In this document: piece after piece, positions 1-64,000 of the stretch
How the letters are laid out: each line of letters opens with the position of its first letter
Numbering within the stretch: the stretch's first letter is position 1
From: Agromyces salentinus
GTDB taxonomy: Bacteria > Actinomycetota > Actinomycetes > Actinomycetales > Microbacteriaceae
DNA length: 64,000 nucleotides
Assembly: GCF_009749395.1 (NCBI RefSeq)
Contig: NZ_WBIR01000016.1
Location: forward strand, 1 to 64,000
Direction of reading: 5' to 3'
The notes under the pieces: model-generated
Told to the model about the DNA's origin: nothing
Database searches by the model: none
The model's input: the letters and a program-made list of their open reading frames with translations, nothing else
Program-made: the position numbers and the translations under genes

Positions 1-88
1 CGCGGCGCGCCCGCTCGGCCCGGTCGGCCCGGTGCATCGCAGCGCGCCCGGGCGGCCCGGTGCTGCGTCGCGGTGCGCGCCGGGCGGC

Positions 89-2086
89 TCAGGCGAGACG
101 CGGGGTGCGCGGCGGCTCGGTCCGCCGGTGGCCGGTCCCCTCGAAGGCGGCGGCCAGGCGCAGCAGCGTCGTGTCGTCGTAGGCACGGCCCGCGAACGTC
201 AGTCCGACCGGCATCCGGATGTCGGCCATCGTGCCCATCGGCACCGTCACCGTCGGGATGCCGAGATGCCGCGGCACGAGGTTGCCGTTCGCCACCCAGA
301 CGCCGTTGCGCCAGCCGAGGTCGGCGGATGCCTCGTTCACGTCCATGTCCGCGGGGCCGACGTCGGCGACGGCCGGGAACACGACCGCGTCGAGTCCGAG
401 CCCGTCCATCCACGCCTCGAGGTCGACCCGGCGGGTCTCCTCGAGTCCCCGGAGGCCGTCCTCGAGCTCGGGCATGTCGTCGAGCGTCGCGCCGGGGTGC
501 GCGCGCGCCCAGTCCGGGTACTCGGCGATGTCGTCGTCGAAGCCCGTGTACCGGTCGGGCAGCGCGCCCTCGGGGTGCGGGAAGATGCGGGCGCCGTCGA
601 CGTCGGCGAGGGCCCGCAGCGCGGGGTCGCCGTTGGCGTCGAGGAAGTCGTTCCACGACCAGGCCGAGAGGTCGACGATCTCGCGCCGCAGGTACTCCGG
701 CGCGACGAGTCCACGCGTCGCGATCGTCGGCGTCCCCGGGCGGTCGCCCTCGTAGTTGGACACCACCGGGAAGTCGACGAGCACGACCTCGGCGCCCGCC
801 GCCTCGAGGTCGCGGCGCGCGGCCTCCCAGAGGTCGAGGACCGTCGCCCTCGTCCGGATGCGCTGCCCGGTGGGCCCGCCTATGCCGGGCCTGCGCCCGG
901 GCTCGGCCGTGCCCGCCTCGGGGTCGGCGTCGACGTACATGCGCGGCACGCCGAAGCGTCGCCCGGCGAGCACGGCGCGAGCGACCGCAGGTGGTTCGGC
1001 GGCGGCATCCGGCTCGCCCGCGGCATCCGCTTCGCCCGCGGCATCCGCCCCCAGCAGGGCGACGTACGAGTCGGGGCGCACGTCGGAGGATGCGGGGATC
1101 TCGACCCAGGGCTGGACGCGCCAGAAGTCGCCGCGCGTCTCGGGGTCGTCGGCGACGATGACGTCGAGCACCTCGAGCAGGTCGGCCATGGTGCGCGTGT
1201 GCGGCACGACGACGTCCATGGTCGGCACGAGGGGCCAGTTGCCGCGCACCGAGATCACGCCGCGCGAGGGCGTGTAGGCGCAGAGCGCGTTGTTGGACGC
1301 CGGGGCGCGGCCGGACGACCACGTCTCCTCGCCGAGGCCGAACGCCGCGAACGACGCCGCGGTCGCCGTGCCGGAGCCGTTGGAGGAGCCCGAGCCGAAC
1401 GCGGCCGTGAGGTACGCCGCGTTGTACGGGCTCTCGGCGCGGCCGTAGACGCCGCGCTGCATGCCGCCGTTCGCCATCGGCGGCATGTTCGTGAGCCCGA
1501 TGAGCACGGCGCCAGCATCGCGCAGGCGCTCGATCGTGAAGGCGTCGCGCTGCGCGACGAGGTGCTCGAACGCGGGCGATCCGGCGGCGGCGGTCAGGCC
1601 GCGCGCGAGGTAGCTGTCCTTCGCGGTGTACGGGATGCCGTCGAGCGGGCCGCGCACGCGCCCCGCCGCCCTGCGCTCATCGGAGGCGAGCGCGTCGGCC
1701 CGAGCTTCCGGGTTCATCACGACGACGGCGTTGAGCGCGGTGTCCGTCTCGGGCGCGTCGTACGCGGCGATGCGCGCGAGGTAGGCGTCGAGCAGCCCGA
1801 CCGCGGTGACGCGCCCAGTCTCGAGCGCGGCGCGGAGGTCGGCGATCGACGCCTCGACGACGTCGAACCCGCTCCCCGGCGGTCGAGTGGGCAGCGACGC
1901 AGGAGCAGCCCCCGGCGGTCGAGTAGGCAGCGACGCAGGAGCAGCCCCCGGCGGTCGAGTAGGCAGCGACGTAGGAGCAGCCCCCGGGGGTCGAGTAGGC
2001 AGCGACGCAGGAGCAGCCGTATCGAGACCCCCCTCCAGGGGGTCTCGAGACGCTTCGCTCCTCGACCGCCGGGACTCCTCCGTCAT
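89..2086 (-). CDS. Amidase-signature family hydrolase with repeat-expanded N-terminus
   Basis: This 665-residue enzyme of the amidase signature family should hydrolyse a C-N amide-type bond. The Ser-cisSer-Lys triad can be placed: Lys156 in YTAKDSY, the cis-Ser at Ser234/235 in GSGSSNGSG, and the likely nucleophile Ser258 in ETWSSGRAPAS. The usual TDTGGSIR block is replaced by EETWSSGR, so this is a divergent subfamily and the substrate is unknown. Residues 6-71 come from a palindromic repeat element carrying four 12-residue repeats (SLPTRPPGAAPA), so conserved sequence starts only near residue 72. A loop of three short DAAGE-type repeats (about residues 345-365) is also non-conserved. The ATG overlaps the stop of the deiminase gene in ATGA, making this the last gene of a permease-deiminase-amidase operon. 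The family is clear; the reaction is inferred from context only. Confidence 0.88.
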   Translation of the reverse strand: MTEESRRSRSEASRDPLEGGLDTAAPASLPTRPPGAAPTSLPTRPPGAAPASLPTRPPGAAPASLPTRPPGSGFDVVEASIADLRAALETGRVTAVGLLDAYLARIAAYDAPETDTALNAVVVMNPEARADALASDERRAAGRVRGPLDGIPYTAKDSYLARGLTAAAGSPAFEHLVAQRDAFTIERLRDAGAVLIGLTNMPPMANGGMQRGVYGRAESPYNAAYLTAAFGSGSSNGSGTATAASFAAFGLGEETWSSGRAPASNNALCAYTPSRGVISVRGNWPLVPTMDVVVPHTRTMADLLEVLDVIVADDPETRGDFWRVQPWVEIPASSDVRPDSYVALLGADAAGEADAAGEPDAAAEPPAVARAVLAGRRFGVPRMYVDADPEAGTAEPGRRPGIGGPTGQRIRTRATVLDLWEAARRDLEAAGAEVVLVDFPVVSNYEGDRPGTPTIATRGLVAPEYLRREIVDLSAWSWNDFLDANGDPALRALADVDGARIFPHPEGALPDRYTGFDDDIAEYPDWARAHPGATLDDMPELEDGLRGLEETRRVDLEAWMDGLGLDAVVFPAVADVGPADMDVNEASADLGWRNGVWVANGNLVPRHLGIPTVTVPMGTMADIRMPVGLTFAGRAYDDTTLLRLAAAFEGTGHRRTEPPRTPRLA
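1874..2070 (-). repeat. Palindromic coding repeat element, copy A1, with four 36-bp tandem units
   Basis: Four 36-bp units (1874-1909, 1910-1945, 1946-1981, 1982-2017), each with the core GGCGGTCGAGTAGGC, are followed by a palindrome. Its arms are 2018-2032 and 2038-2052 (14 of 15 bases pair), and it ends in CTCGACCGCC at 2061-2070. The whole element lies inside the amidase coding sequence and stays open on the minus strand, encoding GLDT followed by SLPTRPPGAAPA repeats. The same cores occur in copies at 35.4, 37.2 and 50.9 kb. Confidence 0.9.
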
Positions 2087-3129
2087 CGGCCGGCCTCCAC
2101 CTCGAGCGAGGGCTGCTGCTGCGTGATGCAGTGGATGCCGCCGCCGCGGGCGAAGATCTCGCGCGAGTCGATGGTGACGACGCGGCGGCCGGGGTAGGCG
2201 TCGGCGAGGATCTCGCGCGCCGCGGCATCCGCCCGCTCCTCGCCGAAGCCGCACGCGATCACGCCGTCGTTCACGACGAGGTGGTTGACGTAGCTCCAGT
2301 CGACGAAGCCCTCGTGGTCGCGCAGCGTCGCGGGCGCCGGCAGGTCGACGATCTCGAAGGGGCGGCCCGCGGCATCCGTCTCGGTCTCGAGCTGTTCCCG
2401 GAGCGCGCGCGTGACCTCGAAGTCGGGGTGCTCGGGGTTCGTCTGCGAGTGCAGCAGGAGGCGACCGGGTGACGGGATGGTCGCGACGATGTCGACGTGC
2501 CCGTTCGTGCCGAAGTCGTCGTAGTCGCGCTCGAGTCCGCGGGGGAGCCAGATCGCCTTGGTCGTGCCGATCGTGCGCGCGAACTCCGCCTCGACCCTCG
2601 CCCGGTCGGCGTAGGGGTTCCGGCGCGGGTCGAGCTGCACGGTCTCGGTGAGCAGCACGGTGCCCTCGCCGTCGACGTGGATGCCGCCGCCCTCGTTCAC
2701 GAGCACCGAACTCACGAGCTCGGCTCCGATGCGATCGGCGATGAACCGCGCGATCTCGGCGGACTTGGCCCACTCGGCCCACTCGGGGGCGCCCCAGCCG
2801 TTGAAGACCCAGTCGACGGCGCCGAGCACGCCGGGGCGCTCGTCGTCGACGACGAAGGTGGGGCCGAAGTCGCGCATCCAGAACTCGTCGAGCGGGGCCT
2901 CGACGAGCTCGATCGCGCCGTCGAGCATGCGACGGGCGCGGGCGGTCTCGGTCGGGTCGACGACCATGACCAGCGGCTCGAACGGCACGATCGCGTTCGC
3001 GACGGCCGACCAGGCGGCGTAGCCGGCCTCGCGTTCGACCTCGGTCTCGCCGAGTGTCAGGCCCTCGCGCGGGAACGCCATCCAGGTGCGGTCGTGAGGG
3101 GCGGTCTCTGCGGGCATGCGCCAGGTCAT
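2083..3129 (-). CDS. aguA: Agmatine deiminase / peptidylarginine-deiminase family enzyme
   Basis: This is a 348-residue guanidino-modifying enzyme of the agmatine deiminase (PPAD) family, which converts agmatine to N-carbamoylputrescine and ammonia. It shows the family blocks WMRDFGP, NEGGGIHVD, GTNGHVD and a C-terminal GGGIHCITQQQP whose Cys334 is the expected nucleophile; the length is normal for the family. AGGAGGT stands 7 nt before the chosen ATG. The gene overlaps the permease upstream and the amidase downstream by 4 nt each, so the three proteins are co-translated. The pairing with an NCS1 permease suggests catabolism of an imported nitrogen compound. A related guanidino substrate other than agmatine cannot be excluded. 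Confidence 0.88.
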   Translation of the reverse strand: MTWRMPAETAPHDRTWMAFPREGLTLGETEVEREAGYAAWSAVANAIVPFEPLVMVVDPTETARARRMLDGAIELVEAPLDEFWMRDFGPTFVVDDERPGVLGAVDWVFNGWGAPEWAEWAKSAEIARFIADRIGAELVSSVLVNEGGGIHVDGEGTVLLTETVQLDPRRNPYADRARVEAEFARTIGTTKAIWLPRGLERDYDDFGTNGHVDIVATIPSPGRLLLHSQTNPEHPDFEVTRALREQLETETDAAGRPFEIVDLPAPATLRDHEGFVDWSYVNHLVVNDGVIACGFGEERADAAAREILADAYPGRRVVTIDSREIFARGGGIHCITQQQPSLEVEAGR

Positions 3130-4766
3130 GCGGGCACCTCCTGAGTGCGAGCTTCTGCAGTGCGGTCGGCAGTGCGGTCGGCCGTGCCGTCGGCCGTGCG
3201 AGCGTCGGATGCCGCGGGGCGCGCGGCCGGGTCCCGGTACGGCGGCGTGGTGAGCCACAGCACGGCGTAGAGCCCGCCGGCCAACAGCGGTCCGACGATC
3301 GCCGAGAGGTCTGCGCCGCCGAGCGCCTCGGAAATCGGCCCGACGTAGAGCGTCGTGTTGGCCATGAGCACGGCCGTCGTGGTGGCGCCGACCATGGCGA
3401 TCACGCCGGGCCAGAACACGCCGCCGCGATACCAGAACGGGCTGCCTTGGCGCTCGTCGGTGAGGGCCCGTCCGTCGTATCGGTTGCGGCGCAGCAGGAT
3501 GTCGACCGCGTACACGGCGACGAGCGGGCCGAGCACGGTCACGGCGAGTTCGAGCGAGGAGTTCAGGGCGTCGAGGAAGCTCGGGGCGATGAACAGCAGC
3601 CAGGCCGCGGCGGCGGTCGCGGCGGCGCCGGTGACGACGACGGTCAGTGCTCGGGGCATCCGGAACCCGAGGCCCTGGGCGTAGAGGCCCGTGGAGTAGG
3701 CGACGAGCACGTTGTTCGTGATGCTCGAGAGCACGATCATCGCCAGGAAGACCGGCGTGAACCAGGCGGGCACGATCTCGGCGATCGTCAACTGCGGGTC
3801 GGTCATGTCGATCGCGGTGCCGGCGACGACGCCGAGCGTGCCGATGAAGATCGCGGGGATGAAGCCGCCGAGCGCCGTCCACAGCGCGACCCTGCGCTTG
3901 GACACATCCGTCGGCAGGTAGCGCGCGTAGTCGGCGCCGGTGCCCCACGACAGCGGGCTCGACGCGACGATCGCGAAGCCGAGCAGCAGCATCGCCCAGT
4001 GCTCGCCGGGCTCGAGCGGCGCGGGGGCGTACGAGAGGTCGGCCGCGCCGAACACGAACACCGCGAGCACGATGAAGACCACGGCGAGCGCGGCCGAGAA
4101 GTACGGAGCCAGCTTCAGGATGGTCGCGTGGCCGTAGATGCCGATGACGAAGCTGAGCGCGGCGACGACGACGAGCACGCCCCACTCGGCGCCGGCCGGG
4201 AGCACGATGCCGATCTGCGCGACGAGCGCGAGCGCGGCCAGGGTCGCGAACGCGATGTTGATGATCTCGTAGAAGATGCCGATGGCCACGCCGAGGCCCG
4301 CGCCGAAGACGCGGCTGCCGCGGATGCCGAACATGGCCCGCATGATCGCGACGCTCGGCGTGCCCGAGACCGGTCCGCTGATCGCGAGCAGGCCCACGGC
4401 CGCCCACCAGAGGTTGCCGAGCACCGTGATGAGCAGGGCCTCCCACACCGGGAGGCCGAGCAGCATGAGCACGCCGCCGACGACGAAGTAGAGGTAGATG
4501 ACGTTGGCCGACATCCACACCCAGAAGAGCTCGCGCGGGCGGCCGCGCCGCTCGTCCTCGGGGATGAAGTCGGCGCCGTGGGTTTCGATGCGGCCGGCGC
4601 GGTCGGCGTCGGCGGCTGCGGTGGCCGCGGTGGCGGTGGCGGATGCCGCGGCAGCCGCGGCTGCGGGCGCGATCGCGCCGGGCTGCGTGATCGCGCCGGG
4701 CTGCGGCGTCGCTGCGGCATCCGGGGTCGCTGCGGCATCCGGGGTCGCGGTGGTGGTGTTGCTCAT
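3126..4766 (-). CDS. NCS1-family nucleobase/cation symporter
   Basis: This 546-residue polytopic membrane protein resembles purine-cytosine permeases of the NCS1 family, which import nucleobases, hydantoins, allantoin and related compounds with H+ or Na+. About twelve hydrophobic helices follow a cytosolic lead of some 75 residues. The lead is Ala/Pro-rich with two exact 18-bp duplications around 4684-4752 and is probably not functional sequence. Motifs include FWVWMSANVIYLYFVVGG in the first helix and SSPLSWGTGADYARYLP in the middle. It is the first gene of the operon and starts 55 bp from a perfect dyad shared with the divergent TetR gene. The substrate is not evident; the neighbours suggest an amide- or guanidine-bearing nitrogen compound. 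Confidence 0.85.
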   Translation of the reverse strand: MSNTTTATPDAAATPDAAATPQPGAITQPGAIAPAAAAAAASATATAATAAADADRAGRIETHGADFIPEDERRGRPRELFWVWMSANVIYLYFVVGGVLMLLGLPVWEALLITVLGNLWWAAVGLLAISGPVSGTPSVAIMRAMFGIRGSRVFGAGLGVAIGIFYEIINIAFATLAALALVAQIGIVLPAGAEWGVLVVVAALSFVIGIYGHATILKLAPYFSAALAVVFIVLAVFVFGAADLSYAPAPLEPGEHWAMLLLGFAIVASSPLSWGTGADYARYLPTDVSKRRVALWTALGGFIPAIFIGTLGVVAGTAIDMTDPQLTIAEIVPAWFTPVFLAMIVLSSITNNVLVAYSTGLYAQGLGFRMPRALTVVVTGAAATAAAAWLLFIAPSFLDALNSSLELAVTVLGPLVAVYAVDILLRRNRYDGRALTDERQGSPFWYRGGVFWPGVIAMVGATTTAVLMANTTLYVGPISEALGGADLSAIVGPLLAGGLYAVLWLTTPPYRDPAARPAASDARTADGTADRTADRTAEARTQEVPA

Positions 4767-4820
4767 CGTTGAGGACTCTCTGCTCGTCGATCTCTCGACA
4801 GGATCGGGGACTCGATCTAC

Positions 4821-4840
4821 TATTGATCACACGATCAATA
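4821..4840. promoter_or_regulatory. Predicted TetR operator between permease operon and tetR
   Basis: The perfect inverted repeat TATTGATC-ACAC-GATCAATA stands out as AT-rich in a GC-rich background. It lies 32 bp before the tetR ATG and 54 bp before the permease ATG. Its position and symmetry fit an operator through which the adjacent TetR protein controls both divergent transcripts. Binding is inferred. Confidence 0.8.
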
Positions 4841-4872
4841 AGTTGCAGCGACGCTACCGACACGAGGTCACC

Positions 4873-5499
4873 ATGTCAAGACCGGCCCGCAAGAAGGCCG
4901 CCCGCAAGAGCGCAGCCGAACGCTCGGTCGAGATCGCGGATGCCGCGTGCGCGGTCGCCCTCGAACACGGGCTCTACGCGGTCACGCTGCGCGGCGTCGC
5001 GGCCCAGGTCGACGTGGCCCCCGCCCTCGTCGCGCACTACGAGCCCAACATGGACGCCCTCGTCGCGAACACGTTCGGCACCATCGTCGCGCGGGAGCTG
5101 GCCGAGGTCGGCGAGCTCGTCGCCGAGCGCGAGAGCCCCCGCACGCGCCTCGCCCTGCTCCTCGAGACCCTCCTCGACGGCTCCCGCGACGACGTGACGC
5201 TCATCTGGGTCGAGGCGTGGGCGCTCGGCCGCCGTAACGAGGCGCTCGCCGAGCGCGTGCGCGCCGAGATGGACGACTGGCGCACCTTCCTGCAGGCCAT
5301 CATCGAGGCGGGCATCGCCAGCGGGGAGTTCGAGACCGACGACGCGGCATCCGTCGCCTGGCAGGTGCTCGGCATGATCGACGGCCTGAACGCCCACGCG
5401 CTGGTCAGCTGGGAGGACTCCGGCGATCGCGGCACCCGCATCGGCCACGCCGTCGAGGGCATGCTCGGCCTGCACCGGGGCGTGCTCGCCGAGCCCTGA
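4873..5499 (+). CDS. TetR-family transcriptional regulator
   Basis: This is a 208-residue regulator with a TetR N-terminal helix-turn-helix (about residues 20-65; core TLRGVAAQVDVAPALVAHY) preceded by a Lys/Arg-rich tail. The C-terminal ligand-binding region is all helical and contains the typical WVEAWALGRRNEALAERV block. The ATG is preceded by GAGG. It is divergent from the NCS1 permease operon and separated from it by the perfect dyad at 4821-4840, so it probably represses both itself and that operon until the imported nitrogen compound or a metabolite binds. The ligand is unknown. Confidence 0.9.
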   Translation: MSRPARKKAARKSAAERSVEIADAACAVALEHGLYAVTLRGVAAQVDVAPALVAHYEPNMDALVANTFGTIVARELAEVGELVAERESPRTRLALLLETLLDGSRDDVTLIWVEAWALGRRNEALAERVRAEMDDWRTFLQAIIEAGIASGEFETDDAASVAWQVLGMIDGLNAHALVSWEDSGDRGTRIGHAVEGMLGLHRGVLAEP

Positions 5500-5614
5500 T
5501 ACGTGGGACGGAGCACGCGGCGGCGCCGGGCCGTGCCGTGCCGCGCCGCCGATTCGGCACCGTCCGCGATGTCGGATGCCGCGACTACCGTGGAGGCACG
5601 GCGAAGGGAACCCG

Positions 5615-8600
5615 ATGTATCTGGTCGACGGCATGGTGGTCACGAGCGCGAGCGACCTCAAGAAGGCCTCGGAGTGCGAGTTCGCCTTCCTCCGCGCGCT
5701 CGACGCCAAGCTCGGCCGCATCGAGGCCGTGCCCGATCCCGAAGACGCCATGCTCGAACGCTCGGGGCGCATGGGCGACGAGCACGAGCTGCGGGTGCTC
5801 GAGCGGTACCGCGAGCAGTTCGGCGCCGGCGTCGTCGAGATCGAGCGGCCGTCCGTGCGCGACGCCGATGCGATCGCCGCCGCGGTCGCGGCCACCAACG
5901 CCGCCTTCGCCGCCGGTGCGCCCGTGGTCTTCCAGGCCACGTTCGCCGACGACGGCTTCATCGGGTTCGCCGACTTCATCGTGCGCCAGGCAGACGGCCG
6001 CTACCTCGTGCAGGACAGCAAGCTCGCCCGCCGGGCGAAGGTCACCGCGCTGCTGCAGCTCGCCGCGTACGCCCAGCAGCTGCACCGCATCGGAGTGCCC
6101 TGCGCCGACACCGTCGAGCTCCTCCTCGGCGACGGCACGACGAGCACGCACCGGCTCGACGACATCCTCCCCGTCTACGGACTGCGTCGGGCCCGACTCG
6201 AGCAGATCATCGACGAGCGGCTGGCCGACACGGGCCCCGTCGCCTGGGGCGACCCCAGGTACGGGCTCGACGGTCGGTGCCCGACCTGCGACCTCGAGGT
6301 GCAGGCGCACCGCGACGTCCTGCTCGTCGCCGGCCTGCGCGTCACGCAGCGCCCGGCCCTGGCTGAGGCCGGTATCACGAGGATCGACGCGCTCGTGGCC
6401 TCCGACGGGCCGGTGCCCGGGGTGCTCGACAACACCCTCGCGAACCTGCGCCTGCAGGCACGGCTGCAGCTCGAGGCCGAGGCCGCCCAGTTCGCGGCAG
6501 ACGCGGCGGGCGGGCGCTCGCCCGACGACCCGCCGCTCCCCCCGCCGGTCGCGCTCCGCGATGCGGCATCCCTCTCGGCGATCCCCGAGCCCGACGCCGG
6601 CGACCTCTTCTTCGACTTCGAGGGCGACCCCCTCTACACCGAGGGCCCCGCCAAGGAGTGGGGCATCGACTACCTGTTCGGCATGGTCGACGTCGACGAG
6701 CAGTTCACCCCGCTCTGGGCGCACAGCTTCGCCGAGGAGAAGGTCGCGCTCGAGCGGTTCCTCGACCTCGTGGCCCTGCGCCGCGCAGCGCACCCCGAGA
6801 TGCACATCTACCACTACGCCAACTACGAGCGTGCGCACCTGCTCGCCATCGCCGCCAGGCACGGCGTCCGCGAGGCCGAGGTCGACCAGCTGCTCTCCGA
6901 CGGCGTGTTCGTCGACCTCTACCCGATCGTCAAGCGCGCGGTGCGCATCGGCAGCCGCTCGTACTCGATCAAGAAGCTCGAGCCGCTGTACATGGGCACC
7001 GAGCTGCGCGAGGCCGAGGTCAAGTCCGGCGGCGACTCGATCCTCGAGTACGTGCGGGCGCGCGACCTGGCCTCGAGCGGCGCCACCGACCCGGCCACCG
7101 GACTGTCCGGGCAGGCCGCCGCGCAGCACATCCTCGACGACCTCGCCGACTACAACCGCTACGACTGCGTCTCGACGCTCCGACTGCGTGACTGGCTGCT
7201 CGGGCTCGCGCGCGGCGCGGGCATCCCCTCGGTTCCCGAGTCCCAGCTCGTCGAGGCCGCGAAGGCCGAGGGCAAGGTCTACGAGCCCTCGCCGATCGCC
7301 CTCCACCTCCAGCATCTCGCCGGCCCCCGTGATGACCCCGACCGCGACGCCGACCACACGGCCCTCGCCCTCGCCGCAGCCGCCATCGACTACCACGACC
7401 GCGAGGCGAAGAGCTTCTGGTGGGCGCACTTCTTCCGGCTCGAGCAGCCGATCGAAGGGTGGGAGGAGCAGCGCGACGTCATCGTCGTCGACCCCGCGGC
7501 GTCCGCCGTCGTGCAGCCCTGGTTCCGTGAAGAGGGTCAGCAGGTCGACCGTCGTCACGTGCGCCTGCGCGGGCGCATCGCGCCCGGCTCGCGCTTCTCG
7601 GTCGGCGCCAGCGTGTTCGTGCTCTACGACTTCCCGGCGCCGTTCGCCCGGCGTGCCGCACGACCGGGGTCTCGCACGCCCAACCCCGTCCAGATCGTCG
7701 AGGTGCTCGACGACGGCGTCGTCGTCGAGGAGCGAGCCGTGGCCGGCGACCTCTGGTCGACCATGCCGGTGGCGGTCGTGCCGGGTCCGCCGCCGCACGC
7801 CGGTCGCCAGAAGGACGCGATCGCGGCCTGGGCCGAGCAGGTCGCGCGCACCTGGCCCAGGTGGCCCGCGAACCCGGCGGTCGACATCCTGCGCCGCATC
7901 GAACCACGCACCCGTGACGGGCTGGGGCTCCGCTCGATCGGCGCGCTCGCAGCCGACCTCGACTACGTCGGCGCGGTCGTCGCAGGGGTGCGGCACCTCG
8001 ACGACTCCTACCTCGCGGTGCAGGGGCCTCCCGGCACGGGCAAGACCTACGTGGCCTCGCACGTGATCGCGACGCTCGTCGCGCAGCACGGGTGGAAGGT
8101 CGGCGTGGTCGCCCAGTCGCACGCCGTGGTCGAGAACGTGCTCGATGCGACGATCCGCGCGGGGCTCGCGCCCGACCTCGTCGGCAAGGCCCCGAAAGAC
8201 GACGGCGAGCCCTTCGACCACGAGTACACGCGCCTCGACAAGCGTCGCAACGGCATCGCGCAGTTCGCCGAGGCCCATGCCACCACCGGGTTCGTCGTGG
8301 GCGGCACGGCCTGGGACTTCGCCAACGCCGACCGGGTGCCCCGAGGGTCGCTCGACCTGCTCGTCATCGACGAGGCCGGGCAGTTCTCGCTCGCGTCGAC
8401 CATCGCCGCGTCGGTGTCGGCCCGCAACCTGCTGCTGCTCGGCGACCCGCAGCAGCTCCCGCAGGTGAGCCAGGGCATCCACCTCGAACCCGTCGACACC
8501 TCGGCGCTCGGGTGGATCGCCGACGGCCACGACGTGCTGCCGCCAGAGCTCGGCATCTTCCTCGCCGAGAGCCGCCGCATGCACCCGGCGGTCGCCGCAC

Positions 8601-9289
8601 CGGTCTCACGCCTCTCGTACGAGGGCGAGCTGCACTCCCACGAGGTCGCCTCGACCCGCTCGCTCGACGGCGTGCATCCCGGACTCGTACCCGTGCCGGT
8701 GCTCCACGAGGGCAACACCGTCGCGTCGGGCGAAGAGGCCGCGGTCGTCGTCGAGGTCGTCGCCGACCTGCTCGGGCGCCACTGGGTCGACCCCACCGAC
8801 CCCGATGCCGCCGGCGGGCGCCCGCTCGAGGAGTGCGACCTCATCGTGGTCACGCCCTACAACGCGCAGCTCACCCTCGTACGTCGTGCCCTCGACGAGG
8901 CCGGCTATCACGACGTCCCCGTCGGCACGGTCGACAAGTTCCAGGGTCAGGAGGCCGCGGTCGCCATCGTCTCCCTCGCGGCCTCGAGCGCCACCTCCGC
9001 GCCTCGAGGCGTGGAGTTCCTGCTGCTGAAGAACCGGCTCAACGTCGCGATCTCACGCGCCAAGTGGGCGGCGTACCTGCTCTTCTCGCCCGGACTGCTC
9101 GACGCCCTGCCGTACACGCCGGCCGGCGTCGCCCAGCTGAGCGCGTTCGTCCGGCTGGTCGGCGCCTCGCGCCCCGCGCTCCCCCGGCCCGGCGGAGTCC
9201 ATCCGGGCGGAGCCCAGCCCGGTGCCGCACGCCCCGACGCTGTCGACGCCACCGACGACGCGCCCGACCTCCTGCTGGGGTCGCGCTAA
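5615..9289 (+). CDS. TM0106-type RecB-like nuclease fused to DEDD exonuclease and SF1 helicase
   Basis: This 1224-residue fusion has three catalytic parts. Residues 1-230 form a RecB/Cas4-like PD-(D/E)XK nuclease with Asp120 (GFADF), Asp134-x-Lys136 (QDSK) and a QLAAYAQQL helix, plus cysteines in SECEF and RCPTCD. Residues 330-530 form an RNase H-fold DEDD exonuclease with DFEGD (Asp334, Glu336) and YNRYDC (Asp517). Residues 780-1180 form an Upf1/Dna2-like SF1 helicase with Walker A GPPGTGKT (804-811), DEAGQ (from 919), GDPQQLPQV, VDKFQGQE (from 1106) and NVAISRAK. The start has GAAGGGA 5 nt upstream; an in-frame ATG 13 codons earlier lacks one. The family is widespread in actinobacteria but uncharacterised, with roles in DNA repair or phage defence as possibilities. 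It is a single gene with no partner beside it. Confidence 0.85.
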   Translation: MYLVDGMVVTSASDLKKASECEFAFLRALDAKLGRIEAVPDPEDAMLERSGRMGDEHELRVLERYREQFGAGVVEIERPSVRDADAIAAAVAATNAAFAAGAPVVFQATFADDGFIGFADFIVRQADGRYLVQDSKLARRAKVTALLQLAAYAQQLHRIGVPCADTVELLLGDGTTSTHRLDDILPVYGLRRARLEQIIDERLADTGPVAWGDPRYGLDGRCPTCDLEVQAHRDVLLVAGLRVTQRPALAEAGITRIDALVASDGPVPGVLDNTLANLRLQARLQLEAEAAQFAADAAGGRSPDDPPLPPPVALRDAASLSAIPEPDAGDLFFDFEGDPLYTEGPAKEWGIDYLFGMVDVDEQFTPLWAHSFAEEKVALERFLDLVALRRAAHPEMHIYHYANYERAHLLAIAARHGVREAEVDQLLSDGVFVDLYPIVKRAVRIGSRSYSIKKLEPLYMGTELREAEVKSGGDSILEYVRARDLASSGATDPATGLSGQAAAQHILDDLADYNRYDCVSTLRLRDWLLGLARGAGIPSVPESQLVEAAKAEGKVYEPSPIALHLQHLAGPRDDPDRDADHTALALAAAAIDYHDREAKSFWWAHFFRLEQPIEGWEEQRDVIVVDPAASAVVQPWFREEGQQVDRRHVRLRGRIAPGSRFSVGASVFVLYDFPAPFARRAARPGSRTPNPVQIVEVLDDGVVVEERAVAGDLWSTMPVAVVPGPPPHAGRQKDAIAAWAEQVARTWPRWPANPAVDILRRIEPRTRDGLGLRSIGALAADLDYVGAVVAGVRHLDDSYLAVQGPPGTGKTYVASHVIATLVAQHGWKVGVVAQSHAVVENVLDATIRAGLAPDLVGKAPKDDGEPFDHEYTRLDKRRNGIAQFAEAHATTGFVVGGTAWDFANADRVPRGSLDLLVIDEAGQFSLASTIAASVSARNLLLLGDPQQLPQVSQGIHLEPVDTSALGWIADGHDVLPPELGIFLAESRRMHPAVAAPVSRLSYEGELHSHEVASTRSLDGVHPGLVPVPVLHEGNTVASGEEAAVVVEVVADLLGRHWVDPTDPDAAGGRPLEECDLIVVTPYNAQLTLVRRALDEAGYHDVPVGTVDKFQGQEAAVAIVSLAASSATSAPRGVEFLLLKNRLNVAISRAKWAAYLLFSPGLLDALPYTPAGVAQLSAFVRLVGASRPALPRPGGVHPGGAQPGAARPDAVDATDDAPDLLLGSR

Positions 9290-9427
9290 CCTCATCGCCC
9301 GACTGCCCGTGCATGGCCATGGGCTTGGCGGCGCACGCGGCATCCGCTCGTCAGCCGAGACCGGCGACGATCCCCTCGATTCATCCCTGCCGACCCCGGC
9401 TCCGACGCCGACTCACCGCTCGGGCGG

Positions 9428-9855
9428 TCAGCTGAGCTTCGCGACGATCGCCTCGATCCGTCGCTGCCGGGTCTCCGGCGCCTTCGCCGCCTCGACGTTC
9501 GTCACGTGGGCCTTGCGGGCGCTCGGCGACAGCGCATCGAACGCGGCCCGACCACCTGATGCCTCGAGCGCCGCGGCGAGGTCGTCGGGCACCTCGACCG
9601 TGCGCGGCGCGGTGTCGACCTCCAGGTCGACGACGATCGGGTCCCCACCCCGGATGCCGGTCTGCGCGCGCTTGTCGGCACTGAATCCGATGAGGTACCT
9701 GCCGCCCATCACGGCGACCGTGCTGCGGTACTCGAAACCGTTGACCGTCACGACCACCGGCGGCTTGCGCCCGGCGCCGAGCGCCTCGATCACGTCTCGG
9801 GCACCTCGATGCCCGTGTTGTTGCCCGTCTGGAACATCGTCGACTCGAATCGCAT
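9428..9855 (-). pseudogene. DUF1905 / YdeI-type protein gene broken by a 1-nt deletion
   Basis: The ATG at 9855 starts MRFESTMFQTGNNTGIEVPE, a canonical DUF1905 beginning, but the frame then hits TGA. The rest of the family (DVIEALGAGRKPPVVVTVNG to the YdeI-like tail EAAKAPETRQRRIEAIVAK) continues in another frame down to 9428. Inserting a single C near 9795 (CACGTCTCGGG to CACGTCCTCGGG) restores one 142-residue protein of normal family length. The gene is therefore either a recent pseudogene or carries a sequencing error; no other lesion is seen. Its function is unknown even when intact. Confidence 0.85.
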
Positions 9856-9974
9856 GGGGCGAGTCTGCCACCGCGATGGCGCCGCCGACACCGTCGCGCG
9901 CGTCCGGGCCGAAGCCCGCCGAAGCCCCCCGAACGCTGGGAATACCCCTCAGCGTCGAAACGTAGGTTATGGGT

Positions 9975-10250
9975 ATGACTTCCCCTGCATCCGACCTGAA
10001 CCCCGACCGCATCACCATGTACGGCGCCGAATGGTGCATCGACTGCCGCCGCTCCAAGGCGCTGCTCGACGGCCGTGGCGTCGACTACGACTACGTCGAC
10101 CTCGAGGTCGTCCTCGACGGCGCCGACCGCGCCAAGGCGATCTCGGGACGCACCCAGATCCCCGTGGTCGTCTTCCCCGACGGCACGCACTTCACCGAGC
10201 CCACTGACGCCCAGCTCGCCGCGAAGCTCGACGAGGCCATCGCGGCGTAA
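9975..10250 (+). CDS. Mycoredoxin / glutaredoxin-like thioredoxin-fold protein
   Basis: This is a small 91-residue thioredoxin-fold protein. The redox motif is WCIDCRRSK, and a cis-Pro region IPVVVFPDG follows near residue 65, as in actinobacterial mycoredoxins, which reduce mycothiol mixed disulfides. The motif CIDC differs from the more usual CPxC or CGYC, so substrate specificity may differ. ATG at 9975 has TAGG at a suitable distance of 8 nt; an in-frame ATG at 9969 is too close to it. The gene stands alone and is followed by two strong hairpins. Confidence 0.85.
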   Translation: MTSPASDLNPDRITMYGAEWCIDCRRSKALLDGRGVDYDYVDLEVVLDGADRAKAISGRTQIPVVVFPDGTHFTEPTDAQLAAKLDEAIAA

Positions 10251-10307
10251 CCGGCGCCCACCGCCCAGCGCGCACGCGCTCGGCGACGCGGGCGGAGGAG
10301 ATCGCGG

Positions 10308-10346
10308 GATCGGGAGGACCATTCCGCGGAATCGGTCCTCCCGATC
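10308..10346. terminator. Perfect 13-bp inverted repeat with palindromic loop
   Basis: Arms GATCGGGAGGACC (10308-10320) and its exact complement (10334-10346) flank ATTCCGCGGAAT, itself a perfect palindrome. It lies between the convergent mycoredoxin-like and luciferase-like genes, so terminator function is most likely; a dispersed palindrome is an alternative. Confidence 0.6.
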
Positions 10347-10400
10347 GTGCGAACTCCTCCCGACCGGCGACAGCGCCCACCGAGTCCGGCGCTGACGCAG

Positions 10401-10438
10401 ACAGCGAGGCCCGCGGCATCCGCCGCGGGCCTCGCTGT
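10401..10438. terminator. Bidirectional terminator hairpin, 17-bp stem
   Basis: Arms at 10401-10417 (beginning ACAGCGAGGCCC) and 10422-10438 are exactly complementary, with the loop ATCC. The hairpin sits 11 bp from the stop of the leftward oxidoreductase gene and downstream of the rightward redoxin gene. Its tip is the window-wide motif GCGGCATCCGC. Confidence 0.85.
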
Positions 10439-10448
10439 GTGTGCTGCT

Positions 10449-11450
10449 CTAGTCGGCGAGCGCGGGGATGACCTCCGCCTCGAACAGCTCGAGGCCGCTG
10501 CGGTCGTAGGCGAGCTCGGGCATGTAGTGGATCGCGTAGCCGAGGCCGCGGTCGCGCAGACGCTCGATCTTGGCCACGACCTCGCTCACCGTGCCGACGG
10601 CGGCGTCCTCGGAGTGGAAACCCTGCAGGTACCGCTCGGTGCCGGCCTGGCCGAGGTACGGCGCCACCCGCGCCTCGATCGCCGCGAGCCGGCGCTCCAC
10701 GTCCGCGGCATCCGTGCCGACGACCGTGTTGAAGTTCGAGCTGCGCACGATGGAGTCGAAGTCGCGACCGAGGGCGTCGGTGTGCCCGCGCAGGACCTCG
10801 CTCTTGTGGGTGAAGCCCTCGGCGCCGCCGTTGAAGTTCGTGTAGCTCGCGTACTTCGCCGCGATCTTCAGGGTGACCTTCTCGCCGCCGCCGGCGATCC
10901 ACATCGGGATGCCCCCGGCCTGGAGCGGCTTCGGCTGCACGATGGCGTCGTCGATCTGCCAGAACTCGCCGTCGAGGCTCGCCCGGCCGGTCGTCCAGGC
11001 CTGGTGCATGACCTCGACGCCCTCGCGCAACATCCGGAGCCTCGTGGGGGCGTCGGGGAATCCGTAGCCGTAGGCGAGCCACTCGTGCTCGTACCAGCCT
11101 GCGCCGATGCCCATCTCGGTGCGTCCACCCGAGATGAGGTCGACCGTCGCGGCGATCTTCGCGAGGTACGCGGGGTTGCGATAGGCGACGCACGTGCACA
11201 TCTGGCCGAGGCGCACGCGCGAGGTCGACGCCGCGAAGGCCGACATGAGGGTCCATGCCTCGTGCGTGGCCTCGGTCTCGCTCGGCACCGGCACGGTGTG
11301 GAAGTGGTCGTAGACCCAGATGGACTCCCATCCGGAGTCGGGCGCATCCGCGTGCGCGGCGAGGTCGTGCATGGTCTGCCAGTGCTCGGCCGGGTCGATG
11401 TCGACGAGGTCGTGGCGCCAGCCCTGGGGGATGAACATTCCGAAACGCAT
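10449..11450 (-). CDS. LLM-class F420-dependent oxidoreductase
   Basis: This 333-residue protein of the bacterial luciferase-like monooxygenase family has a single TIM barrel. The start MRFGMFIPQGWR, followed by ESIWVYDHFHTVP, RVRLGQMCTCVAYRNPAYLAKIAATVDLISGGR and GIGAGWYEHEW, is typical of the F420-dependent subgroup. These enzymes use F420H2 or FMNH2 to oxidise or reduce small organic substrates; the substrate here is unknown. The gene is monocistronic, convergent with the redoxin gene and closed by the hairpin at 10401-10438. The family assignment is firm, the F420 preference likely. Confidence 0.88.
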   Translation of the reverse strand: MRFGMFIPQGWRHDLVDIDPAEHWQTMHDLAAHADAPDSGWESIWVYDHFHTVPVPSETEATHEAWTLMSAFAASTSRVRLGQMCTCVAYRNPAYLAKIAATVDLISGGRTEMGIGAGWYEHEWLAYGYGFPDAPTRLRMLREGVEVMHQAWTTGRASLDGEFWQIDDAIVQPKPLQAGGIPMWIAGGGEKVTLKIAAKYASYTNFNGGAEGFTHKSEVLRGHTDALGRDFDSIVRSSNFNTVVGTDAADVERRLAAIEARVAPYLGQAGTERYLQGFHSEDAAVGTVSEVVAKIERLRDRGLGYAIHYMPELAYDRSGLELFEAEVIPALAD

Positions 11451-11546
11451 GTCGTTCAGCCTAGGACGGATGCCGCGCGGATCGCCGTCGCGAATTCAGC
11501 GTTGTCCCTGAGGACGCGCCGTCAGGCCGGCCGTAGCGTGCTCGGA

Positions 11547-11936
11547 ATGAACACGACCCACTGCGAATTCTCCGCCGAGGACTTCACCGCCACCGCCGTC
11601 ACCTCGTCGGCGGGCCGCATCGTGCACGTCACGGGCTTCGGCCTCTGCCCGACCAGCGGCTGGGAGCTCTCGCTCGTCGCCGCGAACCCCGGCGTCGTCC
11701 CGCATCCGGAGAGCCTCTGGCTCGAACTCCGCGAGGCCGCGCCGCGCCGCGGCATGCCGCGCGTGCTCGTCGACACGCGCGTCGAGGCGATCATCGAGGA
11801 CACGCAGGCGCGGGAGATCGTCATCCGCTTCGGGTGGCGCGAGCCGTTCCGTGTCGCGGTGGTCGAGCAGGTGCGCCACGGCGAGCGAGCGGATGCCGCG
11901 ACTCGACGTGCCGCGGCATCCGTCTCCGTGTCGTGA
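11547..11936 (+). CDS. Hypothetical protein, 129 residues
   Basis: I do not recognise a family. The protein is soluble, without signal peptide or membrane helix, and reads plausibly throughout: GRIVHVTGFGLCPTSGWELSLVAANPG, then a mixed beta-rich body including EAIIEDTQAREIVIRFGWREPFRVAVVEQV. The alternating hydrophobic pattern suggests a small beta-sandwich. The ATG lacks a clear Shine-Dalgarno sequence, so a leaderless transcript is possible. The gene is divergent from the luciferase-like gene and convergent with the baeRF-like gene. Coding status rests on third-position GC bias and the lack of a better frame. Confidence 0.65.
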   Translation: MNTTHCEFSAEDFTATAVTSSAGRIVHVTGFGLCPTSGWELSLVAANPGVVPHPESLWLELREAAPRRGMPRVLVDTRVEAIIEDTQAREIVIRFGWREPFRVAVVEQVRHGERADAATRRAAASVSVS

Positions 11937-11970
11937 CCCGGCGCTCCGGAGGCTGAACGAGGGTCGACTG

Positions 11971-12005
11971 CGCGATCGGGCGCCCGACGAGGGCGACCGA
12001 TCGCG
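11971..12005. terminator. Inverted repeat between convergent genes
   Basis: CGCGATCGG (11971-11979) and its exact complement CCGATCGCG (11997-12005) are separated by 17 nt. They lie between the stop of the 129-residue gene and the stop of the convergent baeRF-like gene. This is a weak candidate for a shared terminator. Confidence 0.4.
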
Positions 12006-12022
12006 AGCCGGCCGGCCGCTGA

Positions 12023-13204
12023 TCAGGCGAGCGCGAACCGCAGCTCGGCCATCGCCGGGCCGTTCCACGTGTCACCGTCGAGGTCCTCGCCGCGCACGGT
12101 GACGACCTTGCCGCCCTTGGACACGACCAGCATGGCGAGCTGCGGGAGCAGGTCGCCGGCCGGCGTGCCGTCCGCGAGCGCGTCGCCGGTGCCGTTCGCC
12201 GTGGCGAACTCGATCGCCCCGCTCTCGCGGTCGAGCGTGCCGTTGACCGAGGTCGTGAAGTCGAACCACATGGTCTCGACCGCTCCGTCGGCGGCGAGCC
12301 TCGCGATGGCCGCGAGATCGCGCTCGACCCGCCCGGCATTGGCCTCGGCGAGCCCGCGGAGCGCGGCATCCGCTTCGGCGATGTTCAGGTGCGCCAACTG
12401 CTCGCGCAGGGCCGCGTCGATCTCGGCTGCGCCGAGCCGGTCGGGGGACCCAGGCACGCCGACGACGCGACGGCCGTTGCGGGAACGGTCGATGAACCCG
12501 CTGAGCAGCGGTTCCGCTGCGAACACGAAGAGCGGCACGCGCCCGTCGGGGTCGATCGCGGCGAGCTCGTGCTTGGTGGCGTCGGCGATGCGCTTGGCGT
12601 AGATGTCGAGCAGCGTCTTGCGACGCTCGTCGCCGACCTCGCCGCGGTCGCCGTGCTGGCCGCCACGGGGACTGGTCTCGCCCGGCTCGCGGTTCGTCGC
12701 GGCGTCGAGGTCGGCCGGATGCGACGGGTCGGTCTCGAGGCGGGCGGCACGCGCGGTGGGCGTGGCGTGCCACAGGCACCACTCGTGCGCCGAGAGCGTG
12801 AGGGCGAAGGCCTCCTGGTCCTGGCTCGGGGCGCGGAGCAGCTGGCCGAGCGTGAAGTGCGAGCCCACGTGCCAGGCGTCGTCGAGCCGGTTCGGCAGCA
12901 CGAAGACCTCGGAGAAGCCCGGCGCGACGAAGATCGCCAGCGACCGGGAGAGTCCGCCCCAGAGCGTGACGTCGCCGAGCACGCCGTCGCGTTCGCGCCG
13001 GAGCGCATCGAGTTCGGAGGCGGAGGCCCCGCCGAGCTTGATCTGGTCGATCGCGTGGTCGAACGCGCTCTTGACCGCGACCTCGGCGCGTTCGCGCTCG
13101 TTGACCACGGGCGACGTCGAGGCGTAGACGGTGATGGCCGGTCGGTGCTCACCCGCCAGTGTTGCGAAATCGGCGCTGGTCGGCAGCTCGTGATGGAGCG
13201 TCAT
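12023..13204 (-). CDS. baeRF-like (bacterial archaeo-eukaryotic release-factor family) protein
   Basis: This 393-residue soluble protein resembles bacterial homologues of eRF1/Pelota (baeRF families). It has an N-terminal domain opening with PAITVYASTSPVVNERERAEV, a central region around VPLFVFAAEPLLSGFIDRSRNGRRVVGVPG and a C-terminal domain ending QLAMLVVSKGGKVVTVRGEDLDG. A low-complexity stretch near residues 165-200 (NREPGETSPRGGQHGDRGEVG) separates the domains. These proteins are thought to interact with ribosomes during stress, but none of this subgroup is characterised to my knowledge. The gene is monocistronic, with no informative neighbour. The assignment is by overall sequence style and is moderate. 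Confidence 0.6.
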   Translation of the reverse strand: MTLHHELPTSADFATLAGEHRPAITVYASTSPVVNERERAEVAVKSAFDHAIDQIKLGGASASELDALRRERDGVLGDVTLWGGLSRSLAIFVAPGFSEVFVLPNRLDDAWHVGSHFTLGQLLRAPSQDQEAFALTLSAHEWCLWHATPTARAARLETDPSHPADLDAATNREPGETSPRGGQHGDRGEVGDERRKTLLDIYAKRIADATKHELAAIDPDGRVPLFVFAAEPLLSGFIDRSRNGRRVVGVPGSPDRLGAAEIDAALREQLAHLNIAEADAALRGLAEANAGRVERDLAAIARLAADGAVETMWFDFTTSVNGTLDRESGAIEFATANGTGDALADGTPAGDLLPQLAMLVVSKGGKVVTVRGEDLDGDTWNGPAMAELRFALA

Positions 13205-13304
13205 TCGTTCCTCCCCCGTGGATCGTGCGACGGCGATGTCGCTGAGACCCCAGCCTATGAAGGCGAGGCCGCGAGCGACACCCCCAGAGCGCGACGCTCG
13301 GCGC

Positions 13305-14669
13305 TCACGCAGGGTTCGGCGCCGTCAGCGGAGGAGCGGCGTCCGGGGCGCCGTCGGCGTCCTGCTCCCACTCCCGCACCGCGCGCGCCGCGATGAACGG
13401 CGCCCGCTGCTCCGCCCACTCGTCGACCGCCGCGAGCTCGGCCTCCTCCTGTCGCGCGACGAACGCGTCGGCGATGCGGCGGCCGGACTCGCGCCGGAGG
13501 CCGGCGCGGTACTCCGCGACGTCGAGCCTCGGCGCCGACTCCTCGCGAGCGGCGCGGAGCCGCTCGGCCGCGCGTTCGCGGTCGGCCGCCACGATGGTGT
13601 CGTCCGTGATCCCGGCCACCTCGTCGTAGGCGGTCGGCACCATGAGGTTCTGGAGGGTCTTGGTCAGCACGGGCATGAGTTCGATGCAGACGAAGAGCAG
13701 CGCGATCATGGCATGCGCGAACGCGAGCATTCCGTTGCGCTCGCCGATGCGCCACAGGGCGTCGAGACGGGCGAGCATGCCCGTGCTCTGGTCGGCGGCC
13801 GCGTCGTAGCGGGCGGCCTCCACGTCGCGGGCGGCGGTCAGCCGGTCGAGCCGCTCGGTGTCGGCGGCGAGGGTCTGCTCGGCCTGCTGCACCGCCGCGG
13901 CCGATCCGGCCTCGATGCGCGCCTCGGCCTGCGCCTTCGCGTCCGCCTCCGCGGCCTTCGCCGCATCGAGCGCGGCGAGCTTGCCGTCGCGGTCGAGCTT
14001 CTTGGACTGCGTGATCGGGCCGTCTCCGACGATGCCGGTGCCGCCGGTGCCGTCGAGCTCGGCGAGCCAGACCCGGTTGGCCTCGTCGTAGGCGGCCTGT
14101 GCGGCCGCGGTCGCCGCCTGGGCCGCGACGTAGTCGGCGTCGGCATCGAGCGCCGCACGTCCGCCGTCGGAGATGAGCGCCTGCTGGGCGGCGACGCTCT
14201 CGGTGAGCGACGCGATCTCGTCGTACCGCGGATCGGCGGCGAGCCGCTCCTCGAACGCCTGCTTCGCCTCGAGCACCATGACCTCGGTCTCGGCGGCGAT
14301 CTCGCGCTCGAAGACCTGCAGCGTGAGCGGGGTCGCGACCACGACGCCGATCACGAGCGCGAGCGCGACCCGGGGCAGCGCGAGCAGCAGGTTCGCGGAG
14401 GCGCGGGGCTGCCTCGGCATGCCGACGACGAGCATGCGGTCGATGGCCAGGATCACGAGGCCCCAGCCGAGGCCGACGATGACGGCCACCCAGACGGGCG
14501 CCGTCAGCGCCATGGCCATCGCGAACGACGCCGCGGCCGCCGAGACGGCCGCGGTGGCGATGAGCACGAGGCCCATGGCGAGGTAGCGCTGACGCTCCCC
14601 CGGCGTGCGTTCGAGCACCTCGGGCCGCGCGCCGCCGAATGTCGCGAGCCTGTCGCCGAGCCGACTCAT
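13305..14669 (-). CDS. DUF4407 membrane protein with long coiled coil
   Basis: This 454-residue protein matches the DUF4407 pattern: three N-terminal membrane helices (about residues 30-55, 58-76 and 92-115), then some 190 residues of Ala/Glu-rich coiled coil, then a membrane helix near residues 318-338 (MLAFAHAMIALLFVCIELMPVL) followed by NLMVPTAYDEVAG. The coiled coil is presumably extracytoplasmic and the C-terminal 100 residues cytoplasmic. The function of the family is unknown. The gene is not overlapped by its neighbours and lies in the same direction as the flavoprotein gene upstream, from which a hairpin separates it. Confidence 0.8.
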   Translation of the reverse strand: MSRLGDRLATFGGARPEVLERTPGERQRYLAMGLVLIATAAVSAAAASFAMAMALTAPVWVAVIVGLGWGLVILAIDRMLVVGMPRQPRASANLLLALPRVALALVIGVVVATPLTLQVFEREIAAETEVMVLEAKQAFEERLAADPRYDEIASLTESVAAQQALISDGGRAALDADADYVAAQAATAAAQAAYDEANRVWLAELDGTGGTGIVGDGPITQSKKLDRDGKLAALDAAKAAEADAKAQAEARIEAGSAAAVQQAEQTLAADTERLDRLTAARDVEAARYDAAADQSTGMLARLDALWRIGERNGMLAFAHAMIALLFVCIELMPVLTKTLQNLMVPTAYDEVAGITDDTIVAADRERAAERLRAAREESAPRLDVAEYRAGLRRESGRRIADAFVARQEEAELAAVDEWAEQRAPFIAARAVREWEQDADGAPDAAPPLTAPNPA

Positions 14670-14767
14670 CCGTCCCCCGATTCCTTTGCGGCCGGCCCAC
14701 CCGGTCCGGTCCGGCTCGCCACGCTACGCCGGGAGCCGGGCGAGGTCACTCGGGGAATCCCCCCAAT

Positions 14768-14810
14768 CGACCCTGAGCGGGGCGGCCGCGAAGCCACCCC
14801 GCTGAGGTCG
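14768..14810 (-). terminator. Imperfect hairpin after the flavoprotein gene
   Basis: AGCGGGG (14776-14782) and CCCCGCT (14797-14803) are exact complements, extended with one bulge to CGACC and GGTCG at 14768-14810. It lies 39 bp beyond the stop of the leftward flavoprotein gene, where a terminator is expected. Confidence 0.5.
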
Positions 14811-14848
14811 GGCGAGGGTCACGCGCAGTTCGCGCGCGGTTGGAGGTC

Positions 14849-16381
14849 TCAGCCGAGCACGGGGTGGTTCGAGCGGATCGTGCCGCTCGGGTCGACCGCC
14901 TGCTTGACCGCGCGCAGGCGGTGGACCCGCTCGCCGAACAGCCGCTCGGCCGGGCGTCGGCTCTCGCTGAAGTTCAGGTACTCGACGGGGGCGCGCCACG
15001 GTTCGATCCTCGAGAACAGCCGGCCGAGCGAGGCGACGAGCGCCTCCTGCATGCCGGGCATCGGGATGCCGCCGGCGAACACGAGGTACCCGGCGTCGAA
15101 GCCCGCGACGACCCCGGGCGCCGGAACGCCGTGGTCGTCAGCCGCGGCCAGCGCCGCGTCGGGGTCGAGCACACCGCCGAGGTGTCGCAGCTCGGCGACG
15201 AGCAGGGCCGTGTCGGCGCCGGGCCCCACCGCGGAGAGGAAGGCGCGCACGCCCTCGGGCGTCAGCTCGGTCAGCATCATGCCGTCGCCGAAGCCCGGAG
15301 TGGGCTCCGGCGGATCCATGTGGAGCTGCAGCAGTTCGGCGACGGGCTGCGGATGCACCGTGTCGATCTCGGGCGCGAAGGCGCGGAGCGGGGCGAGCAG
15401 CTCCGCGGTGCGCTCCGGCCCCTCCTGGCACACGGCCTCGATGAGCAGGAGCTCTCGTCCGGAGAGGAACGGCGGCAGGTCGGGCAGCGCCGGCAGGCGC
15501 ATGACCCGCGCCGTCGAGGTGACGCTGTCGGGCAGCTCGGCCGTCCAGGCGGCCCACGCCGGCAGTACCTCGGTCGCGTCATCCAGCGGCCACAGCAGCA
15601 TGCCGGCGATGACCTCGGCGATCGGGAAGAGGCGGAACTCGAGCGCGGTGACCACGCCGAAGTCCCCGCCGCCGCCCCGGATGGCCCAGAACAGGTCGGC
15701 GTCGTGCTCGGCGTCGATGCGCCGCATCCGCCCGTCGGCCGTCACGATCTCGGCGGCCAGCACCTGGTTCGCGGCGAGCCCGTGCGAGCGGGCGAGCCAG
15801 CTGATGCCGCCGCCGAGCGTGTAGCCCATGACGCCGACGTCGTGCGAGGAGCCGGCGAGCGCCGCGAGCCCGTGCGGCGATGCGGCCGCGACGACGTCGC
15901 CCCACTGGGCGCCCGGCTCGATGCGGGCGACACGGGCGGACGCGTCGATCTCGACGCCGCGCAGCTCGGACAGCTTGAGCAGCACGACCTCGTCGAAGCC
16001 GGCCTGCGCCGCGAGCGGTCCCGCGTTGTGGCCGGTGGCCTGGGCGGCGATGGCGAGCCCGAGGCTCGCGGCGGTGCGCACGGCCCGCCCGGCGTCTTCG
16101 GCGCTGCCCGCGATGACGACCGCCGCGGGCAGCTGGTCGACGGCGAGGTTCCACGCGAGGCGGTCGACGTCCCAGGTGGGGCCGCCCGGCAGGCTCAGCC
16201 GGCCGTCGAGCCGGTCGGCGAGGTCGGCGAAGGCCGCCTCGCGATCGGCGGCGGCCCGGTCCTGTCCGTGACGGGCACGTGCGGTGGCGAGGTCGGCGAC
16301 GGGCGCGAGCGCGGGTTCCGCGGTCGGGGTGGTCTCGGGTTCGGCGGCGCTTCGAGCGGCGCCGGACACAGGGGTGTTCAC
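14849..16381 (-). CDS. FAD-binding oxidoreductase, berberine-bridge-like
   Basis: This 510-residue flavoprotein has a PCMH-type FAD domain (about residues 80-250) and a substrate and BBE-like C-terminal part ending in VDPSGTIRSNHPV. The FAD region includes AAQATGHNAGPLA, whose His is the expected covalent FAD anchor, and MGYTLGGGISWLARSHGLAANQV. The family oxidises alcohols, sugars and alkaloid-like compounds. GTG at 16381 is preceded by AAAGGAA; the frame is open further upstream but that part has no family character. The gene is divergent from a flavin-dependent LLM oxidoreductase, and the pair may respond to the same signal. The substrate is unknown. Confidence 0.85.
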   Translation of the reverse strand: MNTPVSGAARSAAEPETTPTAEPALAPVADLATARARHGQDRAAADREAAFADLADRLDGRLSLPGGPTWDVDRLAWNLAVDQLPAAVVIAGSAEDAGRAVRTAASLGLAIAAQATGHNAGPLAAQAGFDEVVLLKLSELRGVEIDASARVARIEPGAQWGDVVAAASPHGLAALAGSSHDVGVMGYTLGGGISWLARSHGLAANQVLAAEIVTADGRMRRIDAEHDADLFWAIRGGGGDFGVVTALEFRLFPIAEVIAGMLLWPLDDATEVLPAWAAWTAELPDSVTSTARVMRLPALPDLPPFLSGRELLLIEAVCQEGPERTAELLAPLRAFAPEIDTVHPQPVAELLQLHMDPPEPTPGFGDGMMLTELTPEGVRAFLSAVGPGADTALLVAELRHLGGVLDPDAALAAADDHGVPAPGVVAGFDAGYLVFAGGIPMPGMQEALVASLGRLFSRIEPWRAPVEYLNFSESRRPAERLFGERVHRLRAVKQAVDPSGTIRSNHPVLG

Positions 16382-16637
16382 AGCTGGTTCCTTTCGATGG
16401 GTCGCGCCGCGGGCCCAGGCCCCACTCGGGAGGCGGACGGCCGCGGGGGATCCCATCGGCACGCACGAACGCGAGATCCATCCAACGGCCGTCGCCCGCC
16501 CCGCGCCCCAGTGGCATCCCTCCACCCGCCTCAGGGTTATCCCTCGAGATCGGATGCCGCGGCGGTCGAGGCGGCGAAGAGGTCCGGATGCCGCATCCGC
16601 CGGAATACCCGGACGCGATCGGCGGTTCTCCTCATCG

Positions 16638-17702
16638 ATGTCCGAAACACTGCGCCTGTCCGTCCTCGACCTCGTTCCCGTTCGGAGCGGCCAGACCAGC
16701 GCGGGGGCCGTCGCGGCATCCGTGGGTCTCGCCAAGCTCGCCGATCGGCTGGGGTTCACCCGCTACTGGTTCGCCGAGCACCACAACATGCGCTCCGTCG
16801 CGTCGACGACCCCGCCCGTGCTGATCGCGGCGACCGTGGCGCAGACCGAGCGCATCCGCGTCGGCTCGGGCGGCGTGATGCTGCCGAACCACGCGCCCTT
16901 CGTGGTGGCGGAGCAGTTCGCCGCCCTCGAGGCCATCGCCCCCGGACGCATCGACCTGGGCCTCGGCCGCGCGCCGGGCAGCGATCCCGTCATCACGCAG
17001 CTGCTGCGCATCTCGGGGCCGACCGCCGACGTCGACCGGTTCCCCGATCACATCGCCGACATCCTGAGCCTCGTCTCGCCCGACGGCGCGAACCTGCGAC
17101 TGACGAGCGGCCGCGAGTACGCGATCACGGCGACGCCGGCCGCGACCTCGACGCCGCAGGTGTGGCTGCTGGGCTCGAGCGACTACTCGGCGAAGCTCGC
17201 CGCCGAGCTCGGGCTCCCCTACGTGTTCGCGAACCACTTCTCGGGCGAGGGCCTCGAGCGGGCGCTCGAGCTGTACCGCACGGAGTACCGGCCGAGCGAG
17301 GCGCACCCCGCTCCCGAGACCTTCCTGACCGTCAACGCGTCCGTCGCGCCGACGCTCGAGGAGGCGCGTGCGCGAGCGCTGCCGCAGCTCCGCGCCATGG
17401 CGCGCCTGCGCACCAACCGTCCGATGCGGGAGCTCGAGACGGTCGAGGCGGCCCAGGCGGCTCCCGCCGACAGCATGGTCGACGAGCTCATCGCCGGCAT
17501 GGAGCGGCGCTGGATCATCGGCGACGCGGCATCCGCGGCATCCGAGCTGCGCACCCTGGCGACGCGCCACGGCATCGACGAGGTGATGATCTCGCCGATC
17601 GCCGGGTCGTACGAGACGGAGCCGGCGGATGCCGCGCCGGGCCGTGAGCAGACCCTCGAGCTGCTCGCGGGCGACCTCGGCACGGCGCGGGCGGCCGAGT
17701 AG
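16638..17702 (+). CDS. LLM-class flavin-dependent oxidoreductase (MsnO8-like)
   Basis: This 354-residue luciferase-like TIM-barrel enzyme has the motifs LSVLDLVPVRSGQTS at the start, RYWFAEHHNM, VGSGGVMLPNHAPFVVAEQFAAL and GLGRAPGSDP. It belongs to the MsnO8 subgroup, which usually uses FMNH2. The ATG has no strong Shine-Dalgarno sequence, but conserved sequence begins within five residues of it. The gene is divergent from the berberine-bridge-like flavoprotein gene and is closed by a strong hairpin. The reaction is not known. Confidence 0.87.
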   Translation: MSETLRLSVLDLVPVRSGQTSAGAVAASVGLAKLADRLGFTRYWFAEHHNMRSVASTTPPVLIAATVAQTERIRVGSGGVMLPNHAPFVVAEQFAALEAIAPGRIDLGLGRAPGSDPVITQLLRISGPTADVDRFPDHIADILSLVSPDGANLRLTSGREYAITATPAATSTPQVWLLGSSDYSAKLAAELGLPYVFANHFSGEGLERALELYRTEYRPSEAHPAPETFLTVNASVAPTLEEARARALPQLRAMARLRTNRPMRELETVEAAQAAPADSMVDELIAGMERRWIIGDAASAASELRTLATRHGIDEVMISPIAGSYETEPADAAPGREQTLELLAGDLGTARAAE

Positions 17703-17713
17703 CGGAACGCACG

Positions 17714-17743
17714 ACGCCCGCGTGACCACGGTCACGCGGGCGT
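17714..17743. terminator. Terminator hairpin after the LLM gene
   Basis: ACGCCCGCGTGACC (17714-17727) and its complement (17730-17743) form a 14-bp perfect inverted repeat that begins 12 nt after the LLM stop codon. It lies between two convergent genes and may serve both. Confidence 0.8.
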
Positions 17744-17796
17744 TCTCCATGCGGCGATCGACCGCGCCTCGGCGTCGTGCCGAGGCGCTGCAGCGC

Positions 17797-18213
17797 CTAG
17801 GCGGCCAGGCCCAGACGGCGCAGGTCGTCACCAGAGGCGCGGTAGTCGGCACCCGGCTCGACCACCAGCTCGCGCGGGACCCGGGCGGCGTTCTGCACGC
17901 GCGCGTCGGCGCCGACCTGGGCGAACGGCCCCACGACCGCGCTGCGGCCGATGACGGCGCGCTGGCCGATGCGGGCGTTCACGCCCACGGTCGCACGCTC
18001 GGCGATGATCGCCCCGGCCTCGACCCAGGCGCCGTGCTCGATCTGCGCACCCCGCTGCACCTCGGCCCCGGGGTCGACGTACGCCGTCGGATCGACGAAG
18101 GCGGTCGCATCGACCTTCGCGGTCGTCGAGACGAGACCGCGGCCGTTGACGTGCTTGCGGTAGCGACGCAGGACTCCGGCTTCGTCTTCGAACTCGACGT
18201 AACTGATGCCCAC
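17797..18213 (-). CDS. Left-handed beta-helix (hexapeptide-repeat) protein
   Basis: This 138-residue protein consists mostly of hexapeptide repeats of the transferase type (TAKVDATAFVDPTAYVDPGAEVQRGAQ and onward to VVGPFAQVGADARVQNAARV), predicting a left-handed parallel beta helix of about five coils. The GTG start has GGAGGAG at ideal distance; the frame is open for 33 more codons upstream but these lack family character. No catalytic domain is attached, so it may be a carbonic-anhydrase-like or acyltransferase-like fold with another role. It is divergent from the glycosyltransferase gene. Confidence 0.7.
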   Translation of the reverse strand: MGISYVEFEDEAGVLRRYRKHVNGRGLVSTTAKVDATAFVDPTAYVDPGAEVQRGAQIEHGAWVEAGAIIAERATVGVNARIGQRAVIGRSAVVGPFAQVGADARVQNAARVPRELVVEPGADYRASGDDLRRLGLAA

Positions 18214-18457
18214 GTTCTCCTCCTTCCGGCGCGGATCCTCCGCACCCGGACATTGATACAACACGCGGGATGACCGGGGAATTCCCGGAACCCGGGCGGG
18301 GCTCGGTGCCAACCCTGAATCCCGGACGTGCCAGCACTGGGATCGGCCGGGAACCGTGGCGGCCGCGCCTGCCCGGGGCTAGCGTCGCACCACGTGCCGG
18401 GTCCTCCGGCATGCCCCGCGCTTCCGCTCGGCCCGCCGCATCCGTCGAAGAGATCCC

Positions 18458-19762
18458 ATGTCGAACTACCTGCTCTGCTCGAGCCCCATCCAGGGCCACG
18501 CCGCCCCCGTCATCGCGATCGCGAGCGACCTCATCGCCCGCGGGCACACCGTCACCGTGCTCACCGGCTCGCGGTTCCGCGCCGCCGTCGAGGCGACGGG
18601 CGCCGGGCACCGCGCATTCGGCGGCATCGCCGACTTCGACGACCGCACCATGATGGACCACCTTCCGGAGCGCGACCGCCACCGCGGCATCGGCAAGCTC
18701 CAGTACGACGTGCAGACCATCTTCGTGAAGACGGTGCCCGACCAGTTCGCGGCTGTCGAGTCGGCCGTCGCGGAACTCTCGCCCGATGCGATCCTCGTCG
18801 ACTCCGCCTTCGCCGGCGTGCTGCCGCTGCTCCTGGACGGCGTCACCACCCGGCCGCCGGTCCTGGCGCTCGGCGTGCTGCCGCTCAGCCAGTCGAGCGC
18901 GGATGTCGCGCCCTACGGGCTCGGACTGGCACCGAAGCCCGGCCCGTTCGGGCGCCTGCGCAACCGGGTGCTGAACCTGCTCGTGCAGCGCGTGGTGTTC
19001 CGCGCGACCCAGCGCCTCGCGAACGAGGTCATGCACTCGCTCGGACGCCCGACGCTGCCGGCCTTCGTGCTCGACTGCTCGCGCCTGTTCGACCGCTTCC
19101 TCCAGCTCGGCCCGTCGACGCTCGAACCCGCGCGGAGCGACCTCTCCGGCAACCTCCGCTTCGTCGGCACGGTGCTGCCGCCGGCACCGGAGGCCGGCCG
19201 GCTCCCCGGCTGGTGGTCGGAGTTGGACGGATCGCGCCCGGTCGTGCACGTCACGCAGGGCACGATCGACAACCACGACTTCGACCGGCTGATCCGGCCG
19301 ACGCTCGACGGGCTCGCCGATCGCGACGTGCTCGTCGTCGTGTCGACCGGAGGCCGCCCGGTCGCCGAGCTCGGCGACCTTCCCGCCAACGCGCGGGCCG
19401 CGGAGTTCCTCCCATACGACCTCCTGATGGCGAAGGCCGACGTCTTCGTCACGAACGCCGGCTTCGGCGGCACGCAGTTCGCCCTGAGCCACGGCGTGCC
19501 GATGGTCGCCGCCGGCGACACCGAGGACAAGCCGGAGGTGGCGATGCGCATCGCCTGGTCGGGCGCCGGCGTGAACCTCGGCACCGGCACGCCGACCGCC
19601 GAGGCCGTGCGCGAGGGCGTCGACCGCGTGCTCGGCGACGAGCGGTACCGCGAACGGGCGCAGGGGCTGGCCGCGGACATCGCGGCGTACGACACGTCCG
19701 CCCTCGTCGAGGCCGAGCTCGAGGCCGCGGTCATCTCCCGGCTCGCCGAGGCCGCGCGCTGA
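18458..19762 (+). CDS. UGT/MGT-type glycosyltransferase (GT1)
   Basis: This is a 434-residue GT-B-fold glycosyltransferase of family GT1. The N-terminal acceptor domain begins NYLLCSSPIQGHAAPVIAIASDLIARGHTVTVLTG, and the C-terminal nucleotide-sugar domain holds VFVTNAGFGGTQFALSHGVPMVAAGDTEDKPEVAMRI, the macrolide-glycosyltransferase-like donor motif. Such enzymes transfer a sugar from a UDP or TDP donor to a small lipophilic acceptor, often for detoxification or metabolite tailoring. It precedes the iron-box-controlled ECF transporter by 134 bp on the same strand, but the box lies between them, so they are probably separate transcripts. Confidence 0.87.
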   Translation: MSNYLLCSSPIQGHAAPVIAIASDLIARGHTVTVLTGSRFRAAVEATGAGHRAFGGIADFDDRTMMDHLPERDRHRGIGKLQYDVQTIFVKTVPDQFAAVESAVAELSPDAILVDSAFAGVLPLLLDGVTTRPPVLALGVLPLSQSSADVAPYGLGLAPKPGPFGRLRNRVLNLLVQRVVFRATQRLANEVMHSLGRPTLPAFVLDCSRLFDRFLQLGPSTLEPARSDLSGNLRFVGTVLPPAPEAGRLPGWWSELDGSRPVVHVTQGTIDNHDFDRLIRPTLDGLADRDVLVVVSTGGRPVAELGDLPANARAAEFLPYDLLMAKADVFVTNAGFGGTQFALSHGVPMVAAGDTEDKPEVAMRIAWSGAGVNLGTGTPTAEAVREGVDRVLGDERYRERAQGLAADIAAYDTSALVEAELEAAVISRLAEAAR

Positions 19763-19818
19763 GTCGCCGGCCCGCGTCGCGAGATCGGGCTGAACCCGTG
19801 GTCGCGGCATCCGCCACC

Positions 19819-19837
19819 AAAGGTTAGGCTCTCCTAA
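19819..19837 (+). promoter_or_regulatory. IdeR/DtxR-like iron box before the ECF transporter genes
   Basis: AAAGGTTAGGCTCTCCTAA matches the actinobacterial iron-box consensus TTAGGTTAGGCTCACCTAA at 16 of 19 positions. It contains the inverted repeat TTAGG-N4-CCTAA. TAGGCT inside it can serve as a -10 hexamer 66 bp before the GTG of the transporter ATPase. Iron-dependent repression by an IdeR/DmdR-type regulator is inferred. Confidence 0.75.
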
Positions 19838-19896
19838 GCCGACGCTCTGGTCGGCGGACCCCTCCGGCATCCGGCCGGCCGATCCGGCGAGACCAC

Positions 19897-21696
19897 GTGA
19901 ACGCACAGCCCCTGATCACCCTCGATGGCGTGAGCATCCGCCACGACGAGGCGACGCGCGCCACCCCGGCCGACGTCTCCTTCGAGGTGCGGCCCGGCGA
20001 GGTCGTGCTGCTGCTCGGGCCGTCCGGATGCGGCAAGTCGACGCTCGCGCTCGCGCTCGACGGGCTCATCCCGCACGCCGTCCCCGCGACGCTCGAGGGC
20101 ACGGTGCGCGTCGCGGGCCTCGAGACGTCGGCGCACACCGTCGCCGAGCTCAGCGAGCACGTCGCCATGGTCTTCCAGGACCCCGACGCGCAGGTCGTGA
20201 CCGGCACCCTGCTCGACGAGGTCTGCTTCGGTCCCGAGAACCAGCTCGTCGCGGCATCCGAGGTGCTCGAACGCGCCGAGCGCGCGCTGAAGCTCGTCGG
20301 GCTCTGGGACCGGCGCACCGACAACCCCGACGTGCTCTCGGGAGGCGGGCGCCAGCGCCTCGCGGTCGCCTGCGCCCTGGCCCTCGCCGCACCGGTGCTC
20401 GTGCTCGACGAGCCGACCGCGAACCTCGACCCCGCGGGCATCGACGAGGTCTACGCCGTGCTCCGCGAACTCGCGAGCGAACGCGACCACGCGATCGTGC
20501 TCGTCGAGCACAACCTCGACGCGGCCGTCGACATCGTCGACCGCGTCGTCGTGCTCGACGCCTCGGGCCGGCTCGTGATCGACGGGCCCGCACGCGAGGT
20601 GCTGCAGCAGCGGGCCGACGAGCTGCTCGAGCTCGGCGTGTGGCTCCCGGTCTCGACGCTCGCGGCGATGCGCCTCCGCGCCGCCGGCGTGACGCTCAGC
20701 CCGCTCCCCCTGAACCCGGCGGAGCTCGCGGCCGCGCTCGACGCGGTCGACGTGCTGCCCTCCCCGCTCCTCGCACCCCCCGGCACGGATGCCGCTCGGT
20801 CGCGAATGGTCGCGTCCTCCGCCGAAGCGCGACCAGATGCGTCCGAACTCGCCGGCGCCACCGACGTCACGGCGCCCGCACCCGCGATCCGCGTGCGCGA
20901 CTGCTCGGTTCGTCGCGGCGGGCGCCGCGGACCCGTCGTCGTCGACGGGGTCGACCTCGACGTGGCATCCGGCGACTTCCTCGCGATCGTCGGCACGAAC
21001 GGCGCGGGCAAGACGACACTGCTGCAGGCGATCGCGGGCGTCATCCCGGCGCCGCGCGGCAGCATCGACGTGCTCGGCATGGACCCGTCGCGCGCCGACG
21101 CCCGCGCCCGAGCGCGCCAGATCGGCTTCGTCTTCCAGAACCCCGAGCACCAGTTCGTCGCGCACACCGTCGCCGAGGAACTCGAGCTCGGACTGCGCCT
21201 CCAGGGCGTCGACGAGGCGACCCGGCACGCCGAGGTCGAACGCATGCTCGCCCGCTTCGACCTCGTCGAGCACCGAGACCGGCACCCGTTCCTCCTCTCG
21301 GGCGGGCAGAAGCGCCGGCTCTCGGTCGGCACCGCGCTCGTGGCCGGCGCCCCCGTGCTCGCCCTCGACGAGCCGACCTTCGGCCAGGACCGCGCCCGCG
21401 CCTCCGAGCTGCTCGACATCCTGGGCGGCCTGAACGCCGAGGGCACGACCGTGCTCGTCGTCACCCACGACCTCCAGCTCGTCGCCGACCACGCCAGCCA
21501 CGTCGCCGTCATGCGCGACGGCCGCCTGCTCGGCGCCGGGCCGACGGCCGAGGTCCTCGCCGGCCCCCTCGTCGAGGAGGCCGGGCTGCGGCATCCGCCC
21601 CTCGCCCGCGCCACGCGCGGGCTCGCCGGGCACCCCGAGTGGCATGCCGTCACGCGGATGTCGCAACTGCCCGTCGGCGATCGGGCCATCGCATGA
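19897..21696 (+). CDS. ECF transporter ATPase, two fused ATP-binding domains
   Basis: This 599-residue protein carries two ABC ATPase domains in one chain, as in YkoD-type ECF modules. The first (residues 5-250) has Walker A GPSGCGKST (41-49), LSGGGRQR and VLVLDEPTANLDP. The second (330-565) has GTNGAGKTT (366-374), LSGGQKRRLSVG and VLALDEPTFGQD. The linker of about 80 residues is variable. It energises import by an energy-coupling-factor transporter at the inner face of the membrane. The start is GTG. The stop overlaps the EcfT start in ATGA, and the S-component gene follows, giving a self-contained group II-like ECF transporter. The iron box upstream suggests expression under iron limitation. 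Confidence 0.92.
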   Translation: MNAQPLITLDGVSIRHDEATRATPADVSFEVRPGEVVLLLGPSGCGKSTLALALDGLIPHAVPATLEGTVRVAGLETSAHTVAELSEHVAMVFQDPDAQVVTGTLLDEVCFGPENQLVAASEVLERAERALKLVGLWDRRTDNPDVLSGGGRQRLAVACALALAAPVLVLDEPTANLDPAGIDEVYAVLRELASERDHAIVLVEHNLDAAVDIVDRVVVLDASGRLVIDGPAREVLQQRADELLELGVWLPVSTLAAMRLRAAGVTLSPLPLNPAELAAALDAVDVLPSPLLAPPGTDAARSRMVASSAEARPDASELAGATDVTAPAPAIRVRDCSVRRGGRRGPVVVDGVDLDVASGDFLAIVGTNGAGKTTLLQAIAGVIPAPRGSIDVLGMDPSRADARARARQIGFVFQNPEHQFVAHTVAEELELGLRLQGVDEATRHAEVERMLARFDLVEHRDRHPFLLSGGQKRRLSVGTALVAGAPVLALDEPTFGQDRARASELLDILGGLNAEGTTVLVVTHDLQLVADHASHVAVMRDGRLLGAGPTAEVLAGPLVEEAGLRHPPLARATRGLAGHPEWHAVTRMSQLPVGDRAIA

Positions 21697-22694
21697 GTGC
21701 CGCCACGCCCGGCACGGCCCCGACCCCGACGCCGCCCACCCCGACGCCGGTCACCCCGACGACGCCGGCCACCCCGACGCCGGCCGCCCAGACGACGCCG
21801 GCGACACCGGCGACGGGCGCGGCCGGCCCCGCATCGGTCGTGCGCGACCCGTACGCCGAGCAGGCGCCGGTGAGCGGCATCCGCTTCCTGCACCACCTCA
21901 ACCCGCTCGCGAAGTTCGCCGCGCCGCTGCCCGTGATGCTCGCGCTCATCTTCACGCGCGGCGTCGCGATCCCACTCGCCTTCATCGTGCTCGCGCTGGG
22001 GCTCCTCGTCATCGGCGCCCGCCTCTCGGGTCGCGCTCTGGCGGCACTGCTCCTCGGTGTCCCTGCCGCGATCCTCGTGCTCGGCTTCAGCTTCGGCATC
22101 TGGGTGGACCCCGCTCGCATCGAGGGCGCGAGCGCCGCGGCATCCGTCGTCATCTTCGCGATCGGCGACTGGCAGTTCACCCTCGCGGCGTACCTCGTCG
22201 GCCTCGCGACGGCCCTGCGCATCACCGCGCTGCTCATGCTCTCGCTGCTCGCCGGGCTCACCACGAGCGGCCCCGAACTCGTGCGCGCGCTCGTGCAGAA
22301 CCTGCGCGTGCCGTACCGCATCGGCTACACGGCCCTCGCGGCGCTGCGCTTCGTCCCCCGATTCGGACATGAGCTCGAGGTCATCCGGGCCGCGCACCGC
22401 GTTCGCGGGACGGATGCCGGGCGCGGGCCGGTCGCGGCCGTCAGGCGCACGATCGCCACGGCCATCCCGTTGCTCGCGAGCGCGATCCGCCACGCCGAAC
22501 GGGTTGCGCTGGCCATGGACGCGCGCGCCTTCGGCGCCCACGCGACGCGCACCGAGCGCACCATCAGCCGGTGGCGCGTCCGCGACACGGCCTTCGTCGT
22601 CGCGTTCTGGGTCGTGTCGGCCGCCATCTACTGGTGGGCGCTCCAGGCCGGCCTCGGCGGCGTGACCCCCGACCGCACCGAGGTCGGACTGTGA
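21693..22694 (+). CDS. ECF transporter transmembrane component (EcfT)
   Basis: This 333-residue membrane protein is the T component coupling the double ATPase to the substrate-binding S protein. It has about five or six hydrophobic helices and the two cytosolic coupling helices marked by IRAAHRVRG and ALAMDARAFGA, which match the EcfT ARG motifs. The first 45 residues are Pro/Thr repeats (PTPTPPTPTPVTP) caused by short GC-rich duplications and are absent from usual EcfT proteins. The conserved part begins near SGIRFLHHLNPLAKF. The ATG overlaps the ATPase stop. Confidence 0.9.
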   Translation: MSAATPGTAPTPTPPTPTPVTPTTPATPTPAAQTTPATPATGAAGPASVVRDPYAEQAPVSGIRFLHHLNPLAKFAAPLPVMLALIFTRGVAIPLAFIVLALGLLVIGARLSGRALAALLLGVPAAILVLGFSFGIWVDPARIEGASAAASVVIFAIGDWQFTLAAYLVGLATALRITALLMLSLLAGLTTSGPELVRALVQNLRVPYRIGYTALAALRFVPRFGHELEVIRAAHRVRGTDAGRGPVAAVRRTIATAIPLLASAIRHAERVALAMDARAFGAHATRTERTISRWRVRDTAFVVAFWVVSAAIYWWALQAGLGGVTPDRTEVGL

Positions 22695-22776
22695 ACGCGC
22701 GGCTCGCCGCCGTCGAGCCGTCGGCACCACGACCGACGCGACTTCCCCCGAACCCCCATCCGATCGGAGCCCGGCC

Positions 22777-23373
22777 ATGCGCCTGAACGTCCCCACCCGC
22801 CTGCTGCTCACCTGCGCCGCGATCGGCGCCGCCGCCGGGCTGCTGCTCATCCCGGCGTTCGTGCTCTCGACGACCGTCGCGCCGGCGATCCCGCTGCTGT
22901 ACGCCGCGTTCGCCGGCGTGTGGAGCGTGCCGTTCGTCGTGGCCATCGCCCTCATCCGGCAGCCGGGCGTCGCCCTGCTCACCTCGCTCATCGCCGGACT
23001 CGTCAACGCCGTGCTGACCCCGCAGGGGCCGTCGGCGATCCTCACGTGCCTCATGATCGGCGCGATGGTCGAGATCCCGCTCGCGATCGGCCTCTACCGC
23101 TCGTTCCGCCCGTGGATCTTCTACGTCGGCGCCGGCGTGTTCGCCTTCCCGTACGCGCTCTACTCGATGCCGTTTCTCGGCGTCGACCAGTTCCCGCTCT
23201 GGGCGCAGATCGCGTACCCGACGCTGTCGGTGCTGTCCAACCTCGCCGGCGTCTGGCTCGGCCTGCTCATCGCCCGCCGCCTCGATCGCACGGGCGTCGC
23301 GCGCGGGCTGCAGCGCCCGGTGCGGCGCCCCAAGGCGACGGATGCCGCGCTGGAGCCCACGCCCGCCGCCTGA
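22777..23373 (+). CDS. ECF transporter S component, YkoE-like
   Basis: This 198-residue integral membrane protein has five to six hydrophobic helices. The block VWSVPFVVAIALIRQPGVALLTSLIAGLVNAVL corresponds to the conserved region of YkoE, the S component of the thiamine/hydroxymethylpyrimidine ECF transporter, and gene order with a double ATPase and EcfT also matches ykoEDC-type loci. However, no TPP riboswitch is visible upstream; an iron box is. The true ligand may therefore be thiamine-like or something tied to iron nutrition. It is the last gene of the operon and is followed by a palindromic element and a 16-bp terminator. Confidence 0.75.
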   Translation: MRLNVPTRLLLTCAAIGAAAGLLLIPAFVLSTTVAPAIPLLYAAFAGVWSVPFVVAIALIRQPGVALLTSLIAGLVNAVLTPQGPSAILTCLMIGAMVEIPLAIGLYRSFRPWIFYVGAGVFAFPYALYSMPFLGVDQFPLWAQIAYPTLSVLSNLAGVWLGLLIARRLDRTGVARGLQRPVRRPKATDAALEPTPAA

Positions 23374-23418
23374 CGTTGGTGCGCCGCGCGCGCCGAACGC
23401 GCCCCGCGCGCCGACCAC

Positions 23419-23475
23419 CGAGACGTCGCAGATGGCGGCTTCACGCGCGTTTTCGCGACCATCCGGGACTTCTCG
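23419..23475. repeat. Palindromic intergenic element, copy B1
   Basis: This 57-nt imperfect palindrome begins CGAGACGTCGCAGATGGCG, and its other arm ends ACTTCTCG (about 15 of 20 arm positions pair). The first 19 bases recur exactly at 50004-50022, where the same layout occurs with a better stem. It lies between the convergent S-component and FKBP genes, before the terminator. Confidence 0.65.
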
Positions 23476-23531
23476 CGCGGTGGACCGGCGGCGCACCCGA
23501 CCCGCAGCCGGCGATGGCGCGTACAGACACC

Positions 23532-23567
23532 GAACGGGCCGCAGCGACTGATCGCTGCGGCCCGTTC
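23532..23567. terminator. Bidirectional terminator hairpin, 16-bp perfect stem
   Basis: GAACGGGCCGCAGCGA (23532-23547) and its exact complement (23552-23567) flank the tetraloop CTGA. It lies 16 bp from the FKBP stop and serves two convergent transcription units. Confidence 0.9.
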
Positions 23568-23583
23568 TGCCGTCCGTCGGTGA

Positions 23584-24537
23584 CTACGCGGCGGGCGCGG
23601 TGTCGAGGATCTCGACGAGGAAGACCAGGGTCTGCCCGCCGAGCTCGGCGGCCGCGGCGTCCTCGCCGTAGGCGTACTCCGGCGGGATCGTCACGATGAG
23701 CTTCGTGCCGACCGGCTGGCCGACGAGCGCGGCGCCGAAGCCCTGGATGACCTGGTCGGTCGAGAACTGGGCGGGGTCTCCGCCGTAGCTCTGGTCGAAG
23801 ACCTCACCGGTGTCCCAACTGGTGCCCTGGTAGTTGAGGGTCACGGTGTCGCCGGTCGAGACGACGTCGCCGTCGCCCTCCTCGAGCACCTTGAGCTGGT
23901 AGACGGCGGGCGGTGCGGTGTCGGGCAGCGTGACCGTGGGGGTCTCGCCCTCGGCGCCGAACTTGACCTCGGGCACGTCCTCGGTCCACTCCTTCGCGGT
24001 CAGCGGCTCCTTGACGTCGACCACGATGACGACGCTCTCGCCGGCCGCGAGGCCGACGTTCTCGTTGCCGGCACCCTCGTAGAGGCTCTCGGCGGGAGCG
24101 ACCGTGACCGTGCGCGTGCCGGTCGGGACGCAGTCGATGCCGGCGCGGAACGCCTCGAAGACGGTGTCGTCGCCGGCGGTGATCGTCGCGGGCTGCGAGA
24201 ACAGCTGCTTGCCGCTCGACCCGGCGAAGACGCTGACGACGGCGTTGACGCTGTCGCCGGCGGCCGTGGTCTCACCGCTGCCCTCGGTGACGATGGTGCG
24301 CTGCAGTTCGGTGGCCTCGAGCGGTGCCGTGAAGGTCGCGGTCGGCACGGCGCCGAAGTCGCCCTCGACCGTCACGCCGTCGCTCAGGTCACCCGACGGG
24401 AGGTCCATGCACTCGGCGGCCGCAGCGGTGGGGGTCGAGGAGGCTTCGGGGCTCCCGCCGGCGCAACCGGCGAGGAGGAGGGCTGCTGCGGCGGTCGCGA
24501 GCGCGACGGGCGCAGCGCGGCGCAGGGCACGATTCAT
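23584..24537 (-). CDS. FKBP-type peptidyl-prolyl isomerase lipoprotein
   Basis: This 317-residue exported lipoprotein has a signal peptide ending in the lipobox LLLAGC, so Cys21 or so is lipidated and the protein sits on the outer face of the membrane. The C-terminal domain (about residues 215-315) is a good FKBP with GDTVTLNYQG, FDQSYGG, IQGFGAALVGQPVGTKLIVTIPPEYAYGE and LVFLVEILD. A preceding region of similar length (about 50-190) looks like a degenerate FKBP repeat without the active-site pattern. It should catalyse prolyl isomerisation in secreted proteins. The gene is monocistronic and divergent from the methyltransferase gene. Confidence 0.9.
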   Translation of the reverse strand: MNRALRRAAPVALATAAAALLLAGCAGGSPEASSTPTAAAAECMDLPSGDLSDGVTVEGDFGAVPTATFTAPLEATELQRTIVTEGSGETTAAGDSVNAVVSVFAGSSGKQLFSQPATITAGDDTVFEAFRAGIDCVPTGTRTVTVAPAESLYEGAGNENVGLAAGESVVIVVDVKEPLTAKEWTEDVPEVKFGAEGETPTVTLPDTAPPAVYQLKVLEEGDGDVVSTGDTVTLNYQGTSWDTGEVFDQSYGGDPAQFSTDQVIQGFGAALVGQPVGTKLIVTIPPEYAYGEDAAAAELGGQTLVFLVEILDTAPAA

Positions 24538-24640
24538 GAGGGAGTGTTCTCGATTCGATCGGAAGGCAGGATGCGTCCAGTCTGCACGCTCCGGCTTTCC
24601 ATTGCCTGAATCCCGGACATTCCCGGCGATCAGGGCGACA

Positions 24641-25486
24641 ATGGGCTGCATGGGGGAACAGGTTGACGTCAGTGCTACCGTCCGGCATTTCGCTGAGCAT
24701 GCCTCGGCTTTCGCCGAGTTGGACGATGCGGTGTGGAATCCGATCTCGATGGCGACGGTGCTCCGCGCGGCGCCGCAGTTCGGCGAACTGGTGCTCGACG
24801 CGTGCTGCGGGGACGGTGCGTCGGCAGTGCCGACCGCCGAACTCGTCGGGCCGACCGGGGTCGTCGACGCGGTCGACCTCTCGGAGCAGATGATCGAGCT
24901 GACGCGGCAGCGCGTGGAACGCGAGGCGGCCCCGCTGCCGCAGCTCCGACTCCACGCGGCGGATGTCACGCAGTGGGAGGTCGTCGGCTACGACCTCGTG
25001 CAGTGCGTGCTCGGCGTCTTCTTCTTCGCCGACCTCCAGGCAGGCGCGGCCCACCTCGTCGACTGCGCGAAGCCGGGCGGCCGCGTGGTCGTGACGATCT
25101 GGGCGCCCGGCGCCCTGCACGAGTTCACGGAGGCGCTCTGCGACGCGGTCGAGGCCGAGGGCGGTGACGCCGGTGCGGAGGCCGTCGCGGCGTACCGCGA
25201 CGGCGGACCCCCCGAGATCCCGGAGTCACCCGGGGCGCTCGCCCAGTGGCTCGGCGGCCTCGGGCTCGAACGCACCCGTGCCGAGATCGTGCCGCGGCAC
25301 CTCGACCTCGACGCCGACCTCGCCTGGCGCCTCGTGCTCGGGATGTCGCGACGACGCCTCGTCGCGGACCTGGACGACGAGTCGCGCGAGCGGGTCGCCA
25401 CCGCGTTCCGCGCGCTCCTCGCCGAACGCGGCATCACCCGCGTCGACCTCTCCACGTTGATCGGCGTCGGCCACCGGCCGGAGTGA
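24641..25486 (+). CDS. Class I SAM-dependent methyltransferase
   Basis: This 281-residue methyltransferase shows the SAM-binding motif I as LVLDACCGDGASAV, motif II around VDAVDLSEQMIELTRQ and the motif-III-like region YDLVQCVLGVFFFADL. The UbiE-like layout suggests a small-molecule acceptor. Two in-frame ATGs are possible: 24641 has AGGG 5 nt upstream and was chosen; 24650 is three codons later. The C-terminal 100 residues (ALAQWLGGLGLERTRAEIVPRHLDL) form the variable substrate part. The acceptor is unknown. The gene converges on the sulfurtransferase gene with only 3 bp between stops. Confidence 0.85.
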   Translation: MGCMGEQVDVSATVRHFAEHASAFAELDDAVWNPISMATVLRAAPQFGELVLDACCGDGASAVPTAELVGPTGVVDAVDLSEQMIELTRQRVEREAAPLPQLRLHAADVTQWEVVGYDLVQCVLGVFFFADLQAGAAHLVDCAKPGGRVVVTIWAPGALHEFTEALCDAVEAEGGDAGAEAVAAYRDGGPPEIPESPGALAQWLGGLGLERTRAEIVPRHLDLDADLAWRLVLGMSRRRLVADLDDESRERVATAFRALLAERGITRVDLSTLIGVGHRPE

Positions 25487-25489
25487 CGC

Positions 25490-26329
25490 TCAGCGCGGCG
25501 CGGACCCAGTCGCGACCGGCCTCGAGTCGTCGTTGGACCACTGACTCCAGGAGCCGGGGAAGAGCGCCGCGTCGATGCCCGCGATCGCGAGCGCGGCGAC
25601 CTGGTGGCTGGCGGCGACGCCGGACCCGCAGGACGCGGCCACGGGCGTGCCAGGCACGACGCCGAGGGCCGCGAACCGCTCGGCGAGCACGTCGGGGGCG
25701 AGGAACCGCCCATCGGCGTCGAGGGTTCCGGTGGTCGGCGACGACACGGCACCCGGGATGTGCCCGGCCTTCGGGTCAACGGGCTCGACCTCGCCGCGGT
25801 AGCGCTCGGCGGCACGGACGTCGAGCAGGACCCCGCGATCCGGGAGGGCCGCCGCCTCGTCGATGTCGATGACGGGCATGGCCCCGAAATGCGCCGTCGC
25901 GTCGCCCGGTTCGGGAACGTTCACGCCGGTCTCGAGCGAGTACCCGTCGGCGACCCAGGCGTCGATGCCGCCGTCGAGCATGAGCACGGACTCGTGGCCC
26001 GCGTGGCGCAGCAGCCACCACGCGCGCGCCGCCGCCTGGTTCGAGGTCGTGTCGGTGACGACGACGAGGTCGCCGGAGCGGATGCCCCAGCGCCGCATCG
26101 CGTCCGTGAAGGCCGCCTCGGTCGGGAGCGGATGGCGCCCGCGGCCGGCGACACCGTGGTCGGAGAGCTCGTCCTCGACGTCGACCGAGACCGCCGTCGG
26201 GATATGCCCGGCGCGGTATGCCTCGAGTCCGTGGGGCTCGGCGAGGGTCCAGCGCGCATCGAGCACGACGGTCCGCATGCCCGACTCGATGCGGGCGGCC
26301 AGTTCGCGGACGGAGATGAGGATCGACAT
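25490..26329 (-). CDS. sseA: Sulfurtransferase with two rhodanese domains (3-mercaptopyruvate type)
   Basis: This 279-residue tandem rhodanese has an N-terminal inactive domain (residues 1-140, VVLDARWTLAEP) and a C-terminal active domain with Cys234 in CGSGVAASHQ. The CGSGV loop is characteristic of 3-mercaptopyruvate sulfurtransferases rather than thiosulfate rhodaneses (CRKG-type). It would move sulfane sulfur to thiols or cyanide in the cytoplasm. GGAGGG precedes the ATG. The neighbouring genes give no pathway hint. The name follows the family; the donor preference is inferred from the loop. Confidence 0.87.
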   Translation of the reverse strand: MSILISVRELAARIESGMRTVVLDARWTLAEPHGLEAYRAGHIPTAVSVDVEDELSDHGVAGRGRHPLPTEAAFTDAMRRWGIRSGDLVVVTDTTSNQAAARAWWLLRHAGHESVLMLDGGIDAWVADGYSLETGVNVPEPGDATAHFGAMPVIDIDEAAALPDRGVLLDVRAAERYRGEVEPVDPKAGHIPGAVSSPTTGTLDADGRFLAPDVLAERFAALGVVPGTPVAASCGSGVAASHQVAALAIAGIDAALFPGSWSQWSNDDSRPVATGSAPR

Positions 26330-26474
26330 CCCTCCATCCTGCGCCATCCCGCCCCCGCCGCGGCATCCGCCGGACGACCGTTCGCTCGCCGGATGCCGGA
26401 GAAGCCGCGCCCGCGGCCCCTCGCCCCCGGTAAACTGGCCGGACGGACGATTGCTGCTGGCGTGAGGAGGATGG

Positions 26475-29400
26475 ATGATCCTCAGTCTCGCGATCTTCGC
26501 GGCGGTCTCCCTCGTGACGCCGTGGTTGGCGAGACTCCTGGGTCGCCGCGTGTTCATGCTCATCGCATTCGTGCCGGCTGCGGCATTCGTCCTGCTGCTG
26601 ACCTGGCTGCCCGGGGTGCTCGCCGGCACGCCCGTGGTCGAGAACGTGCAATGGATCCCCGAGCTCGGCATCTCGCTGAGCTTCCGGCTCGACGCCCTGG
26701 CCCTCATCCTCGCCCTCGTGGTCACCGGCGTCGGCGCACTCGTGCTCCTGTACTGCACCTGGTACTTCACCGACGACGAGCCGGCGCTGGGTCGGTTCGC
26801 GGCTCTCCTCCTCGCCTTCGCGGGCGTGATGCTCGGCCTCGTCACCTCCGACGATGTGTTCGTGCTCTTCGTCTTCTGGGAGGCCACGAGCGTGCTCTCG
26901 TACCTCCTGATCGGCCACTACACGGGCCGCAAGGAGAGCCGCGGCGCCGCCCTCCAGGCCCTCACCGTCACGACGTTCGGCGGCCTCGCGATGCTCGTCG
27001 GCCTCGTCGTGCTCGCGGTCGACGGCGGCACGACCTCGCTCTCCGAACTCGTGGCGAACCCCGTCGTGGGCACCGCGGGCGAGTGGGGCATCGCGCTCGT
27101 GCTCGTCGGCGCGATCTCGAAGAGCGCGCTCGTCCCGTTCCACTTCTGGCTCCCGGCCGCCATGGCGGCGCCGACCCCGGTGAGCGCGTACCTGCACGCC
27201 GCCGCGATGGTCAAGGCTGGCGTCTACCTCGTCGCGCGCCTCGCCCCCGGCTACGCCGACCTCGAGGTGTGGCATCCGATCGTCGTCGGACTCGGCGTGC
27301 TCACCATGCTCGTCGGCGGATGGCGCGCGCTCCGCCAGTACGACCTGAAGCTGCTGCTCGCGTACGGCACCGTCAGCCAGCTCGGCTTCCTGGTGATCGT
27401 GACCGGGTTCGGCACGCGCGATGCGGCCCTCGCCGGTATCGCGCTGCTCCTCGCGCACGCGATGTTCAAGGCGGCCCTGTTCCTCACGGTCGGAATCATC
27501 GACCACGCCGCCGGCACGCGCGACTGGCGCAAGCTGTCAGAGCTCGGCCGTCGCATGCCGGTCGTGACCGCGATCGCCGTGCTCGCGGCGGCGTCGATGG
27601 CCGGGGTGCCCCCGCTCCTCGGCTACGTCGCGAAGGAGGGCGTGTTCACCGCGCTGCTCGAGGCCGGCACCGGCTGGGCCTGGTTCGCGCTCATCGGGGC
27701 GCTCCTGGGCTCGGTGCTCACGGTCGCGTACACCGTGCGCTTCATCTGGGGGGCCTTCTCCACGAAGCCGGATGTCGCGCCCACGCCGCTGCACTCCGCC
27801 GGCCCGGCGATCTCGATCGCCCCCGCCACCCTGGCCGTCGGCAGCCTCGTCGCGGCCTTCGCGATCTCGTTCATCGAGCCGCTGCTCGCGGCCTACGCCG
27901 ACGAGCTTCCCGGCCCGCACGACTACCACCTCGCGCTCTGGCACGGCCTCGAGCCCGCACTGTTCCTCTCGGCCGGGGTGTTCCTCGTCGGCGGACTGCT
28001 CGCCTGGGCCCGTCGCCCCGTCGCCCGCCTGCAGGCGGCGCTCGTGCCCATGGTCGACTCGAGCCGGGGCTACCTCGGGATCGTCTCCGTCGTCGACCGG
28101 GTCGCCGCGGCGGTGACCACGGCGATCCAGTCGCGGGGCCTGCCCGGGTACCTGACGATCATCGTGGCGGTCTTCATCGGCGGTCTCGGCACCGCGGCGG
28201 TCATGAACACCGACTGGCCCGCCGAGGTGCGGCTCTGGGACTATCCGTCGCAGCCGTTCATCGCGTTCGTCATGTGCGTCGCGGCCGTCGCGGCCGCGCT
28301 CGTGCGCCAGCGCATGACCGCCGTCCTGCTCGTGAGCGTGACCGGTTACGGGCTCGTGCTGCTCTTCGGCATGTCGGGCGCGCCCGACCTCGCGCTCACG
28401 CAGGCGCTCGTCGAGACCATCGTGATCGTCGTCTTCGTGCTCGTGCTGCGCCGGCTCCCCAAGCAGATCGCGCAGCGCAACCCTCCGGTCCACAAGGTCG
28501 CCCGCGGCATCATCGGCGCCGTGGCCGGCGCCGTCATGGGCGTCATCGGCCTCGTGGCGCTCGGCGCCCGCGTGGAGCCGACGATCGCGAACGGACTGCC
28601 GGCACTCGCCCTCGAGGCGCACGGCAAGAACATCGTGAACGTCATGCTCGTCGACATCCGCGCCTGGGACACGCTCGGCGAGATCTCGGTGCTCGTCGCC
28701 GTCGCCACGGGCGTCGCGAGCCTCATCTTCGTCTCGGGACGCACGGGTGGAGCACCCCGCCTCGACGACGTCGACCTGGGTCTCGACCGGCGCGACCGCA
28801 TGCGTCCGCTGCCCGAGCCGGCCTCGAGCATCCGGGCACCGCGCACCAGCCTCGCGAACACCGATGGCGAGACGGATGCCGCAGCCGACGCCGCCTCCAC
28901 GAGGCAGACCTGGCTCCTGGCCGGCCGCACGATCTCGCCGCAGAACCGGTCGATCCTCATCGAGGTGCTCGTGCGACTGCTCTTCCACCCCGCCATCGTC
29001 GTCTCGGTCTTCCTGCTGTTCGTCGGCCACAACGCGCCAGGCGGCGGCTTCGCCGGCGGGCTGCTGGCCGGGCTCGCGCTCGTGGCGCGGTACCTCGCGG
29101 GCGGCCGCTACGAGCTCGGCGAGGCGGCGCCCGTCGATGCCGGGCGCCTGCTCGGCACCGGCCTGCTGCTCGCCGCCGGCACCGCGACGGCCTCGTTGTT
29201 CTTCGGCGGGGCGGCCCTCCAGTCGGCCTGGTTCGAGGCGGAGGTCCCGGTGCTCGGCACCCTCTCCATCGGCACCTCGACGCTGTTCGACATCGGCGTC
29301 TACCTCGTCGTCGTCGGGCTCGTGCTCGACATCCTGCGCTCGCTCGGCGGCGAGGTCGACCGCCAGGAGGAGGAAGCCGCGCACGACGAGAACCCCGAGG

Positions 29401-29519
29401 CACCGCCCACCACCGCGCCGACACCGCCCCCGCCGGCATCCGCGACGGCCTCCGCGCCGGTCGGAGCCCCGGCCGCCGGCGGGTCCGCCGAGTCGAACGC
29501 CGAGGGGAGCCCCGCATGA
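26475..29519 (+). CDS. mnhA: Mrp/Mnh Na+/H+ antiporter subunit A with fused subunit B domain
   Basis: This 1014-residue subunit is the large NuoL-like ion-translocating subunit of the Mrp antiporter. It carries the proton-channel region SALVPFHFWLPAAMAAPTPVSAYLHAA, VKAGVYLVARL and DLKLLLAYGTVSQLG. A DUF4040-like segment (GAPDLALTQALVETIVIVVFVLVLRRLPK, about residues 635-665) follows. Residues 815-955 form an MrpB domain (LLFHPAIVVSVFLLFVGHNAPGGGFAGGLLAGL), so a separate mnhB gene is absent. The C-terminus is a 50-residue Ala/Pro tail. GAGGAGG precedes the ATG. It heads an operon in which every junction is a 4-nt overlap. The complex exports Na+ in exchange for H+ and supports alkali and salt tolerance. 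Confidence 0.95.
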   Translation: MILSLAIFAAVSLVTPWLARLLGRRVFMLIAFVPAAAFVLLLTWLPGVLAGTPVVENVQWIPELGISLSFRLDALALILALVVTGVGALVLLYCTWYFTDDEPALGRFAALLLAFAGVMLGLVTSDDVFVLFVFWEATSVLSYLLIGHYTGRKESRGAALQALTVTTFGGLAMLVGLVVLAVDGGTTSLSELVANPVVGTAGEWGIALVLVGAISKSALVPFHFWLPAAMAAPTPVSAYLHAAAMVKAGVYLVARLAPGYADLEVWHPIVVGLGVLTMLVGGWRALRQYDLKLLLAYGTVSQLGFLVIVTGFGTRDAALAGIALLLAHAMFKAALFLTVGIIDHAAGTRDWRKLSELGRRMPVVTAIAVLAAASMAGVPPLLGYVAKEGVFTALLEAGTGWAWFALIGALLGSVLTVAYTVRFIWGAFSTKPDVAPTPLHSAGPAISIAPATLAVGSLVAAFAISFIEPLLAAYADELPGPHDYHLALWHGLEPALFLSAGVFLVGGLLAWARRPVARLQAALVPMVDSSRGYLGIVSVVDRVAAAVTTAIQSRGLPGYLTIIVAVFIGGLGTAAVMNTDWPAEVRLWDYPSQPFIAFVMCVAAVAAALVRQRMTAVLLVSVTGYGLVLLFGMSGAPDLALTQALVETIVIVVFVLVLRRLPKQIAQRNPPVHKVARGIIGAVAGAVMGVIGLVALGARVEPTIANGLPALALEAHGKNIVNVMLVDIRAWDTLGEISVLVAVATGVASLIFVSGRTGGAPRLDDVDLGLDRRDRMRPLPEPASSIRAPRTSLANTDGETDAAADAASTRQTWLLAGRTISPQNRSILIEVLVRLLFHPAIVVSVFLLFVGHNAPGGGFAGGLLAGLALVARYLAGGRYELGEAAPVDAGRLLGTGLLLAAGTATASLFFGGAALQSAWFEAEVPVLGTLSIGTSTLFDIGVYLVVVGLVLDILRSLGGEVDRQEEEAAHDENPEAPPTTAPTPPPPASATASAPVGAPAAGGSAESNAEGSPA

Positions 29520-30067
29520 CCGGTTCGCTCACCCTCGTGATCCTGATGGCCGTGATGTTCGGCGCGGGCATCTCGATCATGCTCGAGCGCAGCCTCACCC
29601 GCGTGCTCATCGGATTCCTGCTCGTCGGCAACGCGGTCAACGTGCTCATCTACCTCATGAGCGGCGCGCCCGGCCTTGCCCCGATCCTCGGCGAGGGCGT
29701 CGACCCCGACGAGATCTCCGACCCGCTGCCGCAGGCGTTCGTCCTCACGGCCATCGTCATCAACCTCGGCATCACGGCGTTCATGCTCGCGCTCATCTAC
29801 CGCTCGTGGTGGCTCGCGCAGCTCGGCGCGAAGGGCGACCTCATCGACGACGAGGAGGAGGACCTGCACGACGCCGAGGAGGCCGCCGACCTCATCCGCA
29901 TCTCGGCGGAGGACGACGCGGCGGTCCAGGAGATCATCGAGGCGAGCGACGAGGAGTTCGTGGACTCGCTCGACGACGAGCTCGAGCTCGAGGCATCCGC
30001 TCGCGACGACCTCGAACGCCGGGGTCCGTCGACGGGCGGATCCCGACCCCCGGAGGACGAGAGATGA
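29516..30067 (+). CDS. mnhC: Mrp/Mnh antiporter subunit C with acidic C-terminal tail
   Basis: This 183-residue NuoK-like subunit has three membrane helices: LVILMAVMFGAGISIML, VLIGFLLVGNAVNVLIYLMSG and QAFVLTAIVINLGITAFMLALIYRS. The membrane part ends near residue 105. A further 75-residue, strongly acidic cytoplasmic tail (DDEEEDLHDAEEAADL) follows, making the protein longer than most MnhC proteins (about 110-150). The ATG overlaps the mnhA stop in ATGA. It is a structural part of the Mrp complex, probably at the interface of the A and D subunits. Confidence 0.93.
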   Translation: MTGSLTLVILMAVMFGAGISIMLERSLTRVLIGFLLVGNAVNVLIYLMSGAPGLAPILGEGVDPDEISDPLPQAFVLTAIVINLGITAFMLALIYRSWWLAQLGAKGDLIDDEEEDLHDAEEAADLIRISAEDDAAVQEIIEASDEEFVDSLDDELELEASARDDLERRGPSTGGSRPPEDER

Positions 30068-31644
30068 CCGCCGCCCTCGTGCCCCTCGTCGTGCTGCTGC
30101 CGTTGCTCGGCGCGGCATCCGCCCTCATCCTCGGCCGCCACCGGCGCGCGCAGGTCGGCGTGAGCGTCGCCGTGCTGGCGGCCGTCGCCGTCGTCGCCGG
30201 CGTGCTGCTCGCCACCGTCGATGCCGGCGAACCGCTCGCGGTCACGATCGGCGCCTGGCCCGCACCGTACGGCATCGTGCTCGTCGTCGACCGGCTGTCG
30301 GCGATCATGCTGCTGGTCTCCGCGGTCGTGCTCCTCGTCGTGCTCATCTACGCCGTGGGCCAGGGCGTCGCCGACCGGCATCGGGAGACCCCGGTCTCGA
30401 TCTTCCACCCGAGCTACCTGATCCTGTCGGCGGGCGTGTTCAACGCGTTCATCGCCGGCGACCTCTTCAACCTCTACGTCGGGTTCGAGATCCTCCTCTC
30501 GGCCAGCTACGTGCTGCTCACCCTCGGCGGCACGGGCGAGCGCATCCGCGCGGGCGTCACGTACATCATCGTGAGCCTCGTCTCGTCGCTGTTCTTCCTC
30601 AGCGCGATCGCGCTCATCTACGGCGCGACCGGCACGGCGAACCTCGCGCAGCTGTCCGTGCGCATCGCGGAGCTGCCCGAGAACGTGCAGCTGATCCTGC
30701 ACCTGCTGCTGCTCATCGCGTTCGGCATCAAGGCGGCCGTGTTCCCGCTCTCGTTCTGGTTGCCCGACTCGTATCCGACGGCGCCGGCCCCGGTCACGGC
30801 GGTGTTCGCGGGCCTGCTCACGAAGGTCGGCGTCTACGCCATCATCCGGACCGAGACCCTGATCTTCGCCGAGCACGACCTGTCGATGCTGCTCATGGTG
30901 GTCGGCGGGCTCACGATGGTCATCGGCATCCTCGGCGCCCTCACGCAGGCCGACGTCAAGCGACTGCTCTCGTTCACGCTCGTGAGCCACATCGGCTACA
31001 TGATCTTCGGCATCGCGCTCACCACGCAGCTCGGCATGGCCGCGACGATCTACTACGTGGTGCACCACATCACGGTGCAGACGACGCTGTTCCTCACGAC
31101 CGGACTCATCGAGCGGTTCGGCGGCGCGACCTCCATCAACCGGCTCGCCGGCCTGCTCAAGGCCTCCCCCCTGCTCGGGATCCTGTTCTTCATCCCCGCC
31201 CTGAACCTCGGCGGCATCCCGCCGTTCTCCGGGTTCCTCGGCAAGACGGGCCTCTTCCTCGCGGGCGGCGAGGAGGCCGCGGCCGACCCGGCGACGGCCT
31301 GGCTCGTCTGGGTCGTCATCGCGGCCGGCGCGATCACCTCGCTCATCACGCTCTACGCGCTCACCCGGTTCTGGAACATGGCGTTCTGGCGGCCGCGCGA
31401 CGACCTCGACGGCTACGAGTCGGTGCTGCTCGGCTCGGTGCTCGAGGCACCGGAGGGCGCCACCGTCACCGCCACGAAGACCACGCCCCGCCTCATGGTG
31501 GCCGCGACCACGGTGCTCGTGGTCGTGACCCTGCTGCTCACCGTCTTCGCGGGCCCGATCTTCGGCCTCGCCGATCGAGCGGCCGCCAACCTCATCGACC
31601 CGTCCGTCTACATCTCGCTCGTCTTCCCCGGAGGTGCGCCGTGA
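30064..31644 (+). CDS. mnhD: Mrp/Mnh antiporter subunit D
   Basis: This 526-residue NuoN/NuoM-like ion-translocating subunit has about fourteen helices. Signature regions are NAFIAGDLFNLYVGFEILLSASYVLL, GIKAAVFPLSFWLPDSYPTAPAPVTAVFAGLLTKVGVYAI and DVKRLLSFTLVSHIGYMIFGIAL, with the channel lysines in place. The gene overlaps mnhC upstream (ATGA) and mnhE downstream (GTGA). Together with MnhA it forms the proton and sodium paths of the antiporter. Confidence 0.95.
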   Translation: MTAALVPLVVLLPLLGAASALILGRHRRAQVGVSVAVLAAVAVVAGVLLATVDAGEPLAVTIGAWPAPYGIVLVVDRLSAIMLLVSAVVLLVVLIYAVGQGVADRHRETPVSIFHPSYLILSAGVFNAFIAGDLFNLYVGFEILLSASYVLLTLGGTGERIRAGVTYIIVSLVSSLFFLSAIALIYGATGTANLAQLSVRIAELPENVQLILHLLLLIAFGIKAAVFPLSFWLPDSYPTAPAPVTAVFAGLLTKVGVYAIIRTETLIFAEHDLSMLLMVVGGLTMVIGILGALTQADVKRLLSFTLVSHIGYMIFGIALTTQLGMAATIYYVVHHITVQTTLFLTTGLIERFGGATSINRLAGLLKASPLLGILFFIPALNLGGIPPFSGFLGKTGLFLAGGEEAAADPATAWLVWVVIAAGAITSLITLYALTRFWNMAFWRPRDDLDGYESVLLGSVLEAPEGATVTATKTTPRLMVAATTVLVVVTLLLTVFAGPIFGLADRAAANLIDPSVYISLVFPGGAP

Positions 31645-32384
31645 CCGACGACGCCCAGGCCGGGCACGACCCGACGCGCAGCACCGGTCGAGCGGATGCT
31701 GCGAGCCGGCCGGATGCCGCGGACGGGCCGGACACCGCCCGCCGCCCCCGCGGCACCACGGGCCCCGCGACCGACTCGATCCCCGAGATGTCCCGCTGGT
31801 GGAGTGTCTGGCGGCAGCTGCCGCTGCTCGTCGCCCTCGTCGCCCTCTGGTGCTTCCTCTGGGACCACATCGACGCACTGACCATCGTGTCGGGCATCGC
31901 ACTGGCGGTGCTCGTCACCCGGACGCTCTACCTGCCGCCGGTGCTGCTCAGCGGACGCTTCAACGTGTGGCGGGGCCTCCTCCTCGGACTGCGGATGATG
32001 TACGACGTCGTCTTCGCGTCCCTGCAGGTCGCGTGGTTCTCGATCAACCCGCGCTGGAAGCCGATGAACTCGATCATCGCCGTGCAGCTGCTCACCAGGT
32101 CCGACCTCGTGACCACCCTGACGGCGGAGGCCATCTCGGTCGTGCCCGGAACCGTGGTCGTCGACATCGACCGCGAGCGGGGCCTGCTCTACCTGCACGC
32201 CCTCGGCACCCGCACGGCCGCCGACATCGAGCGCACCCGCACGGCCGTGCTCGGCACCGAGGAGCGCATCGTGCTCGCCATCGGCACGCGCGAACAGGCG
32301 GCGTCGGTGCACCGGGCCAGGCGCGATCGCCGCGCCGCGCGCGACTCCGTCGTCACCCCGCCGCCGAAGGGAGAACGTCCATGA
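31641..32384 (+). CDS. mnhE: Mrp/Mnh antiporter subunit E
   Basis: This 247-residue subunit starts at GTG with GGAGGT upstream. After a 50-residue variable lead come two or three hydrophobic helices (PLLVALVALWCFLWDHIDALTIVSGIALAVLV) and the conserved cytosolic domain FSINPRWKPMNSIIAVQLLTRSDLVTTLTAEAISVVPGTVVVDIDRE, diagnostic of MnhE. The lead and the basic C-terminal tail (HRARRDRRAARDSV) are longer than in typical 160-residue homologues. It overlaps its neighbours by 4 nt on each side. Confidence 0.93.
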   Translation: MTDDAQAGHDPTRSTGRADAASRPDAADGPDTARRPRGTTGPATDSIPEMSRWWSVWRQLPLLVALVALWCFLWDHIDALTIVSGIALAVLVTRTLYLPPVLLSGRFNVWRGLLLGLRMMYDVVFASLQVAWFSINPRWKPMNSIIAVQLLTRSDLVTTLTAEAISVVPGTVVVDIDRERGLLYLHALGTRTAADIERTRTAVLGTEERIVLAIGTREQAASVHRARRDRRAARDSVVTPPPKGERP

Positions 32385-32653
32385 CCTTCCTGACCCTCGT
32401 GAGCATCGTCGCGGGCATCATGTTCGGCATCGGCGCGATCGCGTGCGTCATCCGAATCATCAAGGGCCCGTCGATCCTCGACCGCGCCCTCGCGACCGAC
32501 GTGCTGCTCGCGATCGCGATCTGCGCCCTCGGTGCGGAGATGGCGCTCAACCGGCACACCGACACGCTCGTCATCCTCCTCGTGCTCGCGATGTTCGCGG
32601 TCGTCGGCTCGATCTCGATCGCCCGGTTCATGGGAAAGCAGGACGCCTCGTGA
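32381..32653 (+). CDS. mnhF: Mrp/Mnh antiporter subunit F
   Basis: This 90-residue subunit has three membrane helices and the conserved block IRIIKGPSILDRALATDVLLAIAICALGAEM. The length is as expected for the family. The ATG overlaps the mnhE stop (ATGA), and the stop overlaps the mnhG GTG. It is a small accessory subunit of the Mrp antiporter. Confidence 0.93.
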   Translation: MTFLTLVSIVAGIMFGIGAIACVIRIIKGPSILDRALATDVLLAIAICALGAEMALNRHTDTLVILLVLAMFAVVGSISIARFMGKQDAS

Positions 32654-33030
32654 GCGCGGCCGAGATCGCCGTCGGCCTGCTCATCCTCGTGAGCGGGTTC
32701 CTCTCGATGGCCGCGGGCATCGGCATCGTCCGCTTCCCCGACGTGCTCACCCGGCTCCACGCCGCCACGAAGCCGCAGGTGCTCGGCCTCGCCGCCGTGC
32801 TCGTCGCGATCGTGGTGCAGGTGCCGACCTGGGGCGTGCTCACGACCGTCGTGCTCATCATGACGTTCCAGCTGCTCACGCAGCCGATGACCGCGCACAT
32901 GCTCGGCCGGTCGGCCTATCGCAGCGACCACGTGCGCCGCGACCTCCTCATTGAAGACGACCTCGGCAGCGACATCGCCGAGCACGATCAAGAGGCCGCA
33001 CGGATGCCGCGGGCCGACGACGTCGGCTGA
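32650..33030 (+). CDS. mnhG: Mrp/Mnh antiporter subunit G
   Basis: This 126-residue subunit starts at a GTG overlapping the mnhF stop. Three helices surround the signature GIGIVRFPDVLTRLHAATKPQVLGL, followed by MTFQLLTQPMTAHMLGRSAYR, as in all MnhG proteins. A hydrophilic acidic tail of about 30 residues ends the protein. It is the last gene of the antiporter operon. Confidence 0.93.
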   Translation: MSAAEIAVGLLILVSGFLSMAAGIGIVRFPDVLTRLHAATKPQVLGLAAVLVAIVVQVPTWGVLTTVVLIMTFQLLTQPMTAHMLGRSAYRSDHVRRDLLIEDDLGSDIAEHDQEAARMPRADDVG

Positions 33031-33324
33031 TCGGAGCCCGGCGCGCCGCGCGCCATCCTGGATTCGCACGGATCACGCGCCCCCGCTCCGGGAGTCGGCC
33101 GGGCGTCAGGGTCAGGGCCAGGGCCAGCCGAAGGTCGCGATCGCGCTCGCGGTATCGAGCACGGCCCGGCTGCAGCGGCTCCCGATCGGGAGCCCAGCCG
33201 ACGCGCCGAGGCGCAGTCGTGCCGCGGCCTGTCGCCGGTGGGATGCGGCCTGCGGCATGCGTCCTGCCGGGTTCGCCGTCCACTGGAAACGGCGCAACGA
33301 CGTACGCACGTTCTCCCTCGCGCC
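33031..33324. other. Intergenic stretch without recognisable gene
   Basis: This stretch between mnhG and the terminator-like hairpin is GC-rich. All open frames here run into neighbouring shadows and none looks like a protein. It includes a run of short AGGGCCAGGGCC-type duplications near 33105-33125. No RNA gene or promoter could be supported. Confidence 0.5.
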
Positions 33325-33362
33325 ATGCCAGTTCACCCTCAACGATGAGGGGGAACTGGCAT
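33325..33362. terminator. Terminator-like hairpin, 17-bp stem, between mnhG and paaG
   Basis: ATGCCAGTTCACCCTCA (33325-33341) pairs with 33346-33362 at 16 of 17 positions around the loop ACGA. It lies between the convergent antiporter operon and the paa operon, 70 bp from the paaG stop. Confidence 0.75.
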
Positions 33363-33431
33363 ACCCGAATCGATAACGCCTACGACGGTCTGCGTGCAGG
33401 CGAGAACAGGCAGGAGACCGCACCGACGGCG

Positions 33432-34217
33432 TCAGGCGCGACCGGTGAACTCCGGCTTCCGCTTCTCCTGGAACGCCGCGAAGCCCTCGCGGTAGTCCTC
33501 GGTCTCGCAGAGCGCCGCCTGGGCGCGGTTCTCCTCGTCCATCGACTGCCAGAGCCCGATGCGGCCGTCGCGCAGCGAGGCCACGAGCGCCTTCGAGGCG
33601 ATGAACGCCTGGGTGGCCCCGGATGCCGCGGCGCGGGCCGCGGCGCGGGTGGCATCCGTCACCTCGTCGGCGGGGAAGACCCGCGAGAACAGCCCGGCGG
33701 CGACCGCTTCGGATCCCGACATGAGGCGTCCCGTGACGATGAGGTCCATGGTCCGGTGCGCGCCGAGGCGCTCGACGAAGAGGGCGTGTCCGCCGGAGTC
33801 GAGCGTGGCCCCGAGGTTCGCGAACGGCGAGCCGATCTTCGCGGTGTCGGCCACGTAGACGATGTCGCTCGCCACGAGGAGGCCGAGCCCGACGCCGAGG
33901 CAGGCTCCGTGCGCGACGGCGAAGGTCGGCACCGAGAGCGAGGCCATTCGCTCGAGGAGCGGCTGCACCAGACCGCCGAGGTAGCCGAGCACGTCGTCCT
34001 CTCGCGGGTCGACGCCCGCGATGTCACGGCCGGCGCAGAACGCCCGGCCCTCACCGTGCAGCACGAGAGCGCGAACCTCACCGTCGACCGCGAGACTCTC
34101 GGCCCTGCGGTAGGCGTCGGAGAGCGCGATGAGGTCGTCGGGACCGAGCGCATTCAACTTCTGCGGGGCGTTCAGCACCACTTCCGCCACACGGTCGTTC
34201 ACGCTGAATTCGATCAT
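33432..34217 (-). CDS. paaG: PaaG-like enoyl-CoA isomerase (crotonase family)
   Basis: This 261-residue crotonase-fold enzyme has the oxyanion-hole block GRAFCAGRDIAG and the region GACLGVGLGLLVASDIVYVADTAKIGSPFANLGATLDSGG. The residue after the loop is Asp (LDSGG), as in PaaG, and the two catalytic glutamates of hydratases are absent. It should therefore isomerise ring-1,2-epoxyphenylacetyl-CoA to the oxepin form, the step after PaaABCE. It follows paaE by 59 bp on the same strand and is probably the last gene of the paaABCDE transcript. The choice between PaaG and PaaF rests on these residues. Confidence 0.8.
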   Translation of the reverse strand: MIEFSVNDRVAEVVLNAPQKLNALGPDDLIALSDAYRRAESLAVDGEVRALVLHGEGRAFCAGRDIAGVDPREDDVLGYLGGLVQPLLERMASLSVPTFAVAHGACLGVGLGLLVASDIVYVADTAKIGSPFANLGATLDSGGHALFVERLGAHRTMDLIVTGRLMSGSEAVAAGLFSRVFPADEVTDATRAAARAAASGATQAFIASKALVASLRDGRIGLWQSMDEENRAQAALCETEDYREGFAAFQEKRKPEFTGRA

Positions 34218-34276
34218 GATGCTCCTTCGTCAGGCGAGGCCGACCGCGCCGTCGGCTCGCTCGCAGGGTATCGACG

Positions 34277-35743
34277 TCAGACGTCGTAGTCGACGCTGAC
34301 GCGATCGGAGGTCGGGTGCGACTGGCAGGTGAGCACGTACCCGCGCTCGAGCTCGTCGGGCTCGAGCGCGTAGTTCTCGGTCATCGTCACATCGCCGTCG
34401 ATGACCCTCGCCCGGCACGTGCCGCACACGCCGCCCGCGCACGCGAACGGCACGTCGGGCCGGACGCGCAGCGCCGCGTTGAGGATCGACTCGTTCGCCG
34501 ACACCGGGCTCTCCACGCTCGAGGACTGCCCGTCGAGCGTGAACTCGATCGCGAACGTGCGCTCGCCCTGGCGCACCTCGACCGGGCGCCCGTGGCGGGG
34601 CTCGACGCGGTCGGCGTCCGTCGTGAAGAGCTCGTATCGCACGTGCTCGGCGGGCACCCCGCGTTCGGCGAGGGTGTCGCGCGCGAGCTGCACGAGCTCG
34701 AACGGCCCGCAGAGGAACCACTCGTCGACCGTCTCCGGGCGGATGAGCACGTCGAGCATCGTCCCGAGCTTCTCGGCGTCGATGCGCCCCGACAGCAGCG
34801 GCGCCGTGCGCTGCTCGCGCGAGAGCACGTGGTGCAGCGCGAGCCTCGACGGGTAGCGGTCCTTCAGCTCCGCGAGCTCCTCGAGGAACATCACGTCGAG
34901 CGTCGAGCGGTTCGTGTAGACGAGCTCGAACTCGGATGTCGCGGAGCGGGCCAGCACCGTCTGCGCGAGCGCCATGAGCGGGGTGATGCCCGACCCGGCG
35001 GCGATGGCCACGATGTGCTTGCCGTCGAGTTCGTCGAGCGTGGACGTGAAGGTGCCCTGCGGGCTCATCACGTCGAGGGCATCGCCCGCCTTGAGCTCGG
35101 AGTTCGCCCACGAGGAGAACACCCCGCCGAGGTCGCGCTTGATGCCGACCGAGATCGTACCCGTGCCATCCGCCGCCCGCTCGGGCGGTCGGCAGATCGA
35201 GTAGCTGCGGCGGCGTTCGTGCCCCTCGAGCTCGGCGCGGAGCGCCACGTACTGGCCCGGCTGGTAGGCGTACTCGTCGGCGAGCTCGGCGGGCACCGCG
35301 AAGGTCACCTCGACGGCGTCGGCCGTCAGTGGGCGCACCTCGGCGACCTCGAGCCGGTGGAATCGGGCCCGACGACGCGTGGTCGCCTCCGGCGTGGTCG
35401 CGGCCTCGCCGCCGACGGTGGCGGCGAGAAAGGCCTCGGCCGCCTTCTCCGGCGGTCGAGGAGCCGACGAGGGAGCCCTCTCCTCCGGCGGTCGAGTAGC
35501 CGACGAAGAAGCCCTCTCCTCCGGCGGTCGAGTAGCCGACGAAGAAGCCCTCTCCTCCGGCGGTCGAGGAGCCGACGAAGAAGCCATCTTCTCCGGCGGT
35601 CGAGTAGCCGACGAAGGCGCCGCCTTCTCCGGCGGTCGAGTAGCCGACGAAGGAGGCGTATCGAGACCATCCAGCACGGGGTCCCGGTACGGCGCCGACG
35701 CGCCTGCTCGACCGCCGAGGGAACCGAGGTTGCGCGCGGCCAT
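34277..35743 (-). CDS. paaE: Phenylacetyl-CoA epoxidase reductase subunit PaaE with repeat insertion
   Basis: This 488-residue NADPH-dependent reductase delivers electrons to the PaaA di-iron centre. The conserved part begins near residue 125: FAD domain (RRSYSICRPPE), NAD(P) domain (IVAIAAGSGITPLMAL, EWFLCGPFELV) and a C-terminal plant-type 2Fe-2S domain with CAGGVCGTC and a final Cys in LTCQSHP. Typical PaaE is about 360 residues. The extra 110 N-terminal residues are mostly a palindromic element (about residues 10-98) read as six repeats of the type SSATRPPEERA. The ATG overlaps the paaD stop by one base (TGATG). Confidence 0.92.
   Translation of the reverse strand: MAARNLGSLGGRAGASAPYRDPVLDGLDTPPSSATRPPEKAAPSSATRPPEKMASSSAPRPPEERASSSATRPPEERASSSATRPPEERAPSSAPRPPEKAAEAFLAATVGGEAATTPEATTRRRARFHRLEVAEVRPLTADAVEVTFAVPAELADEYAYQPGQYVALRAELEGHERRRSYSICRPPERAADGTGTISVGIKRDLGGVFSSWANSELKAGDALDVMSPQGTFTSTLDELDGKHIVAIAAGSGITPLMALAQTVLARSATSEFELVYTNRSTLDVMFLEELAELKDRYPSRLALHHVLSREQRTAPLLSGRIDAEKLGTMLDVLIRPETVDEWFLCGPFELVQLARDTLAERGVPAEHVRYELFTTDADRVEPRHGRPVEVRQGERTFAIEFTLDGQSSSVESPVSANESILNAALRVRPDVPFACAGGVCGTCRARVIDGDVTMTENYALEPDELERGYVLTCQSHPTSDRVSVDYDV
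35448..35716 (-). repeat. Palindromic coding repeat element, copy A2, with six 36-bp tandem units
   Basis: Six 36-bp units begin at 35448, 35484, 35520, 35556, 35592 and 35628, each with TCCGGCGGTCGAG followed by TAGCCGACGAAG or a variant. The array ends in GCGTATCGAGACC near 35656-35668, and a decayed second arm with CTCGACCGCC stands at 35707-35716. It lies entirely within the paaE coding sequence and is open on the minus strand, encoding GLDTPPSSATRPPE and repeats of it. Confidence 0.9.
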
Positions 35744-36324
35744 CAGAGCACCTTGAAGTAGTCGAAGGGCTCGAGGCAGTCGCGGCACTCGTAGAGCGCC
35801 TTGCACGAGGTCGAGCCGAAGCGGGCGAGTTCACGGGTGTTCAGCGAGTCGCAGCGCGGGCACTTGACCGCGAGCTGCACGCGCACGGGCCCGGCGTCGC
35901 GCGCCGCGGCGCGACCCGACGGGGCCTGGATGCCGTACCGGCGGAGCTTCTCCTTGCCCGCCTCGCTCATCCAGTCCGTCGTCCACGCCGGCGAGAGCAC
36001 GAGGTCGACCTGCACGCGCTCGTAGCCGGCGTGGGTGAGCGCGAGCGTCACGTCGTCGCGCATCGCGTCGAGCGCGGGGCATCCGCTGTAGGTGGGGGTG
36101 AGCTGCACCCGCACGAGCCCGTCGTCCTCGACGGACGCCGTGCGGAGCACGCCGAGGTCCTCGATCGTGAGCACCGGGATCTCGGGGTCGGTCACGGTCG
36201 CCGCGACCTCCCAGACCTGCAGGTCGGCCGGCCGGACCGGGCGCTGGGCGCTGGTTTCGGGATGAGCGGATGTCGCGCGCGCGGCGTCGACCGCCACGGA
36301 CCGGACATCGGCCACCGCGGTCAC
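35743..36324 (-). CDS. paaD: PaaD, epoxidase maturation protein (MIP18-like)
   Basis: This 193-residue protein has the PaaD/DUF59 domain (VWEVAATVTDPEIPVLTIEDLGVLRTASVEDDG, then LTPTYSGCPALDAM with the conserved Cys). A C-terminal zinc ribbon has CPRC (VKCPRCDS) and YECRDCLEPFDYFKVL. It is thought to assist iron-sulfur or di-iron maturation of the epoxidase. GTG at 36324 overlaps the paaC stop (GTGA); a GTG one codon earlier is equally possible. The first 25 residues are variable. Confidence 0.92.
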   Translation of the reverse strand: MTAVADVRSVAVDAARATSAHPETSAQRPVRPADLQVWEVAATVTDPEIPVLTIEDLGVLRTASVEDDGLVRVQLTPTYSGCPALDAMRDDVTLALTHAGYERVQVDLVLSPAWTTDWMSEAGKEKLRRYGIQAPSGRAAARDAGPVRVQLAVKCPRCDSLNTRELARFGSTSCKALYECRDCLEPFDYFKVL

Positions 36325-37274
36325 CACGAGGCCCCCGGGTGCTGGCGGGCCAGCACCTGCATCTCGGCGAGGAGCGGCCCGAGGTGCTCGGTGTGCCGGC
36401 CCTCGCGGCCGCCACCGGATGCGGTGAACGCGGTACGGCCGGTGGGCCGCTCGAGCTGCGCCTCGGCGAAGACGGCGTCGACGGCGGCCTCGAAGGCCGG
36501 ACGCAGCGTCGACGGCAGCACGGCGACGCCGTCTGCGGCCAGTCGCTCGACGAGCGCGTCGTCGTCGAAGAGCTCGTCGACGTACGGCCAGGTGTCGGTC
36601 ACCGCCACGATCATGCGGCGACGGGACTCGTCGGTGCCGCCCGCGAGGCGGAGCACCCACTGCACGGCGTGGTCGCGGTGGTAGTCGACCTCCTTGACGG
36701 ACTTGGCCGCGATGGCCGCGATGGTCGCATCGGTCGATGTCTCGAGGGCCCCGTACAGCTCGTACAGGTACAGCGAGGCGACGAGCTGGCGCGCGATGGT
36801 GTGCGCGAAGTCGCCGTTGGGCTGTTCGAAGAGCCAGGCGTTGCGGAACTCGGGCTCGTCGCGCCAGTAGGCGAGGTCGTCTTCACTGCGGCCGGTCGCC
36901 GTGCCCGCGTAGTGCAGGAGCGAGCGCGCGTGCCCGATGAGGTCGAGGCCGATGTTGCCGAGCGCGACGTCCTCCTCGAGCTCGGGGGCGCGCGTGATCC
37001 ACATGCCGAGCTGCTGGGCGAGCACGAGGGCGTCGTCGCCGAGGCGCAGCGCGTACTCCGCGGCATCCGCATCGGCGACCCGGCCGGCGCCGGTGATGCC
37101 CGCGCCGGCGAGCTCCTCGGCGAGCGCGACCTCGTCGACCGTGACGGAGCCGTGCGCGCCGTGCGCATCGTCTGGCGATCGAGTAGCCGACGAAGGAGGC
37201 GTATCGAGATCCTGATGCGAGGTCTCGATACGCTCGCTGGCGCTCGCTACTCGACCGCCGGTCTCGGCGCTCAC
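36321..37274 (-). CDS. paaC: Phenylacetyl-CoA epoxidase subunit PaaC
   Basis: This 317-residue helical structural subunit pairs with PaaA in the multicomponent epoxidase. Family blocks are ALRLGDDALVLAQQLGMWITRAPELEEDVALGNIGLDLIGHAR, LLHYAG, FRNAWLFEQPNGDFAHTIARQ and VKEVDYHRDHAVQWVLRLAGGTDES. It starts at a GTG overlapping the paaB stop. Residues 6-34 (containing ERIETS and DLDTPPSSATRSPDD) are encoded by a complete palindromic element and are not part of the family. Confidence 0.92.
   Translation of the reverse strand: MSAETGGRVASASERIETSHQDLDTPPSSATRSPDDAHGAHGSVTVDEVALAEELAGAGITGAGRVADADAAEYALRLGDDALVLAQQLGMWITRAPELEEDVALGNIGLDLIGHARSLLHYAGTATGRSEDDLAYWRDEPEFRNAWLFEQPNGDFAHTIARQLVASLYLYELYGALETSTDATIAAIAAKSVKEVDYHRDHAVQWVLRLAGGTDESRRRMIVAVTDTWPYVDELFDDDALVERLAADGVAVLPSTLRPAFEAAVDAVFAEAQLERPTGRTAFTASGGGREGRHTEHLGPLLAEMQVLARQHPGASW
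37174..37259 (-). repeat. Palindromic coding repeat element, copy A3 (complete single copy)
   Basis: This 86-nt inverted repeat lies in the 5-prime part of paaC. One arm runs from GGCGATCGAGTAGC to GCGTATCGAGATC, the other from GGTCTCGATACGC to GCTACTCGACCGCC, with a short loop at about 37213-37218. It is open in the paaC frame. This is the clearest parental form of the family, without tandem expansion. Confidence 0.9.
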
Positions 37275-37576
37275 AGGTGCTTCACCCCTTCGCTCTTCGT
37301 GTAGTACACGGCGTGCCGGTAGTTCTTGCCCGCGGGGCTCTCGAAGAAGGCGCCCTTCGCGTCGGGATCGCTCGTGGTGATCGCCTCGGCGGGCACGACC
37401 CAGATCGACACGCCCTCGTTGCGACGCGTGTAGAGGTCGCGCGCGTTGCGCACGGCCATGTCGGGATCGGGCGCGTGCAGCGAGCCGACGTGCACGTGGC
37501 TGAGGCCGCGGTTCGCGCGCACGAAGACCTCCCAGAGGGGCCAGGCCTCGGTTCCCATCTCGCCGGGGGTGCTCAT
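37271..37576 (-). CDS. paaB: Phenylacetyl-CoA epoxidase subunit PaaB
   Basis: This 101-residue small subunit has the expected PaaB sequence: WPLWEVFVRANRGLSHVHVGSLHAPDPDMAVRNARDLYTRRNEGVSIWVVPAEAI. The length is normal. It bridges PaaA-PaaC heterodimers in the epoxidase. The ATG overlaps the paaA stop in TGATG, and the stop overlaps the paaC GTG. Confidence 0.95.
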   Translation of the reverse strand: MSTPGEMGTEAWPLWEVFVRANRGLSHVHVGSLHAPDPDMAVRNARDLYTRRNEGVSIWVVPAEAITTSDPDAKGAFFESPAGKNYRHAVYYTKSEGVKHL

Positions 37577-38565
37577 CACGCCACCGCCCCGGATGCCGCG
37601 AGCCGGCGCTCGGCCTGCTTGCGGGCGTACTCGGCGGCGGCCTCGCGCACCCAGGCACCCTCCTCGTGGGCCTCGCGGCGGCGGCGGATGCGCTCCGCGT
37701 TCGCCGGCCCGCGGCCCGCGAGGACCTCCTCGAACTCGGTCCAGTCGATCTCGCTCATGTCGTACGCCTGGCGCTCCTCGTTCCAGCGCAGGTTCGGGTC
37801 GGGCAGCGTGACGCCCATGACCTCGGCCTGCGGCACGAGCATGCCGACGAAGCGCTGGCGCAGCTCGTCGTTGGAGAAGCGCTTGATGTTCCACGCCATC
37901 GACTGCGCCGAGTTCGGCGACTGGTCGTCGGGCGGGCCGAACATCTGCAGCGCGGGCCAGTACCAGCGGTCGACGGCGTCCTGCGCCATCCGCTTCTGGG
38001 CGTCGGAGCCCTGCATGAGCTCGAGCAGGATCTCGAAGCCCTGCCGCTGGTGGAAGGACTCCTCCTTGCAGATGCGCACCATCGCTCGGCCGTACGGGCC
38101 GTACGAGGCGCGGCAGAGCGGCACCTGGTTGCAGATCGCGGCGCCGTCGACGAGCCATCCGATCGCGCCCATGTCGGCCCAGGTCGGCGTCGGGTAGTTG
38201 AAGATCGAGGAGTAGCGCGCGCGGCCCTCGATGAGCTGGTCCATCATCTCGTCGCGCGTGATGCCGAGCGTCTGCGCGGCCGAGTAGAGGTAGAGCCCGT
38301 GACCGGCCTCGTCCTGCACCTTCGCCATGAGGATCGCCTTGCGCTTGAGGCTCGGCGCGCGCGTGATCCAGTTGGACTCGGGCTGCATGCCGATGATCTC
38401 GGAGTGCGCGTGCTGGCTGATCTGGCGGATGAGCGTCTTGCGGTACGCGTCGGGCATCCAGTCGCGGGGCTCGATGCGCGAGTCCGCGGCGATGAGGTCG
38501 TCGAACTGCGCCTCCTCGGGGGAGGGCTCGCGTTCGACCACGCTGAGGTCAGCGGGTGAGGTCAT
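37576..38565 (-). CDS. paaA: Phenylacetyl-CoA epoxidase catalytic subunit PaaA
   Basis: This 329-residue di-iron oxygenase subunit converts phenylacetyl-CoA to its ring 1,2-epoxide. Iron-ligand blocks include [15 protein letters not shown] and [16 protein letters not shown], and the substrate region [25 protein letters not shown] is typical. The ATG has AGGAG 8 nt upstream. It is the first gene of the paaABCDE-G operon and lies 81 bp from a dyad operator shared with the divergent paaI-paaK unit. Confidence 0.95.
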
Positions 38566-38647
38566 CGTCGACTCCTGTGTGTTCGCGGTTCCGACGCCGG
38601 TGGGCGCCCGATCGTCCTCGAGGCGCTGGTCGCCCCTCGGGAACATA

Positions 38648-38673
38648 ATACTAACCGATCGTTCAGTTAGTAT
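38648..38673. promoter_or_regulatory. PaaR operator within the divergent paaA / paaI promoter
   Basis: ATACTAAC (38648-38655) and GTTAGTAT (38666-38673) are perfect arms around the core ACCGATCGTTCAGT (38654-38667). TATTAT on the minus strand (38650-38645) and TATAGT on the plus strand (38673-38678) are plausible -10 boxes, so binding would block both directions. The match to the reported corynebacterial PaaR motif is close. Confidence 0.8.
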
Positions 38674-38725
38674 ATAGTCGAAGGTGCGCCGCAGCAACGG
38701 CGCGGGACTCGACGAGGAGCTTCAG

Positions 38726-39166
38726 ATGACGGATGCCGCGACCGACACCATGACGGACACCGTGACCGCCGCCCGCGCGAACCGCGCGATGATGGCGCAG
38801 GACCAGGCTTCGGCGGCGCTCGGCATGCACGTCGAACGTGACGATCCCGGCCACGCGGTCGTCTCCATGCGCGTCCGCGAGGACATGACGAACGGCTTCG
38901 CGATCACGCACGGCGGACTCGTGTTCACCCTCGCCGACACGGCGTTCGCCATCGCCTGCAACGAGGACGACACGGTCACCGTCGCCGCGGGCGCCGACAT
39001 CACCTTCCTCAAGTCCACCGTCGCCGGGCAGACGCTCACGGCCACCGCCGTGCGGCGCACCCGAACCGGCCGCACGGGCCTCTACGACGTCTCGGTCGTC
39101 GACGAGCACGGCGACCCGGTCGCGGAGTTCCGCGGCCGATCCATCTCGACGAACCGCACCCGCTGA
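38726..39166 (+). CDS. paaI: PaaI, hotdog-fold phenylacetate-pathway thioesterase
   Basis: This 146-residue hotdog thioesterase hydrolyses stalled CoA intermediates of phenylacetate degradation. The motif NGFAITHGGLVFTLADTAFAIACN contains the HGG turn and the catalytic Asp, and ADITFLKSTVAGQTLTATAV matches PaaI. GAGGAG stands before the ATG at 38726; upstream codons are not conserved. It is the first gene of the rightward unit, with paaK 20 bp downstream, and is divergent from paaA across the PaaR-like operator. Confidence 0.92.
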   Translation: MTDAATDTMTDTVTAARANRAMMAQDQASAALGMHVERDDPGHAVVSMRVREDMTNGFAITHGGLVFTLADTAFAIACNEDDTVTVAAGADITFLKSTVAGQTLTATAVRRTRTGRTGLYDVSVVDEHGDPVAEFRGRSISTNRTR

Positions 39167-39186
39167 CGAACCCCCAGGAGCACCAC

Positions 39187-40575
39187 GTGTCGACGACGAC
39201 CCTCTCCCCCAGCACGATCAGCAGCACCGGCGGAAGCACCGGCGCGGGCGGCGCCACGCGCCCGAGCATCTCGGGCCTCGCGCCCGCGGCATCCGACGCC
39301 CTCGATGTCGAGGAGCGCATGACGCGAGCCGAGTTGGAGGCCCAGCAGCTCGAGCGCCTCCAGCAGACCGTGCGGCATGCCTACGCGAACGTGCCCCTCT
39401 ACACGCGCAAGTTCGACGAGGCGGGCGTGCACCCCGACGACATCCGGACCTTGGCGGATGTCGCGAAGCTGCCGTTCACGACCAAGGCCGACCTCCGGGA
39501 GACGTACCCGTTCGGCATGTTCGCCGTGCCCATGGAGCAGGTCGCGCGCATCCACGCCTCGAGCGGCACCACCGGGCGTCCCACCGTCGTCGGCTACACG
39601 AAGGGCGACCTCGAGCGCTGGGCGCAGCTCATCGCGAGGTCGCTCCGCGCGAGCGGCATCCGCCCGGGGATGAAGGTGCACAACGCGTACGGGTACGGAC
39701 TGTTCACCGGCGGACTCGGCGCGCACGCCGGCATCGAGGCGCTCGGCGCGACCGTGATCCCGATGTCGGGCGGGCAGACGGCTCGTCAGGTCCAGCTCAT
39801 CATGGACTTCGAGCCCGACGCGATCCTCTGCACCCCGAGCTACCTGCTCACCATCGCCGACGCCATGGTCGAGGCCGGCATCGACCCTCGCTCGACGTCG
39901 CTCAAGGTCGCCGTGCTCGGTGCCGAGCCGTGGACGAACGAGATGCGCCACGAACTCGAGGACCGCCTCGGCATCGACGCGCTCGACATCTACGGCCTGA
40001 GCGAGGTCATGGGCCCGGGCGTCGGCAACGAGTGCCTCGAGACGAAGGACGGGCCGCACATCTGGGAGGACCACTTCCTCCCCGAGATCATCGACGGCGA
40101 CAGCGGCACCGTGCTCGCCGACGGCGAGATGGGCGAACTCGTGTTCACCTCGCTCACGAAGGAGGCGTTCCCGGTCATCCGGTACCGCACGCGCGACCTC
40201 ACCCGTCTGCTGCCCGGCACCGCGCGCCCCGCGATGCGGCGCATCGAGAAGATCACCGGCCGCAACGACGACATGATCATCCTGCGCGGCGTGAACCTGT
40301 TCCCGACGCAGATCGAGGAGATCGTGCTCGGCATCGAGCACCTGACGCCGCACTTCATCCTCGAACTCACGCGCAACGGCCGCATGGACGCCATGGCCGT
40401 GCGCATCGAGCGCCACCCCGACCTCTCGCGCGAGGTGTGCGAAGCGGCATCCGTCGTGCTCGCCAAGAAGATCAAGGTGCTCATCGGGTCGACCGTCGAG
40501 GTCAGGCTCGAGGAGCCGGGCGCGCTGCCGCGCAGCGAGGGCAAGTACAAGCGCGTCTACGACCTGCGCGGGTAG
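39187..40575 (+). CDS. paaK: Phenylacetate-CoA ligase
   Basis: This 462-residue adenylate-forming enzyme activates phenylacetate with CoA and ATP, the entry step of the pathway. It shows the P-loop-like ASSGTTGRPTVVGYT, YGYGLFTGGLGAH, DIYGLSEVMGPGVGNEC and the C-terminal hinge and lysine region GRNDDMIILRGVNLFPTQIEE and SEGKYKRVYDLR. The GTG start has AGGAG upstream. The first 40 residues are a Ser/Thr/Gly-rich variable lead. Confidence 0.95.
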   Translation: MSTTTLSPSTISSTGGSTGAGGATRPSISGLAPAASDALDVEERMTRAELEAQQLERLQQTVRHAYANVPLYTRKFDEAGVHPDDIRTLADVAKLPFTTKADLRETYPFGMFAVPMEQVARIHASSGTTGRPTVVGYTKGDLERWAQLIARSLRASGIRPGMKVHNAYGYGLFTGGLGAHAGIEALGATVIPMSGGQTARQVQLIMDFEPDAILCTPSYLLTIADAMVEAGIDPRSTSLKVAVLGAEPWTNEMRHELEDRLGIDALDIYGLSEVMGPGVGNECLETKDGPHIWEDHFLPEIIDGDSGTVLADGEMGELVFTSLTKEAFPVIRYRTRDLTRLLPGTARPAMRRIEKITGRNDDMIILRGVNLFPTQIEEIVLGIEHLTPHFILELTRNGRMDAMAVRIERHPDLSREVCEAASVVLAKKIKVLIGSTVEVRLEEPGALPRSEGKYKRVYDLRG

Positions 40576-40600
40576 CTCGCTCGTCGCTCGCGACCGGGTA

Positions 40601-41281
40601 CTACTCCGCCGGCGACCCACCCGCGTCTCGCGCCGCCTGCGCCGCGCGCTCGACCCAGCTCGGGGTCTCGCCGTACCGCTGGAACGACACCAGCCTGCCC
40701 GCCGCGCTGTCGTCGATCACCTGGACGAGTCGCCGCTCGCGCGTCGCCTCCTGCTTCGCGGTGAGCACCCAGTGCGTGACGGTGCGACGGTAGGTCGGCG
40801 TGGCCGCCTGCCAGAAGGCGGATGCCGCCGGGTTCGCCTCGAGTCGCGCGACGGACTCGGGCGGCAGGATCTCATCGGCCGACTCGTGCGAGTAGACGCC
40901 CGAGCGATCGGCACGGCGACGCTCGTATGCCGCCAGGCCCGCGGGACGCATGCGCCCCTCGGCGATGAGCCGCTCGACATGGGCGATGTTGACCGCCGAC
41001 CAGATGCTCGCGGGCTTGCGCGGACTCCATCGCTGGCGTCGCGCCTCGTCGTCGATGCGCTGGGAGACCGAGTCGATCCAGCCGTAGCAGAGCGCGACGG
41101 GCACGGCCTCGGCCCACGTGAGCCCCCGCTTCTCGGACTGCTTCTTGTAGAGGCCCATCCAGAGCTCGGTCGCCGTCTCGTGGTTCTCCTCGAGCCAGGC
41201 ACGGAACTCCTCGGCATCGGCGAAGAACACCGCGGGGCGTTCGGGCGTGCCGCCCGGGGTTCCGATGCTCGTCGTCACCAC
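40601..41281 (-). CDS. YdeI/OmpD-associated family protein
   Basis: This 226-residue soluble protein has the YdeI (OmdA) pattern: EFRAWLEENHETATELWMGLYKKQSEKRGLTWAEAVPVALCYGWIDS, QRWSPRKPASIWSAVN and HVERLIAEGRMRPAGL. The function of the family is unclear. Either of two adjacent GTG codons (41281 or 41278) could start it; no good Shine-Dalgarno sequence is visible and the frame extends upstream without conservation. It lies between paaK and paaR but on the opposite strand and has no evident link to phenylacetate. Confidence 0.75.
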   Translation of the reverse strand: MVTTSIGTPGGTPERPAVFFADAEEFRAWLEENHETATELWMGLYKKQSEKRGLTWAEAVPVALCYGWIDSVSQRIDDEARRQRWSPRKPASIWSAVNIAHVERLIAEGRMRPAGLAAYERRRADRSGVYSHESADEILPPESVARLEANPAASAFWQAATPTYRRTVTHWVLTAKQEATRERRLVQVIDDSAAGRLVSFQRYGETPSWVERAAQAARDAGGSPAE

Positions 41282-41355
41282 GTCAGTCTGGCAGCGGGGG
41301 CCGACATCGGCGAGTGGCCGGGCACGCGGCATCCGCCCTGCGATGCTGCCGACCA

Positions 41356-41369
41356 ACCGACCGTTCGGG
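41356..41369. promoter_or_regulatory. PaaR operator before paaR
   Basis: ACCGACCGTTCGGG shares the dyad ACCGA-N4-TCGG with the sites before paaA/paaI, paaJ and the MFS gene. It lies 16 bp before the regulator ATG and implies autoregulation. Confidence 0.7.
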
Positions 41370-41385
41370 TGGGAGACTGGGGGCG

Positions 41386-42015
41386 ATGCCAGAGAACACC
41401 TCACTTCGACGCGGGCGGCCCGGCTACGACCAGCAGGGCATCCTCGACGTCGCCGTCGCCGCCTTCAACGAGTACGGCTACGACGCCACCTCCATGGGCG
41501 TGCTCGCCGAACGGCTCGGACTCTCGAAGTCGGCGATCTACCACCACTTCACGTCGAAGGACGAGATGCTCGACCGCGCGCTCGATTCCGCGCTGTCGGC
41601 GCTCGAGGGCGTGCTCGAGCAGGCGGATGCCGCGGGCGGGCGGGCCGCCGACCGCCTCGACCTCGTGCTGCGGGGCGCCGTGCACGTGCTCGTCGACCGG
41701 CTCCCGTCGGTCACGCTCCTGCTGCGGGTGCGCGGCAACACCGACGTCGAGCGGCGGGCGCTGGAGCGCCGGCGCGCCTTCGACCGGAGGGTCACCGCCC
41801 TCGTGTCGGAGGCGCAGGCCGAGGGGTCGCTGCGCAGCGACCTCGACGCGAGCGTCGTCTCCCGCCTCACCTTCGGCATGATCAACTCCCTCGTCGAGTG
41901 GTACCGCCCCGGCGGCGGCGAAGATGCCGACCGCATCGCCGACGACGTCGTGGCCGTCGCGCTCGACGGCCTCCGCATGCCGACGTCGAACCGCGTCGAG
42001 GACCTGCTCGGCTGA
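41386..42015 (+). CDS. paaR: TetR-family regulator, probable PaaR
   Basis: This 209-residue TetR regulator has its helix-turn-helix at residues 15-60 (TSMGVLAERLGLSKSAIYHHFTSKDEML), and the C-terminal domain ends in GMINSLVEWYRPGG, as in CoA-ester-responsive members of the family. GGGGG precedes the ATG at 41386. Its own promoter carries a copy of the dyad found before the other phenylacetate units, so I infer that it is the repressor of the paa regulon, relieved by phenylacetyl-CoA. It lies 0.8 kb beyond paaK. Confidence 0.85.
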   Translation: MPENTSLRRGRPGYDQQGILDVAVAAFNEYGYDATSMGVLAERLGLSKSAIYHHFTSKDEMLDRALDSALSALEGVLEQADAAGGRAADRLDLVLRGAVHVLVDRLPSVTLLLRVRGNTDVERRALERRRAFDRRVTALVSEAQAEGSLRSDLDASVVSRLTFGMINSLVEWYRPGGGEDADRIADDVVAVALDGLRMPTSNRVEDLLG

Positions 42016-42035
42016 GGCGCTCCGGCCGCGACGCG

Positions 42036-42665
42036 TCAGGCGCCGGCCACCTCGGGGTGCTCGTCGGGCAGCCCGTGACGCTCGCCCGCACGGAGCAGGG
42101 CCAGCTGGCGCCGCTCCCAGTCGAGCATGTCCTGTCGCTGCGCCTCGAGGACCCGGCTCTCGCCGCACGCGGCCAGCGAGCGCCCGCAGGAGCACGTGCC
42201 GGGCTTTCGCGCATCGGGATGGTGGAACGCCTGCAGCCGCCAGAGCGCGACCATCGCCTTGTCGACGCGGCGCGCCGTCAGCGCGGTGGCACGCTCGGCG
42301 CGACGCACGAGGTCGCCCTCGAGCTCGGCGCGCACCGCCGCGCCGGCCTCGCTGCCGTCGAGCACGCCACCGGCGAGCTGGTCCCGCTCGGCCGTCATGC
42401 GTGCCAGCGCCGCCGCCGCCTCCTCCGACGCGACCGCGGCCGCCGCCTCAGCCGCGCGGGCATCCGCAGCGTGGCGTTCGAGGATGCCGCGCCAGAGGGC
42501 GATGTGCTCGCGGTCGCGGCGCTCCGCCTTCTCGGCGCCGCCGTGCGAACGACAGTGCGCGCAGACGACCTGGTCGGACGACGACGCGAACCGGAACGGC
42601 TGCAGGCTGCCGCAGCAGGGGCAGCGCGCCTCGACGTCGACGTGGAGCGGATACTCGTGGGGCAT
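42036..42665 (-). CDS. Hypothetical zinc-knuckle / coiled-coil protein
   Basis: I do not recognise a family for this 209-residue protein. The N-terminus has a probable zinc ribbon (ARCPCCGS and VCAHCRS), then an Ala/Glu-rich coiled coil of about 90 residues, then a second Cys cluster near residue 160 (TCSCGRSLAACGE). The spacing suggests two metal sites and a nucleic-acid or protein scaffold role. GAGG precedes the ATG. It is probably co-transcribed with the small membrane protein gene 13 bp upstream. Confidence 0.65.
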   Translation of the reverse strand: MPHEYPLHVDVEARCPCCGSLQPFRFASSSDQVVCAHCRSHGGAEKAERRDREHIALWRGILERHAADARAAEAAAAVASEEAAAALARMTAERDQLAGGVLDGSEAGAAVRAELEGDLVRRAERATALTARRVDKAMVALWRLQAFHHPDARKPGTCSCGRSLAACGESRVLEAQRQDMLDWERRQLALLRAGERHGLPDEHPEVAGA

Positions 42666-42678
42666 GTCCTCGTCGCCG

Positions 42679-43059
42679 TCAGTCGGCCGAGCGGACGCGG
42701 TCGCTCCGCGCGAGGAAGGTCGCCGCGATGATCGTCGCGAGGCACAGCACGGCGGGAGCGACGGTCTTCAGGAGATCGCCCTCGATCGCGCCGATGAACG
42801 CGTCGATGCCCTGCACGATCGTCATGGCCACGGCGATGGCCAGCAGCGCGGCATCCGACCGGAACATCGGGGCGACCAGGGCGAGCACGACGAGGGCGGT
42901 GCTGCGGGATGCCGCGTACAGGGCGTCGACCTGCTCGAGGCCCCCATCGGACACGGCGCCGATGCTGAAGGCGATGCTCACGACGGCGCTGATCACGGTG
43001 ACGGCGTAGCAGACCCAGAAGGCCGCGCCGCGGACGTTCGCGCTCGTCGATGCAGTCAT
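42679..43059 (-). CDS. Small membrane protein, four predicted helices
   Basis: This 126-residue hydrophobic protein has no family I can name. Helices are FWVCYAVTVISAVVSIAFSIG, TALVVLALVAPMF, ALLAIAVAMTIVQGIDAFIGAI and APAVLCLATIIAATFLA. The compact four-helix layout resembles small DUF-type integral membrane proteins. The start at 43059 is the only ATG that leaves the first helix intact. The zinc-knuckle gene follows 13 bp downstream. Confidence 0.7.
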   Translation of the reverse strand: MTASTSANVRGAAFWVCYAVTVISAVVSIAFSIGAVSDGGLEQVDALYAASRSTALVVLALVAPMFRSDAALLAIAVAMTIVQGIDAFIGAIEGDLLKTVAPAVLCLATIIAATFLARSDRVRSAD

Positions 43060-43186
43060 GTGCTCAGCGTGGACGAGTCGGGCCGCCGGGTCAAGGACGT
43101 GGGCGGCGCGGCTCCGCGCCGCCTGCGCGCAACGCCTGCCGGGCGGCCGGGCACCGCGTCCCGGGGCCGCGAGCCGGCCGACGTCG

Positions 43187-43438
43187 TCAGACGGTGCGAG
43201 CCCCGTGGGCGTGGCCCGCCCGGCGCTCGGCGCGCGCGCCCCGGGTCGTGTGCCACGGGTGCAGCACCTCGGCCCACCATCCGTCGCCCGAGGGCTGCCC
43301 GCTCGAGGTCGTGCGCACGGCCGCGGCATCCGCCTCCCGGATGCGCTCGCGGTGGTCGCGGCGTCGTTCGAGCTCCTGTGCGAAGCGGTCCTCCTCGGCC
43401 TGCTGGAGGTGGAGGTAGCTGAGTTCCGAGATCATCAT
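43187..43438 (-). CDS. Hypothetical protein, 83 residues, behind a Shine-Dalgarno hairpin
   Basis: This small basic, His-rich protein begins MMISELSYLHLQQAEEDRFAQELERRRDHRERIREAD, a probable amphipathic helix, and ends in a Gly/His tail. No family is recognised. ATG at 43438 has GGGAG 5 nt upstream; an in-frame ATG 21 codons earlier has its purine-rich sequence touching the start codon and is less likely. The ribosome-binding site lies in one arm of a 9-bp inverted repeat, so translation may be controlled by mRNA structure. Confidence 0.6.
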   Translation of the reverse strand: MMISELSYLHLQQAEEDRFAQELERRRDHRERIREADAAAVRTTSSGQPSGDGWWAEVLHPWHTTRGARAERRAGHAHGARTV

Positions 43439-43466
43439 GTCGACTCCCTGTCTGTCTGGAGTCGAC
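43439..43466 (-). promoter_or_regulatory. Inverted repeat that would sequester the ribosome-binding site
   Basis: On the minus strand, GTCGACTCC and GGAGTCGAC are perfect 9-bp arms around a 10-nt loop, with the second arm ending directly before the ATG at 43438. The Shine-Dalgarno bases GGAG are in the stem. It could be an RNA switch or thermometer-like element, or a DNA operator. Confidence 0.55.
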
Positions 43467-43573
43467 TCTGCTCGCTGAGGTGCCGACGGCGTATCGGACA
43501 TCCTCCCTATTCGGGGGCACCGGGTACGGCAGCCTCTCGTCGGGCCTGCGCTGATCGCCCTAGGCCGGCGGCC

Positions 43574-44692
43574 TCAGGCCACCAGCACGACCTCGCGTGC
43601 GGCGTGGTCGCGCACGCGCTTGGCGAGCAGGTGAGCCGGTCGTTCGACCACGTGGTAGAAGGCGAAGGCCACCACGAGGCTGACCGGAAGCGCGATCAGC
43701 ACCGTCATGAACGGCCGGGGCACCAGATGTCCGATGGCGATCACGAGCGGCTCGTGGACGAGGTACAGGCTGAACGAGATCGTGCCGAGGAAGCGGAGCG
43801 GCCGGGATGACAGGATCGTGCTGAGCAGCCCCGCGTGCACGGCCGCCACGATCAGCATCGCGACTCCGATCAGCGTGAACGCCATCGTCGCCGTACGCGC
43901 CGTCGTGCTGTCGGTGTAGGGCAGGACCAGCCAGTACGAGCTCGCGAGCAGGAGCGCACCGGCGACCGAGACGGTCCACACGGGGATCGCCGCCAGGCGC
44001 GGCATCCGCTCGAAGAAGGCGCCCATGCGCTCCCACCCGGACGCGAGGGCGACGCCGAGCCCGAACATCGGGAGGTACTTGAGGGCCGTGACGCCCTCGA
44101 ACGTGCCGAGGGTCGACAGCGCGACGGCGATCACGGCCTGGAGCCACGCGGGGACCCGGCGGGCGGCATAGAGGTAGACCGGGAGGAGGAGCGAGAAGAG
44201 CACCTCCCAGTAGAGGGACCAGAGCGGGCTGACCACGCCGCTCGGCCCGCCGAGGAGCGTGGCGTCCTCCAGCATGGACGACAGCGGGTACTCGGAACTG
44301 CGACGCGAGAGCCAGGTGCTCTCCGTCGCACTGTCACGAGGGAGGACCGCGATCACGATGCCGGCGAGGACCACGGACGCGATGACCGGCAGGTAGAGGC
44401 GCACGATGCGCGACGGGAAGTACGAGCGCCACGTGAAGGAGCGTGAACGGGCCGCGAGCGACAGCACCAGCCCGGAGAGGATGAAGAAGAGGTACACGGC
44501 CTCCGTGCCGCCCCAGAGCAGGTGCAGCGGAGTGTGCACGAGCAGCCACGTCGCGCCGGGTTCGGCGCGGCCGCCGTAGTACGGAGCCGCGAGCGCCGGC
44601 ACGACGAGCAAGGAGTGGTGGACCAGCACGATGACCGCTGCGAGGCCGCGAAGCCCGTCGAGCGCGTGCAGACGACGGCGCGGAGCAGGCAT
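43574..44692 (-). CDS. Acyltransferase 3 family membrane protein
   Basis: This 372-residue integral membrane acyltransferase belongs to the OafA/OatA type (acyltransferase_3). The N-terminal block RLHALDGLRGLAAVIVLVHHS carries the conserved Arg and His, and ten or so helices follow, including YLFFILSGLVLSLAA and SFSLYLVHEPLVIAI. It moves acyl groups across the membrane onto a cell-surface or secreted sugar. ATG at 44692 has GGGG at good distance; ATG at 44704 is an alternative. No SGNH domain is attached; a separate SGNH hydrolase gene is divergent next to it. Confidence 0.87.
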   Translation of the reverse strand: MPAPRRRLHALDGLRGLAAVIVLVHHSLLVVPALAAPYYGGRAEPGATWLLVHTPLHLLWGGTEAVYLFFILSGLVLSLAARSRSFTWRSYFPSRIVRLYLPVIASVVLAGIVIAVLPRDSATESTWLSRRSSEYPLSSMLEDATLLGGPSGVVSPLWSLYWEVLFSLLLPVYLYAARRVPAWLQAVIAVALSTLGTFEGVTALKYLPMFGLGVALASGWERMGAFFERMPRLAAIPVWTVSVAGALLLASSYWLVLPYTDSTTARTATMAFTLIGVAMLIVAAVHAGLLSTILSSRPLRFLGTISFSLYLVHEPLVIAIGHLVPRPFMTVLIALPVSLVVAFAFYHVVERPAHLLAKRVRDHAAREVVLVA

Positions 44693-44836
44693 GACACACC
44701 CCATCGGTGATCGAGAACGTGGACGGGCCCGACGCCGTCAGCGGGCCGAAGCAGCATGCTACCCGAAGGACCCCGCACGTTCACCCGGAACCTCGAGCCC
44801 AGCAGACCCGCGGAATCCAGCAGTTACGATCGCCTC

Positions 44837-45670
44837 ATGGATTCCCCGCGTGCCGTTCGTCGTGGCTCGGCGGCGCGCTGGTGGGCGCTCGCCGCCGTCG
44901 GCACCGCGCTCTGCGTCGCGATCGTCGTCACGCCGGTCGCACTCGGCTCGACCACTCCGGCGAGCGGCGGACCAGTGGGGGCGATCGCCGCGACGACGAC
45001 CCCGAGACCGACGCCCTCGGTGCCGTCGACACCGTCGACCGGTCGGGACGGCACCGACGCATCGCCCCGCCTCGCCGACCTGCCCGTGAGGCCGAGGGCG
45101 CTGTTCCTGGGCGACTCGTTCACCGAGGGGTACGGGGCGTCCCGGCCGGCGGCCATCTGGGCGACGATCGCAGCCGGCAGCCTCCGCTGGCAGCCGACGG
45201 TGGACGGCATCGGCGGCACGGGATTCACCAAGACGACCGCGACCGACGGCACCGATGGCCTCGGCTTCCGACAGCGCCTGCTGGCGCGAGGGAGCACCGG
45301 CGCACTCTACGACGTCGTCGTGCTGCAGGGCGGTCTCAACGACTGGCAGGCGACCGGCGACGAGGAGTACGCGGCGGTGGCGCGCGCCGTGCGCACCGCC
45401 CGCACCCTCTGGCCGGAGGCCGTCGTCGTGGTGTTCGGCCCGGCCGAGCCGATCGCCGACGGCACGAAGCGGCTCGCGCACCTTCCCCTCATCAGGGATG
45501 CGGCGCTCGACTCGGGGGCCGTCTTCATCGACCCGTCGTCGCCGAGCCCCTGGATCACGGCGGGCAACAGCGATCTCCTCGACCTGGGCGACGGCCTGCA
45601 CCTCAACGACTCGGGCTACGCGTACCTCGCGGCCAGGTTCGTGGCCGCGGTGCTCGCGCAGGCGGGCTGA
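44837..45670 (+). CDS. Membrane-anchored or secreted SGNH/GDSL hydrolase
   Basis: This is a 277-residue protein with an N-terminal hydrophobic segment (about residues 17-38, WWALAAVGTALCVAIVVTPVAL) and a Thr/Pro-rich linker. An SGNH domain then starts near residue 88 with block I GDSFTEGYG (Ser nucleophile), block III GGLNDW and block V DGLHLND (Asp-His). It should be an extracytoplasmic esterase or acyl transferase. It is divergent from the acyltransferase_3 gene (144 bp between starts), which suggests a split OatA-like pair that O-acylates a surface glycan. Confidence 0.85.
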   Translation: MDSPRAVRRGSAARWWALAAVGTALCVAIVVTPVALGSTTPASGGPVGAIAATTTPRPTPSVPSTPSTGRDGTDASPRLADLPVRPRALFLGDSFTEGYGASRPAAIWATIAAGSLRWQPTVDGIGGTGFTKTTATDGTDGLGFRQRLLARGSTGALYDVVVLQGGLNDWQATGDEEYAAVARAVRTARTLWPEAVVVVFGPAEPIADGTKRLAHLPLIRDAALDSGAVFIDPSSPSPWITAGNSDLLDLGDGLHLNDSGYAYLAARFVAAVLAQAG

Positions 45671-45713
45671 GCGTGACCGGGCGGATGTCGGCGGCATCCG
45701 CCAGAGTGGGACC

Positions 45714-47870
45714 ATGACGCCAGCCACGCCGTCCGATGCGATGCCCCATGCCGACGGCGAGCCGACGACCGACCTCCGCACGGCGGCGCTCGACGCGCTG
45801 CGCGAACTCGTCGGCCGAGACGATGCGACGTTCCACGACGGGCAGTTCGAGGCGATCCGCGCGCTCGTCGAGGGGCGCCGCCGGGCACTCGTCGTCCAGC
45901 GCACGGGGTGGGGCAAGTCCGCGGTGTACTTCGTGGCGACGCTGCTGCTCCGCCGCCAGGGGGCCGGCCCGACGGTGCTCGTGTCCCCGCTGCTCGCGCT
46001 CATGCGCGACCAGATCGCCGCCGCCGAGCGGGCCGGCGTTCGCGCCGTGGCGATCAACTCGACCAACGCGCACGAGTGGGGCGACGTGCTGCAGCGACTC
46101 GACGCCGACGAGGTCGACGTGCTCCTCGTCTCGCCCGAGCGGCTCAACAACCCCGCCTTCCGCGAGCAGCAGCTCCCGACGCTCGTGCAGCGCATGGGCA
46201 TGCTCGTCGTCGACGAGGCGCACTGCATCAGCGACTGGGGCCACGACTTCCGCCCCGACTACCGGCGCCTGCGCGACCTCATCGCGCAGATGCCGGCCTC
46301 GGTTCCGGTGCTCGCGACCACGGCGACGGCCAACAGCCGAGTCGTGGCGGATGTCGCGGAGCAGCTCGGCGCCACCTCCGTCGGCGTCGAGGCGGGCGAC
46401 GGCGTGCTCACCATCCGCGGGCCGCTGGCCCGGACCTCGCTGCGGCTCGGGGTGCTCCGCCTGCCCGACTCGGCGAGCCGGCTCGCCTGGCTGCTGAGCC
46501 ACCTCGACGATCTGCCCGGATCCGGGATCATCTACACGCTCACCGTCGCGGCGGCCACCGACATCGCCCGCGTGCTCCGCGAACGGGGTCACGACGTCCG
46601 GGCCTACACGGGCCAGACCGATCCCGACGAGCGCGAGGAGTCCGAGGCACTCCTGAAGCGCAACGAGGTCAAGGCGCTCGTCGCGACGAGCGCCCTCGGC
46701 ATGGGCTTCGACAAGCCGGACCTGGGCTTCGTGCTGCACCTCGGGGCACCGTCATCGCCGGTGGCGTACTACCAGCAGGTCGGTCGCGCCGGCCGTGCGA
46801 GCGAGAGCGCCGACGTCCTGCTCCTGCCCGGCACCGAGGACCGCGCGATCTGGCACTACTTCGCCACCGCCTCGATGCCCGACGAGGACCGGGCGCGCCG
46901 GGTCATCGACGAGCTGTCGGATGTCCCGCTGTCGACGCCCGCCCTCGAGGCGAGGGTCGACATCCGGCGCACGCCCCTCGAACTCCTGCTGAAGGTGCTC
47001 GACGTCGACGGAGCGGTGCGCCGCGTGTCCGGCGGCTGGGTCGCCACCGGCGAGCCCTGGGCCTACGACGCCGAGCGCTACGCGCGCATCGCGGCCGACC
47101 GCGAGGCCGAACAGCAGCACATGATCGACTACGAGCAGACCGACGGCTGTCGCATGGAGTTCCTGCAGCGCTCGCTCGACGACGAGACGGCGGCGCCGTG
47201 CGGCCGCTGCGACAACTGCGCCGGCGTCTGGTACCCGGGCGATCTCGCCGAGGGCGCTGCCGAGGCGGCATCCGGCGCGCTCGACCGCGTCGGCGTCCCG
47301 GTCGAGCCGCGCAAGGCCTGGCCGACGGGTGCCGATCGGCTCGGCGTCCCCGTCAAGGGCCGCATCGCCCCGGCCGAGCAGGCGGGCGAGGGTCGCGCCC
47401 TCGCCCGCCTCACCGACCTCGGCTGGGGCGGCACGCTGCGCGAGGTCTTCGCCGCGGGCGCCCCCGATGGGCCCGTGACGCCGCAGATGCTCGACGCCTG
47501 CGTGCGCGTGCTCGCCGACTGGGGTTGGGCCGAGCGACCCGTCGCCGTCGTCTCCATGCCGTCGCGCTCGCACCCGCTGCTGGTCGACTCGCTCGCGACG
47601 GGACTCGCCCGCATCGGTCGCCTGCCCTACCTCGGGTCACTCCAGCCGGCGAACGGCGGTCCGAGCGGGCTGCCGGGCGGCAACAGCGCGTTCCGCCTCG
47701 CGGGTGTCTGGCAGCGCTTCACCGCCGAGGGCCTCGACGTGCCGTCCGGCGGAGTCCTGCTCGTCGACGACCTCGCCGACAGTCGGTGGTCGCTCACGGT
47801 CGCGGCTCGAGAACTCCGCCTCGCGGGCGCCACCTCGGTGCTCCCGTTCGTGCTGGCGCTGCGAGGCTGA
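45714..47870 (+). CDS. RecQ-like DNA helicase with phosphoribosyltransferase-like C-terminus
   Basis: This 718-residue SF2 helicase has Walker A TGWGKS (Lys68), the DEAH block VVDEAHCISDWGHDFRPDYRRL (Asp167), the motif VI region QQVGRAGR and a RecQ-type zinc site CGRCDNC with the preceding CRMEFLQRSL. The helicase part ends near residue 510. The last 40 residues (VLLVDDLADSRWSLTVAARELRLAGAT) resemble the PRPP loop of type I phosphoribosyltransferases, preceded by LPYLGSL, so the C-terminal third is a PRTase-like domain instead of HRDC. It probably unwinds recombination or repair intermediates. Confidence 0.85.
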   Translation: MTPATPSDAMPHADGEPTTDLRTAALDALRELVGRDDATFHDGQFEAIRALVEGRRRALVVQRTGWGKSAVYFVATLLLRRQGAGPTVLVSPLLALMRDQIAAAERAGVRAVAINSTNAHEWGDVLQRLDADEVDVLLVSPERLNNPAFREQQLPTLVQRMGMLVVDEAHCISDWGHDFRPDYRRLRDLIAQMPASVPVLATTATANSRVVADVAEQLGATSVGVEAGDGVLTIRGPLARTSLRLGVLRLPDSASRLAWLLSHLDDLPGSGIIYTLTVAAATDIARVLRERGHDVRAYTGQTDPDEREESEALLKRNEVKALVATSALGMGFDKPDLGFVLHLGAPSSPVAYYQQVGRAGRASESADVLLLPGTEDRAIWHYFATASMPDEDRARRVIDELSDVPLSTPALEARVDIRRTPLELLLKVLDVDGAVRRVSGGWVATGEPWAYDAERYARIAADREAEQQHMIDYEQTDGCRMEFLQRSLDDETAAPCGRCDNCAGVWYPGDLAEGAAEAASGALDRVGVPVEPRKAWPTGADRLGVPVKGRIAPAEQAGEGRALARLTDLGWGGTLREVFAAGAPDGPVTPQMLDACVRVLADWGWAERPVAVVSMPSRSHPLLVDSLATGLARIGRLPYLGSLQPANGGPSGLPGGNSAFRLAGVWQRFTAEGLDVPSGGVLLVDDLADSRWSLTVAARELRLAGATSVLPFVLALRG

Positions 47871-47876
47871 CGCCGG

Positions 47877-49976
47877 CTACGCCGCGGACGCGGCCGGAGC
47901 CTGTTCCTTCGCCACGAGCGTCAGCACGTCGTACGACGCCACGAGCTCGTCGTCCTGGTTGCGCAGCACCGCGTCCCAGCGCACCTCGCCGTACTCGTCG
48001 GTCTCGCGCGGCGTGATCTGCTTCGCAGTGAGCTCCACGCGGATGGAGTCGCCGGGCGAGACCGGCGTCACGAAGCGGAGGTTCTCCAGGCCCGAGTTCG
48101 CGAGCACGGGTCCGGGTGCGGCGTCGACGAAGAGCCCGGCCGCCCACGAGACGAGCAGGTATCCGTGCGCCACGCGTCCGGGGAAGAACGGGTTCGCCGC
48201 GGCCGAGGCCTCGTCCATGTGCGCGTAGAACGTGTCGCCGGTGAAGTGCGCGAAGGTCTCGATGTCCTCGAGCGTCACCGTGCGCGAGCCCGAGACGACC
48301 TGGTCGCCGATCCGCAGCTCGGCGAGCGACTTGCGGAACGGGTGCGGTTCGCCCGCCTCCGCGTACGGCGTCGACGCCGAGCCCGCGTGCCAGACGCCGG
48401 TCAGGGCGGTCAGCATCTCGGGCGAGCCCTGCACCGCAGTGCGCTGCATGTGATGCAGCACGGCACGGATGCCGCCGAGTTCCTCGCCGCCGCCCGCGCG
48501 TCCGGGCCCGCCGTGCACGAGGTTCGGCAGCGGCGAGCCGTGACCCGTCGAGGTCCGGGCGTCGTCGCGGTCGAGCAGGAGGAGCCGCCCGTTGTAGGCG
48601 GCGATGCCCGAGGCGAGGGCCACGGCCACGGCGGGGTCGTGCGTGGCGACGCTCGTGACGAGCGAGCCACCGCCGCGGGCGACGAGGCGCACGGCCTCGT
48701 CGACGGAGTCGTACCCGACGATGGAGCTCACCGGCCCGAACGCCTCGACCTCGTGCAGGGCCGGGCTCGAGGCATCCGCGAACCGCAGCATGACCGGCTC
48801 GACGAACGCGCCGTCGGCGGAGGAGCCGTCGGTGCCGTCGGCGAGCCGCACGGTGGGCGCCTCGGTCGAGCCGATGACGATCTCCCCGCCCTCGGCGGCG
48901 AGCCGGCGAACCTGGCGGAGCACCTCGTCACGCTGCCCGGTCGAGGCGAGCGGGCCCATGGTGACGCCCTCGGCGCGCGGGTCGCCGAGCACCATGCGCT
49001 CAGCGATGCGCGTGCGCACGGCGTCGATCACGCCGTCCACGGATGCCGCGGGCACGACGGCCCGGCGGATGGCGGTGCACTTCTGGCCGGCCTTCGACGT
49101 CATCTCGGCGACGAGCTGCTTCACGTACGCGTCGAACTCGGGCGTGCCCGCGACGGCGTCCGGACCGAGCACGGACGCGTTGATGGAGTCGGTCTCGCTC
49201 GTGAAGCGGACGCCTCCGGTCTGCACCGACTCGTTGGCCCGCAGTCGTTCGGCGGTCGACGCGGACCCGGTGAAGGACACGAGGTCGCCGAGGCGGAGGT
49301 GCTCGAAGAGGTCGGGCACGCTTCCGGAGACGAGTTGCAGCGAGCCGTCGGGCAGCAGGCCGGACTCGACGAGGACCCGCACGAACGCCTCGGCGAGGTA
49401 TCCGGTGGGCGTGGCGGGCTTCACGAGCGTCGGCACGCCCGCGAGGAAGGCGGGCGCGAACTTCTCGAGCGAGCCCCACACCGGGAAGTTGAACGCATTG
49501 ATCTGCACCGCGACCCCGGGGAGGCGCGTGTAGATATGCCGTCCGAGGAATGAACCGTCCTTGGAGAGCTGCTCGACGCCGCCGTCGACGTAGACCTGCG
49601 AGTTCGGGAGCTCGCGGCGCCCCTTCGAGGAGTACGTGAAGAGCACGCCGATGCCGCCGTCGATGTCGACCCACGAGTCCTGCTTGGTCGCGCCGGTGCG
49701 GCTCGAGAGCTCGTAGAGCTCCGCCTTGCGCTCGGTGAGGGCGAGGGCCATCTGCTTCAGGAGCACGGCGCGCTGGTGGAAGGTGAGCTCGCCGAGCGAG
49801 CGCTGGCCGGTCGTGCGCGCGTACTCGAGCGCGGACGCGAGGTCGAGACCCTCGGTCGACACGCGTGTCACGAGTTCGCCGGTCGAGGCGTCGAGCACCT
49901 CGGTCGCGGATGCGGCGACCGCGGCATCCGGTGTCCACCACGCGCCATTCACGTAGCTGGGCAGGATCGTGTTCAT
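47877..49976 (-). CDS. paaZ: PaaZ, bifunctional oxepin-CoA hydrolase / semialdehyde dehydrogenase
   Basis: This 699-residue enzyme opens the oxepin-CoA ring and oxidises the resulting aldehyde. The N-terminal ALDH domain (1-520) has Cys300 in SKAGQKCTAI and the Glu region FTSETDSINA. The C-terminal MaoC-like hydratase domain (about 550-690) has FAHFTGDTFYAHMDEASAAANPFFPGRVAHGYLL with its catalytic Asp-His pair. AAAGG precedes the ATG. It is the last gene of the leftward paaJ-F-H-Z unit, but 118 bp with a large palindrome separate it from paaH, which may reduce its expression. Confidence 0.93.
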   Translation of the reverse strand: MNTILPSYVNGAWWTPDAAVAASATEVLDASTGELVTRVSTEGLDLASALEYARTTGQRSLGELTFHQRAVLLKQMALALTERKAELYELSSRTGATKQDSWVDIDGGIGVLFTYSSKGRRELPNSQVYVDGGVEQLSKDGSFLGRHIYTRLPGVAVQINAFNFPVWGSLEKFAPAFLAGVPTLVKPATPTGYLAEAFVRVLVESGLLPDGSLQLVSGSVPDLFEHLRLGDLVSFTGSASTAERLRANESVQTGGVRFTSETDSINASVLGPDAVAGTPEFDAYVKQLVAEMTSKAGQKCTAIRRAVVPAASVDGVIDAVRTRIAERMVLGDPRAEGVTMGPLASTGQRDEVLRQVRRLAAEGGEIVIGSTEAPTVRLADGTDGSSADGAFVEPVMLRFADASSPALHEVEAFGPVSSIVGYDSVDEAVRLVARGGGSLVTSVATHDPAVAVALASGIAAYNGRLLLLDRDDARTSTGHGSPLPNLVHGGPGRAGGGEELGGIRAVLHHMQRTAVQGSPEMLTALTGVWHAGSASTPYAEAGEPHPFRKSLAELRIGDQVVSGSRTVTLEDIETFAHFTGDTFYAHMDEASAAANPFFPGRVAHGYLLVSWAAGLFVDAAPGPVLANSGLENLRFVTPVSPGDSIRVELTAKQITPRETDEYGEVRWDAVLRNQDDELVASYDVLTLVAKEQAPAASAA

Positions 49977-50002
49977 CGTGTGTGCCTTTCGTGGAACGGG
50001 CG

Positions 50003-50061
50003 TCGAGACGTCGCAGATGGCGACGTGTCGGAGGCGGAGGTCGCCATCCGCGACCTCTCGA
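50003..50061. repeat. Palindromic intergenic element, copy B2, between paaH and paaZ
   Basis: Arms at 50003-50024 and 50040-50061 (22 nt each, 20 complementary) enclose a 15-nt loop. The left arm contains CGAGACGTCGCAGATGGCG, identical to the start of the element at 23419-23437. It could act as an attenuator or as an mRNA-stabilising stem inside the operon. Confidence 0.8.
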
Positions 50062-50094
50062 GGAGGAGGATGGGGGCGAGTCGGGCGGGAGCGC

Positions 50095-50997
50095 TCACGA
50101 GGCGTCCCAGGTGTAGAAGCCCTGCCCGGTCTTGCGACCGAGGCTGCCCTCGGCGACCATGCGCCGCAGGAGGGCGGGCGGCGCGAACCGTTCGCCGAGG
50201 TTCGTCGCGAGGTACTCGGCGATGCCGAGCCGCACGTCGAGGCCGACGAGGTCGGTGAGCCGCAACGGGCCGACCGGATGCTTGTAGCCGAGCGTCATCG
50301 CCCGGTCGATGTCCTCGGCACTGGCGACGCCCTCCTCGAGCATGCGGATCGCCTCGAGCCCGAGGGCGACCCCGAGGCGCGATGACGCGAAGCCGGGAGC
50401 GTCCGCGACGACGATGGGCGTCTTGCCGATGGCGGCGACCCAGTCGCGAGCCTCGTCGACGAGCGGCGCCTCGGTGGCGCCGCCGCGCACGACCTCGACG
50501 AGGGTGGAGGCCGGTACCGGATTGAAGAAGTGCATCCCGAGGAAGCGCGACGGCCGGTCGAGGAGGGCCGCGAGCTCGTCGATCGAGATGGACGACGTGT
50601 TCGACGCGAGCGCGGCGCCGTCGCCGAGGACCGCCTCGACCCGGGTGAGGGCGTCGATCTTCAGCTCGAGCTGCTCGGGCACGGCCTCGACGACGAGCCC
50701 GCAACCGGCGAAGGACGCCACGTCCGTGCTGGTGCCGAAGCGGGCGGCGATGACCTCGGCGCCCTCGTCGGCGGTGCCGCGGTCGACGGATGCCGCGACG
50801 GACTCGAGGACCCGCGTCGACGCGGCGGCCGCGGCATCCGCGTCCCGTTCGACGACCGTCACGCGGGAGCCCGCGAGCAGGAAGGCGTGCGCGATGCCCG
50901 CGCCCATGCGCCCGCCGCCGAGCACGCCGACCGCGGACGGCGCACCGCTGGCGACGCTCGAGGAGCGCGACGTATCGAGACCCCGCGATGCGTTCAC
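50095..50997 (-). CDS. paaH: PaaH, 3-hydroxyacyl-CoA dehydrogenase
   Basis: This 300-residue NAD-dependent dehydrogenase oxidises 3-hydroxyadipyl-CoA. The Rossmann motif GVLGGGRMGAGIAHAF, the NTSSISIDELA block with catalytic Ser, and HFFNPVP with the catalytic His are all present; the C-terminal helical domain ends GRKTGQGFYTWD. The start is GTG overlapping the paaF stop (GTGA). Residues 4-15 (SRGLDTSRSSSV) derive from a truncated palindromic element and precede the normal N-terminus near residue 22. Confidence 0.93.
   Translation of the reverse strand: MNASRGLDTSRSSSVASGAPSAVGVLGGGRMGAGIAHAFLLAGSRVTVVERDADAAAAASTRVLESVAASVDRGTADEGAEVIAARFGTSTDVASFAGCGLVVEAVPEQLELKIDALTRVEAVLGDGAALASNTSSISIDELAALLDRPSRFLGMHFFNPVPASTLVEVVRGGATEAPLVDEARDWVAAIGKTPIVVADAPGFASSRLGVALGLEAIRMLEEGVASAEDIDRAMTLGYKHPVGPLRLTDLVGLDVRLGIAEYLATNLGERFAPPALLRRMVAEGSLGRKTGQGFYTWDAS
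50955..50985 (-). repeat. Palindromic coding repeat element, copy A4 (one arm only)
   Basis: CTCGAGGAGCGCGACG followed by TATCGAGACC is a single arm of the element seen at 2.0, 35.6 and 37.2 kb. It is read in the same frame (GLDT) within the first codons of paaH. The second arm is missing. Confidence 0.65.
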
Positions 50998-51767
50998 TTC
51001 TGCTTCCTCTCGAGGAACTCGGTCATGCGCCGGAACTTTTCGGGGCTCTCGAAGAGCACCGCCTGCGCCTCGTTGTCGACCGCGGGATGCGCGGACCGCG
51101 GCGCGCGGAACACGCGCTTGGTCGCGATGGTCGCATCGCGATCGTTGCGCGCGATGCGGTCGGCGATCGCGTGCGCCGCGGCGAGGAGCTCCTCGGCCGG
51201 ATGCAGCGCACTGACGAGCCCGATGGCGAGCGCCTCCTCGGCCAGGACCGTACGGCCGGTGAGCAGCATCTCGGCGGCGCGCGCGTCGCCGACGATCTCC
51301 TTCAGTCGCCAGCTCGCCCCGGCCGCGGCCAGGATGCCGAGCCCCGTCTCGGGGTTCCCGATCTTCAGTGACGGCGTCGCGACGCGGAGGTCGGCGGCGT
51401 AGGCGAGCTCCGCGCCCCCACCGAGCGCGTACCCGTCGATCACGGCGATGACCGGCATCGGCAGTTCGGCGATGCGCAGGAACGCGCTCGCGTTGATGCC
51501 GCGGAGCGCATCGGCCGCGCGGCGCTCGCGCAACTGCGCGATGTCGGCGCCCGAGGCGAACACGCCGCCCGCGCCGGTCAGGATCAGGATGCGCGGGATC
51601 GCCTCGAGCTCGGCGCAGAGCAGGTGCAGCGCATCGATCGTGCGCTGGTCGATCGCGTTGCGCACCTCGGGCCGGTCGAGCGTGGCGACGACCCGGTCGG
51701 GGAAGCGCTCCACGCGGAGCGGGGAGGCCTCGGCGCCCGTCGAGGGCTGTGCTGCGGCATCCGTCAT
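50994..51767 (-). CDS. paaF: PaaF-like enoyl-CoA hydratase
   Basis: This 257-residue crotonase has both catalytic glutamates of true hydratases: one in GYALGGGAELAYAADL and one in GNPETGLGI. This distinguishes it from the PaaG-like paralogue at 33.4 kb. It should hydrate 2,3-dehydroadipyl-CoA to 3-hydroxyadipyl-CoA. The ATG overlaps the paaJ stop (ATGA), and the stop overlaps the paaH GTG, so the beta-oxidation enzymes are translationally coupled. About 20 N-terminal residues are variable. Confidence 0.87.
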   Translation of the reverse strand: MTDAAAQPSTGAEASPLRVERFPDRVVATLDRPEVRNAIDQRTIDALHLLCAELEAIPRILILTGAGGVFASGADIAQLRERRAADALRGINASAFLRIAELPMPVIAVIDGYALGGGAELAYAADLRVATPSLKIGNPETGLGILAAAGASWRLKEIVGDARAAEMLLTGRTVLAEEALAIGLVSALHPAEELLAAAHAIADRIARNDRDATIATKRVFRAPRSAHPAVDNEAQAVLFESPEKFRRMTEFLERKQK

Positions 51768-52969
51768 GAGATCGCCTCCACGATGAGGGCCGAGCCCTGG
51801 CCGACGCCGACGCACATGGTCGCGAGTCCGTACCGCGAGCGCTCGCGCTCCATGCGGCCGAGCAGCGTGACCACGAGACGCGAACCCGAGGATCCGAGCG
51901 GATGCCCCAGGGCGATCGCCCCGCCGTCGGCGTTGACGCGCTCGGGGTCGAGGCCGAGCCGGCGCATCGAGGCGATCGACTGCGTGGCGAAGGCCTCGTT
52001 GAGTTCGACGGAGCCGAGGTCGCCCACGGTGAGCCCGGCTCGCGCGAGCGCCTTCTCGGTGGCGGGCACCGGGCCGAGCCCCATGATCTCGGGGGCGATA
52101 CCGGCGGATGCCCCGACCACGATGCGGGCGCGGGGCACGAGGCCGTGGCGCTCGACGGCCTCGGCGCTCGCGACGAGGATCGCGGAGGCGCCGTCGTTGA
52201 GCGAGCTCGCGTTGCCCGCCGTCACGACGGAGCCACCCGCGACGACCGGGCGCAGGCCCGCGAGCGCCTCGAGTGTCGTGTCGCGACGAGGTCCCTCGTC
52301 GACGAGCACCTCGCCGCCACGGGCGAGCGGGACGCCGACGATCTCATCGGCGAAGCGGCCGGCGTCGATCGCGGCCGCGGCGCGCTGCTGCGACCGCAGG
52401 GCGAACTCGTCGGCCTCCGGGCGCGTGATGCCGTCGAGCCTGGCGACCTCCTCCGCGGTCTCGGGCATCGAGAACGTGGCCTTGTCGCGCGCGAGCAGGC
52501 GCGGGTTCGCGAAGCGCCAGCCGATGGACGTGTCGAAGGACGCACCGGGCTTCGCCCAGGCCTTCTCGGGCTTGGCCTGCACCCATGGCGCCCGCGTCAT
52601 GGATTCGACGCCACCGGCGATGACGAGGTCGGCGTCGCCGGCGCGAACGGCCTGTGCCGCCATCGTGATCGCGGACAGGCCCGAGGCGCAGAGGCGGTTG
52701 ACGGTGATGCCAGGCACCGAGTCGGGCAGGCCCGCCAGGAGCACCGACATGCGCGCGACGTTGCGGTTGTCCTCGCCCGCCTGGTTGGCCGCGCCGAGGA
52801 TGACCTCGTCGATCGCCCCGTCCGCCACCGCGGCCGGATCGAGGCCGGCCCTGCGCACGGCCTCCGCCACGACGAGGGCGGCGAGGTCGTCGGGCCTCAC
52901 GGTCGCGAGCGCGCCGCCGTAGCGACCCACCGGCGTGCGCACGCCTCCGACGAGGTAGGCCTCGGGCAT
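51764..52969 (-). CDS. paaJ: PaaJ, 3-oxoadipyl-CoA / 3-oxo-5,6-dehydrosuberyl-CoA thiolase
   Basis: This 401-residue thiolase has the acyl-accepting Cys94 in NRLCASGLSAI, the block GGVESMTRAPW, NEAFATQ, GGAIALGHPLGSSGSR and a final Cys in MCVGVGQG. The MTRAPW block is typical of the beta-ketoadipyl-CoA thiolase group. It cleaves the last intermediates of phenylacetate degradation to acetyl-CoA and succinyl-CoA. ATG at 52969 is 6 nt after AGGAG; an ATG two codons upstream touches it. It heads the paaJ-F-H-Z unit behind the PaaR-like site at 53008. Confidence 0.92.
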   Translation of the reverse strand: MPEAYLVGGVRTPVGRYGGALATVRPDDLAALVVAEAVRRAGLDPAAVADGAIDEVILGAANQAGEDNRNVARMSVLLAGLPDSVPGITVNRLCASGLSAITMAAQAVRAGDADLVIAGGVESMTRAPWVQAKPEKAWAKPGASFDTSIGWRFANPRLLARDKATFSMPETAEEVARLDGITRPEADEFALRSQQRAAAAIDAGRFADEIVGVPLARGGEVLVDEGPRRDTTLEALAGLRPVVAGGSVVTAGNASSLNDGASAILVASAEAVERHGLVPRARIVVGASAGIAPEIMGLGPVPATEKALARAGLTVGDLGSVELNEAFATQSIASMRRLGLDPERVNADGGAIALGHPLGSSGSRLVVTLLGRMERERSRYGLATMCVGVGQGSALIVEAIS

Positions 52970-53007
52970 GTGCATCTCCTGACGTCGTCGTCTCGTCGGA
53001 ATTAGTG

Positions 53008-53021
53008 ACCGACCGTTCAGG
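53008..53021. promoter_or_regulatory. PaaR operator before paaJ
   Basis: ACCGACCGTTCAGG matches the dyad before paaA/paaI at 11 of 14 positions and is flanked by AATTA and TAATT arms. It lies 38 bp before the paaJ start, in the promoter region of the leftward unit. Confidence 0.72.
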
Positions 53022-53074
53022 AAGTAATTATGGCACGGTCGCGAGCCGTCACGCCAGTCGGCCCGGGAACGCGA

Positions 53075-53108
53075 CGCGCCCCGACCCGCGGATGCGGGCC
53101 GGGGCGCG
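53075..53108 (-). terminator. Terminator hairpin after the MFS gene
   Basis: CGCGCCCCGACCCGC (53075-53089) pairs with 53094-53108 at 14 of 15 positions around the loop GGAT. It begins 19 bp beyond the stop of the leftward transporter gene and separates it from paaJ. Confidence 0.8.
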
Positions 53109-53127
53109 ATGGCTCGGAGATCGCCGG

Positions 53128-54447
53128 CTACTCGAGCAGGTCGCGGTCCTTCGTCTCCTTGACGAGCGAGACGCCGATGAGCGAGATGACACTCGCGATC
53201 GCGATGTACAGGCCGATCGTCCACGACTGGCCCGTCGCATTCAGGAGCGACTCGGCGATCATGGGCGCGAACGCGCCACCGAGGATCGCGCCGAGCGCAT
53301 AGCCGATCGAGACGCCCGAGTAGCGGACGCGGGCGGGGAACATCTCCGCGTAGAGCGAGGCCTGCGGGCCGTACGAGAGGCCGAGGCCGAACGTCATGAC
53401 GAACAGGGCCACGAAGTACCAGAGGATCTCGCCGGTGTCGATGAGGAACCACATCGGCACCGCCCAGAGCGCGAGGAACACGTAGCCGATCTGGAAGGTG
53501 CGCACGCGACCGAGCCGGTCGGACACGCGCCCGCCCCAGAGCGTGAAGATCAACCAGCCGAACGACGCGAACGTCGTCGCGAGCAGCACGCTGGGACGGT
53601 CCATGCCGAGCCCGACGACCGCGTACGTCGCGAAGTAGGCGATGAGCAGGTAGCCGGCGGCGTTGTTCGCGATGAAGATGACCGCGGTGAGCACGACCTG
53701 CTTGGTGTTGTTGCGGAACAGCTCGCGGAGGGGCGCGGAGGACTCCTTGCGGCGGCGCAGCAGCTCCTCGAAGACGGGGCTCTCCTCGACGGCGCGGCGG
53801 ATGACGTAGCCGACGATGATCAGCACGATCGAGAGCAGGAACGGGATGCGCCAGCCCCACTCCATGAACGCCTCAGGCGACATCGAGCTCGTGAGCACCC
53901 ACAGCGTGAAGGTCGCGAGGATCATGCCGACCGGGACGCCGATCTGCGGGAAGGCGCCGAAGAAGCCGCGCCGGCCCTTCGGGGCGTGCTCGACCGCCAT
54001 GAGGGCCGCGCCGCCCCACTCGCCGCCGGCCGAGAAGCCCTGCAGGATGCGGAGCAGGATGAGCAGGATCGGCGCGGCGATGCCGATGGCCGCGTAGGTC
54101 GGCAGGAACCCGATGAGCGAGGTCGAGACGCCCATCATGACGAGCGTGAACACGAGCATCCGCTTGCGCCCCAGCTTGTCGCCGAGGTACCCCGCGACGA
54201 TCGCGCCGAGCGGCCGGAACAGGAACGAGATGCCGATCGTGGCGAACGCGAGGACCTGCGCGAGCCCGGGGTTGGACTCGGCCACGGGGGCGAGGAACAG
54301 CGGGGCGAGCACGAGGCCCGCCGCCTGGGCGTAGATGAAGAAGTCGTACCACTCGATCGAGGTGCCGACGAGGGTGCCCGCGAGCACCCTCCGCTCCTCG
54401 GCGGGCATGCGCCCGGTCTGCGTGCGCTCTCTGGCTTCGGTGGACAT
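53128..54447 (-). CDS. MFS metabolite:H+ symporter, candidate phenylacetate importer
   Basis: This 439-residue MFS transporter of the MHS (ProP/ShiA-like) family has twelve predicted helices. Signatures are GTSIEWYDFFIYAQAAGLVLAPLFLAP in helix 1, GYLGDKLGRKRMLVFTL in loop 2-3, LRILQGFSAGGEWGGAALMAVEHAP and WGGRVSDRLGRVRTF. Members import organic acids with protons. A PaaR-type dyad 72 bp upstream and the position beside paaJ argue that it imports phenylacetate or a precursor. ATG at 54447 gives the normal short N-terminus. Confidence 0.87.
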   Translation of the reverse strand: MSTEARERTQTGRMPAEERRVLAGTLVGTSIEWYDFFIYAQAAGLVLAPLFLAPVAESNPGLAQVLAFATIGISFLFRPLGAIVAGYLGDKLGRKRMLVFTLVMMGVSTSLIGFLPTYAAIGIAAPILLILLRILQGFSAGGEWGGAALMAVEHAPKGRRGFFGAFPQIGVPVGMILATFTLWVLTSSMSPEAFMEWGWRIPFLLSIVLIIVGYVIRRAVEESPVFEELLRRRKESSAPLRELFRNNTKQVVLTAVIFIANNAAGYLLIAYFATYAVVGLGMDRPSVLLATTFASFGWLIFTLWGGRVSDRLGRVRTFQIGYVFLALWAVPMWFLIDTGEILWYFVALFVMTFGLGLSYGPQASLYAEMFPARVRYSGVSIGYALGAILGGAFAPMIAESLLNATGQSWTIGLYIAIASVISLIGVSLVKETKDRDLLE

Positions 54448-54519
54448 GCGAACTCCGTTGTTCTGGGCCTGCGGGGAAGGGGGTGCGGCGGCCGGGTCGC
54501 CTGCGTCGCCGACTTCCTG

Positions 54520-54533
54520 ACCGATTGTTCGGT
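54520..54533. promoter_or_regulatory. PaaR operator before the MFS transporter gene
   Basis: ACCGATTGTTCGGT is a perfect ACCGA-N4-TCGGT dyad 72 bp before the transporter ATG. It is the most symmetrical of the four matching sites in the window. Confidence 0.7.
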
Positions 54534-54628
54534 TGGGAATTGAGGGTACGCAACACGGAGGCCTCCGCGCAACCCGAACGGGTGGCACGGCGGAGCCGGG
54601 ACATCCGCCGGACGTCCGCGCGAACGGC

Positions 54629-55705
54629 CTACTCGACCTCGAGCGCCTCTCGACGGCCGGCCTCGCGGGCGTCCTCGACGAGCCGGCTGACCTTCGCGGT
54701 GCGACGCCGACGACCGATGGTGAGTCCGACCACGATGAGCACGAGCGCGAGCAGCAGCACCGACTGCGGCAGCGGGAGCGCCCAGACCGTCACCGTCTGG
54801 GAGGCCGGCTGCACCGCGACCTCCGCGCCGTCGGGGCCGACCGCGCCGGCCTCGACCGAGACCGGAACGCTCACGGGTCCGATCGGCCACACGGCCGGAA
54901 TCGTGAAGCTCAGCGTCCGGCGCTCGCCTGGCAGCAGGTCGGCGCTGGTGGGACCGGTGGCTTCGCCCGCCGGTTCGCCCTCTTCGGCGACCACGAAGCC
55001 CGTCGCGGGGATCCGCTCACCGCCGTACTCGGCGGTTCCCGCGATCGCGACCGCGACGTTGCCGGTGTTCTCGACGACGCCGGTCACCTCGAGCCGGCCC
55101 GGCTGGAACGGATTCCAGGAGATGTCGTACGCGCCGTCGGCATCGAGGGCGACGGTCGCCGCGATCTCACCCGCGACGCGGGTCATCACCCGGAACCCCA
55201 CCCGGCTCTCGACGCCCACCTGCGCGCCATCGCCGGTGGAGGTCGACACCACGGATGCCGCGATGCCCGCGGCGTGATCGCCGGGAGTCGCATCCTCGGG
55301 CACCGTGACGGTGAACGGCACGACCGCCACCTGCCCCGGCGCCACGGTGACCGAGTCGGCGACCTCGATCCACGTGCCGGCGTCGACGGACGGCTGGTCG
55401 GAGGGCAGCATGTTGAAGCGACCGGTCGACGTCAGGTATCCGTCGGCCGCGGTGATGGCGAAGGTCACCTCCTCGTCACCGAGGTTGTGCACCGCGAGGT
55501 GATCGGCCGCCGACGCTCCGGGGTCGAGCTCGAGCTCCACCCGGGAGCGACCGTCGGGCCCAGCGGCATCCGCCGGCGAGACCGACCAGGTGATCGGTGC
55601 CGCCGTCTCCTCCTCCGCCCAGGCCGCGGGCGATGCGAGCGCCCCCGCGAGGGCGAGCGCGATGGTGGCCGCGACGGCCAGGCCGGCGGGGAGGAGACGA
55701 CGCAT
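54629..55705 (-). CDS. DUF916-like (WxL-associated) cell-surface protein
   Basis: This is a 358-residue protein with a signal peptide (cleavage near ASPAAWA-EEE), two beta-sandwich regions and a C-terminal membrane anchor (LPQSVLLLALVLIVVGLTIG) followed by a basic cytoplasmic tail. The N-terminal part (ITWSVSPADAAGPDGRSRVELELDPGASAADHLAVHNLGDEEVTFAI) matches the DUF916 pattern known from WxL-protein operons of Firmicutes, where it binds peptidoglycan or partner proteins. It follows the WxL-like gene by 6 bp and so is co-expressed with it. Its role in an actinobacterium is unknown. Confidence 0.75.
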   Translation of the reverse strand: MRRLLPAGLAVAATIALALAGALASPAAWAEEETAAPITWSVSPADAAGPDGRSRVELELDPGASAADHLAVHNLGDEEVTFAITAADGYLTSTGRFNMLPSDQPSVDAGTWIEVADSVTVAPGQVAVVPFTVTVPEDATPGDHAAGIAASVVSTSTGDGAQVGVESRVGFRVMTRVAGEIAATVALDADGAYDISWNPFQPGRLEVTGVVENTGNVAVAIAGTAEYGGERIPATGFVVAEEGEPAGEATGPTSADLLPGERRTLSFTIPAVWPIGPVSVPVSVEAGAVGPDGAEVAVQPASQTVTVWALPLPQSVLLLALVLIVVGLTIGRRRRTAKVSRLVEDAREAGRREALEVE

Positions 55706-55711
55706 GGTTTC

Positions 55712-56338
55712 CTACTCGAACAGGGACAGGGTCAGGATTGCGGCGTAGTTGCCGGGCGCGACGGTCACGGGGGTGCGCAGGAACAGGTCGGCGTTCGCGG
55801 TCCACTGCCCCTCGGGCGCGACCTCGCTGGACTCCCATGCCGATGCGAACAGCTCCTGGTCGACGAGGCCGAACGGGTCGGATGATCCCTCGTCCATGAC
55901 GGTGTCGACGGGGTCTCCCTCGGAGACGAGGCCGAGGTCGCCGCCGTCGAGCAGGCGCGGAGCCCAGCCGAGGTGGCCTGCGCCGATCTCGGCCTGACCC
56001 GCGTCGCCGGCGAAGCCGCTCGAGGAGCCGAGGACGTACCAGGCGGCGCCTTCGGGGATCTCGTCCGCGGTGCGCGTGTCGGTGATCGTCACGGTGGGCA
56101 GTGTACCCGTGAACTGCCGGACGGTCTCGGTCGAGCCCGTCTCCACGAGCGCGGTCGAGGCGCTCGCGACGGTCATCGCCAGCACGCCGGGCTCGGCGAT
56201 CTCGGGGATGGCGACCTGCACGTCGACCGTGCTGTCGCCGTGGTTCTCCTCGGCCGCCGCGACACCGGCGACGCCGACGAGCATCAGGGCGCCGACGCCG
56301 ATCGCACAGGCGCGGGCTGCGATTCGCAGGTTCTTCAT
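55712..56338 (-). CDS. WxL-like secreted beta-protein
   Basis: This 208-residue secreted protein has a signal peptide (MKNLRIAARACAIGVGALML, cleavage after GVAAA). The mature part is beta-rich. The C-terminal pattern WTANADLFLRTPVTVAPGNYAAILTLSLFE is like the end of the WxL domain, although strict W-x-L motifs are absent (AAWYVLGSSSGF instead). AAGGAAA precedes the ATG. It lies 62 bp after the GH110 gene and 6 bp before the DUF916-like gene, suggesting a surface assembly expressed with the glycosidases. Confidence 0.65.
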   Translation of the reverse strand: MKNLRIAARACAIGVGALMLVGVAGVAAAEENHGDSTVDVQVAIPEIAEPGVLAMTVASASTALVETGSTETVRQFTGTLPTVTITDTRTADEIPEGAAWYVLGSSSGFAGDAGQAEIGAGHLGWAPRLLDGGDLGLVSEGDPVDTVMDEGSSDPFGLVDQELFASAWESSEVAPEGQWTANADLFLRTPVTVAPGNYAAILTLSLFE

Positions 56339-56400
56339 GTGGTGTTTCCTTCTCTTGTTCTCTGGTGGGATCGATGGCGAGCGGATGCTGCGCCGTGAGG

Positions 56401-59400
56401 TCAGCCGCAGTCGGATGCCGCGTACGGGGCATCCGTCGTCTGCGTGATGGTCGAACCGTCGACCACGGCCGTGAGCGTCACCGCGACCGAGCCGGCCTCG
56501 ATGTCGGCCTGTCGCGTCGTGAACGTGTGCGTGCCGTTCGCTCCCGGGGCGATCGAGGGGAGCGTCTTCGTGCCGTAGTCGGACTCGAGCTCGGCGGCGA
56601 GCGGCATGTCCTCGGCGCTCTGCACTCGCACGGCCACGACCGACTTCCGCGCGACGCAGCGCGTGCTCGCGGTGACCTCGACGTCCAGCTCGGGCTCGGC
56701 GGCGGGTCGACTGCCGACGACGACGCCGGGCTTCAGCGAGACGACCGTCCATCGATAGGTCTGGCTGTCGCCGTTCGGGGCGATCGTCCTGGCCTGGATC
56801 ACGTTCGGACCGGCGGACAGGGGCAGGTCGATCGCGCCGGCACCGAGCTCGATCGGGCGATCGTCGACCGTCAGGACCACGCGGGTGTCGTCGTCGACCG
56901 CGGCAAGTGTGGTCGAGACCCGGTCGACGTCGGCGGGGACGACCGCGAGCCAGGACCGCGGGGCGACGGGCGCACCGAAGTCGACGCCCAGCCACGTCGG
57001 TTCCTCGAGGGCCGCCGCGAGTCGCATCTCGACGGGCTCCGGCACCGCGTCGAAGAACGGTACGGCCCGCCCGTCGACCTGCAGGCCGCTCATGACGAAC
57101 GCCGCGGGAGTCGAGCCCGTTGCGAACGGGCCGTCGGCCATCACGCCGACGCGCGGTGCTGCCGCACCCACGGCCGCGTTCGTGATCGTGCCGATGGTGG
57201 TGAAGTCGACGCCGTTCGCGGAGTAGCTGCCCGTGAAGGAGTCGCCGTTGCGCACGATCTTGAGCCAGATGTCCGGCGTCGAAGGCGCGGGGATGCGCGT
57301 GTTCTCGTTGGGCGATCCCGCTGCCTCGGTGACGAGGGCGAGCTGGGGCGTCCCGTTGGCATGCTTGCGATGGAGCGCCACGTAGTTCTCGTCGTCGACG
57401 TAGTAGACGAGTCCCGCCTCCTCGTAGAACGACTTCGTCGCGCCGCTCATCTTGACGACGACCTCGTTCGGCGTCGCGCCGCCCGAGTCGCGCAGCAGGA
57501 TCCCGTTCGAGGAGTTCTGCGTCGCCCACAGCGTGCCGCCGCCTGAGAGCAGCCGGATCGAGTCGGGCGCGACGGCCGACCAGCGCGACGCGTCCTCGCG
57601 GATCCAACTGAGGCCGGCGGCCAGGGGCACGGTGGGCGCCTGCGTCATCGCGTCGGCGTTCACGGCGAACGGGTCGTTGCCGGTCACCTCGGATGCCGCG
57701 GTGTTCGTCGAGACGCGAACGTTGAATCCAGGCGCGTAGGTGTTGTCGCTGAACTCGAAGCGGTGGCTCCCGTTCATCGAGAACAGCGCCGTTCGCGAGG
57801 ACTTCGATGGGTCGGGGCTCGTCGTCGGCCCGTACCATCCGACCGTGTTGTTCGTGAACGCCAGGTCGGACACCGACTTCGCGTTGATCAGCTGCGTGCC
57901 CGGCAGCAGGTTGAACCGGTTCGCGTCGATGCGCACATTCCGGTGCACGGTGCGGTCGGGTTCGGTGCTGCCGTTCGTAGGGTCGAAGAAGATCACCGGA
58001 GCACTGGTGGTGGGCCGGTCGAAGATGTTCTCGCGGATGACGAGGTCTTCGACGCCGCCCGACTCGTACCAGCTCGCCGCGTCGCCCGAGACGTAGATGC
58101 TGGCCATGCCGGCCTGGTCGAACAGGTTCCGCTCGATGAGCACCGGCTTCGGCGTGGTCACGAGGATGCCGCGGGTCGGAACGGACGTGAACGTGTTGCC
58201 CGCGATGCGCACTTCAGGCGTGTACGTGAGGCTCTCGGCCGCATGCGTGTCGACCTGGATGCCCTCGGGCGCTCGATCGAGCGTCACCGTCATCTGCGTG
58301 AGGCTCGTGTCGCGGTCGTAGCCGCTCGGACCGCTCACGCCCGTGACCGTGTACTCGTCGCCGGCGACCGGGAGCATCGTGCCACGGTTGACGAAGCGCA
58401 GCGTGTCACCGGGGTAGAACTGCGGGAAGCCCGCGCTCTGGTGGTGCATGTACTGCAGCGTCACCTGCTTGTTCGCGATGTCGACCGCCTTGACCTGCAT
58501 GTACGTGCCGTGGATGTTGATGGGGTCGTCGTGCGGGTTGTCGAAGAGGGAGTTGAGGATCTGGACCTTTCCGCCCACACCCGACATCTGCAGGTAGTCG
58601 GCGAAGCCCGAGGTCTGCCGCCACGTGCCGGCGTCGGTCTTGAACCGCACGCCGTCGAGCGTGACGTTGTGCGCCATCTGCGCGACCATGCCGAAGCCGT
58701 GCAGGTAGCCGAACTCGAGGTCGACGAGGTCGGTGTTCCTGCTCTCGAACGCGAAGATGCCGGGGGTGTCGCGGTAGGTCGGTCGAAGCTCGTAGACCTC
58801 ACCGCGGCCGCCGGGGTCGGCGCCGCCGGAGTAGGTCACCCGAAGCCGGTTGTCGCCGAGTTCCGAGACACCTGTGGAATTCGTCCACACGGGGGACGAG
58901 GTTCGATAGGTCTGGCCCGTGGCGAGATGGCGTCGCTGGTTGTGCCCCTGCGTGGCCCAACCGGGTTCGTAGCGCCAGTACGGCTGCCCGGTCGTGGGGC
59001 TGGTCTCGCCGAGGAAGGCGGCCCGGCCGTTGCTGATCTCGTATCGCGTGCCCGGCGGCACCTGGATGTCGCGGTACGGCACGCCGTTCGCGACGCCCGT
59101 GCCGAGCACGGTGAGGTCGATCGTGTTCGGCGCGACCCAGTCGGTGCCGAAGCGGGTGAAGGTGACGTCCTCGGAGCGGATGGACGCGATCTGCGTCTGC
59201 AGGCCGTGGAAGTTGAACTTCGAGCCCTCCCCGTCGACGATGACATCGGACATGTCCTCGATCAGGATGCCGATGTTCTTGATGCGCGGGCCGGCGTCGG
59301 CTCCGGTCGTGTTCGAGACGTACAGCTCGCGCTTCTCGGTCTGCTCCGGGTAGATCTCGTACGTGCCGTACGGGAAGAGGATCGTGACCGGCCCGTCGAG

Positions 59401-59694
59401 CCCCTTCGCGTGCCGCACGGCGTCGGCGATCGCCGCGGCGGAATCGTGCGCGCCCGACGGATCGGCGCCGAAGTCCGTGACGTCGACGACGGCGCGTTCG
59501 GCGGCGTGCTCCGCCATGGTCGAGGTGTCGGCTTCGGCCGGGGCCGAGGAGCCGTACCCGGCGGTTGCGGGAGTGACGGGTGCGCCGTCCTCCGCGCTCG
59601 CGGCGGTCGGGGCGATGATGGCCGCGGCCAAGGCGGCTGTCGCGGCGATGACGCCGAGCGGGATCGCCCGCGGCGAGCGTGATTTCGTGCGCAT
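56401..59694 (-). CDS. Secreted GH110 alpha-1,3-galactosidase
   Basis: This is a 1097-residue exported enzyme with a signal peptide at residues 1-37 and a GH110 parallel beta-helix. The helix region begins VVDVTDFGADPSGAHDSAAAI and includes LYVSNTTGADAGPRIKNIGILIEDM, GYLHGFGMVAQMAHNVTLDGVRF and the active-site block NPHDDPINIHGTYMQV with Asp389-Asp390. GH110 enzymes remove terminal alpha-1,3-linked galactose. A laminin-G/concanavalin-like region (about 700-900) and a beta-sandwich (about 900-1000) follow. The last 95 residues (56401-56688) form a domain shared with the adjacent galactanase. GGAAGG precedes the ATG. It probably starts a transcript with the WxL-like and DUF916-like genes. Confidence 0.85.
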   Translation of the reverse strand: MRTKSRSPRAIPLGVIAATAALAAAIIAPTAASAEDGAPVTPATAGYGSSAPAEADTSTMAEHAAERAVVDVTDFGADPSGAHDSAAAIADAVRHAKGLDGPVTILFPYGTYEIYPEQTEKRELYVSNTTGADAGPRIKNIGILIEDMSDVIVDGEGSKFNFHGLQTQIASIRSEDVTFTRFGTDWVAPNTIDLTVLGTGVANGVPYRDIQVPPGTRYEISNGRAAFLGETSPTTGQPYWRYEPGWATQGHNQRRHLATGQTYRTSSPVWTNSTGVSELGDNRLRVTYSGGADPGGRGEVYELRPTYRDTPGIFAFESRNTDLVDLEFGYLHGFGMVAQMAHNVTLDGVRFKTDAGTWRQTSGFADYLQMSGVGGKVQILNSLFDNPHDDPINIHGTYMQVKAVDIANKQVTLQYMHHQSAGFPQFYPGDTLRFVNRGTMLPVAGDEYTVTGVSGPSGYDRDTSLTQMTVTLDRAPEGIQVDTHAAESLTYTPEVRIAGNTFTSVPTRGILVTTPKPVLIERNLFDQAGMASIYVSGDAASWYESGGVEDLVIRENIFDRPTTSAPVIFFDPTNGSTEPDRTVHRNVRIDANRFNLLPGTQLINAKSVSDLAFTNNTVGWYGPTTSPDPSKSSRTALFSMNGSHRFEFSDNTYAPGFNVRVSTNTAASEVTGNDPFAVNADAMTQAPTVPLAAGLSWIREDASRWSAVAPDSIRLLSGGGTLWATQNSSNGILLRDSGGATPNEVVVKMSGATKSFYEEAGLVYYVDDENYVALHRKHANGTPQLALVTEAAGSPNENTRIPAPSTPDIWLKIVRNGDSFTGSYSANGVDFTTIGTITNAAVGAAAPRVGVMADGPFATGSTPAAFVMSGLQVDGRAVPFFDAVPEPVEMRLAAALEEPTWLGVDFGAPVAPRSWLAVVPADVDRVSTTLAAVDDDTRVVLTVDDRPIELGAGAIDLPLSAGPNVIQARTIAPNGDSQTYRWTVVSLKPGVVVGSRPAAEPELDVEVTASTRCVARKSVVAVRVQSAEDMPLAAELESDYGTKTLPSIAPGANGTHTFTTRQADIEAGSVAVTLTAVVDGSTITQTTDAPYAASDCG

Positions 59695-59845
59695 GAATGC
59701 CTTCCAGTGCGTCATTGAACAGCGATGGCTAGATTCAATGTGGAATGCGGCGCCGACAATGTCAAGCAAAAGATCTGATGTCTGTGTCTCGAAACCGGCT
59801 CTACGAGAACGAATCTTCGGGTATCGCGCTGAGAGTTCCGATCTT

Positions 59846-59890
59846 TCGGGCGGCATCCGCTCGATCACAAGACCGACGGATGCCGCCCGA
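59846..59890 (-). terminator. Terminator hairpin after the galactanase gene
   Basis: TCGGGCGGCATCCG (59846-59859) and its exact complement (59877-59890) are separated by 17 nt, starting 5 bp beyond the stop of the leftward galactanase gene. The stem is built from the window-wide motif GCGGCATCCG. Confidence 0.75.
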
Positions 59891-59895
59891 CAAGA

Positions 59896-62800
59896 TCAAC
59901 CGCAGATGGTCGCCGGGTAGGCGGCCTGCACCGACTGCGTGACCGGGGCGCCGTCGATGACCGCGGTGACGGTCGCCGCGACCGCCCCGGCGGCGACATC
60001 CGCCTTCCGGGTGGTGAACGTGTGCGTGCCGTTCGCACCCGGCGCGATCGAGGCGATCGACTTCGCGCCGAACGTCGACTCGAGCGTGGCCGCGACGGGC
60101 ACCGCGGCCGTGTTGTGCACGCGGGCGCTCACCATGACCTTGTTCGCCACGCAGCGCGTGCTCGCCGTGACCTCGACGCCGAGCGCCGGAGCCGCGACCT
60201 CGTCGGCCGTCACGATCAGCCAGCTCAGCTGTACGTCGGGAGCCCTCGTCGGGCTCAGCGAGACGTCGATGCGACCGTCGACTCCGACGACGACCCCGGC
60301 GTACGCGGCGGTCTGGTTCGCCGCGTCGAAGTCGTGGTCGGCTTCGACGACGACGCCGTTCACGGTGACCTCGGCGCCGCGATCAGGGGCCCACTGCGCC
60401 CACGGGTCTGCGTACCCGGCGTACACCGCGTACGTGCCGGGCGCGAGGCCGTCGAACCGGTAGGCGAGATCGGCGCCGCCGGTCGCGTACCTCAGCGTCG
60501 AGAACATGTCCCCGCTCTCATCGCCGGAGGAGGCGTTCGCGTCGCCGAGATAGCCCCACGAGGCGTGCGATCCAGTGTCGACCCCGTACTTCTGGTCGGG
60601 TCGCGTGTTGAGCAGGAGCCCCTCGCCGGCCGTCGTGTCGACGAGCGCCTGCCAGTCGGCGGTCCGCTGTCCGCCCGCGTTCACGGCGTAGCGCACGTGC
60701 TCGGGCACGACCGTCACCGCCCGGGTGAAGGTCCGCCCGCCGAACTCCGGCAGTGTTCCCGTCACCGTCACGACGCCGGGCAGGTCGAGCGAGCCGTCGA
60801 TGGCCCACTCGACCGGCTGCGCCGTCGATGCGCCGTTCTGCTCGACGGTCACGGTCGGCACGTCGAACGCCTCGCCGAGGCGGATGCTCGCGGGCACGCC
60901 CGTGACCTCCCATGCGGCCCACTGGTCGAGGTCGTCGAGCGTCCACTCATCCCAGATCTCGACCGAGAGCGTGTCGCCGCCCTGGCCCATGTTCAGGGGC
61001 AGCCAGACAAGGGGTGCGTTCCGCAGCGCGTCGTCGGAGCCGCCGTTCCAGCGGTCTCCCATGTAGATGTACTTGCCGTGCTCGCGGTCGACCGGGATCA
61101 CCGAGGTCGGCTGGGTGTTCCACGAGTTCGACTGCGCCCACCAGGGGAACGGGTCGCCGATCTCGGTCCAGTCGCCCATGAGGTCGGTCGCGCTCGCGTA
61201 CTTCGACGGGTTCGGCGACCAGCCCGTGGTCCCCGAGGTGATCAGGAAGTAGCGTTCGTCGTGCTTGAAGAGGGCCGGCGATTCGCGCGACCATCCGACG
61301 AAGATGCGGTTGTAGTCGACGCCTTCGACGGCCTCGGCGGCCGGGGTCGCGAGCGCGGTGTAGTCGGCGTCGAGCTTCGAGATGTACATCGTGGCGTTGT
61401 CTTCACTCGAGTAGATGATGTACCCGGTGCCGTCGTCGTCGACGAAGAGGTTCATGTCACGCGCCATGCCCGGCGTCCCCCAACCCTCGGGCGAGGAGTT
61501 GAGGGCGTAGTTGTCGATGTAGCGGAACGGACCGAACGGCGAGTCCGCGATCGCCACGCCGGCCCTCGCTTTCGCGTACTGGGCGGTCGAGGTCTCGCTC
61601 GGGCCGTCCATGTGGGCCCACATGACCCACTTGCCGGTCGACTCGTTGAAGATCACCTTCGGGCGCTCGATGATGGGCGGCGTCACGCCGGGCACCGGCG
61701 TCGTGCCGAGGTCTCGGTAGACGGCGTCCTTCTGCGCCTGGGTGTAGTCGCCGTAGAGCGCCTCGAAGTACGGCTCGTCGAACTGCGCCCGCGACGAGAG
61801 TGCGCGCAGCGCGAGCCCCTCGTCGGTCCAGTTGGTGAGGTCCCGGGAGCTGTACACGTGCACGCCCGGCGCGGAGTGGTAGCCGTTCGTGCGGTCCTCG
61901 CCGTACAGGTAGTAGATCGTCTCGCCCTCGGCGTCGGTCGACGGCACGACCTGACCGCCGTGCGCCTGGATCACGTTCCCGTTCGTGTCGAGCCATTCCT
62001 GTCCCGGCCGGAAGCTCGTGTAGGTCGGGCCGACCGGCCCCTCGGGTGCGACGAGCGAGAACCGCTGGTTACCGCCGCCGTTCGAGGTCCAGAGCCCCAC
62101 GGATGCCCCGACCGACGTCGACTGCCCCGCGACGTCGAGCACGCGCTCCCGCGCTGCGTTGAGCAGGGTGAATGTGGTGCCGTCGGTGGTGTTCGCGATC
62201 CACTGCGCCGAGGCATCCGCTCGGGCCTCGTCGTCGTTCAGCGTGCGCAGTTCGGTGCCGCCGCTCGCGTTCGCGGCGAGTGTGCGCCCGTCTGCCAGGC
62301 GGAGGGCGAACCGGTCGCCCGTGGTGCCGTCGCCTTCGCTGAGGCGGGTCGCCGTCCAGAGTTGCGCGGCGTCGGCGTCGGCTGCGGCCGCATCGCCCAG
62401 CACCGTGGCCGGGCTGCCCGAGGTCGCCGCGAGCGGCTTGCTGCTCTGCGCGCCGACGAGCCGGAAGGTCTCGCCGTCGCGCACGGCGGGCGCGTCGGCG
62501 GCGGCTCCCGAGACTCCGCTGACCACGAAGGTGGTGATGGACTTCGCCGGTACCGTCAGTTCGGCCGTGGCGGAGGCCGGGTCGACCGCGACGGGCGCTC
62601 CCTCGACGAGCGCATTGGCCGACGGATCGCCAGCCGGCGACTCGGTCGTCACGATGGGTTTGACGGTCGCACCCGCACCGAGTTCGCCGAACCGCGAGAG
62701 GTCGACGCGAACGGTCCGCTCGTCGCCGGAGGGGTTGGTGTGCACGAGCACCGCACCCGACCCGTCGGCCTTCACGGCGGAGGTCGTCTGGGTGTCGTCG

Positions 62801-64000
62801 GTCGGCACGATGCGGTCGCCGGGCTCGATGTAGTGCGTGAAGTTGCGGATCGCGTCGAACTTCGAGTTCGTCACGACCTTGCACGAGGGGTCGGCATCGC
62901 CATCGGCCAGACGCCGCTCGGAATCGCCGTCGGCTGTGCAGTCGAAGTCGATGAAGACCGAGCCCCAGTTGAGCTTCTCCTGCTTCTCCATGTTGTACAG
63001 GTCCTCGACCGGCTGCCAGAGGACCCAGGCCGAGGGGTCGAGTTCGCGCAGGTCGCCGGTGATGTGCTGGGCGATGCCGAGCCCGTTCTCGATCGAGGCG
63101 GGGTTCCACGCGTTGCCGCCCCAGTTGCCCTCGACTTCGCTCATCCAGAGCGGCTTGTCCGCTGCCTTGGCGATGTCGCGGGCCCGCAGCCGGTCGCCAG
63201 TCCCGTAGGTGTGTACGTTCAGCTGGTCCACGGCCTGCTTCGCCTCGGGCGTCCAGCCCTCCCAGTCGGCGACGAACTGTCCGGGGTTGGTCTCGTCCGG
63301 CCCCGAGAGGAGCGCATCGGTCGTCGTCTCCGTTGCGGTGAGTTCCGCGTCGAGCGCGGTCAGCACCTGCGACTGCATCGCGGGCCCGACGTGCGCGCCC
63401 TCCTGACGGCCGCCCGTCGGCTGCCCGTTGCCCCCGAGGGTCGTGCCCCAGTAGTTCGTGTTGGGCTCGTTCAGCGGGTCGATCGTGTCGAACTCGATGC
63501 CGTGCGCGTCCTCGACATGCTCGGCGACCGTCGTGAGGTAGGTCGCGAACTTCTCGATCGCCGCGGGCTTGATCTGCTCGGCGTTGGCGTCGAAGCCGCC
63601 GCTCACGTAGCCGCTCTCGGTCATGAAGTACGGGGGCGAGTTGCTGAACGCCTCCCACTTGGTCACTCGGTCCTTGATCTGGTCGACCCAGGCGAGCTGC
63701 GCGGCGTCGGCGCCGAGGTCGTAGTCGGATGCCGCGTCGCCGGTCCATGCGGCGAGGAACCGATCGCGGTCGGCGTAGCTCGAGGTGATCTCGCCCTGTG
63801 CGTCCGTGAGCGGGGCATCCGCGTTCCACCAACCGGGCACGGCGCCGCCGGGTCGCAGGTAGTCGGGCACGTCGGAGGCGTTGCCGCCGCCGATGTTGTA
63901 CCTCGCGATGTTGAGGTTCATGCCCTCGTCGCCGAACACCGCGTCGATGAGGTCGGTGCGGAGCGCTTCGGGATATTCGCCGGTGGCGTTCGCCATCCAG
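59896..64000 (-). CDS. Bifunctional GH30 + GH43 galactanase, 5-prime end outside window
   Basis: At least 1367 residues are visible, and the reading frame continues beyond the window edge (the codon before MANATGEYPEAL is Trp), so the signal peptide and N-terminus are missing. Counting from that Met: residues 1-490 are a GH30 domain like endo-beta-1,6-galactanases (NLNIARYNIGGGN; acid/base Glu177 in PLNEPNTNYW; nucleophile Glu287 in WMSEVEG). Residues 500-650 look like a ricin-type lectin. Residues 655-1010 are a GH43 domain like subfamily 24 exo-beta-1,3-galactanases (YGEDRTNGYH, ARDMNLFVDDDGTGYIIYSSE, RESPALFKHDERYFLITSG). An Ig-like and a carbohydrate-binding region follow. The last 95 residues match the GH110 C-terminus. 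Together the activities suit beta-1,3;1,6-galactan. Confidence 0.85.
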   Translation of the reverse strand, partial: WMANATGEYPEALRTDLIDAVFGDEGMNLNIARYNIGGGNASDVPDYLRPGGAVPGWWNADAPLTDAQGEITSSYADRDRFLAAWTGDAASDYDLGADAAQLAWVDQIKDRVTKWEAFSNSPPYFMTESGYVSGGFDANAEQIKPAAIEKFATYLTTVAEHVEDAHGIEFDTIDPLNEPNTNYWGTTLGGNGQPTGGRQEGAHVGPAMQSQVLTALDAELTATETTTDALLSGPDETNPGQFVADWEGWTPEAKQAVDQLNVHTYGTGDRLRARDIAKAADKPLWMSEVEGNWGGNAWNPASIENGLGIAQHITGDLRELDPSAWVLWQPVEDLYNMEKQEKLNWGSVFIDFDCTADGDSERRLADGDADPSCKVVTNSKFDAIRNFTHYIEPGDRIVPTDDTQTTSAVKADGSGAVLVHTNPSGDERTVRVDLSRFGELGAGATVKPIVTTESPAGDPSANALVEGAPVAVDPASATAELTVPAKSITTFVVSGVSGAAADAPAVRDGETFRLVGAQSSKPLAATSGSPATVLGDAAAADADAAQLWTATRLSEGDGTTGDRFALRLADGRTLAANASGGTELRTLNDDEARADASAQWIANTTDGTTFTLLNAARERVLDVAGQSTSVGASVGLWTSNGGGNQRFSLVAPEGPVGPTYTSFRPGQEWLDTNGNVIQAHGGQVVPSTDAEGETIYYLYGEDRTNGYHSAPGVHVYSSRDLTNWTDEGLALRALSSRAQFDEPYFEALYGDYTQAQKDAVYRDLGTTPVPGVTPPIIERPKVIFNESTGKWVMWAHMDGPSETSTAQYAKARAGVAIADSPFGPFRYIDNYALNSSPEGWGTPGMARDMNLFVDDDGTGYIIYSSEDNATMYISKLDADYTALATPAAEAVEGVDYNRIFVGWSRESPALFKHDERYFLITSGTTGWSPNPSKYASATDLMGDWTEIGDPFPWWAQSNSWNTQPTSVIPVDREHGKYIYMGDRWNGGSDDALRNAPLVWLPLNMGQGGDTLSVEIWDEWTLDDLDQWAAWEVTGVPASIRLGEAFDVPTVTVEQNGASTAQPVEWAIDGSLDLPGVVTVTGTLPEFGGRTFTRAVTVVPEHVRYAVNAGGQRTADWQALVDTTAGEGLLLNTRPDQKYGVDTGSHASWGYLGDANASSGDESGDMFSTLRYATGGADLAYRFDGLAPGTYAVYAGYADPWAQWAPDRGAEVTVNGVVVEADHDFDAANQTAAYAGVVVGVDGRIDVSLSPTRAPDVQLSWLIVTADEVAAPALGVEVTASTRCVANKVMVSARVHNTAAVPVAATLESTFGAKSIASIAPGANGTHTFTTRKADVAAGAVAATVTAVIDGAPVTQSVQAAYPATICG

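Follow-up and report, generated by a model that had tools for sequence, protein, structure and literature searches.

Our analysis covers a stretch of 64,000 nt of the Agromyces salentinus genome (positions 1 to 64,000 of contig NZ_WBIR01000016.1), hereafter called the window, in which four genes, encoding an amidase, PaaE, PaaC and PaaH, carry copies of a palindromic element in their 5' coding parts. The relevant features, all on the minus strand, are:

89..2086, minus strand: amidase gene (PF01425), whose ATG overlaps the upstream stop codon (ATGA)
1866..2029, minus strand: in-frame tandem array with a 36-nt period in the amidase gene, built of PTRPPGAAPASL units
1989-2029, minus strand: complete element of the amidase array
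2041..2067, minus strand: second palindrome in the amidase gene, GGTCTCGAGACG...CTCGACC, read RSRSEASRDP
34277..35743, minus strand: paaE (FAD/NAD/2Fe-2S oxidoreductase), whose ATG overlaps the paaD stop codon (TGATG)
35441..35668, minus strand: 36-nt in-frame tandem array in paaE derived from the element, with 12-aa units, e.g. SSATRPPEERAS
35634-35668, minus strand: complete element of the paaE array
35679..35713, minus strand: degenerate further copy in paaE, GRAGASAPYRDP, recognised by reading the sequence and missed by the patterns for intact elements
36321..37274, minus strand: paaC (PF05138), whose GTG start overlaps the paaB stop codon (GTGA)
37221..37256, minus strand: palindromic element of 36 nt within the paaC coding sequence, read GRVASASERIET
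37177..37211, minus strand: second palindromic element, of 35 nt, in paaC codons, inverted relative to the first and read DLDTPPSSATRS
50095..50997, minus strand: paaH (3-hydroxyacyl-CoA dehydrogenase, PF02737/PF00725), whose GTG overlaps the upstream stop codon
50971..50982, minus strand: single element arm (GLDT) in paaH, the remainder being degenerate

The two palindromes in paaC form an inverted pair (37177-37211 and 37221-37256) where the initial annotation had placed the element, and its further observations that a frame giving GLDT or DLDT is found in all four genes, followed in three by TRPP or TRSP, and that the four genes start in an overlap of 1 or 4 nt with the upstream stop codon were confirmed. 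Other parts of this description need refinement. The same palindrome is indeed present in the four genes, but the inserts in the amidase gene and in paaE are 36-nt (12-codon) tandem arrays and not single elements, and paaH contains only one arm followed by a degenerate remainder. Similarly, the left arm is read in the frame described, but the amidase gene and paaC each hold a second, inverted copy in another frame. One unit of the paaE array contains an ATG near position 35587.

A dispersed palindrome with covarying arms and stem

The element is a REP-like palindrome with the general form GG(C/T)GGTCGAGTAG-(variable stem)-CGTATCGAGACC. Within the window its arm GGTCTCGATACG occurs six times with at most one mismatch, compared with a mean of 0.62 and a maximum of 3 in 100 shuffled sequences. 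From all loci collected we obtained 321 copies distinct in their sequence context and related by descent, and in 296 of them the 4-nt arms located outside GAG...CGA pair with each other, whereas re-dealing the partners yields 205 on average and 219 at most. Where both arms are changed, complementarity is kept in 54 of 57 copies (GATC/GATC, GGTT/AACC and others). The stem behaves in the same way, with a mean of 3.94 closing Watson-Crick pairs in 186 distinct cores compared to 0.56 after shuffling. The element is a genuine repeat, and both its arms and its stem covary. The GTAG beside the stem is constant, as set by the search pattern, and lies inside the covarying outer arms (GGTC/GACC, GATC/GATC, GGTT/AACC); in some coding copies it is replaced by GGAG. 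Free folding of single strands gave mixed results for four elements (z values of -2.87, +0.84, -1.45 and +1.11), and the evidence for a hairpin is therefore the covariation and not the folding energy. No match to Rfam was detected anywhere in the window. A shorter palindrome type, GAGC(C/T)TGTCGA, follows the same plan, its arms pairing in 23 of 31 cases compared to 7.6 after re-dealing. Repeats similar to this shorter type presumably exist in other bacteria; a literature search for one form of it retrieved no paper.

The A. salentinus genome (4.23 Mb, 40 contigs), which was searched by pattern and then read in 24 stretches, contains one arm in exact form 66 times (1 for the reversed control) and 43 full copies with both arms (reversed-pattern control: 0); the pattern for adjacent copies matched at only two places. 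As a palindrome of 20-40 nt with a covarying stem and many copies per genome (43 in A. salentinus, with 186 distinct cores overall), the element agrees with GTAG REPs in this respect. The element was also found in 23 of 36 relatives of the same genus, with 296 copies in the richest and 187 in another, and in 77 genomes of a family sample of 299, with up to 631 copies; a search of 23 further genomes from the order detected none. Among the matches listed are genomes of Agromyces, Rathayibacter, Agreia, Cryobacterium, Nocardioides, Gordonia and other actinobacteria as well as Anaerolineales/Chloroflexi assemblies. The paa region itself shows 83% identity to Agromyces cavernae over 3.4 kb, and relatives of the same genus reach 80-86%.

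Copies in genes, linkers and spacers

The copies in the A. salentinus genome form 40 clusters, 11 of which lie in nine genes and 25 between genes, some of them touching a gene end; the remaining ones are two ambiguous N-terminal cases (L019 NUDIX and L021) and two solitary arms (L004, L008). Two of the 40 clusters, L010 and L013, appear to represent one piece of DNA found at the ends of two contigs and thus counted twice: the beginning of C13 looks identical, in opposite orientation, to a part of C25, perhaps due to an assembly break at a repeat. An automatic classifier assigned only 1 of 45 copies in this genome and none of 156 in the named loci to the class 'internal', with 6 and 7 more, respectively, open to the downstream gene. 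Because neighbouring copies (dimers, arrays) were judged to spoil the flank scores of this classifier, the census rests on gene-by-gene reading.

According to Pfam, the nine host genes encode the amidase, PaaE, PaaC, PaaH, a third Clp ATPase, a BPD permease, a monooxygenase, an IucA/IucC enzyme and a zinc-ribbon protein, and the copies would thus be in frame in nine unrelated genes of one genome, a feature that characterises the Rickettsia palindromic elements (RPEs). The placement at N-termini alone, as described initially, did not hold, as copies are also located in a linker of the Clp ATPase, in the ABC permease (BPD; near residue 280, beyond the best Pfam match at 81-248), in the middle of the zinc-ribbon protein (four copies between two ribbon matches, in a region with a poor codon-use score) and at the C-terminus of the lysine/ornithine monooxygenase (four 33-nt repeats). 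In the IucA/IucC enzyme the copy lies in the N-terminal part and is bordered on both sides by host-like codons. At two loci of this genome (L009, L025) a plausible start codon is found downstream of the element. The initial annotation had held that mainly intergenic copies, together with coding copies in random frames, would speak against translation; the clusters are indeed mainly intergenic (25 of 40), but the frames of the coding copies are not random.

In other genomes, of 119 copies among the matches listed (80 loci), a gene finder assigned 14 to the interior of called genes, four to gene edges and 101 to spacers, and we positioned the 14 putative coding copies by Pfam matches, gene-finder calls and reading. 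In Agromyces bracchium (L140:1382-7478) five copies are located right behind the starts of three neighbouring genes for a tetrapyrrole methylase, an EF-Tu-like GTPase (probably CysN) and a PAPS-reductase-domain protein (probably CysD), which parallels the paa operon of the window. A Nocardioides helicase contains one copy between its DEAD and Helicase_C matches, and single copies are found behind an aldehyde dehydrogenase match, behind a serine hydrolase (PF00144) match and, in a histidine kinase, N-terminal to the kinase domain. Two UvrD helicases of Anaerolineales (L132:729-3177, L094:5162-7694) have two in-frame copies each, at least two of these four being inside domain matches, and in L167 one copy falls within the LysR substrate domain match of a regulator. 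We therefore rejected the notion that coding copies occur in linkers and tails only, given the domain-internal copies in L167, L094 and L132.

The third Clp ATPase offers the most detailed view of such insertions. In the A. salentinus protein the M/D2 linker, which separates the UVR match from the AAA_2 match, is occupied by the element around residues 500-525, and a half copy is present around residue 185, in the interval from Clp_N to AAA. Among its orthologues, taken as the best 30 of 37 genus genomes with a close match, nine contain a total of 13 full elements of the GTAG type, as detected with a pattern fixed beforehand and not tuned on this gene. With a wider definition, to which GGAG and short types were added after inspection of the Clp linkers, 33 intact palindromes are found, of which the M/D2 linker holds 16, the N/D1 linker 11 and other parts six; 27 of the 33 thus lie in two linkers that make up 5,637 of 79,332 nt, and six in the remaining 73,695 nt, a count in which G036 is without a parsed M/D2 linker and some reading frames include an upstream extension. 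All six fall into a third variable region, flanked by the conserved segments EARLPA and ATITPS, and this region was recognised as a linker only from its inserts. The palindromes are clustered in three variable stretches of this protein, and several palindrome types occupy them. On a tree calculated without the linker columns, by a quick method and with several weak forks, the six carriers of a GTAG-type element in the M/D2 linker require six changes, gains and losses being indistinguishable. The matched region of the Clp locus of G019 (L224) contains a single TAA.

Evidence for in-frame reading of the coding copies

Translation of the elements in the amidase gene, paaE and paaC is well supported by comparison with orthologous sequences. 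No ATG, GTG or TTG is present between the element and the conserved domain in the amidase gene, paaC and paaH; the next start codon of the amidase gene is found only at about position 1720, inside the conserved part, and in paaE there is likewise none apart from the ATG inside the array. For PaaC and the amidase, as for Clp, the best 30 matches were compared. PaaC starts at the same overlap in all 30 loci, and 7-31 residues precede its conserved part, except in A. salentinus (43) and G015 (67); elements occupy the same place of paaC in G019 and A. cavernae. In the amidase the corresponding length is 7-21 residues in 26 of 30 loci, the others being G034 (26), G010 (47), G015 (54) and A. salentinus (79). 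In all loci but G005 (29 of 30) PaaE begins with MAARNLGS or a closely similar peptide; this includes L040 and L049, where the peptide is visible and the automatic start was placed too far upstream. This peptide is followed by a variable linker, which is longest in A. salentinus and G015, and then in most cases by AFLxSxVGG. Conserved coded segments thus flank the paaE insert on both sides.

Further evidence for in-frame reading comes from the arrays. The distance between neighbouring copies on the same strand is a multiple of three in 11 of 11 cases within genes and in five of 15 cases elsewhere, with coding labels assigned by hand and the 11 coding distances, which stem from four arrays, not being independent. 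This count excludes C13:53782/53824 (42 nt), the inclusion of which would change the non-coding value to six of 16, and C25:1985/2029, which is identical in sequence to C13:94/138. Together with the N-termini of the orthologues, this spacing agrees with the original proposal of a small, RPE-like palindromic repeat that is translated in an actinobacterium, and both lines of comparative evidence support reading in frame. Judged by host codon use, the element codons look non-coding, with scores of roughly -20 to -24 for every 20 codons of the arrays, and the scores of the domains are mostly positive.

Of the 55 intact palindromes in the genes examined, 47 belong to the main type, and these are read in the three frames 18, 7 and 2 times in one orientation and 13, 4 and 3 times in the other; the counts include copies shared by descent, which are hence not independent, so that P values for the frames, and likewise for the spacing above, are optimistic, and skip N-termini with a start placed more than 700 nt away (paaE of G036 and G010). 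The favoured peptides are GLDT and GRV/RIET. The single reading frame assumed initially was thus not found, and a strict rule that the element is always read as GLDT had to be discarded. The last frame, observed three times, contains a TAG in all 17 distinct GTAG copies of A. salentinus, so that only variants such as GGAG can be read in it. Hydrophobicity is highest for the rarest open frame, but the commonest frame is not the most hydrophilic one; we therefore rejected disorder as the sole cause of the frame bias.

In three paaC orthologues (L045, L046 and L036, from G003, G025 and G021, respectively) the position of the element in the N-terminus is taken by RPAQ, RQAQDG and RPEPVEG, peptides typical of a different palindrome type.

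Proposed spread of the element and relation to known repeats

The very likely explanation for these findings is a family of REP-like palindromes that has spread in Agromyces and other Microbacteriaceae and whose coding copies are filtered by selection. The element would be one member of this family of short palindromes; copies would arrive regardless of genes, and those that break a protein would be removed by selection. Surviving copies would keep the frame at sites where additional disordered residues are tolerated, i.e. directly behind a start that overlaps the upstream gene, in linkers between domains, at C-termini and, less often, in the interior of a domain. Within genes some copies might then grow as tandem arrays in whole codons, and others might decay, as the degenerate copies suggest. 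Both the movement of copies and their filtering are what we infer from the distribution described above.

Selection might also act on the repeats as peptides, with the host recruiting palindromes as ready-made linkers and using them to adjust how long or how charged the linkers of the Clp ATPase and the Paa enzymes are. The presence of several palindrome types in the same three variable stretches of Clp and the six changes needed for the six M/D2 carriers are in line with this scenario; we nevertheless regard it as unlikely, as 25 of 40 clusters are intergenic, which is expected for a neutral or selfish repeat subject to a selection filter, as the host genes are unrelated, and as the use of several frames results in unrelated peptides.

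Ordinary GTAG REPs are tied to REP-associated tyrosine transposases (RAYTs), as described by Di Nocera et al. (2013; PMC3733652), and we therefore chose PF01797 (Y1 REP transposase) as the target of our search for a mobiliser, which was confined to this Pfam family. The GTAG beside the stem, the high copy number, the inverted dimers and clusters and an occasional TAG stop codon of the element resemble the repeats described there. However, the REP-associated transposase whose presence the initial annotation had proposed to check was not found in the genus: PF01797 is represented in none of 37 genomes, A. salentinus included, with a positive result for the E. coli control. In the Microbacteriaceae sample it is present in three of 299 genomes, and all three have no elements, although 77 of 299 genomes do (both samples comprise 299 genomes, and the 23 handles listed agree). 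In addition, the GTAG appears to be enclosed by a larger palindrome whose outer arms covary, and not to form an unpaired end. Mobilisation of ordinary GTAG REPs by a RAYT is thus quite improbable. Spread by a divergent enzyme, by an enzyme that was subsequently lost, or by template-switch copying at hairpins is possible.

That the N-terminal copies are intergenic, with translation starting downstream and an upstream frame open by chance in GC-rich DNA, fits a caution of Di Nocera et al. (PMC3733652) that N-terminal intragenic REPs may be extragenic, as well as the aberrant codon use, the later starts at L009 and L025 and the ATG in the paaE array, but it is highly improbable in view of the lack of start codons between element and domain in the amidase gene, paaC and paaH, the element-free orthologues starting at the same overlap codon, the conserved peptide ahead of the paaE insert, the consistent spacing by multiples of three only in genes, and the Clp copies between conserved coding segments, for which the choice of start is irrelevant.

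The element resembles several known systems. To our knowledge, protein-coding palindromes are known chiefly from Rickettsia. RPEs are likewise short palindromic repeats found in frame in unrelated protein genes and in spacers; they belong to another phylum and presumably differ in sequence. As far as is known of RPEs, the use of several frames, the in-frame tandem arrays and the occurrence of several palindrome types in the same orthologous linkers across species set the element described here apart from them. With GTAG REPs, as portrayed by Di Nocera et al. (2013; PMC3733652), it shares the GTAG at the stem, covarying stems, inverted dimers and clusters, and also the mostly intergenic location with some copies within ORFs and the use of TAG as stop codon; it differs in the covariation of the outer arms beyond the tag and in its occurrence in a genus in which no RAYT (PF01797) was found. 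The main text of that paper mentions neither Actinobacteria nor Microbacterium. REPINs are also paired inverted palindromes that are dispersed in high copy number, but no partner transposase was detected for our element. Inverted repeats inside protein genes have also been reported for nematomorph mitochondria (PMC6649704), which are eukaryotic and whose repeats are far longer, reaching 284 bp. Literature searches for the arm sequence, for REP or RAYT together with actinobacteria or Microbacteriaceae, for in-frame palindromes and for Agromyces retrieved no description of this repeat, judged by titles and the beginnings of abstracts.

The element is of a known kind, the small translated palindromes, and is unusual in its recurrence in the same linkers, the several types per site, the tandem growth in codon steps and the lack of the expected transposase. 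More generally, and quite tentatively, self-spreading palindromes without a conventional REP transposase might be a source of linkers in Actinomycetota and probably Chloroflexota, with linkers such as those of the third Clp ATPase being rebuilt repeatedly and families of the plan arm-GAG...CGA-arm' competing for sites. As many actinobacterial species have been sequenced, it is possible to count, and to test, how often such repeats arrived independently in the same linker of orthologues, and the origin of new linkers becomes a countable question. High copy numbers of GTAG-type palindromes where the expected transposase is rare also reopen the question of how REPs spread.

At one locus (L006:2490-2496 and 2708-2714) two convergent genes stop on the TAG of the element's GTAG, their products ending in AVE and SVE, respectively; here the repeat supplies the stop codons.
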